This document shows positions 1 to 64,000 of a stretch of 64,000 bases of DNA, one piece after another. Source of the DNA: Hydrotalea sandarakina. GTDB taxonomy: Bacteria > Bacteroidota > Bacteroidia > Chitinophagales > Chitinophagaceae. How positions within the stretch are numbered: the stretch's first letter is position 1; each line of letters begins with the position of its first letter. The DNA is taken from contig NZ_QKZV01000006.1 in NCBI RefSeq assembly GCF_003254115.1, positions 124,001-188,000 of the forward strand, read 5' to 3'. The notes under the pieces were generated by a model. It made no database searches. It was given only the letters and a program-made list of their open reading frames with translations, and was not told where the DNA came from. The position numbers and the translations under genes were made by a program.

Positions 1-1119
1 TCAAAGAAAGAAAAAGAAAAAAAAGAGAAAGGAAAAAATCTGCTATCAGATGCGTCACTAAATTTTTTAAAAAATTACATTAATACCCCATCACCGGTTG
101 GTTTTGAGAGTAGCGGGCAAAAAATTTGGCTCGATTATATTAAAAATTACACCGATACAACATTCACAGATCCTTACGGTACAGCTGTTGGTGTAATAAA
201 CCCGAATGAAGATTTTAAAGTTGTAATTGAAGCCCATGCCGATGAAATAAGTTGGTTTGTTAACTACATTACTGATCAAGGTTTAATTTATTTAAAAAGA
301 AACGGCGGCGTTGACCATCAAATTGCCCCATCAATGCGTGTATTTATTCATGGCAAAAAAGGCCCTGTAAAAGCTGTGTTTGGATGGCCTGCTATTCATA
401 CCCGCAATGGCAGCAGCGATCAAAAAGAAACACAACCTAAAGTTGAAAACCTGTTTTTAGATTGTGGTGCCAGAAGCAAAAAAGAAGTGGAAGAGTTAGG
501 TATTCATGTTGGAGCCGTTGTTACTTATGTTGATGGTTTTGATGAATTAGCCAATGACTATTACATAGGAAGAGCATTTGACAATAGAATTGGTGGTTTT
601 ATGATTGCCGAAGTAGCGCGATTAATAAAAGAAAATAAAATTAAACTTCCCTTTGGATTATACATAGTGAATGCAGTTCAAGAAGAAATAGGATTACGAG
701 GCGCAGAAATGATTGCCAGAAGAATTAAACCGAATGTTGCCATCATTACTGATGTTACGCATGACACACAAACACCTATGATTAACAAAAACATTGAAGG
801 TGATGTTGCTTGTGGTAAAGGCCCCTCACCAACTTATGGTCCGGCAGTACACACAAAACTATTGCATTTGGTTGAAGAAGTGGCTGCAGCCAATGACATA
901 CCGTTACAAATGCGTGCTGTTAGCAGAAGTACAGGCACTGATACCGATAGCTTTGCTTATGCCAATGATGGATGTCCGAGCGTATTAATATCTATGCCTC
1001 TGCGATACATGCACACAACGGTAGAAATGATACATAAAAAAGATATTGAATACACTATTCAATTAATATATAAAACATTATTGGCTTTAACACCTAAAAC
1101 CAATTTAAGTTATTTTTAA
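1..1119 (+). CDS. M42 family metallo-aminopeptidase (5' end outside window)
   Basis: This is a dinuclear-metal aminopeptidase of the M42 (glutamyl aminopeptidase/endoglucanase-annotated) family. The frame is open from base 1, so the start codon lies upstream of the window. The first visible residues are a Lys/Glu-rich stretch, followed by the family N-terminus (SPVGFES). The expected metal and catalytic motifs appear in order: EAHADE (metal His and acidic partner), GRAFDNRIG (bridging Asp), QEEIGLRG (catalytic Glu pair), TDVTHDT (Asp) and MHTTVEM (C-terminal His). The next gene lies 60 bp downstream but has its own -7 box, so co-transcription is uncertain. The protein is probably cytoplasmic and trims N-terminal residues from peptides. 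Family assignment is firm; substrate is unknown. Confidence 0.93.
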   Translation, partial: SKKEKEKKEKGKNLLSDASLNFLKNYINTPSPVGFESSGQKIWLDYIKNYTDTTFTDPYGTAVGVINPNEDFKVVIEAHADEISWFVNYITDQGLIYLKRNGGVDHQIAPSMRVFIHGKKGPVKAVFGWPAIHTRNGSSDQKETQPKVENLFLDCGARSKKEVEELGIHVGAVVTYVDGFDELANDYYIGRAFDNRIGGFMIAEVARLIKENKIKLPFGLYIVNAVQEEIGLRGAEMIARRIKPNVAIITDVTHDTQTPMINKNIEGDVACGKGPSPTYGPAVHTKLLHLVEEVAAANDIPLQMRAVSRSTGTDTDSFAYANDGCPSVLISMPLRYMHTTVEMIHKKDIEYTIQLIYKTLLALTPKTNLSYF

Positions 1120-1167
1120 TAAAGCATGCCTAAACTCATTCATTCGGCAAACTGCTTTAAAATTCAG

Positions 1168-1175
1168 TAATTTTG
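1168..1175 (+). promoter_or_regulatory. -7 promoter box, 4 nt before ATG (probable leaderless start)
   Basis: TAATTTTG matches the Bacteroidota -7 consensus TAnnTTTG exactly. It ends four bases (ccgg) before the ATG at 1180, so the transcript would start at or next to the start codon. No good -33 TTTG is seen; TTCG at about 1143 is only a partial match. Confidence 0.5.
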
Positions 1176-1179
1176 CCGG

Positions 1180-2010
1180 ATGAATGAAGTTTTAGATGAA
1201 AAACGCATTGCCATACTAGATTTATACAATGGTGAACCCAATGAAGGCATGCGGTGTATTAAAGATTTAGTGGCAGCCTGGGGTATTAAGCATAATACCA
1301 AAATAAACATGCAGGTTTTTAATGTACGCCAAAACAATGCCATTCCCAATTTAAATTTCGATGCTTATATTTCAAGTGGTGGCCCCGGTTCGCCATTAGA
1401 AAGTGAAGGAAGCGATTGGGATAATACTTATATACACTGGCTACGTTCTGTTGAACAATTTAATAACAATACACAAGAAAGGCATAAAAAGAAACATATA
1501 CTTTTTATTTGCCATAGCTTTCAATTAGCTTGCCGCCATTATAAAGTTGGAACAGTATGTGAAAGAAAATCAACTTCTTTTGGCGTATTTCCGGTACATA
1601 TGCTTCCTGAGGGTAAACACGAGCCAATATTCAATGGATTACATGACCCTTTTTATGCCGTTGACAGTCGCGACTTTCAGGTAATAAAACCTAATCATGA
1701 ACAAATAAAAAAAATGGGGGGTGCATTTTTAGCCATCGAAAAAGAAAGACCACATGTTCCTTATGAAAGAGCCCTAATGGCTGTTCGCTTTAATGATTGT
1801 TTTGTAGGAACTCAATTTCATCCAGAAGCCGATGCAGTAGGTATGCAAATGTATCTGCAACGTGCCGACAAAAAGAAAGCGGTAATTGATGAACATGGTG
1901 AGGCTAAATGGGAAAGCATGGTGGCACAACTACAAGATCCTGATAAAATTATGTACACCTATAATCACATCATTCCCAACTTTCTAAGCTTCGCATTAAA
2001 AAACCATTAA
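1180..2010 (+). CDS. Class-I glutamine amidotransferase-like protein
   Basis: This 276-residue protein has the class-I glutamine amidotransferase (GATase1) fold. The triad is visible: Cys111 in the elbow FICHSFQLA, and His214/Glu216 in TQFHPEAD. An oxyanion-type segment SSGGPGSP lies near residue 67. The elbow is ICHSFQ rather than the usual GxCxGxQ, which marks a divergent branch near those annotated as GMP-synthase-like amidotransferases. No synthase domain is fused. It sits between an M42 peptidase and a protein with an ATP-grasp-like C-terminus, so it could supply ammonia to a ligase or hydrolyse a gamma-glutamyl bond. That role is inference. Confidence 0.8.
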   Translation: MNEVLDEKRIAILDLYNGEPNEGMRCIKDLVAAWGIKHNTKINMQVFNVRQNNAIPNLNFDAYISSGGPGSPLESEGSDWDNTYIHWLRSVEQFNNNTQERHKKKHILFICHSFQLACRHYKVGTVCERKSTSFGVFPVHMLPEGKHEPIFNGLHDPFYAVDSRDFQVIKPNHEQIKKMGGAFLAIEKERPHVPYERALMAVRFNDCFVGTQFHPEADAVGMQMYLQRADKKKAVIDEHGEAKWESMVAQLQDPDKIMYTYNHIIPNFLSFALKNH

Positions 2011-2084
2011 TAAAACTTTTATTGAATAGGTATTGGCAATATACTAATAGATAGAATGAATATACAAGTTATTCAACCCTTGAA

Positions 2085-2092
2085 TAACTTTG
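2085..2092 (+). promoter_or_regulatory. -7 promoter box for the ATP-grasp-like gene
   Basis: TAACTTTG matches TAnnTTTG exactly and lies 21 bp before the ATG at 2114. It suggests a short 5' leader and a promoter separate from that of the upstream amidotransferase gene. No TTTG is found at the ideal -33 spacing. Confidence 0.45.
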
Positions 2093-2113
2093 TGATACCA
2101 AATTATCATTAGC

Positions 2114-3313
2114 ATGATTCCAACTATTCGCGAGGCGTATAATAAAGCTTTTAATGAAGCATATTATGCTGATTTTTTAAACCAATTAAACAGCAAACAC
2201 CCCGGTGCTATTGATTTTAGAGTAGCGGAAACTCCCATTTTTATTCCTGCTGATTTTACAAAAAAAATGTTGGACACATGCGATTATATTATTGATAAAA
2301 TAACCGATCCCAATTTTAAGCAATTAACGCATAATGCTATTCCCAAACAATTGCACGTTCCTAATGAAACAAATTACAGTGCATTTATAGCATTCGACTT
2401 TGGCATTTGCATCAATGAAAAAGGTGAAATTGAACCGCAACTCATTGAAATGCAGGGATTTCCTTCTTTGTTTGCTTTTCAACTGTGGTATGATGAAGTA
2501 TTTCGTTCGCTGTATGATTTACCAAAAAATTTATCGCCTTTTTTAAATGGATATGATAAGGAAAAATACTTAGCATTACTTCGTAATATTATAGTTGGTA
2601 ACACTCCCGTTGAAAATGTAATACTTTTAGAACTATTTCCGCATGAACAAAAAACAAGAATAGATTTTTATTGCACAACTGATTATTTACAGATTAATAC
2701 AGTATGTCTTACAGAATTAATAAATGAAAATGGCCACTTATTTTATATTAGAAATGGGAAGAAAACACCGGTACTAAAAATTTATAATAGAATTATTTTT
2801 GACGAATTATTACAGCAAACCCCTACCGTTATAGAAAAAGCCAATCAAATATTTTTCAACAATGTTCATGCAGAATGGATACCGCATCCTAACTGGTTTT
2901 ATAGAATTAGTAAATACACACTGCCTTTTTTGAAACACCCAAACATTCCTGAAACAAAATTTTTAAGCAATATGAGCAGCTTACCTACTGATTTAAATAA
3001 TTATGTAGTGAAGCCTATTTTTTCATTTGCAGGGCAAGGCGTATTAATTGATGTTACAAAAGAGAACATTGCTGCCATCTCTGACCCGGAAAATTGGATT
3101 ATTCAACGCAAGGTAAATTATGCTGCCGTAATAGAAACGCCCAACTCGCCGGCAAAAGCGGAAATAAGGCTATTCTACTTTTGGGATGAAGGTTGGAACA
3201 AACCAAAGGCAGTAATGAATTTAGCACGATTAAGTAAAGGTAAAATGATTGGTACACGTTATAATAAAGATCTTGATTGGGTGGGCGGAACGATGGCATA
3301 TTTTGAACAATAA
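2114..3313 (+). CDS. Protein with ATP-grasp-like C-terminal region, function unknown
   Basis: This 399-residue soluble protein has no signal peptide. The C-terminal third resembles an ATP-grasp fold: VVKPIFSFAGQGV around Lys300 looks like the strand and nucleotide-binding loop (K-P followed by a Gly-rich turn), WIIQRKV like the adenine-contact strand, and AEIRLFYFW near residue 355 like the metal-binding Glu/Arg strand. The N-terminal two thirds are unrecognised. The gene follows a GATase1-like gene, and such pairings occur with amide or peptide ligases, so a carboxylate-amine ligase is the leading guess. The fold assignment is by eye and no substrate can be named. The start has its own -7 box upstream. 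Confidence 0.55.
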   Translation: MIPTIREAYNKAFNEAYYADFLNQLNSKHPGAIDFRVAETPIFIPADFTKKMLDTCDYIIDKITDPNFKQLTHNAIPKQLHVPNETNYSAFIAFDFGICINEKGEIEPQLIEMQGFPSLFAFQLWYDEVFRSLYDLPKNLSPFLNGYDKEKYLALLRNIIVGNTPVENVILLELFPHEQKTRIDFYCTTDYLQINTVCLTELINENGHLFYIRNGKKTPVLKIYNRIIFDELLQQTPTVIEKANQIFFNNVHAEWIPHPNWFYRISKYTLPFLKHPNIPETKFLSNMSSLPTDLNNYVVKPIFSFAGQGVLIDVTKENIAAISDPENWIIQRKVNYAAVIETPNSPAKAEIRLFYFWDEGWNKPKAVMNLARLSKGKMIGTRYNKDLDWVGGTMAYFEQ

Positions 3314-3340
3314 CATTTTTATGTTATAAAAATTAAAAAG

Positions 3341-4129
3341 ATGAAAAAACAATATTTACTCCTACTGTTTTGCATTGGTTTAATTAGGATTGGATTAGCA
3401 CAAGATAATTATGAAATTCAAGTGTATGGCTCACAAACACAACCTAAAAATTCAACCATGTTTGAATTACATAGCAACTTTACATTTGAAGGCGAGCGTG
3501 CAGTTGTTGACGGTGTGCGCCCCTCCTACCATGCAGAACATGAAACATTAGAAATAACAAATGGCATTACCGATAATTTTGAATTAGGCTTTTATTTATT
3601 TACCAATTACACAGCAGGGTATGGTTATCAAATAATTGGTTCACACATACGTCCCAGAATTATGGCACCCTTAAGTTGGCATTTACCGGTTGGATTAAGC
3701 TTATCTACTGAATTTGGATACCAAAGTAAATATTATTCACCTGATACATGGACCATTGAAATTAGACCCATTATAGATAAACAATGGAATAATTTGTATG
3801 TATCATTTAATCCAACAATGGGCATTGCATTAAAAGGAATTGACCAACACCAAGCCCCTGACTTTGAACCCAACTTAAAAGTTGCCTACCAATTTTTCAA
3901 AAATACAGACTTGGGTTTTGAATACTATGGTTCTGTTGGCCCCATTAATAACTTTGAACAATTACCACAAGAAAATCATGCTATTTTCTTAGCTTACGAT
4001 TTAGAAAACAATCCTAAATGGGAAGTAAATATTGGACCGGGATGGGGTTTAACACAAGCCACAGATCGTTTTATATTTAAAGTTCTAATTGGCAGAAAAA
4101 TTAAATGGGGTGAAAGAAGGCATTCCTAA
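3341..4129 (+). CDS. Putative small outer-membrane beta-barrel protein
   Basis: The 262-residue product starts with a classic signal peptide (MKKQYLLLLFCIGLIRIGLAQ). The mature part alternates polar and aromatic residues in short strands such as NFELGFYLFTNY, GLSLSTEFGYQ and DLGFEYYGSVGP, as in small outer-membrane barrels. The end is basic (GRKIKWGERRHS) rather than the aromatic C-terminus typical of many porins. It starts 27 bp after the ATP-grasp-like gene on the same strand and probably shares its transcript. I do not recognise a named family. An outer-membrane sensor or small-molecule channel is possible but unsupported. Confidence 0.6.
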   Translation: MKKQYLLLLFCIGLIRIGLAQDNYEIQVYGSQTQPKNSTMFELHSNFTFEGERAVVDGVRPSYHAEHETLEITNGITDNFELGFYLFTNYTAGYGYQIIGSHIRPRIMAPLSWHLPVGLSLSTEFGYQSKYYSPDTWTIEIRPIIDKQWNNLYVSFNPTMGIALKGIDQHQAPDFEPNLKVAYQFFKNTDLGFEYYGSVGPINNFEQLPQENHAIFLAYDLENNPKWEVNIGPGWGLTQATDRFIFKVLIGRKIKWGERRHS

Positions 4130-4178
4130 GGTAAATAATTTGCTGTAGCAAATAAAATACTGGAATGCCGATTTTTTA

Positions 4179-5318
4179 CTAATCTTCCATTTTGTTTTTT
4201 AATTTTCCCATTAATGCATATGCATTACCACCCGCCAACTGAACATTTAACCAATTAATGTTATTATTAGGCATAAGTTCAACGTAACCATTTTCACTAA
4301 TACCTGTTTTAACAGGAACTAATACATAGGTTTGTTTTTGTTGTTGAACAAACACATATTCCATTCCATTATATCGCACTACTGCACTTTCAGGAACTAC
4401 AATAGCATTATGACTGGTAACATTGAAAACACCTGTTAAAAACATACCCGGCAATAATTGATGGTTAGATTGTTCAAAATGACAATGCAGCAAACCGGTT
4501 CTGTTATCGTTTATATTTTTAGTTACTAAAATTACCTCTACATCATATTTTTTTGAAGTATCACTAGTTAAAAAAACTTTACCCGATATCCCTTTCTGAA
4601 ACATATCAATATCATGTTCAAAAACAGTCATAGCTGCATGAATGTCATTTGGATTCACTAATTCAAATATCACATCTGAAGGATTAACATATCGTCCAAT
4701 ATTAATATTCACCTTGGTAACATAACCATTAATCGGCGATAAAATGGGTACGGTTTTAGAAATATTTTGCGTACTTAATTGTTCCGGATTAATATTAATC
4801 ATTTTCAATTTTTCAGCAATAGCTTTTAAAGTAGCCAACTGAACATTGTATTCTGAAGATGTTTGCTGATAAGCCTTTTTACTGGTTGCATCCTGTTCAC
4901 TCAGTTCTTTTTGACGTTGTAAATCAGTTTCTAAGTAAGCAAGCTTAGCTTTTGCTACCAAATAATCCTGCTGCAATTGAACATAGCTTTGATCTTCCAT
5001 TAAAGCAATAACTTCACCTTTATGTACACTTGTACCCGGCAACAAATGTGTACTTTTTAAATAACCACCCAAAGGCATACTAACAGAAACCATACTTTGA
5101 GGTGGCACATCTACCACACCATTAATCGTAACAGTTTTATGCATTAATTTCTGAACCGGCTTTACTATTTGAATACCTGCATTACGATACTGAGTATCAT
5201 TTAATACCACTACGGTATCTGCAAAAGTTTGATCAGATTTTTGTTCTGTGTTTGTGCTAGGACTTTTACAGGCAACAAAAAAAGCAATAGAAAATAAAAT
5301 ATAATTAAATTTATTCAT
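4179..5318 (-). CDS. RND efflux periplasmic adaptor (CzcB/CusB type), lipoprotein
   Basis: This is the membrane-fusion subunit of a heavy-metal RND pump. It begins with a lipoprotein signal (lipobox FVAC, Cys17). A lipoyl-like hybrid motif (GYLKSTHLLPGTSVHKGEVIALMED) precedes a coiled-coil hairpin at about residues 110-175 (QQDYLVAKAKLAYLETDLQR). A second lipoyl half (VPILSPINGYVTKVNI), a beta-barrel and a membrane-proximal domain follow. At 379 residues it has normal length. It starts 10 bp after the stop of the CzcA-TolC gene, so it is the last gene of a three-gene operon. No His-rich metal-binding extension is seen, so metal specificity cannot be read here. Confidence 0.92.
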   Translation of the reverse strand: MNKFNYILFSIAFFVACKSPSTNTEQKSDQTFADTVVVLNDTQYRNAGIQIVKPVQKLMHKTVTINGVVDVPPQSMVSVSMPLGGYLKSTHLLPGTSVHKGEVIALMEDQSYVQLQQDYLVAKAKLAYLETDLQRQKELSEQDATSKKAYQQTSSEYNVQLATLKAIAEKLKMININPEQLSTQNISKTVPILSPINGYVTKVNINIGRYVNPSDVIFELVNPNDIHAAMTVFEHDIDMFQKGISGKVFLTSDTSKKYDVEVILVTKNINDNRTGLLHCHFEQSNHQLLPGMFLTGVFNVTSHNAIVVPESAVVRYNGMEYVFVQQQKQTYVLVPVKTGISENGYVELMPNNNINWLNVQLAGGNAYALMGKLKNKMED

Positions 5319-5328
5319 AAAATAAATT

Positions 5329-8300
5329 TTAATAAATTAAGTAATGAATTTCAGAAACAGCCATTTGTGTGTTATACAACGCACTTAAATATTCATTTTT
5401 TAATGTAATGGCTTGAGCTAACAATGTGCTCCACTCTATATAGCTAATAGCCCCCGTTTTATATTGTAAAGATGCTGTACTCAATAAAACCTCTGCTTGC
5501 TTTAAGCCACGATTTTGGTAATATTCAACTGCTGATAAATGTTTGTAATAGAGTTGCAAATACTTTTGAAGGGTAGTTTGTAATTGGCTTTGAACTGTTG
5601 TTGTTACTGCTTTAGCAGTAGCTTCATTCACCATAGCTGCTTCAATTCGAGCATGCTGGGCCTTAGCAAAAATAGGAATACCAATACCTATTGAATAAGA
5701 GGAAAATCGCGAGGCAGCATTATAATAATTCTCCACCCTATCCTTGGTTAGTTGCCATCCAACAATGGATTGATTATTGTATCCAATCATAAGATCAGGC
5801 AGCAATTTGGCTTTTTCAACTTTGGTTTGCATATTTGCCTGCTTTTGCTGCATTAATGCAACCTGAATAGCAGGGTGATTCAAAATCTTACTACTATCAA
5901 TTAAAATTTTTTCAGGCATTAAAATATCAGCCGGCTCAATAAGCAAAGGTTGTTGAATAAACAACTGCAATTGAAGTTGCGTAGATAATATATCGGAATT
6001 AATTTGCTTTAAATTGAGTACAATTTGATCTGCTGTATTTTCTAATGCAGTTTTTTCCAACAAATTGCTTTCTCCCTTTTCATATCGAAGGGTAGCAATG
6101 TTTTTATAATAGCTGTAAATACTATCTAATTTTTGTAACAAATACTTTTGCTCAGTTTGAAACTGCAATGTTATGTACAATTGTTCTACCATTTTTTTAA
6201 TATCCACCACTTGCAAATTGGTTTGTGCTTCTGCAATGGAAGTATTGGCTGCCAATAACTTTTTCATTGAGGCGTAATAACCCGGCAATGAAAAATTTTG
6301 CATAATCATAAAGCGTGTATCAAAAAACATGCTGTTATAGTTTCCCATTTCGGCATTGAATTGCGTTTTGGGTAACTCAGCAGCTGTGCGCTCCATAATT
6401 TTTTGATATTGTTGATTCAGCGTGGCTACTTTTAATGATGGTGCATTCTTTATTGCAATAGCCAAAACCTCATTCAAAGTAGCTTTTTGGTTAATTGGCT
6501 GTGCATACAAACTTGTTACACTGCTCATTGCAAGCACAATAAGTATAGATAACAATTTATTAGTTTTTGTTTTCTTCATGTTTACCTTTTTTGTTTCAAA
6601 CAGTAAATACAACGAGGGTAATACCAATAAGGTTAATAAGGTTGCAGTAATTAAACCGCCAATAACAACGGTAGCCAAAGGCCTTTGTACTTCTGCACCT
6701 GCACCTGTACTAATAGCCATTGGCAAAAACCCTAATGAAGCAACGGAAGCAGTCATTAAAACCGGGCGGAGTCGCACTTGCGTTGCCTGAATAATGATTT
6801 GAATTGTTGATTTTATACCGCTTAATTTCAAACGATTCATTTCACCTATTAGTACAATCCCGTTTAATACAGCTACTCCAAATAATGCAATGAAACCTAC
6901 ACCGGCAGAAATACTAAAAGGCATGCCGCGCAAATACAATGCAAACACACCGCCAATAGCAGATAAGGGAATAGCAGAAAAGATTAATAAAGCATATTTT
7001 ACATTTTGAAAGGCAAAATATAACATTAATAAAATTAACAATAATGCAACCGGTACAGCAATACTTAACCGTTGGGTTGCACGTTGCAAGTTTTCATATT
7101 GACCGCCATATGTAACATAGTAACCGGGCGGTAATTTTAATTGATTACCAACTTTATTTTGTAATTCATTCACAATACTTTCAACATCACGCCCTCTAAC
7201 ATTAAATCCTACTGTAATTCTACGATGTGCATCCTCTCTCTGTATTTGGTAGGGCCCATCTTTTATTTCAATATTGGCTAAATTACTTAAAGGAATTTGC
7301 TGTCCGCCAGCAACACCAATTTGTAAGTTATTAATGTTTTGAATGCTTTCGCGTTGCTGTTGATTTAAACGAATGACCAAATCATATCTTTTATCGCCTT
7401 CAAATACCAAACCGGCAATAGCACCGGCATAAGCAGCTTGCACTGCAGCATTAATATCACTAATATTTGCACCATATTTGGCAATAGCGTTTCTATTGTA
7501 TTGAATAACTATCTGAGGAACTCCGGTAACAGTTTCTACGTACAAATCACGTGCCCCCTTTACCGACTGAATGATATTACCAAGCGTAGTTGCAAAATGA
7601 GCCAGAGAATCTAAATCATCGCCAAAAATTTTGCAAACCACATCTTGTCTTGCACCTGTCATTAACTCATTGAACCGCATTTGAACAGGAAATTGGAAAC
7701 CGGTTGCAACGCCAGGTACTTGTTCTAACGCCTTACTCATTTTTTCTGCTAACTCATCAAATGAGTGAGCACTGGTCCATTTTGATTTATCTTTTAAAAT
7801 CACCATCATGTCAGCAGCTTCAACAGGCATAGGATCAGTAGGAATTTCGCCAGAGCCAATTTTAGTTACTACTTTCTCTACCTCCGGAAATTGATGCAAC
7901 AATACCCCTGCAGTTTTTTCGGTAGTGGCAATAGTATTGGTTAATGAAGATCCTGTTAATAAGCGAGTATCTACGGCAAAGTCGCCTTCTTCTAATTTAG
8001 GAATGAACTCACCACCCAATGTGCTTAACAACCATATACATACAATAAATACAAGGAAACTAACCGCAACAATTGTTTTTGGAATTTTCAAAACTTTTAT
8101 TAAAACCGGTTTATACCATTTTTGTAAACGGTTCATCATTCTATCAGAAAAATTTGCTTCATGGTTTACCTTCCTACTTAATACTAATGAAGCCATCATT
8201 GGAACATAGGTTAATGAAAGAATAAATGCACCCAGAATGGCAAAAGAAACTGTTTCAGCCATTGGTTTAAACATTTTACCTTCAATGCCTTGTAAACTTA

Positions 8301-9699
8301 AAATAGGCAGATAAACAATCAGTATAATAATTTGACCAAAGGCTGCTGAATTCATCATTTTACCTGCAGCATTTTCTACTTCAGCATTCATTTGCTGTTT
8401 ACTCAACTTAACAACATTTGAGTACTTATGTGTATGCACTATTTTGTGCATTACTGCTTCAACAATAATTACGGCCCCATCTACCAGTAATCCAAAATCA
8501 AGTGCACCTAAGCTCATTAAATTGCCGCTTACCCCAAAAAAATTCATCATTACAACGGCAAACAGCATACTTAAGGGTATAACAGAAGCTACAACAAGGC
8601 CTGAACGTAGGTTTCCTAAAAAAACAATTAAAACAAATAATACAATTATTGCCCCTTCCATTAAATTTTTCTGTACTGTTCCAATGGCATTATTAACCAT
8701 TTTAGTTCTGTCTAAAAAAGGGTCAATGACTATTCCTTCGGGTAACGATTTTTCAATTTCTTTAATGCGTTTTTTTATATTTCCAATTACCTGATTACTG
8801 TTACCCCCTTTTAGCATCATAACAACTGCACCTGCTACTTCGCTTTTATCGTTATAAACAGTTGCACCATATCTAATTGCTGTTCCATATCGAACATCGG
8901 CTACATCGCTTATTAATACGGGTATCCCATTATCGGTTTGCTTTACAACAATATTTTTAATATCGTTCAATGACTGCACCAACCCTTCTGTTCGAATAAA
9001 CAAAACATTTGGCCCCTTTTCAATATAGGCACCGCCTGTGTTTTGGTTATTCGAATTCATTGCTTTAAAAACATCGGCAATGGTTAATTGAAAACTTTTC
9101 AGTTTATCGGTGTTTATAGCAACCTCATACTGTTTTAGTTTTCCTCCAAAACTACTTACATCGGCAACCCCTTCAGTACCTAATAATTGTCGCCTAACAA
9201 TCCAATCTTGAATATCACGCAAATCGGCTAAGGAATATTTTCCTTCATAACCTGCCTTGTGCCTTACAACATATTGAAATACTTCACCCAAACCTGTTGT
9301 TACCGGACCTAATTCCGGCGTTCCAATTCCGGGTGGTATGATAGATTGAACTTTAACCAGCCGTTCACTAATTTGTTGCCGTGCCCAATAAATATCTGTA
9401 TTGTCATCAAATACAATTGTTACTAAACTTAAACCAAACCTCGAAAAACTGCGTTGTTCAGTTATTCCCGGAACATTTCGCGTAGCCTGCTCAATAGGTA
9501 CTGTAATGAGTCGTTCCACATCGGGAGCGCCTAAACTTGGGGCTGTGGTAATAATTAAAACCTGATTATTAGTAATATCGGGAACGGCATCAATTGGTAA
9601 TTTGGTAAGTGAATATGTGCCATATCCTACCCATGCCAATAATAATATTCCAATAATCAGTTTGTTCCGAACTGAAAATTGAATAATTGCGTTTAGCAT
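5329..9699 (-). CDS. Heavy-metal efflux RND permease (CzcA-like) fused to a TolC-type outer-membrane channel
   Basis: The N-terminal part of about 1040 residues is a complete HME-RND proton antiporter, with TM1 near the start, the TM4 signature LGALDFGLLVDGAVIIVE and a second porter half. DFGxxVDGAV is typical of divalent-cation pumps (Czc/Cnr types) rather than Cu/Ag pumps, which carry a different TM4 motif. The chain then runs in frame into MKKTKTNKLLSILIVLAM...AQ, an internal signal-peptide-like segment (Met codon at 6577-6579), followed by about 400 residues of TolC-family helical repeats. The ATG at 9699 (MLNAIIQFSV) is chosen because family members begin there; an in-frame start eight codons upstream adds nothing recognisable. 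RND-TolC fusions are known in Bacteroidota. Confidence 0.92.
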   Translation of the reverse strand: MLNAIIQFSVRNKLIIGILLLAWVGYGTYSLTKLPIDAVPDITNNQVLIITTAPSLGAPDVERLITVPIEQATRNVPGITEQRSFSRFGLSLVTIVFDDNTDIYWARQQISERLVKVQSIIPPGIGTPELGPVTTGLGEVFQYVVRHKAGYEGKYSLADLRDIQDWIVRRQLLGTEGVADVSSFGGKLKQYEVAINTDKLKSFQLTIADVFKAMNSNNQNTGGAYIEKGPNVLFIRTEGLVQSLNDIKNIVVKQTDNGIPVLISDVADVRYGTAIRYGATVYNDKSEVAGAVVMMLKGGNSNQVIGNIKKRIKEIEKSLPEGIVIDPFLDRTKMVNNAIGTVQKNLMEGAIIVLFVLIVFLGNLRSGLVVASVIPLSMLFAVVMMNFFGVSGNLMSLGALDFGLLVDGAVIIVEAVMHKIVHTHKYSNVVKLSKQQMNAEVENAAGKMMNSAAFGQIIILIVYLPILSLQGIEGKMFKPMAETVSFAILGAFILSLTYVPMMASLVLSRKVNHEANFSDRMMNRLQKWYKPVLIKVLKIPKTIVAVSFLVFIVCIWLLSTLGGEFIPKLEEGDFAVDTRLLTGSSLTNTIATTEKTAGVLLHQFPEVEKVVTKIGSGEIPTDPMPVEAADMMVILKDKSKWTSAHSFDELAEKMSKALEQVPGVATGFQFPVQMRFNELMTGARQDVVCKIFGDDLDSLAHFATTLGNIIQSVKGARDLYVETVTGVPQIVIQYNRNAIAKYGANISDINAAVQAAYAGAIAGLVFEGDKRYDLVIRLNQQQRESIQNINNLQIGVAGGQQIPLSNLANIEIKDGPYQIQREDAHRRITVGFNVRGRDVESIVNELQNKVGNQLKLPPGYYVTYGGQYENLQRATQRLSIAVPVALLLILLMLYFAFQNVKYALLIFSAIPLSAIGGVFALYLRGMPFSISAGVGFIALFGVAVLNGIVLIGEMNRLKLSGIKSTIQIIIQATQVRLRPVLMTASVASLGFLPMAISTGAGAEVQRPLATVVIGGLITATLLTLLVLPSLYLLFETKKVNMKKTKTNKLLSILIVLAMSSVTSLYAQPINQKATLNEVLAIAIKNAPSLKVATLNQQYQKIMERTAAELPKTQFNAEMGNYNSMFFDTRFMIMQNFSLPGYYASMKKLLAANTSIAEAQTNLQVVDIKKMVEQLYITLQFQTEQKYLLQKLDSIYSYYKNIATLRYEKGESNLLEKTALENTADQIVLNLKQINSDILSTQLQLQLFIQQPLLIEPADILMPEKILIDSSKILNHPAIQVALMQQKQANMQTKVEKAKLLPDLMIGYNNQSIVGWQLTKDRVENYYNAASRFSSYSIGIGIPIFAKAQHARIEAAMVNEATAKAVTTTVQSQLQTTLQKYLQLYYKHLSAVEYYQNRGLKQAEVLLSTASLQYKTGAISYIEWSTLLAQAITLKNEYLSALYNTQMAVSEIHYLIY

Positions 9700-9823
9700 A
9701 ATTAATACATTAAAAACATACACCTATAAGCATAAGGTATGCTGAAAATTGAAAAAATAAAATAAATAATTAATACAAGTTTTTTACAAAATATGTACTA
9801 ATAAGAAATAGAAGCATTATGAA

Positions 9824-10213
9824 TTATGCAAGACGCGGAGGTTGGAATATATCGTGCAGAAAGGTAAAAGAATATACTTGTTGGGTTTCTATACTAAAAG
9901 TTTTCTGTGAGTAAGGTATTACAAGCACTTGAACGGAAATGGGCTTGGAAGGCATACTCACAAAACCAAACATGAAAGCATTGGCAGATTGCTGTGTTTT
10001 AAAGGGTAATTGCTGGTCTTGCTGCCAGTCATCATCAATAATTAATTTCTTATTGTAATGTAATTTTAAAAAAGATAGGAATGAAATTTCCGGATTTTCA
10101 CTACGATGTTGGAGATAATGCTCCACCAACAATGGCAACTTCAGTAACTGATATGCCTCAGTTGACCCAAATAAAAAAATACAAAATAATGCTATGGTTG
10201 CCATTTTTTTCAT
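9824..10213 (-). CDS. Small exported protein leading the metal-efflux operon
   Basis: This 129-residue protein has an N-terminal hydrophobic signal (MKKMATIALFCIFLFGSTEA) and no recognised domain. It ends in FLHDIFQPPRLA, a C-terminal Pro-Pro motif I associate with small proteins heading cation-efflux operons in Bacteroidota; that association is from memory, not a search. Several His and Asp residues (HYLQH, IIDDDW) could bind metal, but no clear site is visible. The ATG at 10213 is preferred to an in-frame GTG six bases upstream because it gives a cleaner signal peptide. It lies 124 bp upstream of the pump gene on the same strand. Confidence 0.65.
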   Translation of the reverse strand: MKKMATIALFCIFLFGSTEAYQLLKLPLLVEHYLQHRSENPEISFLSFLKLHYNKKLIIDDDWQQDQQLPFKTQQSANAFMFGFVSMPSKPISVQVLVIPYSQKTFSIETQQVYSFTFLHDIFQPPRLA

Positions 10214-10229
10214 AACCACAGATATTAAT

Positions 10230-10237
10230 GCAAATTA
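10230..10237 (-). promoter_or_regulatory. Candidate -7 box of the metal-efflux operon
   Basis: Read on the minus strand this is TAATTTGC, close to TAnnTTTG but one T short. It lies 16 bp before the ATG at 10213. No regulator gene is adjacent and no operator repeat was recognised. Confidence 0.25.
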
Positions 10238-10257
10238 CATTTTTTGTTTGAATTATG

Positions 10258-10308
10258 CGTAAAAAAAATTGTTCCCTGTCATGTTTAATTAGTGAGCAAG
10301 GAACAATT
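10258..10308 (-). terminator. Rho-independent terminator after the HXXEE gene
   Basis: On the minus strand, aattgttcc pairs with ggaacaatt across a 24-nt loop and is followed directly by a run of Ts (plus-strand A run from 10261). It lies just after the stop codon at 10323 and before the efflux operon promoter. Confidence 0.7.
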
Positions 10309-10322
10309 AATTAAATAGAATA

Positions 10323-10958
10323 TTAATGTGTAGATTTAGAAGAAAAATTTTCGTTCTTTTTAAATTTGAATTGTACATTTTTATCCTTCAACCAATCAAT
10401 TAACTTAACAAAATTTACAAATATGAATATGAGCCCCAATGGTATTCCAATAACATAATCCCAAATACCTGCAGCATTTTCTGCAATTAGTGACCAGAAA
10501 TAGAATACAGAAACAGGCAATAAAAACACTATACTGGTAACCATGCCCGGATTATATTTTGTTTTAGCTTTTATATTGTAATAAAAGGTATGCATAATAA
10601 AATTTCCGAATAGAAATAACATTACTGCAATACCCAACCATACGGCAGATACAGAAAAGAAACCCGCTATAATAAAGGTTGTCCATTGCACCAACACATC
10701 CATAATAAATGCACCGTTCGGATTTAATGGATAGCTGTCGGGTAATTTACTTTTATACAAAACTTTATTAATCATTTGAGGGAAATAACCGGGCCAGTGA
10801 TATTCTTCAAACTGATGCAATAACAATGAGGCAAAACCAACCCAAATGGCTAATGTAACATTCGAAATTTTGTTAATTTCCATGAAAATGCCTTTCAAAA
10901 CCACAACAGATAAAACTGCCCCTACATCAAACCACTTTTTTCTTAAAAATTCTAACAT
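10323..10958 (-). CDS. HXXEE domain-containing integral membrane protein
   Basis: The diagnostic motif LLHQFEEYHWPGYFP (His-x-x-Glu-Glu) lies near residues 45-60, after a first hydrophobic segment. Further helices are visible (FIIAGFFSVSAVWLGIAVMLF, TSIVFLLPVSVFYFW, IGIPLGLIFIFV), giving about five membrane spans in 211 residues. HXXEE proteins are widespread and of unknown function. The conserved His/Glu residues at the membrane suggest metal binding or an enzymatic role, but this is unproven. The C-terminus is Lys/Asn-rich and cytoplasmic-looking. A terminator follows, so it is transcribed separately from the efflux operon. Confidence 0.85.
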   Translation of the reverse strand: MLEFLRKKWFDVGAVLSVVVLKGIFMEINKISNVTLAIWVGFASLLLHQFEEYHWPGYFPQMINKVLYKSKLPDSYPLNPNGAFIMDVLVQWTTFIIAGFFSVSAVWLGIAVMLFLFGNFIMHTFYYNIKAKTKYNPGMVTSIVFLLPVSVFYFWSLIAENAAGIWDYVIGIPLGLIFIFVNFVKLIDWLKDKNVQFKFKKNENFSSKSTH

Positions 10959-10997
10959 AACAAAAAATTTAGGGGTGAAAAAAAATTGTTAACTATG

Positions 10998-11108
10998 TTA
11001 TATGTTTTCAATAACCGTACCAGCTTGACTATCAATATATTTTTCATCGCCTGAAAGCCTTACCCACAAGTAATTACATAGGATAATTAAAATAAAATTA
11101 AAATGCAT
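10998..11108 (-). CDS. Possible 36-residue small protein or gene remnant
   Basis: An ATG-initiated ORF lies in the gap between the HXXEE and porin genes. It reads MHFNFILIILCNYLWV, a short hydrophobic start, followed by a soluble-looking part containing RLSGDEKYIDSQAGTVIEN. The second half has a protein-like composition, unlike the AT-rich non-coding DNA around it. It may be a genuine micro-protein with a membrane anchor, the tail of a degraded gene, or chance. No promoter or family was recognised. Confidence 0.25.
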   Translation of the reverse strand: MHFNFILIILCNYLWVRLSGDEKYIDSQAGTVIENI

Positions 11109-11227
11109 GAAAAGAAAAAAACACCAATATTTGAAAAATATACTTCAGGAAAATTGTCGAAATCCGAGTATAATATATAAAAAATTGATGGTACTAACAA
11201 AAATTAAAAGAGAAGCGTATATATAAA

Positions 11228-13282
11228 TTAGTTCACGAAATTCCACCAAACGCCAAATCGAAACCAAAGCGGACGTTCGGGATACAATGGAGTAATAAAG
11301 TTGTATTTGTCGAAAGTAAAGCCTTTGGCTGGATTGATGGTATTTAAATTTTCAAGTTGTAGAAAGCCTTTAAATCCTTTTATTCTAAAATTAAAGAATA
11401 AATTAACATCAGGTCTATTGCTGGTTGTATAGGATGTTTGATAAAAAAATTGACCGATAAATGGTGAATAATTATCTGCCTCAAAGTTAGTGTAATATCT
11501 TACTTCAATACCGGTTGATAAAAATAAATTGGTATAAAAATTACCTTCAAATGCCAGTCTGTTTCTGGTAAGTATAAAAGGCACATGAATAGGAGCATTG
11601 CCGGTAACTTGTTGTACATGCAATTCACTGTACCAATTCCAATATTTAGATAACTTAAATTTCTTTTCGGCGCTTAAGTGAATGAAATTAAATAAATTTT
11701 TATACTGTGTTGCAACAAAAAAACTGTCGAAATAAGTATAATTCGTCATTAAATAATAATCACCATTCAAGGTTAATGACAATTTAGGATTAAAATATAT
11801 GGCCGATAAATGTGTTGTATTTTCTTTGGCAAAATTTTGTTTATCGCTAACAGGAAAAGCAGTATTTGGATTGAAAATAAAAGAAGGTGTTCGATTTGTA
11901 TTTTGAAAGCCGAGTGTTAAGAAACCCAAACGTTTACTTAATTGTCTTTGTAAGCTTATAAAAGCATGATAATCGCCACTGTTATATCCATTTAAAAACA
12001 ATTTACCGGAAGCTTCCACATCCCATTTTTGGTTACGCGTACGATTACGATACTCGCCCATTAAATATATGTTATGGTAATTTTGGGTGCGGCTATTTAA
12101 TGTATCGGTAAATGTGCCTTTGAACCATTGAATACCGGCACCGGCTTTAAAAAATTGACTTTGATTATTCTTATCAGGAAAAGTTATAATAGCAAATTCA
12201 TTTGTTAAGTTTGTCCATGCATCTTTAAAACTAATTGTGTCGAGAATGGTATTAAAATTAAAATACTTTTGATATTGCGAGTCTATTACATTGTTATCGT
12301 AATAATTGTAATTGTAAGTATTTAGAATAACGTTTTGTTGTAATCGTAATCGGGCATAAAACAATTTATAGGTAACGGAATCGGTAACCAATGAATCTTT
12401 TTTGCCAAAATCATATTGTTGTCGAAATAAAAAGGTGCTTTGTTTATAAACATTACCCGTATTAACTGTTGTACTAAATGGATTGGGATTAGCTACACCG
12501 GCAACTCCGAGACGTGTTTCTAATTCATAGGGATTGTTTAAAGCCAGGCTATCTATTCTAGTTGGATCCTTCAAGCCACCATTTTCTGAAGAAGCATTTT
12601 TGTTGGAAAGAAAAATAAAATAATTTTCATATCGCTTATTGGGGGATTGATAGTGTGTTGTAAAACGTAAATTATTATTGCTGGCATTTTGATTTTTAAA
12701 AGTACCCGGGGCATTAGAGAATCTATATTCGAAAGAAAAATTGAAATTACTTTTTCTGTTTTGGGTATGCATGAAATCGAGCAGTTGCTCGGCTTTATTT
12801 CCAATTAAGTAAGCTATTTCTGTATAGGGACGCGTAGTTTGAAATATTTTGGTATTTTCTAATGTAAAATTATAAATATCAAATTGATGAAAGCCTGCAT
12901 CCCATCCGGATTGCATAATGGGTGTAAATAATAATGAATGCGAAGCTGTTCCAAAATTACCTAACGTATAATAATAATAAGGCTGTGGAAAACGACGCGT
13001 AAAATCGTTTAAGGAAGAATCAATTTTACGAATTTTAGTAGAATCGAAATGACGGTAAAAAATGGTAATAGAATCGGCATATCTATCCCTATGCTGCAGT
13101 GAATCTTGCTTAGGTTGGTTGGGAATAGGCCTGCCATTTCTATCATAAGAGACATTACCGGATGAAGCTCCTGCACCGCTAAACCTTCCCGATTGGCCAT
13201 ATTGTTGTTGTGCAGCAGCCTGTTTTACCAGGCTAATGAAACATAAGCTTAAGATAATACAAACTGCTGCCAATCGGTTCAT
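11228..13282 (-). CDS. Putative porin (Porin_10 family)
   Basis: This 684-residue outer-membrane protein has a signal peptide ending near AAAQQQ. It has a low-complexity N-terminal spacer (QYGQSGRFSGAGASSGNVSYDR) and then a long run of amphipathic beta strands rich in Tyr, Phe and Asn, ending NPAKGFTFDK...RPLWFRFGVWWNFVN. The aromatic-rich C-terminus fits Bam-dependent insertion. The segment YYYYTLGNFGTASHSLLF is typical of the Bacteroidota putative porin family. A -7-like box (TTAATTTG, 13299-13306) lies 16 bp before the ATG, so it is probably transcribed separately from the purine salvage genes upstream. Substrate is unknown. Confidence 0.82.
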   Translation of the reverse strand: MNRLAAVCIILSLCFISLVKQAAAQQQYGQSGRFSGAGASSGNVSYDRNGRPIPNQPKQDSLQHRDRYADSITIFYRHFDSTKIRKIDSSLNDFTRRFPQPYYYYTLGNFGTASHSLLFTPIMQSGWDAGFHQFDIYNFTLENTKIFQTTRPYTEIAYLIGNKAEQLLDFMHTQNRKSNFNFSFEYRFSNAPGTFKNQNASNNNLRFTTHYQSPNKRYENYFIFLSNKNASSENGGLKDPTRIDSLALNNPYELETRLGVAGVANPNPFSTTVNTGNVYKQSTFLFRQQYDFGKKDSLVTDSVTYKLFYARLRLQQNVILNTYNYNYYDNNVIDSQYQKYFNFNTILDTISFKDAWTNLTNEFAIITFPDKNNQSQFFKAGAGIQWFKGTFTDTLNSRTQNYHNIYLMGEYRNRTRNQKWDVEASGKLFLNGYNSGDYHAFISLQRQLSKRLGFLTLGFQNTNRTPSFIFNPNTAFPVSDKQNFAKENTTHLSAIYFNPKLSLTLNGDYYLMTNYTYFDSFFVATQYKNLFNFIHLSAEKKFKLSKYWNWYSELHVQQVTGNAPIHVPFILTRNRLAFEGNFYTNLFLSTGIEVRYYTNFEADNYSPFIGQFFYQTSYTTSNRPDVNLFFNFRIKGFKGFLQLENLNTINPAKGFTFDKYNFITPLYPERPLWFRFGVWWNFVN

Positions 13283-13298
13283 GCTAATAAAATGAAGT

Positions 13299-13306
13299 GC
13301 AAATTA
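13299..13306 (-). promoter_or_regulatory. Candidate -7 box of the porin gene
   Basis: TTAATTTG on the minus strand matches TAnnTTTG at seven of eight positions and lies 16 bp before the porin ATG. No -33 match was found. Confidence 0.3.
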
Positions 13307-13350
13307 ACGCTAAAGCTTTAAATGAACAGTTGAATTAAAGGGTAGCACTA

Positions 13351-14178
13351 CTAAATTTGTTGTATTAGCTCAATGAATAATGTGCTTAATTTAGGTTCAG
13401 CGGCCTTTGCTGCTTCCAATACTTCTTCATGAGTAATTACATTTTCTTCATGTCTAATGCCCAAATCGGTGACCACACTAACAGCAAAAACTTTCATACC
13501 GGCATGAACGGCAGCAATTGTTTCTTGCACTGTACTCATTCCAACAACATCACTACCTACAGTTTTAATCAATTGATATTCGGCCCGTGTTTCAAAAGTT
13601 GGTCCTGTAACTGCTGTGTAAACCCCTTCATGCAAGTCAATATTATTTTCCTTAGCAATATGAATAGCTTTTTCAATGAGTTTTTTGCAATAAGGTTCAC
13701 TCATATCGGGGAAACGAGTGCCTAATGTTTCTTCATTAGGCCCAATTAAAGGATTGGCGGTAAAAAAACTGATATGATCTTTTAATACCATTAAATCACC
13801 CACTTTATAATCGGGGTTTACGGCACCAGCGGCATTCGACAATAACAATGTTTCTATGCCCAACATGCGCATAACTCTTACCGGGAAAACTACTTGTTGA
13901 GGTGTATATCCTTCATAATAGTGAAACCTACCCGACATTACTAAAACAGGCTTGTTTTTTAATTTACCTACAATTAATTTTCCACCATGACCTTTTACCG
14001 TACTGGTAGGAAAATGAGGTATTTGTGTATATGGTATTTCTTTTTCAACTTCTACTAAATTGGCCAAATTACCTAAACCACTACCCAATACAATACCCAC
14101 TTTAGCCGTAATTTGAACTTGAGATTGTATGTATTGAACTGTTTCGTTTAATTGCTCCATCAATCTTTGATTACTCAT
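13351..14178 (-). CDS. Purine-nucleoside phosphorylase
   Basis: It catalyses phosphorolysis of purine nucleosides (inosine, guanosine) to base plus ribose 1-phosphate. The 275-residue chain shows the trimeric PNP signatures: GIVLGSGLGNLA (phosphate loop), VKGHGGKL, GRFHYYEGY, LLSNAAGAVNPD, TGPTFETRAEY and VGMSTVQE. The ATG at 14178 (MSNQRLMEQ) is chosen because upstream in-frame codons overlap the guaD gene and add no family sequence. It begins 16 bp after the guaD stop, so the two form a purine salvage operon: guanosine to guanine here, then guanine to xanthine by GuaD. Confidence 0.95.
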   Translation of the reverse strand: MSNQRLMEQLNETVQYIQSQVQITAKVGIVLGSGLGNLANLVEVEKEIPYTQIPHFPTSTVKGHGGKLIVGKLKNKPVLVMSGRFHYYEGYTPQQVVFPVRVMRMLGIETLLLSNAAGAVNPDYKVGDLMVLKDHISFFTANPLIGPNEETLGTRFPDMSEPYCKKLIEKAIHIAKENNIDLHEGVYTAVTGPTFETRAEYQLIKTVGSDVVGMSTVQETIAAVHAGMKVFAVSVVTDLGIRHEENVITHEEVLEAAKAAEPKLSTLFIELIQQI

Positions 14179-14194
14179 GATTATACTTTTAAAA

Positions 14195-14665
14195 TTAATA
14201 TAATGTTTTATTGTTTTTTTCCTGCCAGGCTTTAAACATATGTAAAGCCTCATCACGGCCAACACATTCCATTACCAATTTGCGCATATGAATGGGTTGA
14301 GCAATTTCATCATAAATGAAAGAATCATCAAACCCAATGGCAGCCGCATCTTCACGTGTATTGGCATAATACACTTTTTTAGGTCTGGCCCAATAAATGG
14401 CGCCCATACACATGGGGCAAGGCTCACAGGTGGTATAAATTTCACAGTCGGTTAATTGAAAACTGTTTAATTTAGAACAAGCTTCGCGAATAGCTGTAAC
14501 TTCTGCATGAGCAGTAGGGTCATTTAACAACAACACTTTGTTATAACCTCTGGCAATAACTTCACCGTTTTTAACTATCACGCAACCAAAGGGACCGCCA
14601 TGATTGGCATTCATGCCTTCTAAACCAGCTTTTATGGCTTCGCGCATCAATTCTAATTCATTCAT
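14195..14665 (-). CDS. guaD: Guanine deaminase (CDA-fold)
   Basis: This zinc-dependent deaminase of the cytidine-deaminase fold converts guanine to xanthine. The zinc site is HAEV (His ligand plus catalytic Glu) and the PCPMC Cys pair. The sequence follows the Bacillus GuaD pattern closely: GGPFGCVIVK, NDPTAHAEVTAIR, CEPCPMCMGAIYWARP, and AAIGFDDSFIY, a segment not found in tRNA adenosine deaminases. At 156 residues from ATG 14665 it matches GuaD length. The preceding in-frame start at 14689 is rejected because it extends beyond the family N-terminus. It is the first gene of an operon with purine-nucleoside phosphorylase. Confidence 0.92.
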   Translation of the reverse strand: MNELELMREAIKAGLEGMNANHGGPFGCVIVKNGEVIARGYNKVLLLNDPTAHAEVTAIREACSKLNSFQLTDCEIYTTCEPCPMCMGAIYWARPKKVYYANTREDAAAIGFDDSFIYDEIAQPIHMRKLVMECVGRDEALHMFKAWQEKNNKTLY

Positions 14666-14727
14666 GGTGCAATTGTTTAGAATTTGCAAGGATATTACTT
14701 ATTTTTTAATGACGGAAAAAAAGTGGA

Positions 14728-14768
14728 TAAAACAACAGCAGCTTTTCCCCAAAAGGATAAAGCTGCTG
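14728..14768 (-). terminator. Terminator of the drug-efflux operon
   Basis: A perfect 10-bp stem (cagcagcttt / aaagctgctg) with a 13-nt loop is followed on the minus strand by ttgtttta. It lies 30 bp after the stop of the RND permease and before guaD, separating the two operons. Confidence 0.7.
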
Positions 14769-14796
14769 CAATAAAATGGTGTTTTGATTTAATTTA

Positions 14797-17700
14797 TCAG
14801 ATATTTTCTTTAGGCAAATTATTCATTTCGTCTAAGTGCCTTTGAAGCAAAGCTGCTTTAGCTTTTTTTCCGTAAGCAATTTTGGCAATTAGTACAAACA
14901 ACACGGGCACAATGAAAATGGCCAATAAGGTTGCTGCCAACATACCCCCCAACACAGTAAATCCTATGGTAGAACGAGCTATGGCGCCTGCTCCGGTTGC
15001 AAATGCAAGGGGAAGTACACCCAAGATAAACGCCAAGGAAGTCATTAAAATGGGGCGTAACCTTAATTTTACTGCTTCAAGTGTGGCCGGAACAATATCC
15101 ATACCATTATCTACCCTTTCTTTTGCAAATTCAACAATTAAAATGGCGTTTTTAGCTGCCAAACCAATTAAGGTAACCAATCCAATTTGGGCATAAACGT
15201 TATTATCTAACCTTGGAATAAATGTTAATGCCAAAATAGCTCCAAATGCTCCAATAGGAACCGCTAAAAGTACGGAGAATGGAATACTCCAACTTTCGTA
15301 TAAAGCGGCTAGAAACAAGAATACAAACAATACAGATAACCCAAAAATATAGATGGTACTGTTACCGGCATTGATTTCTTCACGACTAAGCCCTGAAAAC
15401 TCATATCCATAACCGGCAGGTAATACCTCAGCAGCTACTTCACGCAATGCCTGAATGGCTTGACCACTACTATAACCTTCTTTAGGGGTGCCGTTAATTT
15501 CAGCTGTACGGAATAAATTGTAATGCGAAATTAATGGTGCACTTTCAGTCAATTGATAAGTAATGAGCGTGCTTAGTGGCAGTAATGTTCCTGCTTGATT
15601 TTTCACGTAATACTGTTGCAAATCTTTAATATCGCCTCTATACAATGAATCGGCTTGCGCAACTACGTGAAAGTTGCGGCCATAAATCGTAAAATCATTT
15701 ACATAACGACTACCTAAGAACGTTTGCAATGTATTATAAACATCAGCAATAGATACGCCCAGTTTTTTACATTTTTCTCTATCAACATCTACCTTATAAC
15801 CCGGTGTACGAGCAGTAAAAAAGCTAAAAGCACGTGCAATTTCAGGCCGTTTATTGGCTGCCATTACAAAGCTTTGTACAACCTTTTCAAAAGTTTTAAT
15901 ATCGTCGGTACTTTCGCGCTGTTCCAGTTCAAAGGTAAAACCGGCAGTTTGTCCCAAACCGGGTATGGCAGGTGGTTGTATTACAACAACATTTGCTTCT
16001 TTAATAACGGCAAAGCGTTGCTGTAATGTAGCAATAATGTTTTTTATTTGTTGTGCTTTATCTGTACGTTGATCCCAAGGTTTTAACTGACAAAAAATTG
16101 TACCACTATTCGACTTAGTAGCAAAGGTTACAACGTTTAACCCGCCTAATGCAGCAAAGTGCCCTACGCCGGGTACTTCTTTTAAAATACCCATCATACG
16201 ATTTAAAACATCTAAGCTTCGAGTTGTTGAACTGGCTTCAGGCAATTCATAAGTTATATAAATACGTCCTTCATCTTCCGTAGGAATAAAACCGGTGGGT
16301 TTATTCTTAAATAACAATACAGTACCAACATATATACATACTAAAATTACAATGGCATAGGGTGCTGCTTTTATTACTTTTCTTACACCAATGGTATACT
16401 TTGCTGTTGTTCTTCTAAACCACTCATTAAAACGATAAAAGAATTGATTAATACCGTGCGATTGTTTGTTCAATGCCATTGGCTTTAACATTAATGAACA
16501 AAGTGCAGGTGTTAATGATAAAGCCACAAAGGCGGAAATTAAAACCGAAATAGCAATGGTAATGGCAAATTGCTGATACAACCTACCTACAATTCCCGGA
16601 ATGAATCCTACAGGGATAAATACAGCAGCTAATATTAGTGCAATGGCAACAACCGGACCGGAAATATCTTTCATAGCATGTTCCGTTGCTGCTTTAGGCG
16701 ATAGACCTTGATCTATATAATGCTGCACTGCTTCTACCACCACAATAGCATCATCTACCACAATACCAATAGCCAACACAAATCCGAACATGGTTAGGGT
16801 GTTAATTGTGAACCCGAGTGGTACAAATAAAGCAAACGTACCGATAATAGATACAGGAATGGCTAATACAGGAATTAGTGTAGCTCGCCAACTTTGAAGA
16901 AATAAAAACACCACCAACGTAACTAAAATCAATGCTTCAATTAAAGTTTTTACTACCTCATCAATAGACACCTTAACTACTGATACAGATTCAAATGGCA
17001 CGGTATAATCAATATCTTTTGGAAATGATTTCTTTAACTGATTCATTGCATCATAAACACCTTGTGCTGTTTCTAATGCGTTGCTGCCGGGTGCTTGATA
17101 AACTAATAAATAAGATGCTCTTTTTCCATCAACAAATGAGTTGCTGGCATAGCTAAATTTTCCTAATTGAATACGAGCAACATCTTTCAAGTATACCAAA
17201 GAACCATCTGAAGGTTTACTGCGAACAATAATGTGTGCAAACTGATCTTCTGTTGTTAAACGACTATTGGTAAAAACATTGTACTCAAAAGCCTGGTCAT
17301 TACTTTGTGGTGGTGCACCAACTGAGCCGGCAGCAATTTGCAAGTTTTGATCTTGTAATGCATTTAAAACATCGGTAGTTGTTAAACCCAGTTGCGCCAT
17401 TTTATCCGGCTGCAACCAAATACGCATGCTAAAATCATCTGCACGAGTAAAAATATCACCAACACCTTTTACCCTTAGCAAGGCATCGCGTACAAAAATA
17501 TTGGTATAGTTATCAACGAATGTTACATTGTGTGAGCCATTGGGTGAATACATGGCCACCAACATTAATATGCTTGGATTACGTTTACGCGTTGTTAATC
17601 CCAAGCGCTTTACATCATCGGGCAATTGGGGTGTGGCAATACCTACCCTATTTTGTACATCTAATGCGCCAATATCTACATTGGCTCCTACGTTGTAAAC

Positions 17701-17979
17701 CACATTGATGGTAGTTCTACCATCGCTGGTACTATTGCTTTGTAAATAAGCCATACCGGGTGTACCATTTACCTGCGTTTCAATAGGTGTAGTAACCGTT
17801 TGCTCTACGGTTTGTGCATCGGCACCATTAAATGTTCCTGTAATTTGAACTGTGGCAGGGGTAATATCAGGATACTGACTAATGGGCAAATTCATAATAG
17901 CCAGCACACCTAATAAAACAATAACTACTGAAATAACTATAGCTGTAACCGGACGTTTTATAAAAGTACTTGCGATCAT
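14797..17979 (-). CDS. Multidrug efflux RND permease, HAE-1 family (AcrB/MexB type)
   Basis: This inner-membrane proton/drug antiporter works with the adaptor and TolC protein encoded just upstream. At 1060 residues it has the usual two repeats of six TM helices and large periplasmic loops. TM1 has RPVTAIVISVVIVLLGVLA, and TM4 has the paired proton-relay aspartates in AIGIVVDDAIVVVEAV. The repeat-two motif LIGLAAKNAILIVEFA is also present. These are HAE-1 (hydrophobic/amphiphilic drug) features, distinct from the CzcA-type pump at 5-10 kb. It starts 21 bp after the adaptor gene. Substrates cannot be read from the sequence. Confidence 0.95.
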   Translation of the reverse strand: MIASTFIKRPVTAIVISVVIVLLGVLAIMNLPISQYPDITPATVQITGTFNGADAQTVEQTVTTPIETQVNGTPGMAYLQSNSTSDGRTTINVVYNVGANVDIGALDVQNRVGIATPQLPDDVKRLGLTTRKRNPSILMLVAMYSPNGSHNVTFVDNYTNIFVRDALLRVKGVGDIFTRADDFSMRIWLQPDKMAQLGLTTTDVLNALQDQNLQIAAGSVGAPPQSNDQAFEYNVFTNSRLTTEDQFAHIIVRSKPSDGSLVYLKDVARIQLGKFSYASNSFVDGKRASYLLVYQAPGSNALETAQGVYDAMNQLKKSFPKDIDYTVPFESVSVVKVSIDEVVKTLIEALILVTLVVFLFLQSWRATLIPVLAIPVSIIGTFALFVPLGFTINTLTMFGFVLAIGIVVDDAIVVVEAVQHYIDQGLSPKAATEHAMKDISGPVVAIALILAAVFIPVGFIPGIVGRLYQQFAITIAISVLISAFVALSLTPALCSLMLKPMALNKQSHGINQFFYRFNEWFRRTTAKYTIGVRKVIKAAPYAIVILVCIYVGTVLLFKNKPTGFIPTEDEGRIYITYELPEASSTTRSLDVLNRMMGILKEVPGVGHFAALGGLNVVTFATKSNSGTIFCQLKPWDQRTDKAQQIKNIIATLQQRFAVIKEANVVVIQPPAIPGLGQTAGFTFELEQRESTDDIKTFEKVVQSFVMAANKRPEIARAFSFFTARTPGYKVDVDREKCKKLGVSIADVYNTLQTFLGSRYVNDFTIYGRNFHVVAQADSLYRGDIKDLQQYYVKNQAGTLLPLSTLITYQLTESAPLISHYNLFRTAEINGTPKEGYSSGQAIQALREVAAEVLPAGYGYEFSGLSREEINAGNSTIYIFGLSVLFVFLFLAALYESWSIPFSVLLAVPIGAFGAILALTFIPRLDNNVYAQIGLVTLIGLAAKNAILIVEFAKERVDNGMDIVPATLEAVKLRLRPILMTSLAFILGVLPLAFATGAGAIARSTIGFTVLGGMLAATLLAIFIVPVLFVLIAKIAYGKKAKAALLQRHLDEMNNLPKENI

Positions 17980-18000
17980 AATAAAGTTCTAAAAATTTAA

Positions 18001-19119
18001 TTAATGTGCTTTAGCCGGTGAAAGTTGAATTTTTGCTCCATCTTTCAATTTTTGTACACCATCAGTAACTATTACATCACCATCATTTAAACCCGACTTC
18101 ACCACAATTTTATCGTTAATAGGTTGCCCTAGCATTACCTTTTGTTCTGATACCGTATTATTATTTTTTACAACAAAAACAAAATATTCGCCCATTTGCT
18201 CAACCACAGCTTTATATGGAATAAGCATGAACTGCTCTTTTGCATTATTATTTTTTACTCGAACATTACAACTCATGCCGGGCTTCAACAAATTGTTATT
18301 ATTGGGGAAAATATAACGAATGCGGATGGTACTGGTTTGTGGGTCAACAGCACGGTCAATAAAACTAATTTGACCCGGATAAGGGTAAATGGTTTTATCG
18401 TTAAAAGTTAGGGTAAACATTGAATCAGCAGCCGGTGCAGGATTATTTTTTAAATTGGTAAATTTTGGAATTAAACTTTGGTCAACTGCAATATCAACTG
18501 CCATGGGATTATCGGATGATAAAGTATTAAGTAAAGTTTGATTAGCAGAAATTAATGCACCCATTTTAACCTGTGAAATGCCTATGGTTCCATCAAATGG
18601 TGCATACAAGACAGAAAATTTTAAATCTGTTGCAGCTCTGGCTACAGCAGCTTTTGCAGCAGCAACTTGCATTTTAGCTGCTTGTAAATCGGTAATAGCG
18701 TGATCAACCACCTGACGAGCAATAGCATCTTTCTTTAATAAATCTGTATAACGGTCTGCATCTTGTTGTGCTTTATCTAAATTTGCTTGAGCCACATTCA
18801 TATTTGCTACGGCTTGATTATAAGCAGCTTGGTAAGTTTCATGGTCAATATCATATAATTTTTGACCTTTTGAAACATGTTGGCCATCATTAAAAAATAT
18901 TCCCTTTACATAACCGGTAACCTGTGCACGCAATTCTATTTCGTTTAAAGCTGTAACGGTAGCAGGATAATAATCGAAGTAAACGGCAGTGCCTTTTTGT
19001 ACCTGATAGGTATTTACTGCAACAGGTGGCGGCGCTTGTTGTTTGGGTTGATTTGAACAAGCAGCCATAAGTAAAGAGCCTATTACAAAAATGAAAATAA
19101 AATGAAAGGGTTTATACAT
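18001..19119 (-). CDS. RND efflux periplasmic adaptor (AcrA/MexA type), lipoprotein
   Basis: This membrane-fusion protein joins the inner-membrane pump to TolC. It has a lipoprotein signal with lipobox MAAC (Cys21 of MYKPFHF...LLMAACSNQ). A lipoyl half motif (VTGYVKGIFFNDGQHVSKGQKLYDID) is followed by a coiled-coil hairpin (QAAYNQAVANMNVAQANLDKAQQD, Ala-rich, about residues 95-165). The second lipoyl half (APFDGTIGISQVKMGALI), barrel and membrane-proximal domain complete a normal 372-residue chain. Its position as the middle gene of tolC-adaptor-permease is the standard arrangement. No transcriptional regulator is linked. Confidence 0.95.
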   Translation of the reverse strand: MYKPFHFIFIFVIGSLLMAACSNQPKQQAPPPVAVNTYQVQKGTAVYFDYYPATVTALNEIELRAQVTGYVKGIFFNDGQHVSKGQKLYDIDHETYQAAYNQAVANMNVAQANLDKAQQDADRYTDLLKKDAIARQVVDHAITDLQAAKMQVAAAKAAVARAATDLKFSVLYAPFDGTIGISQVKMGALISANQTLLNTLSSDNPMAVDIAVDQSLIPKFTNLKNNPAPAADSMFTLTFNDKTIYPYPGQISFIDRAVDPQTSTIRIRYIFPNNNNLLKPGMSCNVRVKNNNAKEQFMLIPYKAVVEQMGEYFVFVVKNNNTVSEQKVMLGQPINDKIVVKSGLNDGDVIVTDGVQKLKDGAKIQLSPAKAH

Positions 19120-19137
19120 ATAATGAAATTTATATTT

Positions 19138-20466
19138 TTAATATTTAATTGTTCCTAATGCTTTTTCAACATCTATTTTACTTTCCAGTAATTGATACAG
19201 CGCATCATAGTAATTAAGTTGGGCAGTACGCAAATCACTTTCTGCAACAATTACATCCAAATAGGTTTTAATACCTGAGTTGTATTGTAATTGTATTGTT
19301 TCATACACATCATTTGCCAATACCAAATTATCCTTTAGTGCATTATAATTAGCCAAATTACCTTTATAGGCAGCCAAAGCATTGGCATATTCGGTATTCA
19401 CCCTGTTCTTTAAAGCAACAACATCCCAACTTAATCTATCAAGCTGCAATTCAGCTTGTTTAATTTGATTCACTCTTTTATTTCCCTGGAATAAAGGCAC
19501 TGAAAATTGTAACCCGATATTTGAGTTGCCTAAGTTTTGAGCATATAACTTTCCAAAATCGTTATTCAAATAGTTAAAATTATAAGTGCCATAAGCGGAA
19601 ATAGTGGGAATGAACCCCCATTTATAATATTTTAAATTGGCTTGCTGTAATTTTTGTTGAGTAACTAATTGCTGATATTCAATTCTATTTTCAAAAAATA
19701 CATTTACCGAAGTGTCAATAAATGCATCTTTTTCCATGGTAGTAGTATCATAACTTAAATGCAAATTGGCTGAGTCGGGGTAGCCCATCAATTCCTTTAA
19801 ATAAACAAACTTTGCCTTTACCAAATCATTTACTTGTTTTCTTTGAGCAATGGTATTGTTTAAAGAAATGGTTGCGCGTTTGTAATCTGTTTTATCAACA
19901 ATTCCGGCTTCGTATTGATGGTAAGAATCTTGCACATTTTTTTGTAAACGGGCTATAGCCAGGTCTAAAACCTCAACTTGCTTCTCTGTTAGTAATACAT
20001 CATAAAAAGCCTTACTAACATTAACGGTAACGTCAATTTTATTGCTGGTTGTATTTTGTTTTACTTGGGTTCGAACTTGATGTGCAGTTTGACTGGCTAA
20101 TAAAGCATCACGATTAAAAATATTTTGATTTAAGCTTAAGCCTAAATTAGAAGCATTAGTTGTTCCATTTCTTACGTAATTACCGCCAAAATAAAATGCC
20201 GGCAATTGAAAATTATGTTGAAGATAATAGCTGGCAGATAATTGAGGGTACCAATCGGCTAATTTAGTTTGAATGGTTTTTTCAACAATTTGCTCATCTA
20301 AAATAGATTGTTGAAGCAATGGTTGATGCTGCAAAGCATATTGCACACAGGCTTGTAGCGTTGCCTGAGCTAATGTATCGGTATTAGTAGTCTTTGTAGA
20401 ATGCTGGGTATACCCAAATTGCACGGCAAACAAACCCAATACAGATAAAAATAATAATCTATTCAT
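19138..20466 (-). CDS. TolC family outer-membrane efflux channel
   Basis: This 442-residue outer-membrane factor has a signal peptide (MNRLLFLSVLGLFAVQFGYTQ) and two outer_efflux repeats. The hallmark helical segments are present: SKAFYDVLLTEKQVEVLDLAIARL in the first half and DVYETIQLQYNSGIKTYLDVIVAES in the second, with the family ending QLNYYDALYQLLESKIDVEKALG. It is the promoter-proximal gene of the operon, 18 bp before the adaptor. A perfect -7 box lies about 100 bp upstream. Confidence 0.94.
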   Translation of the reverse strand: MNRLLFLSVLGLFAVQFGYTQHSTKTTNTDTLAQATLQACVQYALQHQPLLQQSILDEQIVEKTIQTKLADWYPQLSASYYLQHNFQLPAFYFGGNYVRNGTTNASNLGLSLNQNIFNRDALLASQTAHQVRTQVKQNTTSNKIDVTVNVSKAFYDVLLTEKQVEVLDLAIARLQKNVQDSYHQYEAGIVDKTDYKRATISLNNTIAQRKQVNDLVKAKFVYLKELMGYPDSANLHLSYDTTTMEKDAFIDTSVNVFFENRIEYQQLVTQQKLQQANLKYYKWGFIPTISAYGTYNFNYLNNDFGKLYAQNLGNSNIGLQFSVPLFQGNKRVNQIKQAELQLDRLSWDVVALKNRVNTEYANALAAYKGNLANYNALKDNLVLANDVYETIQLQYNSGIKTYLDVIVAESDLRTAQLNYYDALYQLLESKIDVEKALGTIKY

Positions 20467-20566
20467 ATATCTCTTTAATTGCGAATTGACAACTGACTTG
20501 CTTTTCAGAAAGGCAATTGATAATTTTACTTTATAAAAATTTAATGGAGAATTGGTGAAAGAATTG

Positions 20567-20574
20567 CAAAGTTA
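20567..20574 (-). promoter_or_regulatory. -7 promoter box of the drug-efflux operon
   Basis: The minus strand reads TAACTTTGC, an exact TAnnTTTG match with the commonly following C. It implies an RNA leader of roughly 95 nt before the tolC-family ATG at 20466. No canonical -33 at 19-21 bp spacing is seen. Confidence 0.5.
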
Positions 20575-20630
20575 AAAGTTTAAACACCAAAAAAAGAAAT
20601 AATTATTTGAACGGTTAGTTGATGATTATC

Positions 20631-20662
20631 AAAAAAAAACCGGCACCATTTGGTTGCCGGTT
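20631..20662 (-). terminator. Strong rho-independent terminator of the cold-shock gene
   Basis: On the minus strand, aaccggcaacc pairs with ggtgccggtt and is followed by about nine Ts. It lies 23 bp after the stop codon of the cold-shock gene. Confidence 0.85.
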
Positions 20663-20684
20663 CAATAAGGCTTGAACAGATATT

Positions 20685-20888
20685 TTAAACTATTCTTTTA
20701 ACATTAACTGCATTTAAACCTTTGCGACCTTCCTGTACATCGAATTCAACTTTATCGTTGGCTTCAATTTGGTCAATTAAACCATTTGCATGTACGAAAG
20801 TTTCTTTGTTTGAATCATCATGCTTGATAAATCCAAATCCTTTTTCTTCATTAAAGAACTTTACAGTTCCTGTGATTTTTGTACTCAT
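20685..20888 (-). CDS. Cold-shock domain protein (CspA family)
   Basis: This 67-residue single OB-fold protein binds single-stranded nucleic acid and acts as an RNA chaperone. Both RNA-binding motifs are present: RNP1 KGFGFIKHD and RNP2 ETFVHA. The usual start TGTVKFFNEEKGFGFI and end GLNAVNVKRI match the family at normal length. It is monocistronic: a strong terminator follows, and the terminator of the DUF4382 gene lies upstream. About 110 bp of AT-rich DNA precede the gene. TACCTTGC on the minus strand near 20920 could be a degenerate -7 box. Confidence 0.96.
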   Translation of the reverse strand: MSTKITGTVKFFNEEKGFGFIKHDDSNKETFVHANGLIDQIEANDKVEFDVQEGRKGLNAVNVKRIV

Positions 20889-20990
20889 TGTAAAAATTAA
20901 AAAAAATAAATAATGAGTGCAAGGTAGTCTTTAAATAGCTACCATCCTAATTAATTATTTTTTTAAAGCCAATTTTGGTTCAACTTTTAC

Positions 20991-21040
20991 AAATAACAAA
21001 CAAAAAAGCACCCAAGTTGCAAGCTCAGGTGCCTGTTATT
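20991..21040 (-). terminator. Terminator of the DUF4382 gene
   Basis: On the minus strand, gcacc pairs with ggtgc (21008-21012 and 21028-21032) and is followed by six Ts. An outer arm, caaataac with gttatttg, extends the structure. It lies about 20 bp after the DUF4382 stop. Confidence 0.7.
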
Positions 21041-21058
21041 TGTTAAATGACACTAAAA

Positions 21059-21925
21059 TTATTGATGCAGTTGAATAACACCCACATTCACATTATTGTG
21101 ACCGCTGATAGTTATATTATTAATGGTAGTATCCTTATAACCGTTTGATGTATTGACAAACATACTATAGGTGCCACTTGCCAAACCACGCACTTTAAAC
21201 TGTCCGTTTTTGTTAGGCAACGCGTAGGCCGTATCGGTTCCGCTGTAAATACTTATGACCGGATACGCATTTTGCGGCAATACTGTCCCTGAAATACTAC
21301 CGGTAGTTGGAACTGCAAAGAAGTGGAATACCGGTCTCAAATAAAATTGATTATTCCATTGAATAACAGAACGTGCTACATCAAAATCTAACCAAAGTTG
21401 AAATGAATTAGGTTGATATTCATCCCATTCACCTCCACGAAGTTGAATTAAAACATAATTATTGGTTCCCGGGAATAAATTAAGTGGATAAGTAACACTA
21501 TCTTTTACTAATGAATTTTGAGTACCTAAACTAATTCTAATTAAACGAACCGTTCCGGCTTTAATGTTAGCTGAAGCAAGTAAAGTGTCAACACCATTAC
21601 TTAAAGAAAGAATATCATAAACGCCTGGCTGAACATTTAAATTTTCCCAAATAAAGCTTCCTTCCGGGTGGCGAACTCTATCATTACAACCTACCTGATT
21701 CCAGTTAGTGGTGTCATTATTTCTTGTATTGGTCGAAGTATCAACCAACACCATAACGGAATCAATATCTAAATAAACATGATCAAAAAAACCAGGCCCA
21801 TCCGTCATATACAAACTTACTTGCTGAGTTCCAGGGGGCACCTGCATGGAAGTACTTTTTGAACAAGCTACCCAAGTAAATACGGCTGATACAATCAGCA
21901 CTGCAATTGCGATTTTGTTTTTCAT
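21059..21925 (-). CDS. DUF4382 domain lipoprotein
   Basis: The predicted product is a 288-residue cell-envelope lipoprotein. From ATG 21925 it has a hydrophobic signal and lipobox WVAC (Cys21). The DUF4382 core starts with VSLYMTDGPGFFDHVYLDIDSV, the family hallmark. A C-terminal carboxypeptidase-regulatory-like Ig domain follows (GSISGTVLPQNAYPVISIYSG ... GQFKVRGLASGTYSMFVN). An in-frame start 75 bp upstream is rejected because it would bury the lipoprotein signal. Function is unknown; members are surface or periplasmic and often have Ig-like tails. It is monocistronic with its own terminator. Confidence 0.87.
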   Translation of the reverse strand: MKNKIAIAVLIVSAVFTWVACSKSTSMQVPPGTQQVSLYMTDGPGFFDHVYLDIDSVMVLVDTSTNTRNNDTTNWNQVGCNDRVRHPEGSFIWENLNVQPGVYDILSLSNGVDTLLASANIKAGTVRLIRISLGTQNSLVKDSVTYPLNLFPGTNNYVLIQLRGGEWDEYQPNSFQLWLDFDVARSVIQWNNQFYLRPVFHFFAVPTTGSISGTVLPQNAYPVISIYSGTDTAYALPNKNGQFKVRGLASGTYSMFVNTSNGYKDTTINNITISGHNNVNVGVIQLHQ

Positions 21926-22211
21926 TTCGGTAAAATTTTTAAAGTAAAAATCATTACATGGATATAGTTTAAATTTTATTTTCAAAAATTGAGCCATCAT
22001 TTTTGTAATAGATAGTTACAAAAATTAATCGTTGCCTTTGTTGAATTAAAATGCAATTAAAACTTTTGACAAAAAATATGTTAATGAATTGATAATGCTC
22101 AAAAAGTTGATGAAAAGCTTTTATAAAAGCGGAATAATCAAAAAAATTCTTGCGGAGTTAAGGTGGAAAATGTAGTTTGCTTTATAAATTTTTATTTAAA
22201 ATAATTTTAAT

Positions 22212-23006
22212 ATGAAAAATCTATTATTGAAAACGTTCTTTATTTTGATTTTAACCAGTACACTTAGCAATTGTCTAAAAGCACAAACAAATCAAAAAGG
22301 CAAAGAATTTTATTTAATTAAGGTATATCATTGCAACGCCAATGAACAAGTAAATGCTGTACTAGATTACTTAGAAAAAGCTTATTTGCCGGCCGCACAT
22401 AAAATGGGTTTTAAACCCATTGGTGTTTTTACACGCTTTGATAATGATACTGCTACTGATAAAAGAGTTTATGTGTTTGTTCCATCACAAAATGTAGCAT
22501 CCTTATTATTATTAGATGACGCCATTGTAAAAGATGCTAACGTTCAAACCAAAGGGAAAAATTATTTACAAGCTGCCTACAATCAGCCACCTTACAGGCG
22601 TATCGAAACAATTGTTTTAACTGCATTTAAAGACCATCCCTTATTTGCATTGCCCAAACTTACAGGTCCACTCACTGAACGCATATATGAATTAAGAAGT
22701 TATGAAGGATCTAATGAAACTTTTTATCACCAAAAAGTAAAAATGTTTAATGAAGGGGGTGAGATAAACATTTTTAAAAGACTAAATTTTAATGCAGTTT
22801 TTTATGCAGAAGTATTGAGCGGATGTCATATGCCCGACTTAATGTACATGACCACCTTTAATAATATGGCAGATAGAGATGCTCACTGGAAATTATTTGG
22901 TAATGATCCGGAATGGAAGAAGTTATCAGCAATGCCGGAATATGACCATACTGTTTCTACCGCCAATATATATTTGTTACATCCTGCTGCATTTTCTGAT
23001 TTTTAA
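22212..23006 (+). CDS. Secreted NIPSNAP family protein
   Basis: The 264-residue product has a signal peptide (MKNLLLKTFFILILTSTLSNCLKAQ) and two ferredoxin-like NIPSNAP repeats. The second is clearest: ERIYELRSYEGSNETFYHQKVKMFNEGGEINIFKRL. It is followed by DLMYMTTFNNMADRDAHWKLFGNDPEWKKL, which matches the bacterial NIPSNAP ending. No enzymatic function is established for these proteins. Export is inferred from the signal sequence. It is a single gene that converges on the S9 peptidase and shares a terminator with it. Confidence 0.9.
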   Translation: MKNLLLKTFFILILTSTLSNCLKAQTNQKGKEFYLIKVYHCNANEQVNAVLDYLEKAYLPAAHKMGFKPIGVFTRFDNDTATDKRVYVFVPSQNVASLLLLDDAIVKDANVQTKGKNYLQAAYNQPPYRRIETIVLTAFKDHPLFALPKLTGPLTERIYELRSYEGSNETFYHQKVKMFNEGGEINIFKRLNFNAVFYAEVLSGCHMPDLMYMTTFNNMADRDAHWKLFGNDPEWKKLSAMPEYDHTVSTANIYLLHPAAFSDF

Positions 23007-23021
23007 TATTTTAATCACAAT

Positions 23022-23055
23022 AAAAAAGGGCAGTTTTAAATGGCTGCCCTTTTAT
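23022..23055. terminator. Bidirectional terminator between convergent genes
   Basis: A 10-bp stem (aaaagggcag / ctgccctttt; 23024-23033 and 23044-23053) has T runs on both strands and sits between the NIPSNAP and S9 peptidase stops. Confidence 0.85.
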
Positions 23056-23063
23056 AATTCCCG

Positions 23064-25046
23064 TTATTTCAAATATTGGTGAAACCAATTTAAATACCGC
23101 TCTAATCTATCTACCTGATAAGAAGGCTTAACAATACCATGGTGTTGTCCCGGATAAATGACCAGCTCGGTAGGAACTCCAACTGACTTTAATGCTTGAT
23201 ACATTTGTTCTGCACCAATTGTAGGTACATTAAAATCTTTTTCACTGGCCATGAACAATGTGGGAGTTGTGATTTTATTCACATGAAAAAATGGATAAGA
23301 TAATGCCATCCATTTTTCAGGATGCTCCCACGGTTTGCCCAATTCGGTTTCATATTGTGTAATATATTGGTCGAAACCATACATACTTAATTGTAAAGAA
23401 CTACCTGCACCACTGGCTGCCGCTTTAAACCGGTTGTCGGTAGCAATGGTATAATTGGTTGATATTCCGCCATAGCTCCAACCACCAATACCCATTCTAT
23501 TGCCATCAATTTTACCGGTTTTAATTAAATAATCAGCGGCACCAATAATATCCATTACTTCCTTATTTCCCCAATCGGCATAAATAGCTTTTATATACGC
23601 CAACCCACTACCGTTACTTCCTCTATAATTTACGCCAACCACTGCAAAATTGCCTGCTGCTAATACTTGACGTGTAAAATCAAAAGCATAATCATCTTGT
23701 GCCACCGGGCCACCATGTATATAAAAAATTGCAGGTAATTTATTATTGTTACTACCGGAAGGTGTAAATAAGATACATGGAACTTTGGTGCCATCTTTAC
23801 TGGTTGAAGTAAATCCTTCTACCTTAGCCAAATTAACATATTGCATCCAATCATCATTCATATGCGACACTTGATGAAAAGTATTTCCTTCAATAACTGC
23901 TACTTCATAAGGATGATAGGGATCACTCCATAATGCCACCATTTGAGTATGATTATTACTCATATTCAATCTTTCCAAACAAAAAGTACCTTCAACTAAT
24001 GGCTGTATTTTTTTTGTAGCCACTTCAACTTGGGCCAAATATTTCTTCCTGTCATCAGTAACCAAACAATAAATATATTTTCCATCGGCTGCCCATTGTT
24101 GATTCGATACCGGCCTATCCACTGCAGTAGTTAGCAAAACAGGTGTACCACCTTTAGCAGGAACGATGGCTAAAATATTTTGACCATACATGGTAAAAGG
24201 TAAATTACTGCTGGATTGCAAATAAGCAATGTAATTCCCATCGGGGCTCCATATAGGCCTCACATCGCTACCTGCCCAAGTAGTAAGTTGCAGAGGTTGT
24301 GCATTTTTTTCGGCATTCATTACCCATATGTCCGTATTGTCATTTTTGTCAGGATCAGTAGTATGGTTACTTACAAATGCAATTTTTTTACCATCGGGGC
24401 TCCATGCCGGCATGGTTTCATCAAAATTACCTGAGGTTAGTGTGTCTAATTTTTCGGTAGCCACATCTAACACATACAAATGTGTATGTCTGTTATCTAA
24501 ATAACCTGATTGATCATCTTTAAAATGATAGCGATTAATAACGTAAGGTTTTCTGGTTTTTGTAGCTGCAGTATCTGAATAATCAGGATCCTGCATGCTA
24601 ATTAAAATTTTTTTCCCATCGGGGCTCCAAGCATATTCTTCTAAATCTCCTTTTAAATGGCTTATTTGCTTGGCTTCACCACCACGTCTATCCAATAACC
24701 AAATTTGCGATTGCGTGTTCCCCATTCTTGAAGAAATGAATGATAGATATTTTCCATCAGGGCTCCATCTTGGCATTGTTTCCGCATCAGGGGTATTTGT
24801 CAATTGCACAGTTTGATGGCCATCCCAACTAACCATCCAAATATCTGTATTACGTTTGTCTTTTGCACTATCAGCCTTGCTAACGGTGTAGGCTATCCAT
24901 TTCCCTTCAGGCGATACTTGAGGATCACCCACATTAATCAGTTTATAAACATCGTTGGGCAACAAATTCCTATTCATAGGCCCTTGCGCCAACACAAAAC
25001 AATTTGCACCCAACATAAGTGCTACAGATAACATCCATTTTTTCAT
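23064..25046 (-). CDS. S9 family peptidase (acylaminoacyl-peptidase/DPP-like)
   Basis: This exported serine peptidase has a signal peptide (MKKWMLSVALMLGANCFVLAQ), a beta-propeller and an alpha/beta hydrolase domain. The propeller carries PD40 repeats of the type WSPDGKxIAF, encoded by near-identical ctccatcggggctcc-like DNA near 24240, 24390, 24620 and 24755. The catalytic domain has Ser524 in GIGGWSYGG, an Asp in ASEKDFNVP, and His in YPGQHHGI. At 660 residues it has the usual length. The role is probably release of short peptides or acyl-peptides in the periplasm. It is monocistronic, with the shared terminator downstream. Confidence 0.95.
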   Translation of the reverse strand: MKKWMLSVALMLGANCFVLAQGPMNRNLLPNDVYKLINVGDPQVSPEGKWIAYTVSKADSAKDKRNTDIWMVSWDGHQTVQLTNTPDAETMPRWSPDGKYLSFISSRMGNTQSQIWLLDRRGGEAKQISHLKGDLEEYAWSPDGKKILISMQDPDYSDTAATKTRKPYVINRYHFKDDQSGYLDNRHTHLYVLDVATEKLDTLTSGNFDETMPAWSPDGKKIAFVSNHTTDPDKNDNTDIWVMNAEKNAQPLQLTTWAGSDVRPIWSPDGNYIAYLQSSSNLPFTMYGQNILAIVPAKGGTPVLLTTAVDRPVSNQQWAADGKYIYCLVTDDRKKYLAQVEVATKKIQPLVEGTFCLERLNMSNNHTQMVALWSDPYHPYEVAVIEGNTFHQVSHMNDDWMQYVNLAKVEGFTSTSKDGTKVPCILFTPSGSNNNKLPAIFYIHGGPVAQDDYAFDFTRQVLAAGNFAVVGVNYRGSNGSGLAYIKAIYADWGNKEVMDIIGAADYLIKTGKIDGNRMGIGGWSYGGISTNYTIATDNRFKAAASGAGSSLQLSMYGFDQYITQYETELGKPWEHPEKWMALSYPFFHVNKITTPTLFMASEKDFNVPTIGAEQMYQALKSVGVPTELVIYPGQHHGIVKPSYQVDRLERYLNWFHQYLK

Positions 25047-25235
25047 GCAACTATTTTTTAACTGTTAATGGTTGAAAACAACTCCCATTTTGCAAATGTG
25101 TATTTGCATCTCAAATGCAGGGAATAAATTTTAAGTAAATATATTGCAAATCAATTGTAAGCATTTACCATTCATACAAATTAATGAATATACTTTTAGC
25201 CAAATGAAATAACTTCAGCAATTAAATATAAAACC

Positions 25236-27110
25236 ATGCAGCGCATTATTTTCAGCCTTTTAATTGTGATGACATTGGGCACACAACTGATAGCACAACA
25301 ATTGTATATGCCCAGAAACATTAAAAAAGCTTACGAACAAAAAACACGCTCTTTTAATGGCATGCCGGGAAGCCGCTATTGGCAAAACTCAGGCAATTAC
25401 TCTATCAATCTGCAATTGCAACCACCTTCCAGAACAGTAAATGGCCAAGAAGACATTACTTATTTTAATAACAGCCCTGACACTTTACCCTACCTTATCA
25501 TTAAATTAATTTTAAACATCCATAAACCCGGTGTAGTTAGGTATGGCGATGTAAGCGACGACTATTTAACCTCCGGTGTTCACATTGATGAAGTAACTGT
25601 AAACGGGAACAAAGTTGATTGGAAAGACCCCAAATATCACAGCACCTGGCAAGTTTTACATTTAAAAGAAAAACTCTTTCCTAAAGATTCTGTTCAATTA
25701 CATTTTAAATGGCATTTCAATGCCTCAATTGAAAGTGGTCGTGAAGGCATGATTGATTCTACCACTTATTACTTGGCTTATTTCTATCCCCGAGTAGCAG
25801 TTTATGATGATTATAATGGATGGGATACCGAGGATTTTACTGATCAACAAGAATTTTATAATGATTTCAATAATTACAAGCTTTCAGTTACCGCACCCAA
25901 AAATTTTGTTGTTTGGGCTACAGGCAATTTGTTGAATGAAAAAGAGGTATTATTACCCAATATATATAATCGTTTACAACAAGCTCAAGAATCTGACTCA
26001 ACAATACACATAGCAACATTAAATGAAATGCTGAACGGTAAAGTAACGCAACCTACTACCAATACATGGAGGTTTAGTGCAGAAAATATAACTGATATGG
26101 CTTTGTGTATAAGTGATCATTTTGTTTGGGATGCTGCCAGTGTTATGGTTGCGCCTAACAGAAAAAGAGTGAGTGTGCAAGCTGCTTATAATGATACTGC
26201 TAAAGATTTTCATGAAATGGTACAATTTGCACACCATGCCCTTAGTTGGTTTTCGAAATATTGGCCCGGTGTTGCATATCCTTTTCCTAAAATGACTGTT
26301 TGCCAAGGATATGCCGACATGGAATATCCCATGATGGTGAATGACGGCACCAACAAAAATCTAACTTTTTCGCGTTTAGTTGCAGAACACGAAATTGCTC
26401 ATACCTATTTTCCATTTTACATGGGCATAAACGAAAATCGTTTTGCTTTTATGGATGAAGGTTGGGCTACTACTTTTGAATACTTGATTGGTCAATCAGA
26501 TGTAGGCGAAGAAAAAGCAGCCGATTTTTATAAAAGTTTTAGAGTGAAAGATTGGATTGAAGACCCTGCTGCTGAAGAAGACTTACCTATTATTACACCT
26601 GCTAATGTTTTAAGAAATGCTGCTTATGGTAACAATGCTTATGGTAAGGCTTCATTAGGTTATTTAGCGGTAAAAGATATGTTGGGCGATTCATTGTTTA
26701 AGCACTGTTTACATACTTATATGAATCGTTGGCATGGCAAACACCCCATTCCATGGGATTTCTTTTATTCATTTAATGACGCTGCTAAACAAAATTTGAA
26801 TTGGTTTTGGCAAAACTGGTATTTCACCAATGGATACATTGATTTGTCTATACAATCAGTTAAAAAAACAACAAAAGGATATGTGGTTGTTATTAACAAT
26901 ATTGGTGGATTTGATGCGCCATTTGATTTGAAAATTACCTATACAGATGGAACCACAGCCAAACAACACCATACAGCTATGATTTGGAAAAACAACGAAA
27001 AACAAGCAACCATTAACTTAAACACCGCAAAACCCATTCAATCTGTATTAATAGACGGCGGTATATTTATGGATGCGAATACAAAGGATAATGAGTGGCG
27101 TGTAAAATAA
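25236..27110 (+). CDS. M1 family metallopeptidase
   Basis: This zinc aminopeptidase-like protein has a signal peptide (MQRIIFSLLIVMTLGTQLIAQ). The zinc site is HEIAH at residues 385-389 with Glu408 in MDEGWATT, the HExxH-x18-E spacing of M1. The usual exopeptidase motif GxMEN is altered to GYADMEYP, as in several secreted Bacteroidota M1 proteins, so strict aminopeptidase activity is not assured. The C-terminal part has an Ig-like domain (IDLSIQSVKKTTKGYVVVINNIGG). It is 624 residues, monocistronic, and followed by a bidirectional terminator. Confidence 0.94.
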   Translation: MQRIIFSLLIVMTLGTQLIAQQLYMPRNIKKAYEQKTRSFNGMPGSRYWQNSGNYSINLQLQPPSRTVNGQEDITYFNNSPDTLPYLIIKLILNIHKPGVVRYGDVSDDYLTSGVHIDEVTVNGNKVDWKDPKYHSTWQVLHLKEKLFPKDSVQLHFKWHFNASIESGREGMIDSTTYYLAYFYPRVAVYDDYNGWDTEDFTDQQEFYNDFNNYKLSVTAPKNFVVWATGNLLNEKEVLLPNIYNRLQQAQESDSTIHIATLNEMLNGKVTQPTTNTWRFSAENITDMALCISDHFVWDAASVMVAPNRKRVSVQAAYNDTAKDFHEMVQFAHHALSWFSKYWPGVAYPFPKMTVCQGYADMEYPMMVNDGTNKNLTFSRLVAEHEIAHTYFPFYMGINENRFAFMDEGWATTFEYLIGQSDVGEEKAADFYKSFRVKDWIEDPAAEEDLPIITPANVLRNAAYGNNAYGKASLGYLAVKDMLGDSLFKHCLHTYMNRWHGKHPIPWDFFYSFNDAAKQNLNWFWQNWYFTNGYIDLSIQSVKKTTKGYVVVINNIGGFDAPFDLKITYTDGTTAKQHHTAMIWKNNEKQATINLNTAKPIQSVLIDGGIFMDANTKDNEWRVK

Positions 27111-27114
27111 ACTC

Positions 27115-27155
27115 AATAAAAAAGCCTGTGATGTTTTCTTCACAGGCTTTCGTTT
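27115..27155. terminator. Bidirectional terminator
   Basis: A perfect 11-bp stem (aaagcctgtga / tcacaggcttt; 27121-27131 and 27140-27150) lies between the convergent M1 peptidase and DsbA-like genes, with A/T runs on both sides. Confidence 0.88.
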
Positions 27156-27173
27156 AAAATTATTCAACTATTA

Positions 27174-27761
27174 TTATGCACGCTTTTTAGCAACTTTTTT
27201 AGCAGTTTTTGCAGATGAACCATGCTCAGCCAAAATCGCATCAATAGCTTTTGAAAATGCAGCTAAAGTAATAGCGTCAGTATATTTAACATCATTCAAG
27301 AAAAAGGTAGGAACTTCTTTAACACCTTTTTGTTGACCAAAACTAATATCACCACGCACTTGCCACCCAAAAGTAGAATTCATTAAATCATCTAAAAATA
27401 CTTTACTGGTAACACCGGCATCACGGGCATAAGATTTTAGGGTAATAGTGCCCAAATTATGTCTATGTTCAAACAATAAATTATGCATTTCCCAAAATTT
27501 GCCTTCCTGTCCTGCAGCTATTGCCGCTTCACCCGCTTTTAAAGCACGTTGATGAATATTCGTTAATGGGAAGTGACGGAAGTTTAATTTTACCTCATTG
27601 GGATATTTCGCTAAAACTTGTTTTACTACCTCATTTGCAGCGGCACAAGCATCACTTTCATAATCACCAAACATCATTAAAGTTATCGGAGCATCAGCTT
27701 TACCTACGAATATGTCTTTGGGCTCAATAATCACCAAGGCTTCTTTGGGTTTCATAGCCAT
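27174..27761 (-). CDS. DsbA-like thioredoxin-fold protein with S-x-x-C site and Lys-rich tail
   Basis: The 195-residue chain aligns with the DsbA/DSBA_4 fold: DAPITLMMFGDYE, the helical insertion (FRHFPLTNIHQRALKAGEAA ... GKFWEMHNLLF) and the cis-Pro loop VPTFFLN. The redox motif, normally DYxCPYC, reads DYESDAC, so the first Cys is Ser and only the second remains. Without the N-terminal Cys it should not act as a normal disulfide oxidant or reductase. There is no signal peptide, so it is probably cytoplasmic. It ends in a Lys/Ala repeat tail (KTAKKVAKKRA) like those of nucleic-acid-binding proteins. A -7-like TACTTTGC lies near 27820. Confidence 0.88.
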   Translation of the reverse strand: MAMKPKEALVIIEPKDIFVGKADAPITLMMFGDYESDACAAANEVVKQVLAKYPNEVKLNFRHFPLTNIHQRALKAGEAAIAAGQEGKFWEMHNLLFEHRHNLGTITLKSYARDAGVTSKVFLDDLMNSTFGWQVRGDISFGQQKGVKEVPTFFLNDVKYTDAITLAAFSKAIDAILAEHGSSAKTAKKVAKKRA

Positions 27762-27875
27762 TTGTCATGCATTTTATCAATCAGAAAAAGTAAAAATTCC
27801 TCTATTATTTCGAATTTTGGCGCAAAGTAGCATAATTAATGCAAAAACAATCAAATATTTTTTTTATTATTATAA

Positions 27876-30473
27876 CTACTCATTTCTAAACACAACTATT
27901 CCATCAAACACATCGACTAATACCGGTTTAGATTTATCAACATCACCCGAAAGTATTTTCTTACTCAACTGGTTCACAATTGATTTTTGAATAAGCCGTT
28001 TTAAGGGTCTTGCACCAAACTGAGGGTCAAAACCATTTTCAGCCAAATAATCAATTAAATAATCGCTAAATGTAATTTGTATGCCATTGGCTGCGACTAA
28101 TTCCTGCAAATTTTTTAACTGTATGTTTACAATTCCTTTTATGTCTTCTTTCATTAAAGGTTGGAACATAATTACCTCGTCCACCCTATTCAGGAATTCG
28201 GGGCGAATGGTTTGTTTTAGCAAATTCAATACTTCTTGCTTGGTTTTTTCAACTACTTCCTCTTTATTCTTGTCGTTTACATTTTCAAAAGCATCTTGTA
28301 TTATTTGACTACCCATGTTGCTGGTCATAATGATGATGGTATTTTTAAAATTAACGGTACGGCCTTTATTATCGGTTAACCGACCATCATCTAATACCTG
28401 TAGCAGTACATTGAACACATCGGGGTGTGCTTTTTCAATTTCATCGAGCAATACAACGGAATAGGGTTTGCGTCTAACAGCCTCTGTTAACTGTCCACCT
28501 TCATCATAACCCACATAACCCGGAGGAGCACCCACTAAACGAGAAACAGTGTGTTTTTCCTGATATTCACTCATGTCAATACGTGTCATCATATTTTCGT
28601 CATCAAACAAATAATCGGCTAAGGCTTTGGCCAATTCTGTTTTACCCACACCGGTTGTTCCCAAGAAAATGAATGACCCAATGGGCTTTTTAGGATCTTG
28701 TAATCCTGCCCTGCTTCTTCTAATAGCATCGGCAACAGCAGAAATGGCCTCATCTTGACCCACCACACGCTTATGCAATTCATCTTCTAAATTCAGCAGT
28801 TTTTCTCGTTCGCTTTGTAACATTTTAGTTAAGGGTATTCCGGTTGCTTTAGCAACTGACTCAGCAATATCCTCTGCATCAACTTCTTCTTTCAACAACC
28901 TTTTTTCAGGAGAAACTTCATTTAATTCATTTGTAAGTTTTACAATTTCAGCTTCTTTTTCTTTTACTTTACCGTAACGAATTTCAGCTACTTTACCATA
29001 ATCACCTTCACGTTCAGCACGCTCAGCATCTAACTTCAATTGCTCAATTGATGCTTTTGCATTTTGAATTTTTTCAACAATTTCTTTTTCTTGTTTCCAT
29101 TTTGCTTTTAGTGTATCACGTTCAACGGTAAGTACAGAAATTTCCTGGTTTAATTCCTTCAATTTTTCTTCATCATCTTCCCGTTTAATGGCTTCGCGTT
29201 CAATTTCTAACTGACGAATATTTCTTTCCAATTTATCTAACTCTTCCGGCATAGAATTCATTTCAAGCCTTAGTTTGGCAGCACTTTCGTCAATTAAGTC
29301 AATAGCTTTATCGGGTAAAAATCGATCGGTAATATAGCGATGTGATAATTCAACTGCAGCAATAATGGCTTCATCCTTAATCCGTACATGGTGATGGGTT
29401 TCATACCTATCTTTAATACCACGTAAAATAGAAACGGCATCTTCTACACTTGGCTCATCTACCATTACTTTTTGGAAACGACGTTCCAAAGCTTTATCTT
29501 TTTCAAAATACTTTTGATATTCATTTAAAGTAGTTGCGCCAATGGCCCTTAATTCACCACGAGCTAAAGCAGGTTTTAAAATATTGGCAGCATCCATAGC
29601 TCCTTCACCGCCACCGGCTCCAATTAAGGTATGAATTTCATCAATGAATAAAATAATTTCACCGTCACTTTCAGCAACTTCTTTTACAACACCTTTTAAA
29701 CGTTCCTCAAATTCACCTTTATATTTGGCGCCTGCAATTAATTGGCCCATATCAAGCGCATAAATGGTTTTGCTTTTTAAATTTTCAGGCACATCACCAT
29801 TCACAATACGCATTGCTAAACCTTCAGCAATAGCTGTTTTACCCACACCGGGTTCACCCACCAGAATGGGGTTATTCTTTGAACGGCGCGACAGAATATG
29901 CAAGGTCCTTCTAATTTCTTCATCGCGTCCAATAACAGGGTCTAATTTACCGTTACGAGCCAATTCATTTAAATTCTTGGCATATTTCTGTAAAGTATTA
30001 AATTGTTGTGATTGTGTTTGCGAATTAACGGTAGCGCCTTTACGCAATTCTTTTACTGCAGCAATAAAACCCTTTTCAGTTAAACCTGCATCTTTTAAAA
30101 TTTTAGCAGTATCATCATTTACTTGTAAAATACCCAATAAAAGATGTTCAACACTAACAAATTCATCACCAAATTGCTTTAATGATGCATTGGCTTTTAA
30201 TAAAGCATTGTTCATTTCCCTGCCCAATGCCTGTGCCGGCTCAGTACCTTGCACCTTGGGCAAACGATTAATGCTTTCCTTTACTTTGTTTAATACAAAA
30301 GCTACATTTACATTATTCTTTTTTAATAAATAAGTAATTGCGCTATCCTCATCGCTCAATAAAGCCTGCAGCAAATGGTTGGTCTCAATGTTGGGATTGC
30401 CGGCATTGTATGCCAATTGCTGGGCAGCTTGAATGGTTTCCTGTGCTTTAATGGTGTAATTATTCAAATTCAT
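27876..30473 (-). CDS. clpB: ATP-dependent disaggregase ClpB
   Basis: This AAA+ chaperone solubilises aggregates together with DnaK. The 865-residue chain has a Clp_N domain ([15 protein letters not shown]), NBD1 with Walker [14 protein letters not shown] and Walker B ILFIDEIH, and the long ClpB middle coiled coil (about residues 400-530). NBD2 follows with [14 protein letters not shown] and [12 protein letters not shown], then the C-terminal domain. The middle domain and the absence of a ClpP-binding loop separate it from ClpA/ClpC. The ATG at 30473 is preferred to an in-frame TTG six bases upstream. No CIRCE or sigma-32-like element was recognised upstream. Confidence 0.97.
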
Positions 30474-30601
30474 ATTCAATCAATATTTTAAACGTTAAAT
30501 TAGCTTTTATTTTTATTTTTGAAAAGTTAAATCACGCCCCAAAATCTCAATTTTGGATAACGTTTGCAGTATATTCACAAATCATAATCCAAGTATTATT
30601 T

Positions 30602-31657
30602 ATGGAAATTTTGTCGTTTAAATACACTAAAACCTGTTGTAAAGTCAGTTTATTTCTGGGAATGCTGCTATTCTTTCAGGTTGCAATAGGACAAGCCGGT
30701 TTTGAACCATTAGAACAATTTTTGAATAATTCTAAAAAAGAATTAGGAAAGAACTATGTGTGCATGGTCTATCACGATGGCAAATTGGCATTTAAAAAAG
30801 AAGCAGGCGATTTAAAAACGAATACTCAAATACCTATTGCCGGAAGTAGCAAATGGCTAACCACTGCATTGGTAATGACATTTGTGGATCAAGGTAAACT
30901 TAATTTAGATGATAAGGTTAGCACCTATTTACCCATTTTTGCTACCTATGGAAAGGCTTATATTACCATAAGGCAGTGTTTGAGCCACTTAACTGGCATT
31001 CAAGCTCCTGTTGGAGTAGGTAACCTGTTACAGAAAACCAAATTTAATACGTTAGAGGAGGAGGTAAATGCCTTTGCATCGAAAAGAGAAATTCAAGACA
31101 ACCCGGGTGTAGCATTTCGTTATTCGAATATTGGTTTAAATATTGCCGCAAGAGTTTTAGAAGTGATTAGCAAAAAACAATTTGACCAATTAATGGCTGA
31201 AAGAATTTTTAGGCCGTTGAATATGCGCAACTCATCTTTTTATAGTAACAAAGCTGTAAACCCATCAGATGGGGCCGTTGCAACAGCTGCCGATTACATG
31301 AATTTTTTAAACATGCTATTAAATAAGGGTATGTTTAATAACAGAAGAATTTTAAGTGAGAAAGCCATTGAAGAAATGGAAAAACCGGAAATGAACCTAA
31401 ATATGGTACAATATGCACCCGCAATAGGCACAGGATACGTTTATGCTTTAGGTGCTTGGATCATTAATTCCAATGAACAAGGTATGGCAACTGCGCTTGC
31501 TGCCCCGGGTTCCAATGGCTGTTACCCTTGGATTGATATATGCCACCATTATGCTGCACTAATATTTGAAACCGGCAAAAATGGGGAACAGAAAAAAGAC
31601 TGGTACATTCAACTAAAAAACAATGTGGACGATATTATTCCGGGCAACTGTAAATAA
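30602..31657 (+). CDS. Beta-lactamase-fold serine hydrolase with altered SxxK motif
   Basis: This exported protein of the class-C beta-lactamase/esterase fold has a signal peptide ending near VAIGQA. The YxN motif is present (FRYSNIGLN), as is the C-terminal wall motif region (APGSNGCYPWID, in place of KTG/HxG). The SxxK motif reads IPIAGSSKWLT: the residue three before Lys is Gly, where the family has the nucleophilic Ser (IASxSK). The DNA (gga agt agc aaa tgg) confirms Gly. It may be a pseudo-enzyme, or a neighbouring Ser may act. It is 351 residues and diverges from clpB, with its stop 3 bp from that of the convergent DUF3857 gene. Confidence 0.85.
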   Translation: MEILSFKYTKTCCKVSLFLGMLLFFQVAIGQAGFEPLEQFLNNSKKELGKNYVCMVYHDGKLAFKKEAGDLKTNTQIPIAGSSKWLTTALVMTFVDQGKLNLDDKVSTYLPIFATYGKAYITIRQCLSHLTGIQAPVGVGNLLQKTKFNTLEEEVNAFASKREIQDNPGVAFRYSNIGLNIAARVLEVISKKQFDQLMAERIFRPLNMRNSSFYSNKAVNPSDGAVATAADYMNFLNMLLNKGMFNNRRILSEKAIEEMEKPEMNLNMVQYAPAIGTGYVYALGAWIINSNEQGMATALAAPGSNGCYPWIDICHHYAALIFETGKNGEQKKDWYIQLKNNVDDIIPGNCK

Positions 31658-31660
31658 GCA

Positions 31661-33577
31661 TTAATTGGCCTTTTTTACCAAAACCATTTGATTCACATCA
31701 GCATTACTAATAGTATTGTAATAGTTTACTAAATCGCCATAGGTATTTGCAGGTAATTCTTGTTTAATAGATACTTGTTTGCGAATTACTTGTATGGTGT
31801 GATGATTAAAAGAAAAAGCAATATTATAACTGCCAAACTGCGTGTTTAGTTGAATGGGTTGGGGCAATGATTCTACCTCATATTCTGAAGGAACGGCGAT
31901 ATAAATTGTATCACTTTGTACAAAATTTTTATTGATTACTATATTGTTCGTTCTATTTTCATCGGGTTCAAGTTTTTGTTGCCAACGATCAAAAATATTG
32001 GGTTTAATAAATAAACGTTTCCCGGTTACCGAAGCGTAACCATTTATTTGAATATCAAAACTTTCATTCACAACAGGTATTACTTTTTTTTCTTCTTTTA
32101 ACTGAATATGGCTTACTGTATAGGTAGGCAACGAAAAAGATCGATTATAGTATTCTTGTATTTTTTCCGGCGTATAAAAGTTGAGTAGTTCATGAAAAGC
32201 ATCAGATGGTTGTGCTTCATAACGGGCATGCACTTGCGCAATCAAGTCTCCTTTTTCATTTAAAGTAGCTTGTACCATTCTACTTTCTTGGTTTTGATTG
32301 ATGGAATATATGGGGGTATGCACAATTACTCCACCGGTATCAGTTATCATCAAGGCGTCTCTATCATCTGTAAAATCAGAAACATAGCCGGCCGGCATTG
32401 TTGCATCGGTGCATTCTAACCAAAGTGTATCTGCACCGTTAACATTGGGTACACAAACAGTTGCATGATTAAAATAAGCATTGGGAAAATCGTGGAAAAA
32501 AGGAAAATGATTATCCGTTGCATTAATTAAAACATAGTATGCTTTTATACCTGCTTCATTTAATAAGGCTACCATATAATTTGATAACGCTTTACAATCG
32601 CCGTATTTATTATTGGCAACATAAGCACAATCGTAAGGCTGCCACCCTCCTATTCCCAATGTAATGTTTATATACCTGGTATTCTTTTGCATGAATTGAT
32701 ATAGAGCGATAATTTTTTGTTGGCGAGTAGATAAACTATCCACAATTTGATGTACTTGCTGCTGAATAACTTCCGGCAACTGATTTCTATTGCTATTCAA
32801 TTCATTAATGAATTTGCCATAATTGTTCCAACTATCCATACTGCCCTTATAATTTTGCAATTGAAAATGAGTGGCACCAATGAATACATATGGATTTCTT
32901 TCAAAACGGTTCGGCTGAAGCGGTTCGTAAGGTGAGGATTTGTAGCCAGACAACTGCCAAGTATATGTTTTTGTGTTACTGTTATCGCTTGAATCAAACT
33001 GAATAATTGAAGCCTTTAAAATTTTATACTGTATAGGTTTACTATTTGGATAAGCTACCTGAAACCGGCTTTGCATGACGCTGCAATTAGTACCCAATAT
33101 CGGTTTCCAATACGGCAATTGAAAGGTATTGGTTTGAGTAATTTCATCGGTATAAACTACTGTATAAGGATAAGTACGATAATAAAAATTGAATGATTTA
33201 ATTCGCGTATCGTTCGTAAGACTTATATAATCATTATAAGGTTCATCTGTCATTTCCTTCTTTTTTACACTCCGCAATTTTTTCCCGGCAGCATCATATA
33301 ACACTCCGGTTGCTTCATTCAAAACATTCATTGGATCATAACTTTTATAATACTCAGCATAATCATTTCCATTTTCATTTAAAACAGTAATAGCATATTC
33401 ATGGCGAATAATTACCTTATTTAAATTTTGAATGGTCACTACAGTATTATCAAATCTTACAACAGCATCGGCATCTTCCTTAAGTGAGTCAGGAATATCA
33501 TTACAATTTAATGATTGCGCCTTTAATGCATTGTAAGTAGTAAAAATCAATAATATCCACAAGTATTTTAGTTCCAT
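31661..33577 (-). CDS. DUF3857/transglutaminase-like exported protein, catalytic triad intact
   Basis: The 638-residue protein has a signal peptide (MELKYLWILLIFTTYNALKAQ) from ATG 33577; an in-frame start eight codons upstream is possible but less signal-like. The N-terminal DUF3857 domain includes YNDYISLTNDTRIKSFNFYY. The transglutaminase core has all three catalytic positions: Cys in YGDCKALSN, His in FNHATVCVP and Asp in ECTDATMP. It probably acts in the periplasm as a peptidase or amidase on an unknown substrate. It follows a homologous gene by about 28 bp on the same strand, so the two are an operon and ancient tandem paralogues. Confidence 0.87.
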   Translation of the reverse strand: MELKYLWILLIFTTYNALKAQSLNCNDIPDSLKEDADAVVRFDNTVVTIQNLNKVIIRHEYAITVLNENGNDYAEYYKSYDPMNVLNEATGVLYDAAGKKLRSVKKKEMTDEPYNDYISLTNDTRIKSFNFYYRTYPYTVVYTDEITQTNTFQLPYWKPILGTNCSVMQSRFQVAYPNSKPIQYKILKASIIQFDSSDNSNTKTYTWQLSGYKSSPYEPLQPNRFERNPYVFIGATHFQLQNYKGSMDSWNNYGKFINELNSNRNQLPEVIQQQVHQIVDSLSTRQQKIIALYQFMQKNTRYINITLGIGGWQPYDCAYVANNKYGDCKALSNYMVALLNEAGIKAYYVLINATDNHFPFFHDFPNAYFNHATVCVPNVNGADTLWLECTDATMPAGYVSDFTDDRDALMITDTGGVIVHTPIYSINQNQESRMVQATLNEKGDLIAQVHARYEAQPSDAFHELLNFYTPEKIQEYYNRSFSLPTYTVSHIQLKEEKKVIPVVNESFDIQINGYASVTGKRLFIKPNIFDRWQQKLEPDENRTNNIVINKNFVQSDTIYIAVPSEYEVESLPQPIQLNTQFGSYNIAFSFNHHTIQVIRKQVSIKQELPANTYGDLVNYYNTISNADVNQMVLVKKAN

Positions 33578-33604
33578 AGTATTACTTATGTATTCTGACA
33601 AACA

Positions 33605-35644
33605 TTAAGGTTTAGGTAAGGTTTTATTTTTCTTGAGCACAATTTGCTCACTTTCTTTTTGTACAATAAAAGCATAAAAATCGCGAAGCGTAGCATAGTC
33701 TTCAGGACTGAAATTTGCTTTATTCATTAACAAACGGCACCGCATTTGTATATGATTGTTTTTGTTTACAATAATGTATTCAAAACTCCCTTCATTAGCA
33801 TTTAATTGAACACGAGCAGACTTAGGTAATTCATCAACCATATAACCATCAGGCACTTCCATTTCAAAAATATAAGTTTGGTTGGGGCAATAAGGCATCT
33901 CAATGGGATAAATTCTTTGTTGTGCCGTAAATGGATTTTCCAATATTCTATCGGAAAGCATAGGATTTAAGTATATAATATCTTTATCGTCGTTTAGATT
34001 TAATGCTGCAGTAAATTGCAATTTTAAAGGATCATCCAGTTCTTTTAAATTATCAGCATGCACATCTGTTAATTGAACCGGAATATTGTATTGATTTTGC
34101 ATTGCTTTCATATAAGCATCTAATGAGGTACTCATAATAATACCTCGAGCATTTTGAGACTCTATGTTACCAAAAGTTTTATTTACCGACAAATTCAAAG
34201 TATGGTTGGCTAAATCTGGTTTTAACTGCACCATATCCATTTCATATTCTTTTAATGAATCAGCATCAAACCGAAGTAAAATGGGATCTTTATCGTTTAT
34301 TTCACGGGCAAAACCATTATAACAGTATTCAGGCAATTGATTAAACCCAACGTATTTTCTGGATGCATCTAAATAATAATTTACATCATCTACAACCACT
34401 CTTGTAATAACGTAGTTGAATTTGTGCATAACAGGATAATCTCTTAAGACTTTCTCATGATGACGAGTACTTAAAATAACAGGATAAGCTTCCAGTCCTA
34501 CCTGCTTTAGCATTGCAGTTAATACCATATTAATATCTGCAACATTCCCTTTACGGGTTTGTACTACTTTTTTTAATGGTTGCGACAAAAGTCTTGAACT
34601 ATGATCAATGCAATTATAATTGTTTCGAACAAAGGCAAATATGCCTTGTACTTTTTCCAAATTATTGGTAGCATTAGCTGTTGCAGTTTGAATATCATCT
34701 TTTAACCAAGTATTGTCATACTTCAACTCTAATCCAAAATAAGGGTTATTCAATAATTGTTCAGATACTTTATTCCAACTCTGTGCCACTTTTTCTACAT
34801 CTTCTTCCGGCATACGAATCTCCGATAATTGAAATTCAATACCACTAACATAATTATCCGCACTTGTCATGAAGGGTTGTGCATGAAATGCAGGCACGTT
34901 TTTCATAGCCCAAATATGTTTAGTAGCCTGTGTACTAACAGCTAATGTATTACCTCCCAGCGTAGCACCATTTCGTTTATCACGTATATAGTACTGTTCC
35001 CTTACATCAGTAGCTGTATCTAAAACATAATCTTGTATTCCTTTTTTTATAATGGCATAATTAAAAAAGTATGGCACATTTACTTCATAGGAACTATATA
35101 AAACCGGATACGATTGCTGAAAATCCCAATCAGGCATAAAATAATAACTGGGCAAATTCAATTTAATTTGAAATTCAGCAATAGAACCTTCCTTTACGTT
35201 AGGAAATGTGAATTTGTAAATTGTTTCATCATGATTCACTTCCGTGTACAAAGCCGATTTATCTAATTTGGTTTCTACTACCTGCCCATTTTCCAGGTTA
35301 AAAGTAGAAGCCTCTAATGAAATTAATTTGGTTTGATAATCGTCTGATATATAAACAGGAATATTAACCGTTGCAACGCCAAATCCATTTTTATTCATGA
35401 AACGAATACGGGTATGCTGTTCATACACAACAGAAAAGAATCCATCATTATTACCCACGTAACTTGATTTCCCGTTATTAAATAAATATACAGCACCGGC
35501 AGAAGAATCCACACTATAAAAAGTGGGGTCAAAATCACTTGGCTTAATCTGCCCAAACTTTAAATTTTCCTTTGATTTTTGTGCGTAAATAACATTAGCA
35601 GAACAAAAAACAGCTAATAACAATAATTTGCTAACCCATTTCAT
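33605..35644 (-). CDS. DUF3857/transglutaminase-like exported protein, catalytic residues lost
   Basis: This 679-residue paralogue of the following gene has a signal peptide (MKWVSKLLLLAVFCSANVIYAQ), a DUF3857 domain and a transglutaminase-like core. The catalytic Cys position reads KGNVADINM (Val in place of Cys) and the His position reads KFNYVITR (Asn), while the Asp is kept in YYLDASR. It is therefore probably non-catalytic. The GNVADIN variant is, to my knowledge, common in one Bacteroidota subfamily, so this is a stable lineage rather than fresh decay. It may scaffold or regulate the active paralogue encoded downstream. Confidence 0.87.
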   Translation of the reverse strand: MKWVSKLLLLAVFCSANVIYAQKSKENLKFGQIKPSDFDPTFYSVDSSAGAVYLFNNGKSSYVGNNDGFFSVVYEQHTRIRFMNKNGFGVATVNIPVYISDDYQTKLISLEASTFNLENGQVVETKLDKSALYTEVNHDETIYKFTFPNVKEGSIAEFQIKLNLPSYYFMPDWDFQQSYPVLYSSYEVNVPYFFNYAIIKKGIQDYVLDTATDVREQYYIRDKRNGATLGGNTLAVSTQATKHIWAMKNVPAFHAQPFMTSADNYVSGIEFQLSEIRMPEEDVEKVAQSWNKVSEQLLNNPYFGLELKYDNTWLKDDIQTATANATNNLEKVQGIFAFVRNNYNCIDHSSRLLSQPLKKVVQTRKGNVADINMVLTAMLKQVGLEAYPVILSTRHHEKVLRDYPVMHKFNYVITRVVVDDVNYYLDASRKYVGFNQLPEYCYNGFAREINDKDPILLRFDADSLKEYEMDMVQLKPDLANHTLNLSVNKTFGNIESQNARGIIMSTSLDAYMKAMQNQYNIPVQLTDVHADNLKELDDPLKLQFTAALNLNDDKDIIYLNPMLSDRILENPFTAQQRIYPIEMPYCPNQTYIFEMEVPDGYMVDELPKSARVQLNANEGSFEYIIVNKNNHIQMRCRLLMNKANFSPEDYATLRDFYAFIVQKESEQIVLKKNKTLPKP

Positions 35645-35670
35645 AGAATAAGTGTTAAGGGGTGTATCTT

Positions 35671-35678
35671 TATTTTTG
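35671..35678 (+). promoter_or_regulatory. Candidate -7 box upstream of queG
   Basis: TATTTTTG (followed by C) matches TAnnTTTG exactly. It lies 56 bp before the TTG start of queG and just outside the divergent DUF3857 gene. Confidence 0.35.
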
Positions 35679-35734
35679 CTCTATCAATAATACATAAAAA
35701 AATTTATTCATTAACATTTTATTAATAAAAAATT

Positions 35735-36682
35735 TTGAGCACATTTTCGCAAAAAAATACTCAAATTGTTAAACAAACTGCGAAGCAGTTAGGATTTGAT
35801 TATTGTGGTATTGCCAAAGCAGAATTTTTAGCCGATGATGCCAAAAAGTTAGAAAACTGGCTTAAAAAAGGAATGCATGGCAAAATGCAATACATGGAAA
35901 ATTATTTCGATTTAAGAACTGACCCTCGAAAGCTTTTTCCCGGAGCAAAATCGGTTATTACGCTTTTAAAAAATTATTTCCCTGCACAACAACAAAACAT
36001 TGATGCACCTAAAATTGCCCGGTATGCTTATGGGCAAGACTACCATGAAGTAATTAAACAACAATTAAATACATTTTTAAATCATTTAACTTCTTACATT
36101 GGCCATGTTGCGGGGCGAGGTTTTGTAGATTCTGCACCGGTTTTAGAACGTGCATGGGCACAAAAAAGCGGATTGGGTTGGATTGGAAAAAATGGCAACT
36201 TAATTCATCCGAAAGCAGGTTCCTTTTATTTTATTGCTACGCTAATAACGGATTTAACATTGGAATATGATAATCCATTAGCAAAAGATTACTGCGGTAC
36301 CTGTACAAGGTGCATAGATGCCTGTCCAACACAAGCTATTTTACCCAACAAAACCATTAATGGCAGCCAATGTATAGCCTATTTTACCATTGAGTTGAAA
36401 GATTTGCTTATACCGGATGAACAAAAAGGGAAATTTAAGAATTGGATGTTTGGGTGTGATATTTGTCAGGAAGTATGCCCTTGGAATAGATTTAGTAAAC
36501 CCACTAACGAACCCGCCTTTACGCCTATTCCCGAAATATTAGAACTAAGTACTAAAGAATGGTTACAATTGAATGAAGAATCTTTTAAAAAAATATTTAA
36601 GCACTCCCCTTTAAAACGAAGCAAATTCAAAGGCATACAACGCAACCTGAAATTTATTTTGCATGATGAAGCAATTAATTAA
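35735..36682 (+). CDS. queG: Epoxyqueuosine reductase QueG
   Basis: QueG performs the last step of queuosine synthesis in tRNA, reducing epoxyqueuosine with cobalamin and two [4Fe-4S] clusters. Both cluster motifs are present: CGTCTRCIDACP near residues 187-198 and CDICQEVCPWN near 245. The QueG core motifs RYAYGQDYHEVIK and FVDSAPVLERAWAQKSGLGWIGKN are intact. At 315 residues it has normal length. The only start that includes the family N-terminus (FDYCGIAKAE) is TTG at 35735; the next in-frame ATG lies about 46 codons inside. It precedes bioA, which has its own promoter box. Confidence 0.96.
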   Translation: MSTFSQKNTQIVKQTAKQLGFDYCGIAKAEFLADDAKKLENWLKKGMHGKMQYMENYFDLRTDPRKLFPGAKSVITLLKNYFPAQQQNIDAPKIARYAYGQDYHEVIKQQLNTFLNHLTSYIGHVAGRGFVDSAPVLERAWAQKSGLGWIGKNGNLIHPKAGSFYFIATLITDLTLEYDNPLAKDYCGTCTRCIDACPTQAILPNKTINGSQCIAYFTIELKDLLIPDEQKGKFKNWMFGCDICQEVCPWNRFSKPTNEPAFTPIPEILELSTKEWLQLNEESFKKIFKHSPLKRSKFKGIQRNLKFILHDEAIN

Positions 36683-36722
36683 TGTACACCACCACAAATG
36701 AAAACATATTGAAATGCACCCC

Positions 36723-36730
36723 TAATTTTG
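36723..36730 (+). promoter_or_regulatory. -7 promoter box of bioA, 4 nt before ATG
   Basis: TAATTTTG is an exact TAnnTTTG match and is followed by four bases (catt) and then the bioA ATG at 36735, suggesting a leaderless bioA-anmK transcript. Confidence 0.5.
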
Positions 36731-36734
36731 CATT

Positions 36735-38006
36735 ATGAATTTAATTGAACGCGATGCAAAAGTAATATGGCACCCATTTACGCCACAAAAAAATAGAAGC
36801 AACCCAATTCCCATTACACATGGCAAGGGCACATTATTGTTTGATGCCGATGGAAAAAGTTATATTGATGCAATTAGTAGTTGGTGGGTAAACATACATG
36901 GACATGCACACCCCTATATTGCCGAAAAGCTTTACCAACAAGCCCTTACATTAGAACAAGTAATATTTGCCGGATTTACACACGAACCTGCAGTTCAACT
37001 GGCAGAAAGATTATTGAAAATTTTACCGGGTAATTTTAGCAGAATATTTTACAGTGATAATGGCAGTACTTCTACTGAAGTGGCTTTGAAAATGGCCATA
37101 CAATATTGGTGGAATGAACAGCAATTTCATAGAAAAAAAATAATTGCATTTAAAAATGCGTATCATGGTGATACGTTCGGGGCCATGAGTGTTAGCGACA
37201 GAAGTGTATTTACGTTAGCCTTTCATGATTTATTATTCGAGGTAATTTTTATTGATACGCCAACTAATGAAAATATCAACAATTCCCTTTCTATTATAGA
37301 ACAACATGCAAATGAAGTAGCTGCATTTATTTATGAACCTTTGGTACAAGGTGCAGGTGGATTAAAAATGTATGATGCCCATTTATTGGAACGATTAATT
37401 GCAACAGCGAAAAAAAATCAAATTATTTGCATTGCCGATGAAGTAATGACAGGCTTTTACAGAACGGGAAAAACTTTTGCATCTGAATATGTATCATTAC
37501 AGCCCGATATTATTTGCCTAAGCAAAGCATTAACAGGTGGAACGATGGCATTAGGTGTTACCGCTTGTACAGATAGAATTTATAATGCTTATGTGCAAGA
37601 TGACGCACTGAAAACCTTTTTTCATGGGCACTCATTCACTGCCAATCCTTTGGCGTGTACGGCTGCTTTGGCCAGTTTAGATTTGTTACAACAACCCAAT
37701 ACCGTTGCTAAAGTTGAATGGTTAGTGCTTCAAATTAAAAACTTTTCTCAACAATTATTGCTATTAAAAGCACCCATAAAAAACATTAGAGTATTAGGTA
37801 CAATTTTAGCTTTTGAAATTACCAGCGGTAAAGACGAATACTTAAATAACATAAGCCAAATCATTACACAATCGGCATTACAGCAAGGTATTTATTTAAG
37901 GCCATTAGGTAATACAGTATATATTATGCCACCGTATTGTATTACTGAAGCAGAATTGAACAAGGTGTTTGAGGTTATTAAAAACATTGTATTACAGCAT
38001 GAATAA
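36735..38006 (+). CDS. bioA: Adenosylmethionine-8-amino-7-oxononanoate aminotransferase
   Basis: This PLP-dependent aminotransferase makes 7,8-diaminopelargonic acid from KAPA using S-adenosylmethionine, in biotin synthesis. It is a class-III aminotransferase with the BioA N-terminus VIWHPFTPQKN and AISSWWVNIHGHAHP. The PLP site has CIADEVMTGFYRTGK and Lys264 in CLSKALTGG. It is 423 residues, normal length. No other bio genes are nearby, so the pathway is dispersed. Its last 8 bp overlap the start of anmK, so the two genes are translationally linked. Confidence 0.96.
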   Translation: MNLIERDAKVIWHPFTPQKNRSNPIPITHGKGTLLFDADGKSYIDAISSWWVNIHGHAHPYIAEKLYQQALTLEQVIFAGFTHEPAVQLAERLLKILPGNFSRIFYSDNGSTSTEVALKMAIQYWWNEQQFHRKKIIAFKNAYHGDTFGAMSVSDRSVFTLAFHDLLFEVIFIDTPTNENINNSLSIIEQHANEVAAFIYEPLVQGAGGLKMYDAHLLERLIATAKKNQIICIADEVMTGFYRTGKTFASEYVSLQPDIICLSKALTGGTMALGVTACTDRIYNAYVQDDALKTFFHGHSFTANPLACTAALASLDLLQQPNTVAKVEWLVLQIKNFSQQLLLLKAPIKNIRVLGTILAFEITSGKDEYLNNISQIITQSALQQGIYLRPLGNTVYIMPPYCITEAELNKVFEVIKNIVLQHE

Positions 38007-39192
38007 AAATATACAACATCTGTATCATATTGCACAAAAACCGGTAAAACATATACTGGGTCTAATGAGTGGTACATCGTTAGATGGATTAGATATAGCT
38101 TTATGCAGTTGTGAAGGCAGTGGCAATAACACTAAAATAAAAGTAATTCAGTTTAAAACTGTTCCTTATAATACAACTTTTAAAAATGAAGTAAAATCTA
38201 TTTTCAGCAACCGTCATGCCGATCTGCAAAAAGTATGCATTTTAAATGAATGGGTAGCAGAAGAACATGCAAAAATAATTTTGTCAACTTTATTGGAATG
38301 GAATGTTGCTGTAAAAGATGTTGATATTATAGCCAGCCATGGGCAAACAATTTATCATGCCCCTAAAAGATTACATCAATTACCCGGTTTTAACAATGCC
38401 ACATTACAAATTGGCGATGGTGATCATTTAGCTGTTAAAACAGGCATTATTACGATTAGCGATTTTAGACAAAAACATGTTGCTGCCGGTGGCGAAGGTG
38501 CACCATTAGCTGCTTATGGCGATTATTTTTTATTTGCGAGTGAAAAAGAAAATCGCATTATGTTAAACATTGGCGGTATTGCCAATTTCACATTTTTACC
38601 TGCAAATGGCAATATTGAACAAATATTCTGCAGCGATACCGGACCCGGTAATACTTTAATGGATGCTTATATTCAAAATAATTTTCCGGGGCAATTTTAT
38701 GATGAAAATGCCGCTATTGCCTTAAAAGGAAAAGTGATAAAAGCCTTGCTAGATTCATTGAAAGCAGATACTTTTTTTAAAACCAGTTTTCCTAAAACCA
38801 TTGGGCCGGAATTATTCAATTTAGCATATCTGGAACAAGCATTGAAAAATGCAAATATTCACCAATATAGCCATGAAGATGTAATGGCAACACTTAATTT
38901 GTTTACGGCTGAAACCATTGCTGAAGCCATACATGCCACCATACACTCAAAACAGGAATATACCATTTACTGCAGCGGCGGTGGCATGCACAATCCTTTA
39001 CTCATGCACCATTTAAAGCAATTATTGCCAAACTTTCAATTTAAAACCACCAACGATTTAAATATAAACCCCGATGCAAAAGAAGCCGTTTTATTTGCAG
39101 TATTAGCCAATGAATGCATAAGCGGCAATGGTTTAGCGTTAGGAAAAGGGCAGCCAGCCATTACCATGGGTAAAATTAGCTTTCCGAATTAA
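37999..39192 (+). CDS. anmK: Anhydro-N-acetylmuramic acid kinase
   Basis: AnmK phosphorylates and opens 1,6-anhydro-MurNAc, feeding cell-wall sugars back to metabolism. The ASKHA fold is clear: GLMSGTSLDGLDIAL near residue 19, the catalytic-region motif SHGQTIYHAP, IGDGDHLAVKTGI, NIGGIANFTFLP and DTGPGNTLMDA. The ATG at 37999 (MNKNIQHLY) is used; codons upstream of it lie inside bioA. The start overlaps the bioA stop region by 8 bp. It converges with the SRPBCC gene, and their 3' ends overlap by 4 bp. Confidence 0.95.
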   Translation: MNKNIQHLYHIAQKPVKHILGLMSGTSLDGLDIALCSCEGSGNNTKIKVIQFKTVPYNTTFKNEVKSIFSNRHADLQKVCILNEWVAEEHAKIILSTLLEWNVAVKDVDIIASHGQTIYHAPKRLHQLPGFNNATLQIGDGDHLAVKTGIITISDFRQKHVAAGGEGAPLAAYGDYFLFASEKENRIMLNIGGIANFTFLPANGNIEQIFCSDTGPGNTLMDAYIQNNFPGQFYDENAAIALKGKVIKALLDSLKADTFFKTSFPKTIGPELFNLAYLEQALKNANIHQYSHEDVMATLNLFTAETIAEAIHATIHSKQEYTIYCSGGGMHNPLLMHHLKQLLPNFQFKTTNDLNINPDAKEAVLFAVLANECISGNGLALGKGQPAITMGKISFPN

Positions 39193-39683
39193 TGCTGTTT
39201 TTCAACCAACGTTTGTAACGCGGTAAGATTTTGTTCAAGCATGGTACCAATAATTTTGTCGCTTACCATAGCACCAAATCTTTGCCAAGGGTACCACTGT
39301 AAAAATTGTTCATATTGCCACTGAACAACTGTAGATGTATTGTTTTGTGCAGGTATTAATTGTAATGTTGAGATAAGCGGTTTGCCCTTTGAATTTTGCC
39401 AAATAGAAACAACAGAATCGGCTGTAACTTTTTGAATAGTAACCCAACGGTTACCTATTTGTGCTTCATTTGCATTTTTAATATGCACATTTTGCTCGTG
39501 CATACCTGCAACCCATTTGCTCCAACCGTTAATGGTTTGTACATACGGCCTAATACTATCGGCCGGCGCTTGAATAGTAATTGCCCGGGAAACAATGATG
39601 TGAGATGGAAAAATAAAAGCTAAAATCTGTACCAGAATGGCCAGAATAACAACACTAAAAAAAGCTTGTTTCAATAATTTCAT
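39189..39683 (-). CDS. SRPBCC family (START-like) protein with N-terminal membrane anchor
   Basis: The 164-residue protein starts with one hydrophobic helix (FFSVVILAILVQILAFIF) followed by a START/Bet v1-like domain. The opening strand VSRAITIQAPADSIRPYV and the pair INGWSKWVAGM and QWQYEQFLQWYPWQRF match polyketide-cyclase-type SRPBCC proteins. Such domains bind hydrophobic ligands, but none can be named. It lies 6 bp after the ABC-2 permease gene on the same strand, so the two are probably co-transcribed. Confidence 0.85.
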   Translation of the reverse strand: MKLLKQAFFSVVILAILVQILAFIFPSHIIVSRAITIQAPADSIRPYVQTINGWSKWVAGMHEQNVHIKNANEAQIGNRWVTIQKVTADSVVSIWQNSKGKPLISTLQLIPAQNNTSTVVQWQYEQFLQWYPWQRFGAMVSDKIIGTMLEQNLTALQTLVEKQH

Positions 39684-39689
39684 AAAACA

Positions 39690-40796
39690 CTATTCCCACT
39701 TAAAGGTTTTTATAGCCACATAATAAATAAGCACCCCCCAAATAGCTAATATTCCTATTTCTTTCCATACACTTATTAAAGATGCTCCTTCAAAAGAAAT
39801 AGCCCGCATGGCATTATTAAATTGTGTTAACGGTAATGCATTACAAAAGGGTTGCATCCAGGCGGGGAAATTATCAATTGAAAAAAAAGTACCTGCCAAT
39901 AAAAACTGTGGTAATGTAAAAATATTGGCAAAAGGCGGAATAGTACTTTCATTTTTGGCAATACCACTTACAATAAATCCAAAACCCATGAAAACGATTA
40001 ATGCCAGAAAGCTCAGAATCATAATATTAATAAAAGTAACAATTCCATGTACTAACGTAAAATGGAAGAAAATTTTTCCAACTACAATAATTACAACTGC
40101 TGTTATGAGTTGAAAAATAATACGTCCTAATGCCTCTCCGAGAACAATGTATGAGCGTTTAATAGGTGTAGCAAAAAAGCGCTTCAACACCAAATGTTGC
40201 CGCAAATTAAAAAACAGAAATGCCACACCGAAAACTCCGGCACTTAATAAAGAAAAGCCTAACTGCCCGGGTAAAATAAAGTCAATTGTTCGGTAAACTC
40301 TGCCAGGAATTTTTTGTATATCATTGCTGATATTAGCAATACTGGGCATATTTGGATACATCTTTGCATTAATTCCGGTTATTACCGATTGAATGATTTG
40401 TTTTAAAACTGCCAGATTTTGAGGACTAACGGACTCAGAACTCTTTAATTCAATAGTATATGGAATTGCCGGATTGTTTGAACGCACAATTTTTATAATC
40501 GCAGTAATTCTCCCCTTTTCTAAATCTTCTTTTAGCTGCTCATCCGATTTATCTTTAAACTTTAGGTTACTGATACTTTTTAAGGCAGGATAAATAACAT
40601 TGGTTGTATCCGAATTTTTATCCATTACAACATTCAAAGAAACGCCACCGCTATTACCCAAAAAGCCAAAAACCAATATAAATACTAATGGGAACCCAAT
40701 ACTAAAAGCAATGGAAGAGGGACTGCGCAATGTAGCCCTAAGGCTAGCTTTGGTAATTGCCAGCATAGCGGTTATTTGATTATACTTTTTTTCCAT
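39690..40796 (-). CDS. ABC-2 type transporter permease (no linked ATPase)
   Basis: This 368-residue permease has an N-terminal TM helix (SIAFSIGFPLVFILVFGFLG), a periplasmic domain of about 140 residues, and five more helices, including LIVFMGFGFIVSGIAKNESTIPPFANIFTLPQFLLAGTFF. This is the ABC2_membrane_3 (YhhJ/LinK-like) layout. The sequence carries no nucleotide-binding domain, and no ABC ATPase gene is adjacent: downstream is an SRPBCC protein and upstream a divergent gene. The ATPase must be encoded elsewhere. It could export lipids, drugs or polysaccharide. Confidence 0.88.
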   Translation of the reverse strand: MEKKYNQITAMLAITKASLRATLRSPSSIAFSIGFPLVFILVFGFLGNSGGVSLNVVMDKNSDTTNVIYPALKSISNLKFKDKSDEQLKEDLEKGRITAIIKIVRSNNPAIPYTIELKSSESVSPQNLAVLKQIIQSVITGINAKMYPNMPSIANISNDIQKIPGRVYRTIDFILPGQLGFSLLSAGVFGVAFLFFNLRQHLVLKRFFATPIKRSYIVLGEALGRIIFQLITAVVIIVVGKIFFHFTLVHGIVTFINIMILSFLALIVFMGFGFIVSGIAKNESTIPPFANIFTLPQFLLAGTFFSIDNFPAWMQPFCNALPLTQFNNAMRAISFEGASLISVWKEIGILAIWGVLIYYVAIKTFKWE

Positions 40797-40814
40797 ATTA
40801 CTTTAAATGTGCAG

Positions 40815-40845
40815 CAAAGCTATCTGTTTATTGCTCTTGTACAAA
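40815..40845 (-). promoter_or_regulatory. Canonical Bacteroidota promoter of the ABC-2 permease operon
   Basis: On the minus strand, TTTG (40845-40842) and TAGCTTTG (40822-40815) are separated by exactly 19 bp, the textbook -33/-7 arrangement. The -7 box ends 18 bp before the ATG at 40796. It is the best promoter match in the window. Confidence 0.7.
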
Positions 40846-40971
40846 ACAAAAGCCGGCAATTTACTTTCCTCAATTAAAAATATATTAAAGCTAAATGCCT
40901 TTTTCTAAAAAAGCTGTTTTAAATATCAAGGCTATTTTGTATTTTACTGAACACACTAAAATCAATTTTAT

Positions 40972-41448
40972 ATGTTTGAAGAAATAATGCAACTGGTTAA
41001 ACAACATGCACAAGATGCAGTTGTCAATAATCCCGCCGTTCCAAATGAAAATAATGAAGCTGTTATGCAGGAAGCAGGAAGTTCTATTGTAAACGAATTA
41101 AAAAATTTATTTAATAGTGGGGGCATAAGCAATTTATTTCAAGGCGAAAATTCAGGCACACAAAGCACAGCCATTCAAAACATTTCAAACAATTTTATTA
41201 ATAATATTACCCAAAAACTGGGCATCGCACCCGAAACAGCCACCGGTATTGCAGCCTCAGTTGTGCCCAATGTTATGTCAAGCATTCAAAATATGGGTAA
41301 CCAACAAGGTGGTATTCAAAATTGGTTAAATAATTTTACTTCAGGCAGTAACATTGGAAATATTGTAAATAATATTGGCGGGAAATTAGGTTTAGATAAA
41401 GATGGTGACGGCGATGTTGATTTTGATGATTTGAAAAAAATGTTCTAG
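40972..41448 (+). CDS. DUF937-like protein with a single EF-hand-type loop
   Basis: The 158-residue Asn/Gln/Gly-rich protein has no signal peptide. It begins with an amphipathic helix (MFEEIMQLVKQHAQDAV). A central part (NIINNITQ-like repeats, LGIAPETATGIAASVVPNVM) resembles the DUF937 family of small helical proteins. It ends with GLDKDGDGDVDFDDLKKMF, a calcium-binding-type loop of the form DxDxDGxxDxxD with Asp rather than Glu at position 12. Family placement is moderate and function unknown. It diverges from the ABC-2 permease gene and precedes the creatininase gene by 41 bp. Confidence 0.7.
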   Translation: MFEEIMQLVKQHAQDAVVNNPAVPNENNEAVMQEAGSSIVNELKNLFNSGGISNLFQGENSGTQSTAIQNISNNFINNITQKLGIAPETATGIAASVVPNVMSSIQNMGNQQGGIQNWLNNFTSGSNIGNIVNNIGGKLGLDKDGDGDVDFDDLKKMF

Positions 41449-41489
41449 CTAAACATTGATGCCATTTTATCACTCCTAAAAATTGCCTT

Positions 41490-42371
41490 ATGAAATACGT
41501 GAAACTTTTCACAAAATTAAATATTATTTTTTTATTATTCATTATTACAACCAATCACCTAACAGCACAATCATTACCAACCCGTTGGGATGAATTAACT
41601 GCTAGCGATTGGGATAATGCGCTGAAAAAATCAAACTATACTTGCATTTTGCCCATTGGAATTTTAGAAAAACATGGTCCACATGTACCTATCGGTTCTG
41701 ATTTAATCAGAGTGCGCGAATATGCGGCACGTGCTACAAAAAAAGAATATGCCGTTGTTTTTCCTGATTATTTCTATGGGCAAATTAATGAAGCAAAGCA
41801 TCAGCCCGGAGTATTTGCTTTGAAAGAAAATGTTGTTTGGAATTTGTTGGAAGCCACCTGCGATGAAATTGCCAGAAATGGGTTTAAAAAAATTATTATT
41901 GTGAATGGTCATGGTGGGAACCCGGAACTCATTCGCTATTTCATTCAAACACGATTAGAACAACCCCATAATTATGCCGTTTACTTTTTTGAACCCCATA
42001 GCGATAGTGCATATTTACAACAATTTAAAAAACTGCATCGTTCGCCCATAAGTGGTGATATGCATGCAGGGGAAAATGAAACGTCAGAATTATTGTATTT
42101 AAGGCCTGAATTGGTTAAAATGGATAGTGCCAAAAATGAATCTGGCGCGAACCAACATCGCCTGAATATTCCAAATGTTTATACTGCCATTTGGTGGTAT
42201 GCCGATTTCCCAAATCATTATGCCGGCGAAGGCGATAAAGCCACCAAAGAATTGGGCGAATTACAAGTAAACCACGTTGTAAATCAATTATCAGAGGCAA
42301 TTAAAGCCGTAAAAGCAGATAATGCTACGCTTCTATTACAGCAAGAGTTTTATAACAGAGTTAGGCATTAA
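41490..42371 (+). CDS. Exported creatininase-family amidohydrolase
   Basis: The creatininase fold binds two metals and hydrolyses cyclic or linear amides. The N-terminus (MKYVKLFTKLNIIFLLFIITTNHLTAQ) is a signal peptide, so it is periplasmic. Metal and catalytic motifs are visible: LPIGILEKHGPHVPIGSDL (Glu, His, Asp), VNGHGGNPELIRYF and DMHAGENETSELLYLRPELV. At 293 residues it is slightly longer than cytoplasmic members because of the signal. The substrate is not creatinine by any direct evidence; in this phylum the family is broad. Confidence 0.9.
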   Translation: MKYVKLFTKLNIIFLLFIITTNHLTAQSLPTRWDELTASDWDNALKKSNYTCILPIGILEKHGPHVPIGSDLIRVREYAARATKKEYAVVFPDYFYGQINEAKHQPGVFALKENVVWNLLEATCDEIARNGFKKIIIVNGHGGNPELIRYFIQTRLEQPHNYAVYFFEPHSDSAYLQQFKKLHRSPISGDMHAGENETSELLYLRPELVKMDSAKNESGANQHRLNIPNVYTAIWWYADFPNHYAGEGDKATKELGELQVNHVVNQLSEAIKAVKADNATLLLQQEFYNRVRH

Positions 42372-42553
42372 TGTTTTAAGTAGATTAGAAATTGATGCAG
42401 CTTACAACGTAAACACAATTTCACTATTCAATAAAATACAATTCGAATAGCATTCATTTAAATGTTGAGAAGAAGCCTCTATACAGGTGAAATTTCTTAG
42501 CAAAATCATTACAATTGTTGTAGTATTGCCCCCTGCTTTTTGTAATTAAAAAA

Positions 42554-43063
42554 ATGTTCATGGAGCAAAGTACTAAAACAGTTTACATTTTATTAGGCAG
42601 TAATTTAGGCGACCGATTCAATTATATTCAACAAGCAATAAATGAAATTGAACAAACATGCGGTAATATAATTTTAAGTTCATCGGTTTATGAAACCGAA
42701 GCTTGGGGAGTCTCTTCTAACCCGCCCTATTTAAATCAGGTAATAGCTATTCAAACTTTTTTTGAGCCTGAATCACTAATGCAAACTTTATTAAATATTG
42801 AAGAAAAACTGGGCAGAGTTAGAACAGAACGTTATGCAGATAGAACCATAGATATAGACATTTTATTGATAGATAATTTAGTATTAACAACACCCCTTTT
42901 AACAGTACCACATCCGGCAATGGCAGAACGCAAATTTGTTTTAGTGCCTTTGCAGGAAATAGCACCCCAATTAACACACCCGGTTACTCAAATTTCTATT
43001 ACGCAAATGTTACAACAGTGCAACGATAAACTTAAGGTAGAAAAATTTTTAAATCATCCATAA
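42554..43063 (+). CDS. folK: 6-hydroxymethyl-7,8-dihydropterin pyrophosphokinase
   Basis: FolK transfers pyrophosphate from ATP to hydroxymethyl-dihydropterin in folate synthesis. The motifs YILLGSNLGDR near the start, YETEAWG, IEEKLGRVRTERYADRTIDIDILL (ATP and Mg2+ site) and VPHPAMAERKFVLVPL are complete. An ATG two codons downstream (42560) could also be the start. It is followed 28 bp later by a deoxynucleoside kinase, a pairing that recurs in Bacteroidota. About 180 bp of non-coding DNA precede it, with only a degenerate TAGTATTG -7-like match near 42520. Confidence 0.96.
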   Translation: MFMEQSTKTVYILLGSNLGDRFNYIQQAINEIEQTCGNIILSSSVYETEAWGVSSNPPYLNQVIAIQTFFEPESLMQTLLNIEEKLGRVRTERYADRTIDIDILLIDNLVLTTPLLTVPHPAMAERKFVLVPLQEIAPQLTHPVTQISITQMLQQCNDKLKVEKFLNHP

Positions 43064-43091
43064 ATTTATTGAATCTATATTGTACAGCTGA

Positions 43092-43724
43092 ATGAAATAC
43101 CATTACATTACCATTGAAGGAAATATTGGCGCAGGCAAAACCACATTGGCACATTTACTTGCCAAACATTACAATGCCAGAATAATATTAGAAGCATTTG
43201 CCGATAATCCATTTTTGGAAAAATTTTATGCCGATCCTGAAAAGTTTGCTTTCCCTTTAGAATTGTTTTTTATGGCTGAACGTTTTAAGCAACTAAAAAA
43301 CATGTTGCACACTAACGATTTATTCAGCAGCATAACCATTAGTGATTACTTGTTTTCAAAATGCTTGTTGTTTGCAAAAGTGAATTTACCCGATGAGGAA
43401 TTTAGACTTTACCAAAAGTTGTTTGACATTATGCAGCAACAAATTGCTTTCCCCGATATTCTTATATACTTACATGCACCTGTACAAAAACTGCAACAAA
43501 ACATTAAGAAAAGGCAACGTAGTTATGAACAAAATATTCCGGATAGTTATTTATTTAATTTGCAGGAAACCTACACCCAATACATTAAGCAACATAACAT
43601 AAAAACATTGTTTATTGACGTATCCAATGCCGATTTTTTAGGCAACCCTATGCACCTTAAAGTAATTACAGATGCATTAGAACGAGATTATGAAGCGGGG
43701 CAGCATTTTTTTTCATTACCCTAA
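43092..43724 (+). CDS. Deoxynucleoside kinase
   Basis: This dNK/dGK-type kinase salvages deoxynucleosides. The P-loop is EGNIGAGKTTLAH near residue 9. MAERFKQL carries the conserved Glu-Arg, and the Arg-rich LID is IKKRQRSYEQNIPDSYL. It is 210 residues, typical for the family. It is probably co-transcribed with folK, 28 bp upstream. Deoxyadenosine or deoxyguanosine is the likely substrate by family, but specificity cannot be read here. Confidence 0.93.
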   Translation: MKYHYITIEGNIGAGKTTLAHLLAKHYNARIILEAFADNPFLEKFYADPEKFAFPLELFFMAERFKQLKNMLHTNDLFSSITISDYLFSKCLLFAKVNLPDEEFRLYQKLFDIMQQQIAFPDILIYLHAPVQKLQQNIKKRQRSYEQNIPDSYLFNLQETYTQYIKQHNIKTLFIDVSNADFLGNPMHLKVITDALERDYEAGQHFFSLP

Positions 43725-43780
43725 CTTTTGCATGCAATTGTCATTTACTTTCGTAATTCGTAAAATTAATCTACACGTGA

Positions 43781-45025
43781 ATGGAAGATAATACCCGACA
43801 CGATGCATTTGCATCGATGCGGATTCCGGAATTTAGAAACTTAATGATTGGCCGCTTTGCATTCATTATGGGCCTGCGCATGATGGCAACTTTGCTGGGT
43901 TGGTGGATTTATGAATTAACCAATGCACCCTTTGCCATTGGTTTAATTGGTTTATCTGAAGTAATACCCGCCATATCGCTTGCATTGTATGCAGGGCACG
44001 TTATTGATATTAGTGAAAAGCGCAAGTTGCTTTTAACTTGTATAAGTTTATATTTGGTTGCTGCCATTTTACTTACATTGCTTTCTACACATTTCACAGC
44101 AACAGTTCTACACAATCACGTTATAGCAGCTATTATTTATATCATTGTATTTGGAACCGGTATTATTCGTTCTTTTACCGGACCAACCTTTAGTTCATTA
44201 TTGGGGCATATTGTGCCGAAAAAAATTATTGCGAATGCCACAACCTGGAGCCAAGGCACATGGCTTTCTGCATCAGTTACCGGCCATGCTACTGCCGGAT
44301 TTTTAATTGCCGGATTTGGCAATACAGGTACCCTTATTGCAGTTATCATTTTGGTTAGCATTGCACTTTCAGTACTTTTCTTACTAAAAGCCAAACCGCC
44401 TTTAAATGAACGAGGTGAAAAACGAACTTGGGAAAGTGTAAAAGAAGGACTTCATTTTGTTTACAGAACAAAGGAATTATTAAGTGCCATTACGCTTGAC
44501 TTATTTGCCGTTTTTTTTGGTGGTGCGGTGGCTATGATACCGGTATATGCCAGAGACATATTAAAAGTTGGACCAGAAGGCTTTGGCTTTTTGAATGGTG
44601 CATCCGACCTGGGTTCAATTTGCATTGTAATTTGGTTAACGCTATTCCCTTTACGTAAACAGCAAGGCCGTAAGTTATTAATAGCTGTAGGTTTATTTGG
44701 TGCTTGTATTATTGTTTTTGCACTATCAAAAGTTTTCTGGTTATCCTTCATTGCACTATTAATTTCAGGAATTGTAGATGGCGTTAGTGTAGTAGTTAGA
44801 GGAACCATCATGCAATTAAAAACACCCGACAATATGCGAGGTCGCGTACTTAGTGTTAGCTCTATGTTTGTAAATTCCAGTAATGAATTGGGGCAATTTG
44901 AAAGTGGTATGGCTGCTAAATTAATGGGGGTTGTCCCGTCAGTTGTATTTGGCGGATGTATGACTTTACTGGTAGTGATTGTTACGTGGGTTAAAGTACC
45001 GGTGTTAAGAAAAATGGAATACTAA
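43781..45025 (+). CDS. MFS transporter (EntS-like MFS_3 family)
   Basis: The 414-residue protein shows about twelve hydrophobic segments and the typical N-terminus FASMRIPEFRNLMIGRFAFIMGLRMMATLLGWWIYELT. Loop motifs include AGHVIDISEKRKLLL, the MFS motif-A equivalent between TM2 and TM3, and TPDNMRGRVLSVSSMFVNSSNELGQFESG, characteristic of the MFS_3 subgroup. It is probably an exporter of an unknown small molecule. It converges with the YkgJ-type gene; the 28-bp gap holds no clear terminator. A TACTTTCG box 27 bp upstream is a one-mismatch -7 candidate. Confidence 0.9.
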   Translation: MEDNTRHDAFASMRIPEFRNLMIGRFAFIMGLRMMATLLGWWIYELTNAPFAIGLIGLSEVIPAISLALYAGHVIDISEKRKLLLTCISLYLVAAILLTLLSTHFTATVLHNHVIAAIIYIIVFGTGIIRSFTGPTFSSLLGHIVPKKIIANATTWSQGTWLSASVTGHATAGFLIAGFGNTGTLIAVIILVSIALSVLFLLKAKPPLNERGEKRTWESVKEGLHFVYRTKELLSAITLDLFAVFFGGAVAMIPVYARDILKVGPEGFGFLNGASDLGSICIVIWLTLFPLRKQQGRKLLIAVGLFGACIIVFALSKVFWLSFIALLISGIVDGVSVVVRGTIMQLKTPDNMRGRVLSVSSMFVNSSNELGQFESGMAAKLMGVVPSVVFGGCMTLLVVIVTWVKVPVLRKMEY

Positions 45026-45053
45026 ATTTTTAAAGTTATCATCAATGCTACAT

Positions 45054-45530
45054 TCAGCAATTGCTTAGCTTTTCCAACACGTAAAATACAGCCGGACAAA
45101 ATTCTGCATTTTTTAAAGTAATATTCATTCTTTTCAATAGCACGTCTTCATCAGTATAAGGGAACCGTGCACAATCAGATGGGCGAACATCATATATTGA
45201 GCATGCATTCCCTTCACCCAAAAATGCGCAAGGTGTTTGTTTTACAACATAATCACCTTCTTCATCTAAACGCAAATAGGTATCAATAAATACACTTTCT
45301 TTTAGCTTTAAATGCTTACTAATACGTTTAATATCGGGCGTTTTAAATCGGGGCGAATAATTTTTGCAGCAAGCAGCACAATTCAAACAATCAATTTGTG
45401 CAAAAGCCTCTTCATGCAAAGCAGGTAATTGTTTCAAAACCTTATTACGTTGCACACGCTGAAGCCAGTTTTTATACTTTTTTTTGTTAGCTGCACTTTG
45501 TTGTTGCCAATTTTCGGTTATTACACTCAT
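45054..45530 (-). CDS. YkgJ family zinc/iron-chelating cysteine cluster protein
   Basis: The 158-residue cytoplasmic protein carries the Cys cluster of the YkgJ/CxxCxxCC family: CLNCAACCKNY near residue 49, then TPCAFLGEGNACSIYDVRPSDCARFPY and a late Cys in AEFCPAVFY. The cysteines are thought to bind Zn or an Fe-S cluster. No function is established. The N-terminus is basic with coiled character (NWQQQSAANKKKYKNWLQRVQR). Confidence 0.9.
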   Translation of the reverse strand: MSVITENWQQQSAANKKKYKNWLQRVQRNKVLKQLPALHEEAFAQIDCLNCAACCKNYSPRFKTPDIKRISKHLKLKESVFIDTYLRLDEEGDYVVKQTPCAFLGEGNACSIYDVRPSDCARFPYTDEDVLLKRMNITLKNAEFCPAVFYVLEKLSNC

Positions 45531-45663
45531 TGAATAAAATTACAACGTGCAAAGATAACCAAACATTCCCCTTCACCTATTTCAACAATTTATTAAGGCT
45601 ATTTTGTTTAATGTTAATAAGCGAATGTATTAACTTGCCACTTTATTCAAATATGAATGTAGC

Positions 45664-46635
45664 ATGGACAGTTTAAGAGAACAATGGCTGATATTAATTT
45701 CTACTCCTATTTATTTAGTTGTAATCGGCATTGAATTAATGCTGTCGCATTTACAACACAAAAAAGTTTATACATTTAAAGACACTGTTACCAACATTTA
45801 TTTAATGCTTTTAAACAGTGGTATTGATTTAATTTTCAGGCTTTTTTATGTAGGTGTTTGGCAATATTGTTTTTTACACGCATGGCATACATGGGCTAAC
45901 TATGGATGGACCTATTGGGTGTTATTATTATTAGGCGAAGATTTCTTGTATTATTGGTTACACAGATTTGACCATGAAATCCGCTTCTTTTGGGCTACGC
46001 ATGTAACACATCATAGTTCACCGGTTATGAATTTTACGGTAGGCTTCCGTTCTTCTGTGTTTGAACCACTATATCGCTTTATTTATTTTATACCATTAGC
46101 ATGGTTGGGCTTTAGACCGGTTGACATTTTATTCATGTATTCAGCCACCCAAATTTGGGGCATTTTTGTACATACCGAATGTATTGGAAAATTAGGATGG
46201 TTGGAATATATTTTTGTTACTCCATCGCATCACAGAGTGCACCATGGTTCAAATCCAAAATATTTGGATAAAAACATGGGTATGTTTTTAATAATTTGGG
46301 ATAAATTATTTAATACTTTTCAAGAAGAAATTCCCGCAGAACAATACCAACCCATACATTATGGTTTAACCAAAAATTTAGAAAAGCCGAATGCATTCAC
46401 CATTATTTTTCATGAATGGATTGCTATATGGAAAGATGCATTACAAAAGGGATTGACTTTTAAAGAAAGATTGGGCTATATTTTTGGCCCTCCGGGTTGG
46501 AGTCACGATGGCAGCAGGCAAACCAGTAAAGATTTGCAAGCCATGGAAAACTTACAACAAAGTTTTGAAACCGGCATCCCCAATAACAATGAAACAACAT
46601 CCGGTTTACAGGTACAAACAGTGAATGTTCAATAA
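45664..46635 (+). CDS. Sterol desaturase/fatty acid hydroxylase family membrane protein
   Basis: This di-iron integral membrane oxygenase has the His-box set: HRFDH (HX3H), HVTHH (HX2HH) and HHRVHHGSN (HX2HH), with another conserved His in FVHTE. Four or more TM helices surround them (LEDFLYYW-like segments and FRLFYVGVWQYCFLH). It is 323 residues. The C-terminal extension after the last His box is soluble and Gln/Asn-rich. Substrate could be a lipid, carotenoid or hopanoid; no pathway genes are adjacent to decide. Confidence 0.92.
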   Translation: MDSLREQWLILISTPIYLVVIGIELMLSHLQHKKVYTFKDTVTNIYLMLLNSGIDLIFRLFYVGVWQYCFLHAWHTWANYGWTYWVLLLLGEDFLYYWLHRFDHEIRFFWATHVTHHSSPVMNFTVGFRSSVFEPLYRFIYFIPLAWLGFRPVDILFMYSATQIWGIFVHTECIGKLGWLEYIFVTPSHHRVHHGSNPKYLDKNMGMFLIIWDKLFNTFQEEIPAEQYQPIHYGLTKNLEKPNAFTIIFHEWIAIWKDALQKGLTFKERLGYIFGPPGWSHDGSRQTSKDLQAMENLQQSFETGIPNNNETTSGLQVQTVNVQ

Positions 46636-46764
46636 GAAAACGCTGATATTTCTTGCAATAAATGGTTAAAAACATTTACCGGCTTGCATTCATTGCTACA
46701 TTTTAGGGTTTCTACATGGTTTCCACAGATTAAACATTAGCATATAAATGAAGTTAATTCCGCT

Positions 46765-46772
46765 TAACTTTG
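46765..46772 (+). promoter_or_regulatory. -7 promoter box of gcvP
   Basis: TAACTTTG (followed by C) is an exact TAnnTTTG match 33 bp before the gcvP ATG. The implied leader of about 28 nt leaves no room for a glycine riboswitch. Confidence 0.5.
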
Positions 46773-46805
46773 CGCATCTTTTAACGTGGTCAACCTACAT
46801 ATATT

Positions 46806-49682
46806 ATGAATTTGTTTCAAATGCAAAATGAAGAATTCAGGAATCGTCATATTGGACCTACACCTGCCGATACTGAGCAAATGCTGAACACCATTGGTGT
46901 TGATAGTATAGATACCTTAATACACAAAACCATTCCAGCGAGTATTCGCTTAAAAAAACCGCTTAATTTACCTAATTCCATAAGCGAACAGGCTTTTTTG
47001 AATGAAATAAAACGTATTGCCGCACTAAACAAAGTTTATAAAACTTACATTGGGCAAGGATATTTTAATACCATTACCCCTTCTGTTATTTTACGTAATG
47101 TTTTTGAAAATCCGGGTTGGTACACCCAATATACCCCCTATCAGGCCGAAATATCACAAGGAAGATTAGAAAGTTTATTAAACTTTCAAACCATGGTAGC
47201 CGATTTAACCGGCTTAGCAATAGCCAATGCATCGTTGTTAGATGAAGCTACCGCTGCTGCTGAAGCTATGATCATGCTTTTTCATCATGCCAACAAGACT
47301 GAAAATGCAACCAAACACCAATTTTTTGTCGATGAACATATTTGGGGCCAAACTAAAGACGTATTAATAACACGTGCCAAACCCTTAGGTATTAATTTAG
47401 TATTTGGACAATACCAAAACGTATTATTAGACGATACTTTTTTTGGTGCATTTGTTCAATACCCTGCCGCCAATGGTGTTATACCTGACTATAGAGGTTT
47501 TATTGCTAATGTACATGCAGTTGGTGCTTATGCAGTAATGGCCACCGATTTAATGGCACTAACCTTACTTACCTCACCGGGTGAAATAGGTGCCGATGTA
47601 GCCATTGGTTCTGCTCAACGTTTTGGGGTGCCCATGGGTTATGGTGGACCTCATGCGGCATTTTTCGCTACAAAAGATGAATTTAAACGCAACATGCCCG
47701 GCCGGTTAATTGGTGTTAGCGTTGATGCACAAGGTAATAAAGCTTTAAGAATGGCTTTACAAACTCGTGAGCAACACATTAAACGCGAAAAAGCTACCAG
47801 TAATATTTGTACGGCACAAGCGCTTTTAGCGAACATGGCTGCCATGTATGCGGTTTATCATGGTCCGAATGGTTTGAAAAACATTGCTAAACGTATTCAT
47901 ATACTTACGGTTGCTTTACAAAATGCATTAAAAGCTTTAGATTATACTATAGCCCATCATCACTTTTTTGATACCATCTTTGTTGATACTGAAGTTCAAC
48001 AAATAAAAAATATAGCTGAAGAACAAGGCATTAACTTCTATTATCCTAATAACAATACCATCGGTATTACAATAGACGAAACAACAACCCAAGATGATAT
48101 ACTGAATATTGCTATGGTATTTGCCGCTGCACGGGGAAATGATACCGCTGCAGTAACTTTTGATGCAATATTTGCAGAAGAAAATCATATCCCTGAATTT
48201 GCACATCGCCAATCAAATTATTTAACACATCCTGTTTTTAATACGCATCACAGTGAAACACAAATGATGCGTTACATTAAACAGTTAGAACAAAAGGATT
48301 TGGCTTTAAATACCAGCATGATTTCATTAGGCAGTTGCACCATGAAATTAAATGCCGCCACAGAAATGATTCCGGTAAGTTGGCCTGAATTCAGTCAACT
48401 TCACCCATTTGTTCCTGCCGAACAAGCAAAGGGGTATCAAATAATCATTAAAGAACTGGAACAATATTTATGTAGTATTACGGGCTTTGATGCTTGCAGC
48501 CTTCAACCCAACAGTGGTGCACAAGGTGAATATGCCGGATTATTAGCTATTAAAAGATACCATGAAGCCAATAACAACCATCACAGAAATGTGGTATTAA
48601 TTCCTATATCAGCACATGGTACTAACCCTGCCAGCGCGGTTATGGCAGGCATGAAGGTGGTTGTTATTAAAGGAACTGCTGAAGGCCACATTGATGTTGC
48701 TGACTTGAAAGAAAAGGCTGAATTGCATAAAAATGATTTGGCCGGATTAATGGTTACCTACCCATCAACACATGGTGTTTTTGAAGAAAGCATTAAAGAA
48801 ATTTGTGCCATTATACATGAAAATGGCGGGTTGGTGTATATGGATGGCGCTAACATGAATGCGCAAGTAGGCTTAACCTCACCTGCTGAAATTGGTGCTG
48901 ATGTTTGCCATTTAAATTTACATAAAACCTTTGCTATACCACATGGTGGCGGTGGCCCCGGTGTTGGTCCAATTTGCGTAACTAAACAATTGGCACCCTT
49001 TTTACCCGGACACATTTCAATTAACCACCACTTAGGCACCGGCGCTGTTAGTGCTGCCCCGGTAGGTTCTGCATCTATACTATTAATTAGCTATGGGTAC
49101 ATAAAACTGTTGGGTAAAGAAGGCGTTAAAATGGCTACAGAATATGCAATTTTAAATGCGAATTACATGAAAGCCCGTTTAGAACCTTTTTACAAAATTT
49201 TATACACGGGCACCAATGGTTTTGCAGCACACGAATTTATTGTTGACCTGCGCCCCTTTAAACAAAGCGCAGGCATTGAAGCTGAAGATGTTGCAAAACG
49301 CTTAATGGATTATGGATTTCATGCGCCTACTATGAGCTTTCCTGTGCCCGGCACCATTATGATTGAACCTACAGAAAGTGAAGATAAAGCTGAATTAGAC
49401 CGTTTTTGTGATGCCTTAATAGCCATTTATGAAGAAATTAAAGCTATTGAAAATGGGGTTTCCGACAAAAATGATAACCCTTTGAAAAATGCACCGCATA
49501 CCCAATTAATGATTGCAGCTGAACAGTGGAACCACGGTTACAGCCGCCAGGAGGCTGCATTCCCATTATACTATGTTACGCAAAACAAATTCTGGCCTTC
49601 TGTAGCACGCATTAATAATACATATGGTGACAGGAATTTAATTTGCACGTGTGAACCCATAGAAAGTTATATGGAGAAATAG
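46806..49682 (+). CDS. gcvP: Glycine dehydrogenase (decarboxylating), P-protein
   Basis: This PLP enzyme of the glycine cleavage system decarboxylates glycine and passes the aminomethyl group to the lipoyl H-protein. The single 958-residue chain fuses the two halves that some bacteria encode as GcvPA/GcvPB. N-terminus [16 protein letters not shown] and the PLP Lys707 in [17 protein letters not shown] are diagnostic. [19 protein letters not shown] and CTCEPIESY are also typical. gcvT and gcvH are not nearby. It is monocistronic with a -7 box upstream and a bidirectional terminator downstream. Confidence 0.97.
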
Positions 49683-49757
49683 TTCATTCAATAATTTGCT
49701 GCTAAAGAATAATTCATATTGAAAATTAATAATAAAAAAATACTTTCTTTTGCCAAC

Positions 49758-49793
49758 AAAAAAGAGGCTGCCTATTTCAGACAGCCTCTTTTT
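49758..49793. terminator. Bidirectional terminator after gcvP
   Basis: An 11-bp stem (aaaagaggctg / cagcctctttt) around an 11-nt loop, flanked by A and T runs, separates the convergent gcvP and repeat-protein genes. Confidence 0.88.
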
Positions 49794-49823
49794 AATTTAA
49801 GACCTTACTGCACGTTCCAATGA

Positions 49824-52085
49824 TTAATGCCCCCATCTGTTTCCTCTATTATTATTTCCACCACCACCGCCGCCGCGAGATGGTGCAGGTGTAAAACGTT
49901 GAGCCGGCGCAGGCCTGTTCATTTGAAAATTTTGAAAACGCATTTGACCCCGCTGCTGCATTGCCTGCTGACGTTCTAAATTATGAATTACTTCAGGATG
50001 ATTATTATTCACGGGTGCCCATTGACGTTGAGGTGTTCTTTGCTCCCATCTGCCTTGTTCATTTCTATAAACATTACCTTGCCTATCACTTAAAATATTA
50101 TTTTCTCTAACTACATTGCTTGGCATGTTCGGTTGCACATGTTCCCCTCTAACATTTCTGTTGTTACCAAAATTGTTATTCCGAATATTGCTGTTGTTAT
50201 AGTTATAACGATCGTTACGAATATTTACATTTCTATTGTTATAAACAATTCTATTACTTGTTACAACATCATGACGGTAGTTATAAATATTATTCGTTAC
50301 AAAACGATTATTGTTAATTACAATTGGACGTCTGGCATAGAACCCTGCATTTCTGCCATAAAATCCATAATTTCTGGGTGACCAGCAATATGGGGGATGA
50401 TAAATTCTGGGGCCCCACCAACCACCAACCCATCCGTTCCAAATTGTTGTACCAAAGCCAATATTAAACCATCCGAAACTATAATTAAAGCCTACACCCC
50501 ATCCATACCAAGGATTGTACATCATATTGAAACCCCAGGTAAATGGTCTTGGATAGTAGTAATTACCCCACCATGGTCTGTAATAATAACCGGTTCCATA
50601 TACAACAGTTGGTCCATAAACAAATGTGTTTAAGTATCCGGGTGTGTAACCCATATAAACCCAGTCGGGTGTAACATCATATATGTACACATATTTTAAG
50701 TTATAAACCGGATAACTAGGCGGAATAATATCAATTTCTGCAGGGCGCTCAGTTGCTACACGCCAAGGACCATTAGGTGTTGGTGCTACAAACCATACGC
50801 CACTTTCAACAGTATAGTATAAATTACCATAACGAACTACAGACGATGCAGTATTAATAGCATATTGCATATTAGTACCTTCAATAGGTCTAAAGTCAGG
50901 TTCGCCATCATAAGTAACATCAGCAGCAGCTTTATTCCTGTCAACTTTTGCAGTTTGAGGAATTTGTGCATCCAGAATTGCTTCTTTCGCCGCATAAGTG
51001 CCGGGTACACTTGCTAAAACATTATCTTTTGGTGAACCTTCCGGTATCTTGGCAAAATCGGCAGGAATATTGGTAGCAGGAATATAGCGCCAACTTCCAT
51101 TCAAACTGTTTGATGTAAACCAACGACCGGAAACTAGAATATAGTACTGTTGTGTATTGGTATCTAAGAAAATATCGTTATTACTATTGGCGGCATACAA
51201 TAAAGAAGTATTATCAATAGGTACCATATTAGGCTGACCACTGGTTTGAATGAGCTCTGCAGGTTGTGTACTAACAATAATATCAGAATATCCGGTATAT
51301 ACATTATCATCACTTTTATCCGCACTGCTACTATATCCGGCTTGTGCATCATTAGCAGCATCTACAGCACTGGCAATTTTATTTAAATTGGCAGGTGGAT
51401 TATATGCCGGTTGATAAGGGCCTGTTGCACTTGATGCTTTGTACCAATGTTTTGCGCCATACAAATAAAATTGTCCATCATTATTTCTTACAATTGTAAA
51501 TGGAGTATTCACAACTGCATCTAACCCCCAGCTAGGATTTCTTTTCATTTTAGGCTCACCATCAATCAATACCAATATTGAAGGTTTACTTGCATAAATA
51601 ATTTTTGGGGGATTGTTATCAAAATTTTGAGCCAATTTATTTTGCTCCGCATTGTTATCTAATTGTGTCAACAAAACATCCATTGGTATTTCTATACCAG
51701 CCTGAGGCAATTGTGATTCAAGCGTAGTTTTCAAATAATTAATATGATTTACATCACTATCGCTACTCAATTTTAAATTAGGTACACGTGTATTGATTAA
51801 ATGAACAATACGATTATCACGATCAGTTGCTATAGTTGCCACACACCAAAAAGTTCCGAATGTTGGATCGGTATCATTGGGTGATTGAACCGAAACTGCA
51901 GAACGAAACTTTAAAATATCACCGGATAAAGATTCGGGCTGAGGCTGATAAATTTTAATGGTTGAACCATCATTCGCCGATATTACTTTTGGCCATTCAC
52001 TATTTTCCTGAGCTTTAGCTGCTGTTAAGGAAAATAGAAAGGCAATAGCAAATAAAGGCAACATTAGTAGGCGTAATTTTTTCAT
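49824..52085 (-). CDS. Exported repeat protein with W/Y-rich core and Asn/Arg-rich tail
   Basis: The 753-residue protein has a signal peptide (MKKLRLLMLPLFAIAFLFSL...AKAQ). After a first domain of about 170 residues come three diverged repeats with the pattern GEP-x-x-x-I/R ... N-x-D/S-x-x-x-x-x-x-x-YY-x-x-x-x-G-x-WF-x-x-x-x-x-NGPWR: around residues 170-235, 275-345 and 390-445. A region extremely rich in Trp, Tyr and Gly follows (YYYRPWWGNYYYPRPF), then an Asn/Arg-rich stretch (NNRNVNIRNDRYNYNN) and a Gly-rich end (RGGGGGGNNNRGN). Similar proteins are annotated as carbohydrate-binding family V/XII without evidence of function. A surface or matrix role is plausible but unproven. Confidence 0.75.
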   Translation of the reverse strand: MKKLRLLMLPLFAIAFLFSLTAAKAQENSEWPKVISANDGSTIKIYQPQPESLSGDILKFRSAVSVQSPNDTDPTFGTFWCVATIATDRDNRIVHLINTRVPNLKLSSDSDVNHINYLKTTLESQLPQAGIEIPMDVLLTQLDNNAEQNKLAQNFDNNPPKIIYASKPSILVLIDGEPKMKRNPSWGLDAVVNTPFTIVRNNDGQFYLYGAKHWYKASSATGPYQPAYNPPANLNKIASAVDAANDAQAGYSSSADKSDDNVYTGYSDIIVSTQPAELIQTSGQPNMVPIDNTSLLYAANSNNDIFLDTNTQQYYILVSGRWFTSNSLNGSWRYIPATNIPADFAKIPEGSPKDNVLASVPGTYAAKEAILDAQIPQTAKVDRNKAAADVTYDGEPDFRPIEGTNMQYAINTASSVVRYGNLYYTVESGVWFVAPTPNGPWRVATERPAEIDIIPPSYPVYNLKYVYIYDVTPDWVYMGYTPGYLNTFVYGPTVVYGTGYYYRPWWGNYYYPRPFTWGFNMMYNPWYGWGVGFNYSFGWFNIGFGTTIWNGWVGGWWGPRIYHPPYCWSPRNYGFYGRNAGFYARRPIVINNNRFVTNNIYNYRHDVVTSNRIVYNNRNVNIRNDRYNYNNSNIRNNNFGNNRNVRGEHVQPNMPSNVVRENNILSDRQGNVYRNEQGRWEQRTPQRQWAPVNNNHPEVIHNLERQQAMQQRGQMRFQNFQMNRPAPAQRFTPAPSRGGGGGGNNNRGNRWGH

Positions 52086-52244
52086 ACACTCAATTTTTAA
52101 TGAAGTAAAAGTAAATTAGTATCACTTAAAAAACTACTTTATAGACTTTAAAAAGGAATAATAAATTAATGGTATTGACAAAAAATATTGATTTTATAGC
52201 AGTTTAACGTTTCTTTTGAATATGGCGCAAATCATAAAGCTTGT

Positions 52245-52281
52245 TTTTAAAAAAAAAGCAGCACAAATATGATGCTGCTTT
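52245..52281 (-). terminator. Terminator of the acyl-ACP desaturase gene
   Basis: A perfect 9-bp stem (aaagcagca / tgctgcttt; 52255-52263 and 52273-52281) is followed on the minus strand by a run of nine or more Ts, 20 bp after the desaturase stop. Confidence 0.85.
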
Positions 52282-52300
52282 ACAAAAATGAGGTGATTCG

Positions 52301-53287
52301 TTATCGGTATATCCAGTTAAATTCATATTCCAATGGAGCTTTAATGCTTGTTCGCTCTGCCACTTTTCTTAGTCGTGCAGGTAAACTCATTAAATAATCT
52401 CTTGCTTTCTCAGCCTTATCCGTTAAACCGGTCATATATTCAATGCCCCATTCTTTTACCAATGTTTCAACTATATCGGTATAATCTTTTGAAGTATATA
52501 CACCCAAGCGTTGGGCAGCATCACTAAAATGCGAGAAAGTTGCTCCAATTTTTTCACCTTGTTGCCGTAGAAAATGAGCAGGCATTACAATTTTTTTGCG
52601 CATCATAGTTTCAAAAGCCAACATCATTTCACTGGTATCAATTTCAAAAATTCTTTCAATAAAACTTTTATATGCTTTGGCATGTCGCGCTTCATCACCT
52701 GCAATTACACCACAAATTTTAGATAACCTTGTATTGCCATATTTTTTGGCAATAGTTGCTGTTCTTCTGTGCGAAATTTGCGTAGCAGTTTCTTGAAATG
52801 AGGTATATACAAAATTCAAGTAAGGATCATTGGCCACACCAATATCCATTCCATCGTTAATTAAATATTGTGTGCTGATTTGCATTTGACGCATATTTAC
52901 CCTTCCTGATAAATAAATAAACATGTTCAGCAAATCACCATGTCTGTTTTCCTCGGCAGACCACATTCTTACCCAACGGCTCCACCCTTGCGTATTATCA
53001 TTTACAATTCCCTCTACTTGCATTAACCACCCTTCATAGGTAGGCAATGCTTCTTCAGTAATAATATCACCAACTAATACAGCTAAATAATCGTACGGTA
53101 ATTCTTTGCATTCCTTTTGCAATTCCTTTACTTCGTCCAAAAAATTAGGATCATTGCTTTGTGGTAAAAAATCGGCCGGTTGCCAATTTTCATCAATAGG
53201 TTTTAAGTAGGTTTCAATTATATCATCCATTTCTTTCGACAAATGAACCATTACTTCTTTGCGGGTTGCTTTCTTAATCTCTAACAA
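52301..53287 (-). CDS. Acyl-[ACP] desaturase (ferritin-like di-iron)
   Basis: This soluble di-iron enzyme introduces a double bond into acyl-ACP. Iron ligands appear in SAEENRHGDLL and GDEARHAKAYKSF, the two ExxH motifs of the plant stearoyl-ACP desaturase family. The opening block PIDENWQPADFLPQS is also characteristic. The start is chosen as TTG 53287, giving 328 residues and keeping the conserved KEVMVHL helix. ATG 53251 would start inside that helix, and the open frame continues upstream to another TTG at 53350 without family sequence. It is monocistronic with a clear terminator. Confidence 0.93.
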   Translation of the reverse strand: MLEIKKATRKEVMVHLSKEMDDIIETYLKPIDENWQPADFLPQSNDPNFLDEVKELQKECKELPYDYLAVLVGDIITEEALPTYEGWLMQVEGIVNDNTQGWSRWVRMWSAEENRHGDLLNMFIYLSGRVNMRQMQISTQYLINDGMDIGVANDPYLNFVYTSFQETATQISHRRTATIAKKYGNTRLSKICGVIAGDEARHAKAYKSFIERIFEIDTSEMMLAFETMMRKKIVMPAHFLRQQGEKIGATFSHFSDAAQRLGVYTSKDYTDIVETLVKEWGIEYMTGLTDKAEKARDYLMSLPARLRKVAERTSIKAPLEYEFNWIYR

Positions 53288-53469
53288 GGTTACTAAAATA
53301 AATTGTATGAATAAATGGCTGCGAAGGTAAGTTTCCTTTAACCGAAACAATCACACAAACCGTTAATTTTATTTTTTGTTGAAAAATTTGATTTTTGTTA
53401 TTATCAATTTCTTAACAGAAAAACGTATTTTAATACTTTTATTACCATACCAACACCAAACCCAATTAT

Positions 53470-54930
53470 ATGAAATTTCATTGGAGCAAAATTGTGCTTG
53501 CCATTGTTTTATTGCTGGCAATAGTATTAATTGTTCTTACATTAACACATAAGCCTTGGCCTCAACAAAATGCCAAACCACAATTCCCTTTGCCCGACTC
53601 TGCAATTGTACACATGAGTAAGGCAATTCAAATACCTACTATTTCACCCGAAGATACCCTTCACATTGACACCTTACATTTTCAAAAGTTCAATGAATTT
53701 TTATCTCAATCTTATCCGCTTATTCACCAACACCTTACCAAAACTGTTGCCAATGGCTTCAGTTATATTTTTAAATGGCAAGGGCTCGATCAAACTTTGG
53801 CACCTATTATTTTAATGGGGCATTATGATGTGGTACCGGTTGAACAAGCATCACTGAATATGTGGAAATACCCTCCCTTTAGCGGTACCGTATCTGAGAA
53901 AGCAATTTGGGGGCGTGGCTCTGTTGATGATAAATCGGGGGTAATTGCAATTTTAGAAACCATTGAAGAACTTTTAAAAGAAGGTTATCAGCCCAAACGT
54001 ACCATTTTGTTGTGCTTCGGCCATAATGAAGAATCTACCGGAACAGGCGCTATGGCCATTGTTGATACTTTGCAAAATTGGGGGGTAAGGGCCGACTTAG
54101 TAATTGATGAAGGGGGCGAAATCAGTACAGAAAAACTAAAAGATGTTCCCCGCCCTATTGCATTTATCGGTGTTGCTGAAAAAGGTTACGCAACTTTTCA
54201 ACTGCAAGTAAACATACCCGGCGGTCACTCATCAAAACCGGCAAAAGAAACAGCTATTGATGTTTTGGCTAAAGCATTATACCAATTGCGCAGCAAGCAA
54301 ATGCAAGCTCACATTACAGCACCCGTTGCCACTTTCCTAAATCGGGCAGGTGCTTCTTCTTCCAACTTTCTAAACAAAATGCTATTTACCAATCAATGGT
54401 TTTTTGGCCCCATCGACAAAAGAATTTTAGGCGCCTCCCCTGAAAGTAATGCAATGATAAGAACCACCATTGTGCCCACAATACTTGAAAGTGGGGTGCG
54501 TGAAAATGTAATTCCTACTATTGCTACTGCCATTGTTAACTCAAGAATTTTAACCGGAGAAACTACACAAGACGTTTTGAAGTTTATGAAAAACGTTATT
54601 AATGATTATAGAGTAGAAATTAAAATTACCGGCGATTTTAATACAGAGCCTTCTTCGGCTACTGATGTACATGGACCTGCATTTTTAGCTGTACAAGAAG
54701 CTATAACAGATGTTGTAAGTAATGTTATACCCGTACCGTATATTATGATTGGTGCCACCGATAGCAGAAACTATAGAAAAATAAGTAATGGTGTGGTAAA
54801 CTTTTCCGCCTTGCAAGACAGCAAAGGCTATCACGGTATTAATGAACGGTTACCCATTGCTGATTTTACACGTTGCTATAACTTTTACAGACAATTAATT
54901 AGTAACAGTGCAGCATTGATACATCCTTAA
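53470..54930 (+). CDS. Membrane-anchored M20 family peptidase
   Basis: This zinc di-metallo peptidase of the M20 (carboxypeptidase S/Gly-X type) family has an N-terminal TM anchor (KIVLAIVLLLAIVLIVLTL). The catalytic block is complete: GHYDVVPVE (metal His and Asp), WGRGSVDDKSG (bridging Asp), CFGHNEESTGTGA (catalytic Glu pair), VIDEGGEIS and, near the end, the metal His in KGYHGINERL. It has a lid domain with PGGHSSKPAKETAIDVLA. Its 486 residues match the CPS1-like branch. It probably acts in the periplasm on peptides or N-acyl amino acids. Confidence 0.94.
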   Translation: MKFHWSKIVLAIVLLLAIVLIVLTLTHKPWPQQNAKPQFPLPDSAIVHMSKAIQIPTISPEDTLHIDTLHFQKFNEFLSQSYPLIHQHLTKTVANGFSYIFKWQGLDQTLAPIILMGHYDVVPVEQASLNMWKYPPFSGTVSEKAIWGRGSVDDKSGVIAILETIEELLKEGYQPKRTILLCFGHNEESTGTGAMAIVDTLQNWGVRADLVIDEGGEISTEKLKDVPRPIAFIGVAEKGYATFQLQVNIPGGHSSKPAKETAIDVLAKALYQLRSKQMQAHITAPVATFLNRAGASSSNFLNKMLFTNQWFFGPIDKRILGASPESNAMIRTTIVPTILESGVRENVIPTIATAIVNSRILTGETTQDVLKFMKNVINDYRVEIKITGDFNTEPSSATDVHGPAFLAVQEAITDVVSNVIPVPYIMIGATDSRNYRKISNGVVNFSALQDSKGYHGINERLPIADFTRCYNFYRQLISNSAALIHP

Positions 54931-54997
54931 TCGTATCTGAATTTATTTTTAGTATTTTGTTCATTGCATGTTTACCTTTACCCACTAATTACAACAA

Positions 54998-55828
54998 ATG
55001 AGTATAGCACTTGGTCAATATAATACTTTAAAAGTTAACCGAAAAGTAGAATTTGGTTTTTATTTAGATGATGGTGAAGAAGGTATTCTTTTACCTAAAC
55101 GTTTTGCGCCTGCCAATTTAAAAATTGGCGATGAAATAAAAGTTTTCATTTATCACGATTCAGACAATAGATTAATTGCTACCACACAAGAACCTCTAGG
55201 TGTTGTAGGGGACATAGTTGCATTAAAATGCGTAAGTACCACACCCGCTGGTGCATTTTTGAACTGGGGATTAATGAAGGATTTATTTGTTGCTAAATCG
55301 CAACAAATTACAGGCATGCGTAAAGGAGGAAATTATCTGGTTAAAATCTATATTGATGAACAAAGCAACCGAATTGCCGCATCAGAAAAAATTGATCGCT
55401 TCTTAAGTAATGATGAAATTACAGTTGCGGAAAAAGAACAGGTACAATTGTTAGCTTATAGAAAAACAGATATTGGCTACAGCATGGTTATTAATCAAAA
55501 GCATTTAGGTTTATTACACGATAATGAGGTGTTTAAAGATTTAACGATTGGTAAAACTTACCCCGGATACATTAAAAGAATTTTACCTGATAAAAAAATT
55601 GATGTAGCATTAGGCAAACCGGGTTTTCAAAAAGTAGCTGATGAAGCTGAAACCATTATTCAACTTTTAAAAAAACATGGTGGTTTTTTACCTTTCCACG
55701 ACAAATCGGCACCGGAAGACATTTACGCAACATTTGGAATGAGTAAAAAAACCTTTAAAATGGTAATTGGCAATTTATTTAAACAAAAGAAAATTGCTTT
55801 AACCAAGCAAGGAATTGAGCTTTTATAA
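54998..55828 (+). CDS. S1-domain RNA-binding protein, CvfB/YitL family
   Basis: The 276-residue cytoplasmic protein has the CvfB arrangement: an S1-like domain (RKVEFGFYLDDGEEGILLPKRFAP), a second S1 domain (LLAYRKTDIGYSMVINQKHLGLLHDNEVF), and a C-terminal winged helix ending in FGMSKKTFKMVIGNLFKQKKIALT. CvfB homologues bind RNA and affect virulence gene expression in Firmicutes; the role here is unknown. It stands alone, with a terminator downstream. Confidence 0.9.
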   Translation: MSIALGQYNTLKVNRKVEFGFYLDDGEEGILLPKRFAPANLKIGDEIKVFIYHDSDNRLIATTQEPLGVVGDIVALKCVSTTPAGAFLNWGLMKDLFVAKSQQITGMRKGGNYLVKIYIDEQSNRIAASEKIDRFLSNDEITVAEKEQVQLLAYRKTDIGYSMVINQKHLGLLHDNEVFKDLTIGKTYPGYIKRILPDKKIDVALGKPGFQKVADEAETIIQLLKKHGGFLPFHDKSAPEDIYATFGMSKKTFKMVIGNLFKQKKIALTKQGIELL

Positions 55829-55849
55829 AACTTCTTTAAATACATTGTA

Positions 55850-55890
55850 AAATAAAAAGCGCCCCCAATTAAATTGAAAGCGCTTTTATT
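55850..55890. terminator. Bidirectional terminator
   Basis: The arms aaaagcgc (55855-55862) and gcgctttt (55880-55887) pair around a 17-nt loop between the convergent CvfB-like and DUF4399 genes. Confidence 0.78.
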
Positions 55891-55906
55891 AATTATAGAA
55901 AACTAA

Positions 55907-56407
55907 TTACTTCTTAACATTTACAGTGATAGCAGAAGACAATTTGCTGCCATATGAACGGTGAATACCATCGGCAAACTGTAAAGCTAACCGATGCTTA
56001 CCGGGTGTAAGTTGTATGGTAGTTTCTTTCTGTGCGTTTCCAAAGTGTAAGTGTAAACTATCTTTAGGAACAACAATGCCCATTGGAATAGAATCACCGC
56101 TATCAATTAATAAGTGATGGTGGCCTGAGTTAGGTATAACATGTCCGGAAGAATCTACACTAATACCATCGGCACCCATTTCTACTTTTAGTGGTGATGA
56201 AACCGTTTGCCCATCTTTTAAATTTTTAAAATACACTTTTGCACCAGCCGGAATTGCTGGAACAGGTGGTACCACTTCAGCAGTTTTGGCAGCTGTATCA
56301 ACAGCTTTTGCCGCCATTGAATCTTTTGAGGCATTAGATTCATTACCTGAATTACATGCTGCAAAAACAATTAATGCAGTTGCTGAAACAAAAAACATTT
56401 TTCGCAT
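55907..56407 (-). CDS. DUF4399 domain lipoprotein
   Basis: The 166-residue protein has a lipoprotein signal with lipobox FAAC (Cys18). An Ala/Lys-rich spacer follows. The DUF4399 domain has VYFKNLKDGQTVSSPLKVEMGADGI, NSGHHHLLIDSG and LTPGKHRLALQFADG. The HHHLL cluster is a potential metal or ligand site conserved in the family. Function is unknown; it is expected to sit in the periplasm or on the outer membrane. Confidence 0.9.
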   Translation of the reverse strand: MRKMFFVSATALIVFAACNSGNESNASKDSMAAKAVDTAAKTAEVVPPVPAIPAGAKVYFKNLKDGQTVSSPLKVEMGADGISVDSSGHVIPNSGHHHLLIDSGDSIPMGIVVPKDSLHLHFGNAQKETTIQLTPGKHRLALQFADGIHRSYGSKLSSAITVNVKK

Positions 56408-56564
56408 ATGCTTATTTTTTAATTAAAGATAAAACCTCTGTTATTTGAAAAAACTTTTAAATATAGCAAATTAAACAATAGATTATAGCATATGCAGCAT
56501 TAAAAAAACATTAGATTACTTAGTGAAAGGCATTGAATCGTTAAAAGGTTAAACCATTATCAAT

Positions 56565-56572
56565 TAATTTTG
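56565..56572 (+). promoter_or_regulatory. -7 promoter box of the alcohol dehydrogenase gene
   Basis: TAATTTTG is an exact TAnnTTTG match 27 bp before the ATG at 56600. No -33 motif at proper spacing was found. Confidence 0.4.
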
Positions 56573-56599
56573 TTCTCTCTTCAAAAATAAATTTTGATT

Positions 56600-57646
56600 A
56601 TGATAGCAACAAAAGCTTATGCAGCACAGGCAGCCACAACACCCTTAACACCTTTTCAATTAGAAAGAAGAAACCCGGGCCCACACGACGTACAAATTGA
56701 AATTTTGTATTGCGGTGTTTGCCACTCCGACATCCATCAGGTTAGAAATGAATGGGGCAATTCCATTTATCCAATGGTACCCGGACACGAGATTGTAGGA
56801 CGCGTAACCCACGTAGGCGAACATGTGAAAAATTTTAAAGTGGGCGATTTGGCCGGAGTAGGATGTTTTGTAGATTCATGCAGAACATGTCCTAATTGCC
56901 AAGCAGGTTTAGAACAATATTGCGATACCGGCATGATTGGTACTTACAATGCTTTAGATAAAGAAGGTAAACCCACTTATGGTGGTTATTCTACTCAAAT
57001 TGTAGTAGATGAAAAATATACTTTAAAAGTGCCTACTAATCTCCCATTATCCGGCGTTGCACCACTTTTATGTGCAGGTATTACTACTTATTCTCCACTT
57101 CGTTATGTAGGTGTAAAAAAAGGACATAAAGTTGCCGTATTAGGTTTAGGTGGTTTAGGACACATGGCAGTTAAGTTTGCCGTTGCTTTTGGAGCAGAAG
57201 TTACCATGTTAAGTTCATCACCCTCTAAAAAAGCTGATGCAGAACGCTTAGGTGCTCACCATTTTGCACTTACTTCAGATAAACAAACCATGCAACAATT
57301 AGCCAACTCGTTTGATTTTATTTTAAATACCGTTTCTGCACCGCATGATTATAATACTTACTTGCCGCTATTAAGAACCAACGGTACCATGATTGTAGTT
57401 GGTGTACCTCCTACACCATCACAAGTACCTGCATTTAATTTAATAGCAAACAGAAGAAGTATTATAGGTTCATTAATTGGCGGCATTAAAGAAACACAAG
57501 AAATGCTGGATTTTTGTGGTGAACACAACATTGTTTCAGATGTTGAAGTAATTGATATTGATTACATTAATGAAGCTTATGAAAGAGTATTAAAAAGCGA
57601 TGTTCGTTACCGCTTTGTAATTGATATTGCTTCATTAAAAAAATAA
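56600..57646 (+). CDS. Zinc-dependent NAD(P)H alcohol/aldehyde dehydrogenase (YahK/CAD type)
   Basis: This medium-chain dehydrogenase has catalytic zinc ligands in CGVCHSDIH and PGHEIVGRV and a structural zinc site CFVDSCRTCPNCQAGLEQYC. The Rossmann motif is VLGLGGLGHMAVKFA followed by SSSPSKKADAERLGA, which favours NADP(H). These features place it in the cinnamyl-alcohol-dehydrogenase/YahK group of broad aldehyde reductases. ATG 56600 is chosen over an in-frame TTG six bases upstream. It converges with an aldo/keto reductase gene, another carbonyl-reducing enzyme, with a shared terminator between. Confidence 0.94.
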   Translation: MIATKAYAAQAATTPLTPFQLERRNPGPHDVQIEILYCGVCHSDIHQVRNEWGNSIYPMVPGHEIVGRVTHVGEHVKNFKVGDLAGVGCFVDSCRTCPNCQAGLEQYCDTGMIGTYNALDKEGKPTYGGYSTQIVVDEKYTLKVPTNLPLSGVAPLLCAGITTYSPLRYVGVKKGHKVAVLGLGGLGHMAVKFAVAFGAEVTMLSSSPSKKADAERLGAHHFALTSDKQTMQQLANSFDFILNTVSAPHDYNTYLPLLRTNGTMIVVGVPPTPSQVPAFNLIANRRSIIGSLIGGIKETQEMLDFCGEHNIVSDVEVIDIDYINEAYERVLKSDVRYRFVIDIASLKK

Positions 57647-57664
57647 TTCGGAATTCAATCAAAT

Positions 57665-57704
57665 AAAAAAGCCTGTAGCTTCATATAGCTTACAGGCTTT
57701 TTTT
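57665..57704. terminator. Bidirectional terminator
   Basis: A stem of aaaaaagcctgta with (t)tacaggcttttttt, with inner gc pairs, sits between the convergent alcohol dehydrogenase and aldo/keto reductase genes. T runs occur on both strands. Confidence 0.87.
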
Positions 57705-57715
57705 ATTGAGCATTA

Positions 57716-58705
<990 letters not shown>

Positions 58706-58730
58706 AATTCTATTTTTAAACATTAAAATA

Positions 58731-59738
58731 TTATTGCATCAAATTAGATTTCATCTTTTGAATTTGTTGTTTTGACCCCAGAATAATGAGTTTCATTCCT
58801 TCACTAATAATGGTGTTTTCCGGCGGGTTAATGAGAAATCGACCATTTTTTTGTTTAATGCCAATACAATTTACGCCTGTTTGTTTCCATTCCATAATAT
58901 GTTGTAGAGTTGTATCTTTAATTGCATCAGGCAAATGGCTGTAATCAACTGCTTCAATATTCATGCTTTCATCTTCATGGCCGGTTAAATAATCAATAAA
59001 AGCTACCACATCGGGCTTAGAAACAATGGTAGCCATATGCTTACCACCAATTTTATCGGGCATAATAACATGGTTGGCACCTGCTTTTTTAAGTTTTGCA
59101 ACTGCCGAATTATGCGATGCCCTACTAATGATTTGCAAATGATTATTCAACGATCTGGCAGATAAAACAATAAAAACATTATCCGCATCTTCCGGTAATG
59201 TTGTTATTAAACTAACTGCTCGTTCTATCCCCGCTTTCTTTAATATCATATCATCCGTTGCATCACCTTTCAAGAAAATAAGTTGAGGATAAGTTAACAT
59301 AAACTCTTGAATATGTTTTTCTTCCGGTTCAATTACAACAAATGGTGTTTGCTGATCAATTAATGTAAGCGCAGCCTGCTGTCCATTCCTTCCAAAACCA
59401 CAAATAATTACATGATGATTTAATGTATCTAATGTGCTCATAATTTTTTTGTTTTTAAAATGTAAGGCCATTTCACCACTTACTATATAACGGGTAACAC
59501 TGGCTAATGCATAGGTAAATGTTGAAAATGAAAGAATAATAAAAAATATATTGAATATCTTACCCGCATCACTTAATGGCCTTATTTCTTGATAACCCAC
59601 TGTTGTAATGGTAATAATGGTCATATATAATGCATCTATAAACGACCACTTTTCTATTACCATAAAACCCAAAGTGCCAATAGCTAATATGGCAATAATT
59701 ATTCCGGCCCATATATATAAAGGTTGCCTTACTTTCAA
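58731..59738 (-). CDS. TrkA-type (RCK) two-TM potassium channel
   Basis: The 335-residue ion channel has TM1 ([21 protein letters not shown]), the pore helix and filter ITTVGYQE near residues 44-51, TM2 ([20 protein letters not shown]), an RCK N-domain ([19 protein letters not shown], Rossmann GxGxxG) and a TrkA-C domain at the end. The filter TVGY predicts K+ selectivity. The start is TTG at 59738, because an in-frame stop lies close upstream without an ATG between and the next Met would delete TM1. It shares an operon with the aldo/keto reductase. Confidence 0.94.
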
Positions 59739-59832
59739 ATTACTAAGTTTTAAATGTTAAGCCACTCCTATTTTAATGGCCATGATAAAATTAAGTTTAT
59801 TTCAACAGATGTTATATGTAACTTTTTAGATT

Positions 59833-59840
59833 TATGTTTG
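59833..59840 (+). promoter_or_regulatory. -7 promoter box of the FKBP gene
   Basis: TATGTTTG (followed by C) is an exact TAnnTTTG match ending 12 nt before the ATG at 59853, implying a very short leader. Confidence 0.5.
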
Positions 59841-59852
59841 CAATAAAAAAAT

Positions 59853-60287
59853 ATGGGTGTTGCTGATAAATTGTTTCAATGGAAGCAAAGAAAAGCTGCT
59901 GAAAACTTACAAGCAGGTAATGAATTTTTAGCTAAAAATGCACAAAGACCGGAAGTAATTACCCTAAACAGCGGATTACAATATGAAGTACTAATAATGG
60001 GAACCGGGAAAAAGCCAATAATTACTGACACAGTAATTTGCCATTATGAAGGGAAATTAATAAACGAAACTGTCTTTGATAGTAGCGTACAACGGGGTAA
60101 GCCTGCTGTATTTGCATTAAACAAAGTAATTAAAGGTTGGACTGAAGCATTACAATTAATGCCTGTAGGAAGCAAATGGCGCCTATTTATACCGTCAAAT
60201 CTGGCATATGGTAATCAACAAGTAGGTTCTATGATAACTCCCAACAGTACACTCATTTTTGAAGTAGAGTTATTGGGAATACAATAG
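59853..60287 (+). CDS. Cytoplasmic FKBP-type peptidyl-prolyl isomerase (FklB-like, short)
   Basis: The 144-residue protein lacks a signal peptide. The FKBP domain has the usual core: YEGKLINETVFDSSVQRGKPAVF, VIKGWTEALQLMPVGSKWRLFIPSNLAYG and STLIFEVELLGI. The N-terminal 45 residues (AAENLQAGNEFLAKNAQRPEV) match only the end of the FKBP_N dimerisation region of Mip/FklB proteins, so most of that domain is missing. The prolyl isomerase site residues (Asp in FDSS, Phe, Trp, Tyr) are present. Its stop lies 4 bp from that of the convergent ABC-F gene. Confidence 0.92.
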   Translation: MGVADKLFQWKQRKAAENLQAGNEFLAKNAQRPEVITLNSGLQYEVLIMGTGKKPIITDTVICHYEGKLINETVFDSSVQRGKPAVFALNKVIKGWTEALQLMPVGSKWRLFIPSNLAYGNQQVGSMITPNSTLIFEVELLGIQ

Positions 60288-60291
60288 GTAT

Positions 60292-62181
60292 TTACATTTT
60301 TTCACTCAACTCCAACCAACGATTTTCCTTTTCGGACAGTAAATTGGTAATGGTAACTAATTGTTCACTCACTTCTTGAATGGTAGAAAAATCTAGATTA
60401 CCCGCACTCAAGCGTTCGGCTAACTCATTTTTTTTAAGTTCTAAATCCGCAATTTCATTTTCTAACATTTCAAACTCTCGCTTCTCTTTGTAACTTAATT
60501 TCTTTTTTTCCGGAACGATTTGAGCGGTTTGTGTTTCTGACGCTATCTTTTTGTCGGCTGTCCGCTGTGGTGGTACTGTCTTTCTTTCCTGTTCTTTCAA
60601 CCAAATTCTATATTGAGAATAATTACCGGGGAAGTCGCGTATAACACCATCGCCTTCAAAAACAAATAAATGATCAACCAACCTATCCATAAAATAACGA
60701 TCGTGACTTACAATGATTACACAACCTTGATATTCACTTAAAAATTGCTCAAGTACAGCTAGTGTTGGTAAATCTAAATCGTTAGTAGGTTCGTCTAGAA
60801 TTAAGAAGTTAGGATTCTGAAATAATACCACCAGTAATTGCAAACGTTTTTTCTCTCCACCACTTAACGATTGTAAATAGGTGTATTGTTTTTCAGGTGT
60901 AAACAAAAACATTTCCAAAAACTGTGCTGCACTGATTGACCCACCATTTGCCAAAGGAAAACTCTCTGCGAAGGTTTTCACATATTCAATTACCCGCATG
61001 TTTTCTTTGATTACCAAACCGGTTTGCGAATAATTGCCAAATTTTACGGTATCACCAATATTAATTTTCCCGCTATCTGCAGGTTCTAATTGTTGTAACA
61101 CATTTAAAAAAGTGCTTTTACCAACACCGTTTTTACCCACAATACCAATACGCTCACCTTTTGAAAAAGTATAATCAAACCCTTTTAAAACAGTTAAGTT
61201 TCCAAAGCGCTTATACACTTTTTTCATTTCTACAATCTTCCCTCCCAGCCTACTCATTTTCACTTGCAACTGAACTTGTGCATCTTCAATTTTTTGTTTG
61301 GCTTTTGCTTCAATATCATAAAAATTGTCTTGCCTGCTTTTACTTTTTGTGGTGCGAGCCTTGGGTTGTTTCCGCATCCATTCCAACTCTTTTCGGTATT
61401 GATTTTTGGCTTTATCAATACTAGCCTGTTCACTTTCAATACGTGCAGCTTTTTTTTCTAAATAGTTTTCATAATCACCTTTGTACACATACATATTTTC
61501 GCGTTCCAGTTCCCAAATTTCATTGGTAACAGCGTCTAAAAAATACCTGTCGTGTGTAACCAAAAGTAAAGTAACATTTTGCTGACTTAAATAATTTTCC
61601 AGCCATTCAACCATTTCAACATCCAAATGGTTGGTGGGTTCATCTAATATAAGTAAGGTATGTTGATGATGAAAGCCAATATCAATTAAAGTTTTAGCTA
61701 AAGCAATGCGTTTTCTTTGTCCACCACTTAATACACTAACGGGTTGTTGCAAATGGTGAATATTCAATTTTGAAAGAATTTGTTTCACTTTTACTTCAAA
61801 ATCCCAGGCATGTAAAAGTTCCATTTGTTCATATAGTTCAGCCATTGCAGTGCCATCCTCTCTATCTGCAGCAGCTTCATAAGCTTTTATTAAGCGTATG
61901 GTAGGATTGTTAGAAGTAAATATATTTTCTAATACGGTTAATTCTTCTTGAAAAACAGGTTCCTGATCTAACAAAACAACGGTAATATCTTTATGTATAA
62001 AAACAGTACCGGAATCGGGTGTTTCCTTCCCGCTAAGAATACGAAGTAAAGTTGATTTACCAACCCCATTACGGGCAATTAGGGCAATTTTATCACCTTC
62101 GTTAATGTGAAAAGTAATATTCTTAAACAAAGGATTTACACCAAAACTCTTCGAAAGACCCTCTACAGTAACATAATGCAT
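60292..62181 (-). CDS. ABC-F family ATPase (Uup-like)
   Basis: The 629-residue soluble protein has two ABC domains and no TM segments. Walker A motifs are ARNGVGKSTLL near residue 38 and GKNGVGKSTFL near 350. Signatures are VLSGGQRKRIALA and LSGGEKKRLQLL, and Walker B motifs are LLILDEPTNHLD and FLILDEPTNDLD. The charged ABC-tran_Xtn linker lies between, and a C-terminal coiled coil (EKREFEMLENEIADLELKKNELAERL) places it with Uup. Such proteins act on ribosomes or branched DNA intermediates. A -7 box ends 4 nt before the ATG. Confidence 0.94.
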   Translation of the reverse strand: MHYVTVEGLSKSFGVNPLFKNITFHINEGDKIALIARNGVGKSTLLRILSGKETPDSGTVFIHKDITVVLLDQEPVFQEELTVLENIFTSNNPTIRLIKAYEAAADREDGTAMAELYEQMELLHAWDFEVKVKQILSKLNIHHLQQPVSVLSGGQRKRIALAKTLIDIGFHHQHTLLILDEPTNHLDVEMVEWLENYLSQQNVTLLLVTHDRYFLDAVTNEIWELERENMYVYKGDYENYLEKKAARIESEQASIDKAKNQYRKELEWMRKQPKARTTKSKSRQDNFYDIEAKAKQKIEDAQVQLQVKMSRLGGKIVEMKKVYKRFGNLTVLKGFDYTFSKGERIGIVGKNGVGKSTFLNVLQQLEPADSGKINIGDTVKFGNYSQTGLVIKENMRVIEYVKTFAESFPLANGGSISAAQFLEMFLFTPEKQYTYLQSLSGGEKKRLQLLVVLFQNPNFLILDEPTNDLDLPTLAVLEQFLSEYQGCVIIVSHDRYFMDRLVDHLFVFEGDGVIRDFPGNYSQYRIWLKEQERKTVPPQRTADKKIASETQTAQIVPEKKKLSYKEKREFEMLENEIADLELKKNELAERLSAGNLDFSTIQEVSEQLVTITNLLSEKENRWLELSEKM

Positions 62182-62185
62182 GCTG

Positions 62186-62193
62186 CAAATATA
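62186..62193 (-). promoter_or_regulatory. -7 promoter box of the ABC-F gene, 4 nt before ATG
   Basis: The minus strand reads TATATTTGC, an exact TAnnTTTG match, followed by cagc and the ATG at 62181. A leaderless mRNA is likely. Confidence 0.5.
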
Positions 62194-62282
62194 AACAGAA
62201 TAGAAACGTTCATTTCATCTGCTTTATTCCAAGTAAATGAAATGGACCTTTCCATAAAAAAAAGTATTTAATTTTAACTGTT

Positions 62283-62290
62283 TATTTTTG
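62283..62290 (+). promoter_or_regulatory. Candidate -7 box of the GT-C-like gene
   Basis: TATTTTTG matches TAnnTTTG exactly, about 50 bp before the TTG start. Confidence 0.35.
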
Positions 62291-62341
62291 TCTTCATCAA
62301 TGCAACAGAAAATTTGAAATTGACTGATTAATAATTTGCTT

Positions 62342-63889
62342 TTGAAAAAACTACTTCCTTTATTTAGGCAACTAGATAGCATTATTGCTGCAATATTGGG
62401 TTTTTATTTTGTGCAGGCTTTAACCCGACATGGCGGAATTGGCGTTTCACCGGATTCAATCATGTACACTAGTGTTGCCAGGAATTTAACGCAAGGCAAT
62501 GGTTTTTTGCAGTTTGATGCTAAACCACTTACTATGTTTCCGGTTGCCTTCCCTTATTTCTTGCATATTATTATGTTAATAAGCGGGAAAGACATTATTC
62601 CCATTGCTCCAATTGTTACCGGCTTTTTATTTGCTGCCACTATTTTATTAGCAGGATTTATTTTAGAAAAAGCCGTTCCGAAATATCGTATCATTAAAAT
62701 TATTGCACTACTGCTTATTATTACAAACCCTGCATTGCTAGAGGTTTTTAGTATGCTTTGGTCGGAAACATTGTTTATTTTTTTAATTACACTTTTCAGT
62801 GCTTTTCAAGTTTTATATTTAAAAAACAATACGTTTACACTGTTATTTATCAGTGCTATCATTGCCGGCATTGCAGCTATAACTCGTTATGCAGGTATTA
62901 CTGTTATTGCATCAGGATGTTTTATTACTTTTTTCGCCATTCCCCAAAACTGGAAAGTAAAATGGATACATACCTTATTGTTTGGATGTATTAGCAGCAG
63001 TTTTTTAATTATTAATTTATTGAGCAATTTTTTACAATCGGGTTATTTAACCGGCAAGCGATTACCTGCCGATACCAGTTTATTAGATAATTTACAATTG
63101 TATGGCAGCGTTATTACCGGTTGGATTGGGAATGATGCTCCGCCATTATGGCTGGCATTATTAATGGGCCTTTTGCTGATAGTAGCGTCAGTAATTTTTT
63201 TGCTGTTAAATGTTTTTTCAAAGAATAAGTCTCCCAATACTATTGTCTCCATTACGGCTGCCAGTTTCTTAAGCATTTACGTTTTGTTCATTCTGGTGTC
63301 TTCTACGCTATCGAATTATGACGATATTAATAATCGTTTATTATCGCCGGTAGTTATTGCATTTTTTACACTATTAAGCATTATTGCAGCCAAAGTTTTA
63401 GAAAACAAATCTGCTCAGTTCCATTTAAACATTGCCCTATTTTTCATACTATCGTTATTAGCACTAACAGGAAATTTAACTAGCGACAAAACTTCATTAC
63501 AAAATAACCAGGATGCAGGTATTGGTGGATATGCCGAAGATTACTGGAAAGCCTCAGAAATATTGCATTTTTTAAAAACAAGTACATTTGCCGACACATC
63601 TAAGATTCCCATTTACAGTAATGATAATGCAGCTATTTATTATTTCACCGGCAAACATGCCAAAACACTGCCCGAACTTACACATGAAAGAGAATTAGAT
63701 GTATTTGTTCAATCGCCGGCCATTTATGTTATTTGGTTAAACAGTGGTGCCAATCCCGATTTAATTGAAGACAAAGAATTGAAAACAATAAAAAATTGTA
63801 AGCCGGTATTTACATTTGCAGATGGCATTATTTATAAATGCACTCCCATTCAACCGCCTATTTTAGAAAATCAAGATACTTTAAAATAA
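62342..63889 (+). CDS. Polytopic membrane protein resembling GT-C/PMT-type glycosyltransferases
   Basis: The 515-residue protein has about ten TM helices. After TM1 comes a loop with GGIGVSPDSIMYTSVARNLTQGNGF; an acidic residue plus a conserved Y/S-rich loop there resembles dolichol-phosphate-mannose or ArnT-type GT-C enzymes. The C-terminal soluble part (SEILHFLKTSTFADTSKIPIYSNDNAAIYYFTGKHA) also fits that architecture. No ATG precedes the first helix. The start is taken as TTG 62342 (KKLLPLFRQLD), with TTG 62336 two codons earlier equally possible. No sugar-nucleotide genes are adjacent. Function beyond the fold is unknown. Confidence 0.7.
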   Translation: MKKLLPLFRQLDSIIAAILGFYFVQALTRHGGIGVSPDSIMYTSVARNLTQGNGFLQFDAKPLTMFPVAFPYFLHIIMLISGKDIIPIAPIVTGFLFAATILLAGFILEKAVPKYRIIKIIALLLIITNPALLEVFSMLWSETLFIFLITLFSAFQVLYLKNNTFTLLFISAIIAGIAAITRYAGITVIASGCFITFFAIPQNWKVKWIHTLLFGCISSSFLIINLLSNFLQSGYLTGKRLPADTSLLDNLQLYGSVITGWIGNDAPPLWLALLMGLLLIVASVIFLLLNVFSKNKSPNTIVSITAASFLSIYVLFILVSSTLSNYDDINNRLLSPVVIAFFTLLSIIAAKVLENKSAQFHLNIALFFILSLLALTGNLTSDKTSLQNNQDAGIGGYAEDYWKASEILHFLKTSTFADTSKIPIYSNDNAAIYYFTGKHAKTLPELTHERELDVFVQSPAIYVIWLNSGANPDLIEDKELKTIKNCKPVFTFADGIIYKCTPIQPPILENQDTLK

Positions 63890-63890
63890 T

Positions 63891-64000
63891 ATGTCAGAAA
63901 ATTTTATAAAAGCTACCGGAAATAAACAACAGCAATACAATAACTTATTGCCACAAATTGCAGGAATAGTAGAAGGTGAAACTGATTTAATTGCCAATTT
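63891..64000 (+). CDS. GAF-domain protein, probable free-methionine-(R)-sulfoxide reductase (3' end outside window)
   Basis: The ATG at 63891 immediately follows the stop of the GT-C-like gene. The visible 36 residues include YNNLLPQIAGIVEGETDLIAN, matching the N-terminus of fRMsr-type GAF proteins (LLPQIxALIEGExDLIAN). The catalytic cysteines lie further on and cannot be checked. The 1-bp spacing suggests translational coupling with the upstream gene. Confidence 0.7.
   Translation, partial: MSENFIKATGNKQQQYNNLLPQIAGIVEGETDLIAN

Follow-up and report, generated by a model that had tools for sequence, protein, structure and literature searches.

The glutathione/glutathionylspermidine pathway consists of GshA, GshB and GspS, the last of which is paired with a cysteine amidase. 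Operons that combine several amidoligases with peptidases, termed multi-amidoligase neighbourhoods, were reportedly described by Iyer et al. in 2009; those neighbourhoods may already include the one reported here. A literature search returned no paper on this operon among the matches listed, with subscription journals mostly outside its coverage. YgiC and YjfC of E. coli are peptide-spermidine ligases (Pederick 2023, as cited in PMC12568646), and Cp1B is an ATP-grasp enzyme of the fungal E-64 small-peptide pathway (PMC12568646).

In roughly one third of the sampled Bacteroidota, the set of enzymes analyzed here probably assembles a small peptide-like compound from amino acids or amines. It resembles the glutathione/glutathionylspermidine pathway in uniting a ligase of the glutamate-amine type, an ATP-grasp enzyme and a ligase of the GspS fold, and differs from it in that these are a GCS2/YbdK-type enzyme, a RimK-like enzyme and a divergent GspS-fold enzyme, respectively. 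Unlike GspS, the set has a GATase-fold protein in place of the fused amidase, and its ligase carries ExQ, not ExN.

The locus and its neighbors

The window, that is, the whole stretch of 64,000 nucleotides that was analyzed, is from Hydrotalea sandarakina (GCF_003254115.1, NZ_QKZV01000006.1, positions 124,001-188,000 of the forward strand), and the locus occupies its positions 1-4129. Four intact ORFs lie on one strand (Table 1), placed and ordered as a first-pass annotation had read them: M42 peptidase, GATase1, ATP-grasp-like protein and outer-membrane protein. The identity of the M42 peptidase is firm, and its ATG is formed by the three bases immediately left of the window edge (L002:11998). 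Further upstream are ORFs of 306 and 162 amino acids, neither with a Pfam match at E 1e-5, together with one gene whose product is LuxE-like and another whose product is related to photolyases. A promoter scan did no better than chance (35 versus 33.9 in shuffles), and a terminator search found 0.

Table 1. Coordinates of the genes and residues discussed (window positions unless a locus is named).
Feature	Position	Strand	Basis or remark
M42 family aminopeptidase	1..1119	+	PF05343, E 2.3e-74; lineage-specific neighbor
Class-I GATase-fold protein, 276 aa (core)	1180..2010	+	PF00117; triad; fold model
GATase catalytic triad	Cys111 1510-1512, His214 1819-1821, Glu216 1825-1827	+	alignment
Glutathione-synthetase/GspS-fold ATP-grasp ligase, 399 aa (core)	2114..3313	+	fold model; invariant residues
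Conserved residues of the ligase	Asp95 2396-2398, Glu112 2447-2449, Lys300 3011-3013, Glu350 3161-3163, Arg352 3167-3169	+	alignments
Predicted outer-membrane protein, 262 aa	3341..4129	+	without Pfam/NCBIfam match; probably not part of the system
RimK-like ATP-grasp	L183:7983-8933 (contig C3)		adjacent to GCS2
GCS2 carboxylate-amine ligase	L183:8971-10077 (contig C3)		adjacent to the RimK-like gene
Gene X, CP_ATPgrasp_2-like	e.g. L208:7470-8825		matches PDB 3n6x by profile

Neighbors were counted in the 80 closest named loci, wherever the flank allows. The GATase gene adjoins the ligase gene in 62 of 77 loci (the cultivated relative Niastella yeongjuensis DSM 17621, L066, also has the adjacent pair), whereas the M42 gene adjoins the pair in 16/74 and the outer-membrane protein gene adjoins the ligase in 3/75 (8/75 anywhere in the flank). 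The four-gene row as a conserved unit was therefore not borne out: by these last counts, the M42 peptidase and the membrane protein are not regular neighbors of the pair in related genomes, and as conserved parts of the system both were rejected. They look like mostly bystanders. Neither Pfam nor NCBIfam gave a match to the outer-membrane protein up to E 1, and the barrel and export of this protein are putative, being suggested by the look of the sequence. A defense or phage origin was likewise rejected, since PADLOC (E 0.001) gave no match for the GATase, the ligase, the RimK-like enzyme or GCS2, PHROG gave none for the GATase and the window ligase, and a plasmid search gave none for the window ligase.

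Fold and residues of the GATase-ligase pair

No Pfam model passes its cut-off on the window ligase (best 13.3 bits versus 31.4; GSP_synth 12.1 bits, cut-off 29.3), and NCBIfam gave no match. The earlier ATP-grasp assignment is nonetheless upheld by the predicted structure (pLDDT 93.2, pTM 0.92). The best structural match is YgiC (Z 25.7, 346 of 399 residues), followed by YjfC (25.6); others include homoglutathione synthetase (24.9), human glutathione synthetase (24.5), GspS (24.2), PDB 3n6x (23.6) and Cp1B (23.0); identity to YgiC and YjfC is, however, only 12-14%. Altogether, 26 entries of the glutathione-synthetase/GspS type score between Z 20.1 and 25.7, the next entry reaches 13.1, and the remainder 8.2 and below. 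Matches to this single fold span residues 1-399, so that no N-terminal domain is left over, and the roughly 270 N-terminal residues that had appeared unrecognized hold no extra domain. According to the model, the chain folds into a single, complete ATP-grasp of the glutathione-synthetase/GspS type; it comprises the synthetase part only and lacks an N-terminal cysteine amidase domain. Cp1B shares the fold and is an ATP-grasp of a small-peptide pathway, as the window ligase would be; it differs in being fungal and in having partner enzymes from other families.

Two alignments, one of 19 and one of 47 sequences, show no variation at Asp95, Glu112, Lys300, Glu350 and Arg352. Comparison with YgiC and GspS was by MAFFT, at a low identity that limits claims about single residues. 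In this alignment, Lys300-Pro301 and Glu112, all invariant in the 19 sequences, line up with identical residues in YgiC and GspS and presumably form the ATP site and provide the Mg-site Glu, respectively. Gln114, also invariant in the 19, stands opposite the Asn of the YgiC/GspS Mg site. In glutathionylspermidine synthetase the Asn of ExN belongs to the Mg site; with Gln in its place, the substrate of the window ligase need not resemble glutathione. The Arg of the RxD motif is a further functional feature of glutathionylspermidine synthetase, and 19/19 sequences have no Arg two residues before Asp95, which MAFFT sets two columns off the RxD Asp in an unsure register.

The GATase1 call for the neighboring gene is borne out by PF00117 (34.9 bits, cut-off 22.8). 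The catalytic triad Cys111/His214/Glu216 and the GGPG loop are invariant in 23 aligned sequences, the window included, and QFHPE is present in 107/108 family ORFs. The usual nucleophile elbow of class-I glutamine amidotransferases is GxCxGxQ. In this family it is replaced by [FL][IV]C[HY]S[FY]Q in 108/108 ORFs, duplicates included; the ICHSFQ of the window was thus correctly read, and correctly called atypical, at first pass. Judged across these sequences, the odd elbow is a family signature, not a lesion. The folds nearest to the structure model (pLDDT 80.1) include MetA (Z 21.0) and gamma-glutamyl peptidase (Z 20.0), tied with several amidotransferases at 18-20. Direct profile comparison of the GATase with the RimK-like enzyme gave nothing meaningful.

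Partner ligases and exchangeable parts

A RimK-type or carboxylate-amine ligase partner had been suspected beyond the left edge of the window. Both enzymes exist in the genome, where contig C3 bears the sole RimK-like and GCS2 matches; the suspected position was rejected, as the two sit side by side on that contig, and inspection of the ORFs in the 12 kb upstream of the window revealed no RimK-like or carboxylate-amine ligase. The idea of a multi-ligase neighborhood around the pair held up in other lineages, where RimK-like and GCS2 genes adjoin it. The window has one ligase, whereas operons in those lineages hold at least two different ones, and the order RimK-like, GCS2, GATase, ligase recurs in loci L147, L148, L152, L153, L156, L187, L188 and L189. 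In L200 and L191 the neighbor of the GATase is GCS2 and not the ligase, and several operons contain overlapping or abutting genes. Many distant families have the ligase among varied neighbors. E. coli ygiC, unlike the window-ligase operons, adjoins ygiB and ygiD (NC_000913) and not other ligases.

Co-occurrence was examined in 296 Bacteroidota genomes, of which 92 carry the window-ligase family, one weak match having been dropped. GCS2 is present in 87 of the 92 (absent from five), a RimK-like enzyme in 89, and both in 84; p-values for such co-occurrence are all inflated by the kinship of the genomes. A control gene, an M29 paralog limited to part of the same lineages, overlaps in only 16/33. 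Among 39 close relatives, 18 of 19 ligase genomes have GCS2 and 17 of 19 have the RimK-like enzyme; the complete genomes of two relatives (G012 and G018) carry the ligase without it. Conversely, the ligase is absent from 16 GCS2 genomes and from 17 RimK-like genomes, 15 of which carry another gene, gene X. The GATase is missing from 37/92 ligase genomes. It occurs in 70 genomes, with the window ligase in 55 and gene X in the other 15, together accounting for 70/70; in the 55, the GATase and ligase genes are adjacent on the same strand in 40, divergent in one and apart in 14. The RimK-like enzyme is present in 69/70 GATase genomes and may therefore be the partner of the GATase. GCS2 is absent from 12/70, and the role of the GATase cannot therefore be just to take off a glutamate added by GCS2.

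Gene X encodes a circularly permuted ATP-grasp enzyme other than the window ligase and lies between the RimK-like and GATase genes in 14/15 genomes. The two ligases occur in the same kind of operon, and PDB 3n6x, which gene X matches by profile, also matches the fold of the window ligase; hhalign of the two, a comparison of profiles only and from shallow alignments, gave a non-significant probability of 3.9%. Gene X precedes the GATase whereas the window ligase follows it; for that reason, the proposal that gene X occupies the very position of the ligase within the operon was rejected. An M29 aminopeptidase clade takes the usual place of the GATase, between GCS2 and the ligase, in 5/6 genomes with the clade, and the GATase is absent from all six (one, G091, judged by coordinates). 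Other peptidases and esterases recurring near the pathway genes are of the M17, M42 and PF00756 families.

A proposed pathway and its alternatives

The reading that we favor, and hold to be somewhat probable, is that the GATase and the ligase form one half of a multi-ligase pathway, the other half being the RimK-like enzyme and GCS2, with a peptide or peptide-amine conjugate, assembled by ATP-dependent ligases acting in succession, as the product. Building on the observed fold, operons, co-occurrence and exchange of parts, the order of reactions, the substrates, the role of the GATase and the small-molecule product would be as follows. Members of the GCS2 family act on the gamma-carboxylate of glutamate, and GCS2 would first activate a carboxylate and couple it to an amine. 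The RimK-like enzyme would then add an amino acid, and the window ligase would join the growing acid to the last amino acid or amine, as do glutathione synthetase, GspS and YgiC. Beside it, the GATase-fold Cys-His-Glu enzyme, whose tie to the RimK-like enzyme is equally strong, would act most likely as a hydrolase that trims or recycles an amide, as in the amidase half of GspS; a hydrolase is suggested because the M29 clade occupies its place and peptidases and esterases recur nearby. A more specific version, in which a widespread, undescribed glutathionylspermidine-like peptide-amine conjugate of Bacteroidota is made by GCS2, the RimK-like enzyme and either circularly permuted ATP-grasp, and degraded by the GATase-fold or M29 hydrolase, is put forward tentatively and strikes us as rather unlikely. 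Use of the pathway as a substitute for a missing thiol is weakened by the BshC of H. sandarakina (337.6 bits, cut-off 27), which makes bacillithiol likely in this organism.

Ammonia donation is the main alternative to the hydrolase role. The GATase-fold protein would then be a true glutamine amidotransferase channeling ammonia to a ligase, with a primary amide at the end of the product, as is consistent with the PF00117 match, the invariant triad and GGPG loop, the overlapping or abutting genes, and the presence of the window ligase or the other circularly permuted ATP-grasp in every GATase genome. We regard this as doubtful, though worth weighing, given that many ligase genomes do without the GATase, that an M29 peptidase can occupy its place, that the canonical elbow is replaced, and that the nearest folds include MetA and gamma-glutamyl peptidase on a par with true amidotransferases. 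Less plausible still is modification of a protein, whereby the RimK-like and other ligases would tag the protein with a peptide or an amine and the hydrolases would take the tag off. The recurrent peptidases and the RimK-family similarity (TIGR00768, 31.7 bits, below the cut-off of 143.4) fit such a scheme; however, GCS2 and glutathione-synthetase-fold enzymes are mostly known from small substrates, and no conserved target protein was seen in the neighborhoods read by eye. Lastly, the view that unrelated housekeeping genes stand side by side by chance suits the outer-membrane protein and largely the M42 peptidase but is highly improbable for the row, being already refuted for the GATase-ligase pair by its adjacency and by the co-occurrence of the wider set.

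Two more ligases, and often a hydrolase-like partner, accompany a ligase family whose member in the window reaches neither a Pfam nor an NCBIfam cut-off. Because ligase families are swapped next to the GATase, two enzymes are available for comparison, and the gene set predicts mutants and substrates that can be tested. If all of these enzymes make one compound, a metabolite common in a major phylum of bacteria has so far been overlooked.

Predicted structure and setting of the ligase

The window covers positions 124001-188000 of contig C6 in a genome of 3.27 Mb. In it the ligase lies in a row of four ORFs spaced, from the M42 peptidase to the predicted outer-membrane protein, by 60, 103 and 27 bases. 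The M42 ORF has its start codon at L002:11998 (L002 being the fetched left flank), 12 bases past a 306-aa ORF.

Coordinates of the genes in and around the window, and of the partner ligases of the same genome (window positions unless a fetched locus, L, is named)
Feature	Coordinates	Strand	Remark
M42 peptidase	1-1119	+	intact ORF
GATase-fold protein	1180-2010	+	intact ORF
Ligase	2114-3313	+	intact ORF
Predicted outer-membrane protein	3341-4129	+	intact ORF
HlyD-type adaptor	4179-5318		beside the 1464-aa RND/OEP ORF
Fused efflux system	5329-9723	-	single 1464-aa ORF: RND transporter, complete at residues 13-1042 (ACR_tran), plus outer-membrane efflux protein (OEP)
Deoxyribodipyrimidine photolyase-related protein	L002:7708-9189	-	left of window
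LuxE-like acyl-protein synthetase	L002:9588-10556	-	left of window
RimK-like ATP-grasp	contig C3, L183:7983-8933		together with GCS2 and a divergent esterase
GCS2	contig C3, L183:8971-10077		together with RimK-like gene and a divergent esterase

The ligase scored below every family model cut-off (ATPgrasp_ST, 13.3 vs 31.4 bits; TTL, 13.1 vs 20.1; GSP_synth, 12.1 vs 29.3), and its closest named relative among the matches listed is from a Chitinophagaceae MAG (65% identity). Searched against PDB sequences, a 19-sequence profile returned YgiC as its sole match (E 0.045). The structure predicted from 47 sequences (pLDDT 93.2, pTM 0.92) matched YgiC with Z 25.7 over the model range 1-399 (rmsd 3.5, 346 residues), along with YjfC (25.6), homoglutathione synthetase (24.9), human glutathione synthetase (24.5), GspS (24.2) and Cp1B (23.0); below 26 glutathione-synthetase/GspS-type entries, Z drops to 13.1 for a putative gamma-glutamylcysteine synthetase and 8.2 for LysX. 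Because these matches cover the range 1-399, the ~270 N-terminal residues that the first-pass annotation had described as unrecognised are predicted to belong to the glutathione-synthetase/GspS-type fold.

Asp95, Glu112, Lys300, Glu350 and Arg352 show no variation in the 19- and 47-sequence alignments. In a low-identity MAFFT alignment with YgiC and GspS, Glu112, Lys300 and Arg352 align with identical residues of both, Gln114 stands opposite Asn, and the register near Asp95 is unsure. PMC12568646, which treats Cp1B of the E-64 pathway, calls YgiC and YjfC peptidylpolyamine synthetases; PMC8939145 concerns graspetides and is without bearing on the ligase/GATase operon. In a distant relative, the ligase and a sodium:solute symporter (SSF) share one 867-aa frame (L131:5637-8237), and L132 and L135 have SSF genes immediately before the ligase.

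Co-occurrence with RimK-like and GCS2 partners

In other lineages, the ligase is the last gene of an operon with a RimK-like ATP-grasp, GCS2 and the GATase (loci L147, L148, L152, L153, L156, L187, L188 and L189), headed in all of these but L152 by an esterase-fold gene; M17 aminopeptidase and a Ddl-like ATP-grasp are extra genes in some operons. The Ddl-like gene was seen near the operon in L147, L153, L154, L169, L189 and L203, accompanied by M17 in L147, L153, L154 and L189; of these loci, Pfam was run on L147. GCS2 of the window genome scores 527 bits with the NCBIfam carboxylate-amine ligase model, above the cut-off of 371, and the RimK-like protein of this genome reaches 31.7 bits with the RimK family model, below the cut-off of 143.4. 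The two genes adjoin in 16/20 fetched stretches of relatives. L220:6215-8074 holds a GCS2 homologue that is more distant and, after it, a 237-aa ORF whose start resembles, by eye, that of a class-I GATase-fold hydrolase.

Among 296 Bacteroidota genomes, the ligase occurs in 92 (omitting one match at E 5e-4), GCS2 in 103 and the RimK-like gene in 106, the last at a cut of E 1e-80 that leaves out eight weaker matches (genomes G198, G089, G083, G212, G216, G252, G017 and G123, the last two at ~1e-68). The ligase overlaps GCS2 in 87 genomes and the RimK-like gene in 89 (Fisher p 2e-51 and 9e-54, both inflated by kinship), and all three are present in 84; the ligase is missing from 16 genomes with GCS2 and from 17 with the RimK-like gene. 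An M29 paralogue restricted to part of these lineages served as a control and gave an overlap of 16/33 (p 0.02). In genus g51, all three ligase-positive genomes carry GCS2 and one lacks the RimK-like gene; none of six listed ligase-negative genomes is among the GCS2 matches. In 39 close relatives, the ligase overlaps GCS2 in 18/19 and the RimK-like gene in 17/19, the latter count leaving out weak matches in G017, G026, G027 and G028; the ligase/GCS2 mismatches are two incomplete genomes, and the complete genomes G012 and G018 have the ligase without the RimK-like gene.

The GATase-fold protein and its companions

Cys111, His214, Glu216 and the GGPG loop of the GATase show no variation in 23 aligned sequences. 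All 108 family ORFs (duplicates included) carry the elbow [FL][IV]C[HY]S[FY]Q, 107 have QFHPE and 80 have SGGP[GS]S. The model, built from nine sequences (pLDDT 80.1), is closest to MetA (Z 21.0) and Arabidopsis gamma-glutamyl peptidase 1 (Z 20.0), with several amidotransferases close by; this predicted fold is compatible with an ammonia donor, a hydrolase or an acyltransferase and does not decide among them.

Where the flank allowed counting in the best 80 of at least 395 confirmed loci (named), the ligase neighbours the GATase in 62/77, M42 in 16/74 and the outer-membrane protein in 3/75. The GATase adjoins the ligase in 23 of the 29 new loci that ranked highest in the phylum search (window included; hand count) and in 12/40 further loci chosen for diversity. 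In 11 of the first 18 non-self relatives, it lies at most 1.5 kb upstream of the ligase, on the strand of the latter. By coordinates, the 55 sampled genomes with both genes comprise 40 with them adjacent on the same strand, one divergent and 14 apart. An Amidohydro_3 type metal hydrolase adjoins the ligase in GATase-less lineages (L136, L140 and L162-L166; L165 by Pfam, the others by clustering) and lies upstream of the GATase in L185 (6237-7865).

The GATase is present in 70 of the 296 genomes, every match reaching at least 347 bits; 55 have the ligase and 15 lack it. In 14 of these 15, a ~450-aa gene X stands between the RimK-like gene and the GATase, and in G326 X adjoins the RimK-like gene, with the GATase on another contig. 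X is CP_ATPgrasp_2-like (2/4 tested exceed the cut-off), and its profile matches PDB 3n6x (putative GspS), also a fold match of the ligase (Z 23.6); direct comparison of the X and ligase profiles gave no significant similarity (probability 3.9%). A search with X recovered exactly the 15 ligase-less GATase genomes and one divergent match in G173, which has the ligase. Each GATase is thus accompanied by one or other circularly permuted ATP-grasp in 70/70 genomes. X precedes the GATase and the ligase comes after it, so the exchange is within the operon and not in one position. GCS2 is found in 7 of the 15 X genomes, never between the RimK-like gene and the GATase, and is missing from 8; overall, 12/70 GATase genomes lack GCS2 and 69/70 have the RimK-like gene.

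The GATase is absent from 37/92 ligase genomes, five of which carry an M29 aminopeptidase between GCS2 and the ligase, the site of the GATase in others; a sixth genome has M29 elsewhere, and all six are without the GATase. GspS combines a ligase with a cysteine amidase. Since a peptidase can hold the place of the GATase, and given this pairing in GspS, we favor a role in which the GATase would hydrolyze a ligase product. Ammonia transfer by the GATase, which the 70/70 link to a ligase also fits, is a less likely alternative.

A proposed multi-ligase pathway

Three different amide-forming ligases travel together, which suggests that a peptide-like compound would be built stepwise, a plan like that of glutathione and glutathionylspermidine. 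PMC4431377 states that linked ATP-grasp and COOH-NH2 ligases, often acting in succession, were seen multiple times in its reference 16; this reference is probably Iyer et al. 2009, and the title of that study occurs in PMC4431377. A general thiol role is less likely, since the window genome has BshC. Because X occupies another position than the ligase, and because the link of the GATase to the RimK-like gene is as close as its link to the ligase, both the pathway and its wider extension are slightly weakened; we nevertheless consider it somewhat probable that the set forms a multi-ligase pathway to a peptide or peptide-amine conjugate. Speculatively, and with rather low confidence, either circularly permuted ATP-grasp family, with a GATase-fold or M29 hydrolase, may serve a widespread peptide-amine metabolite of Bacteroidota.
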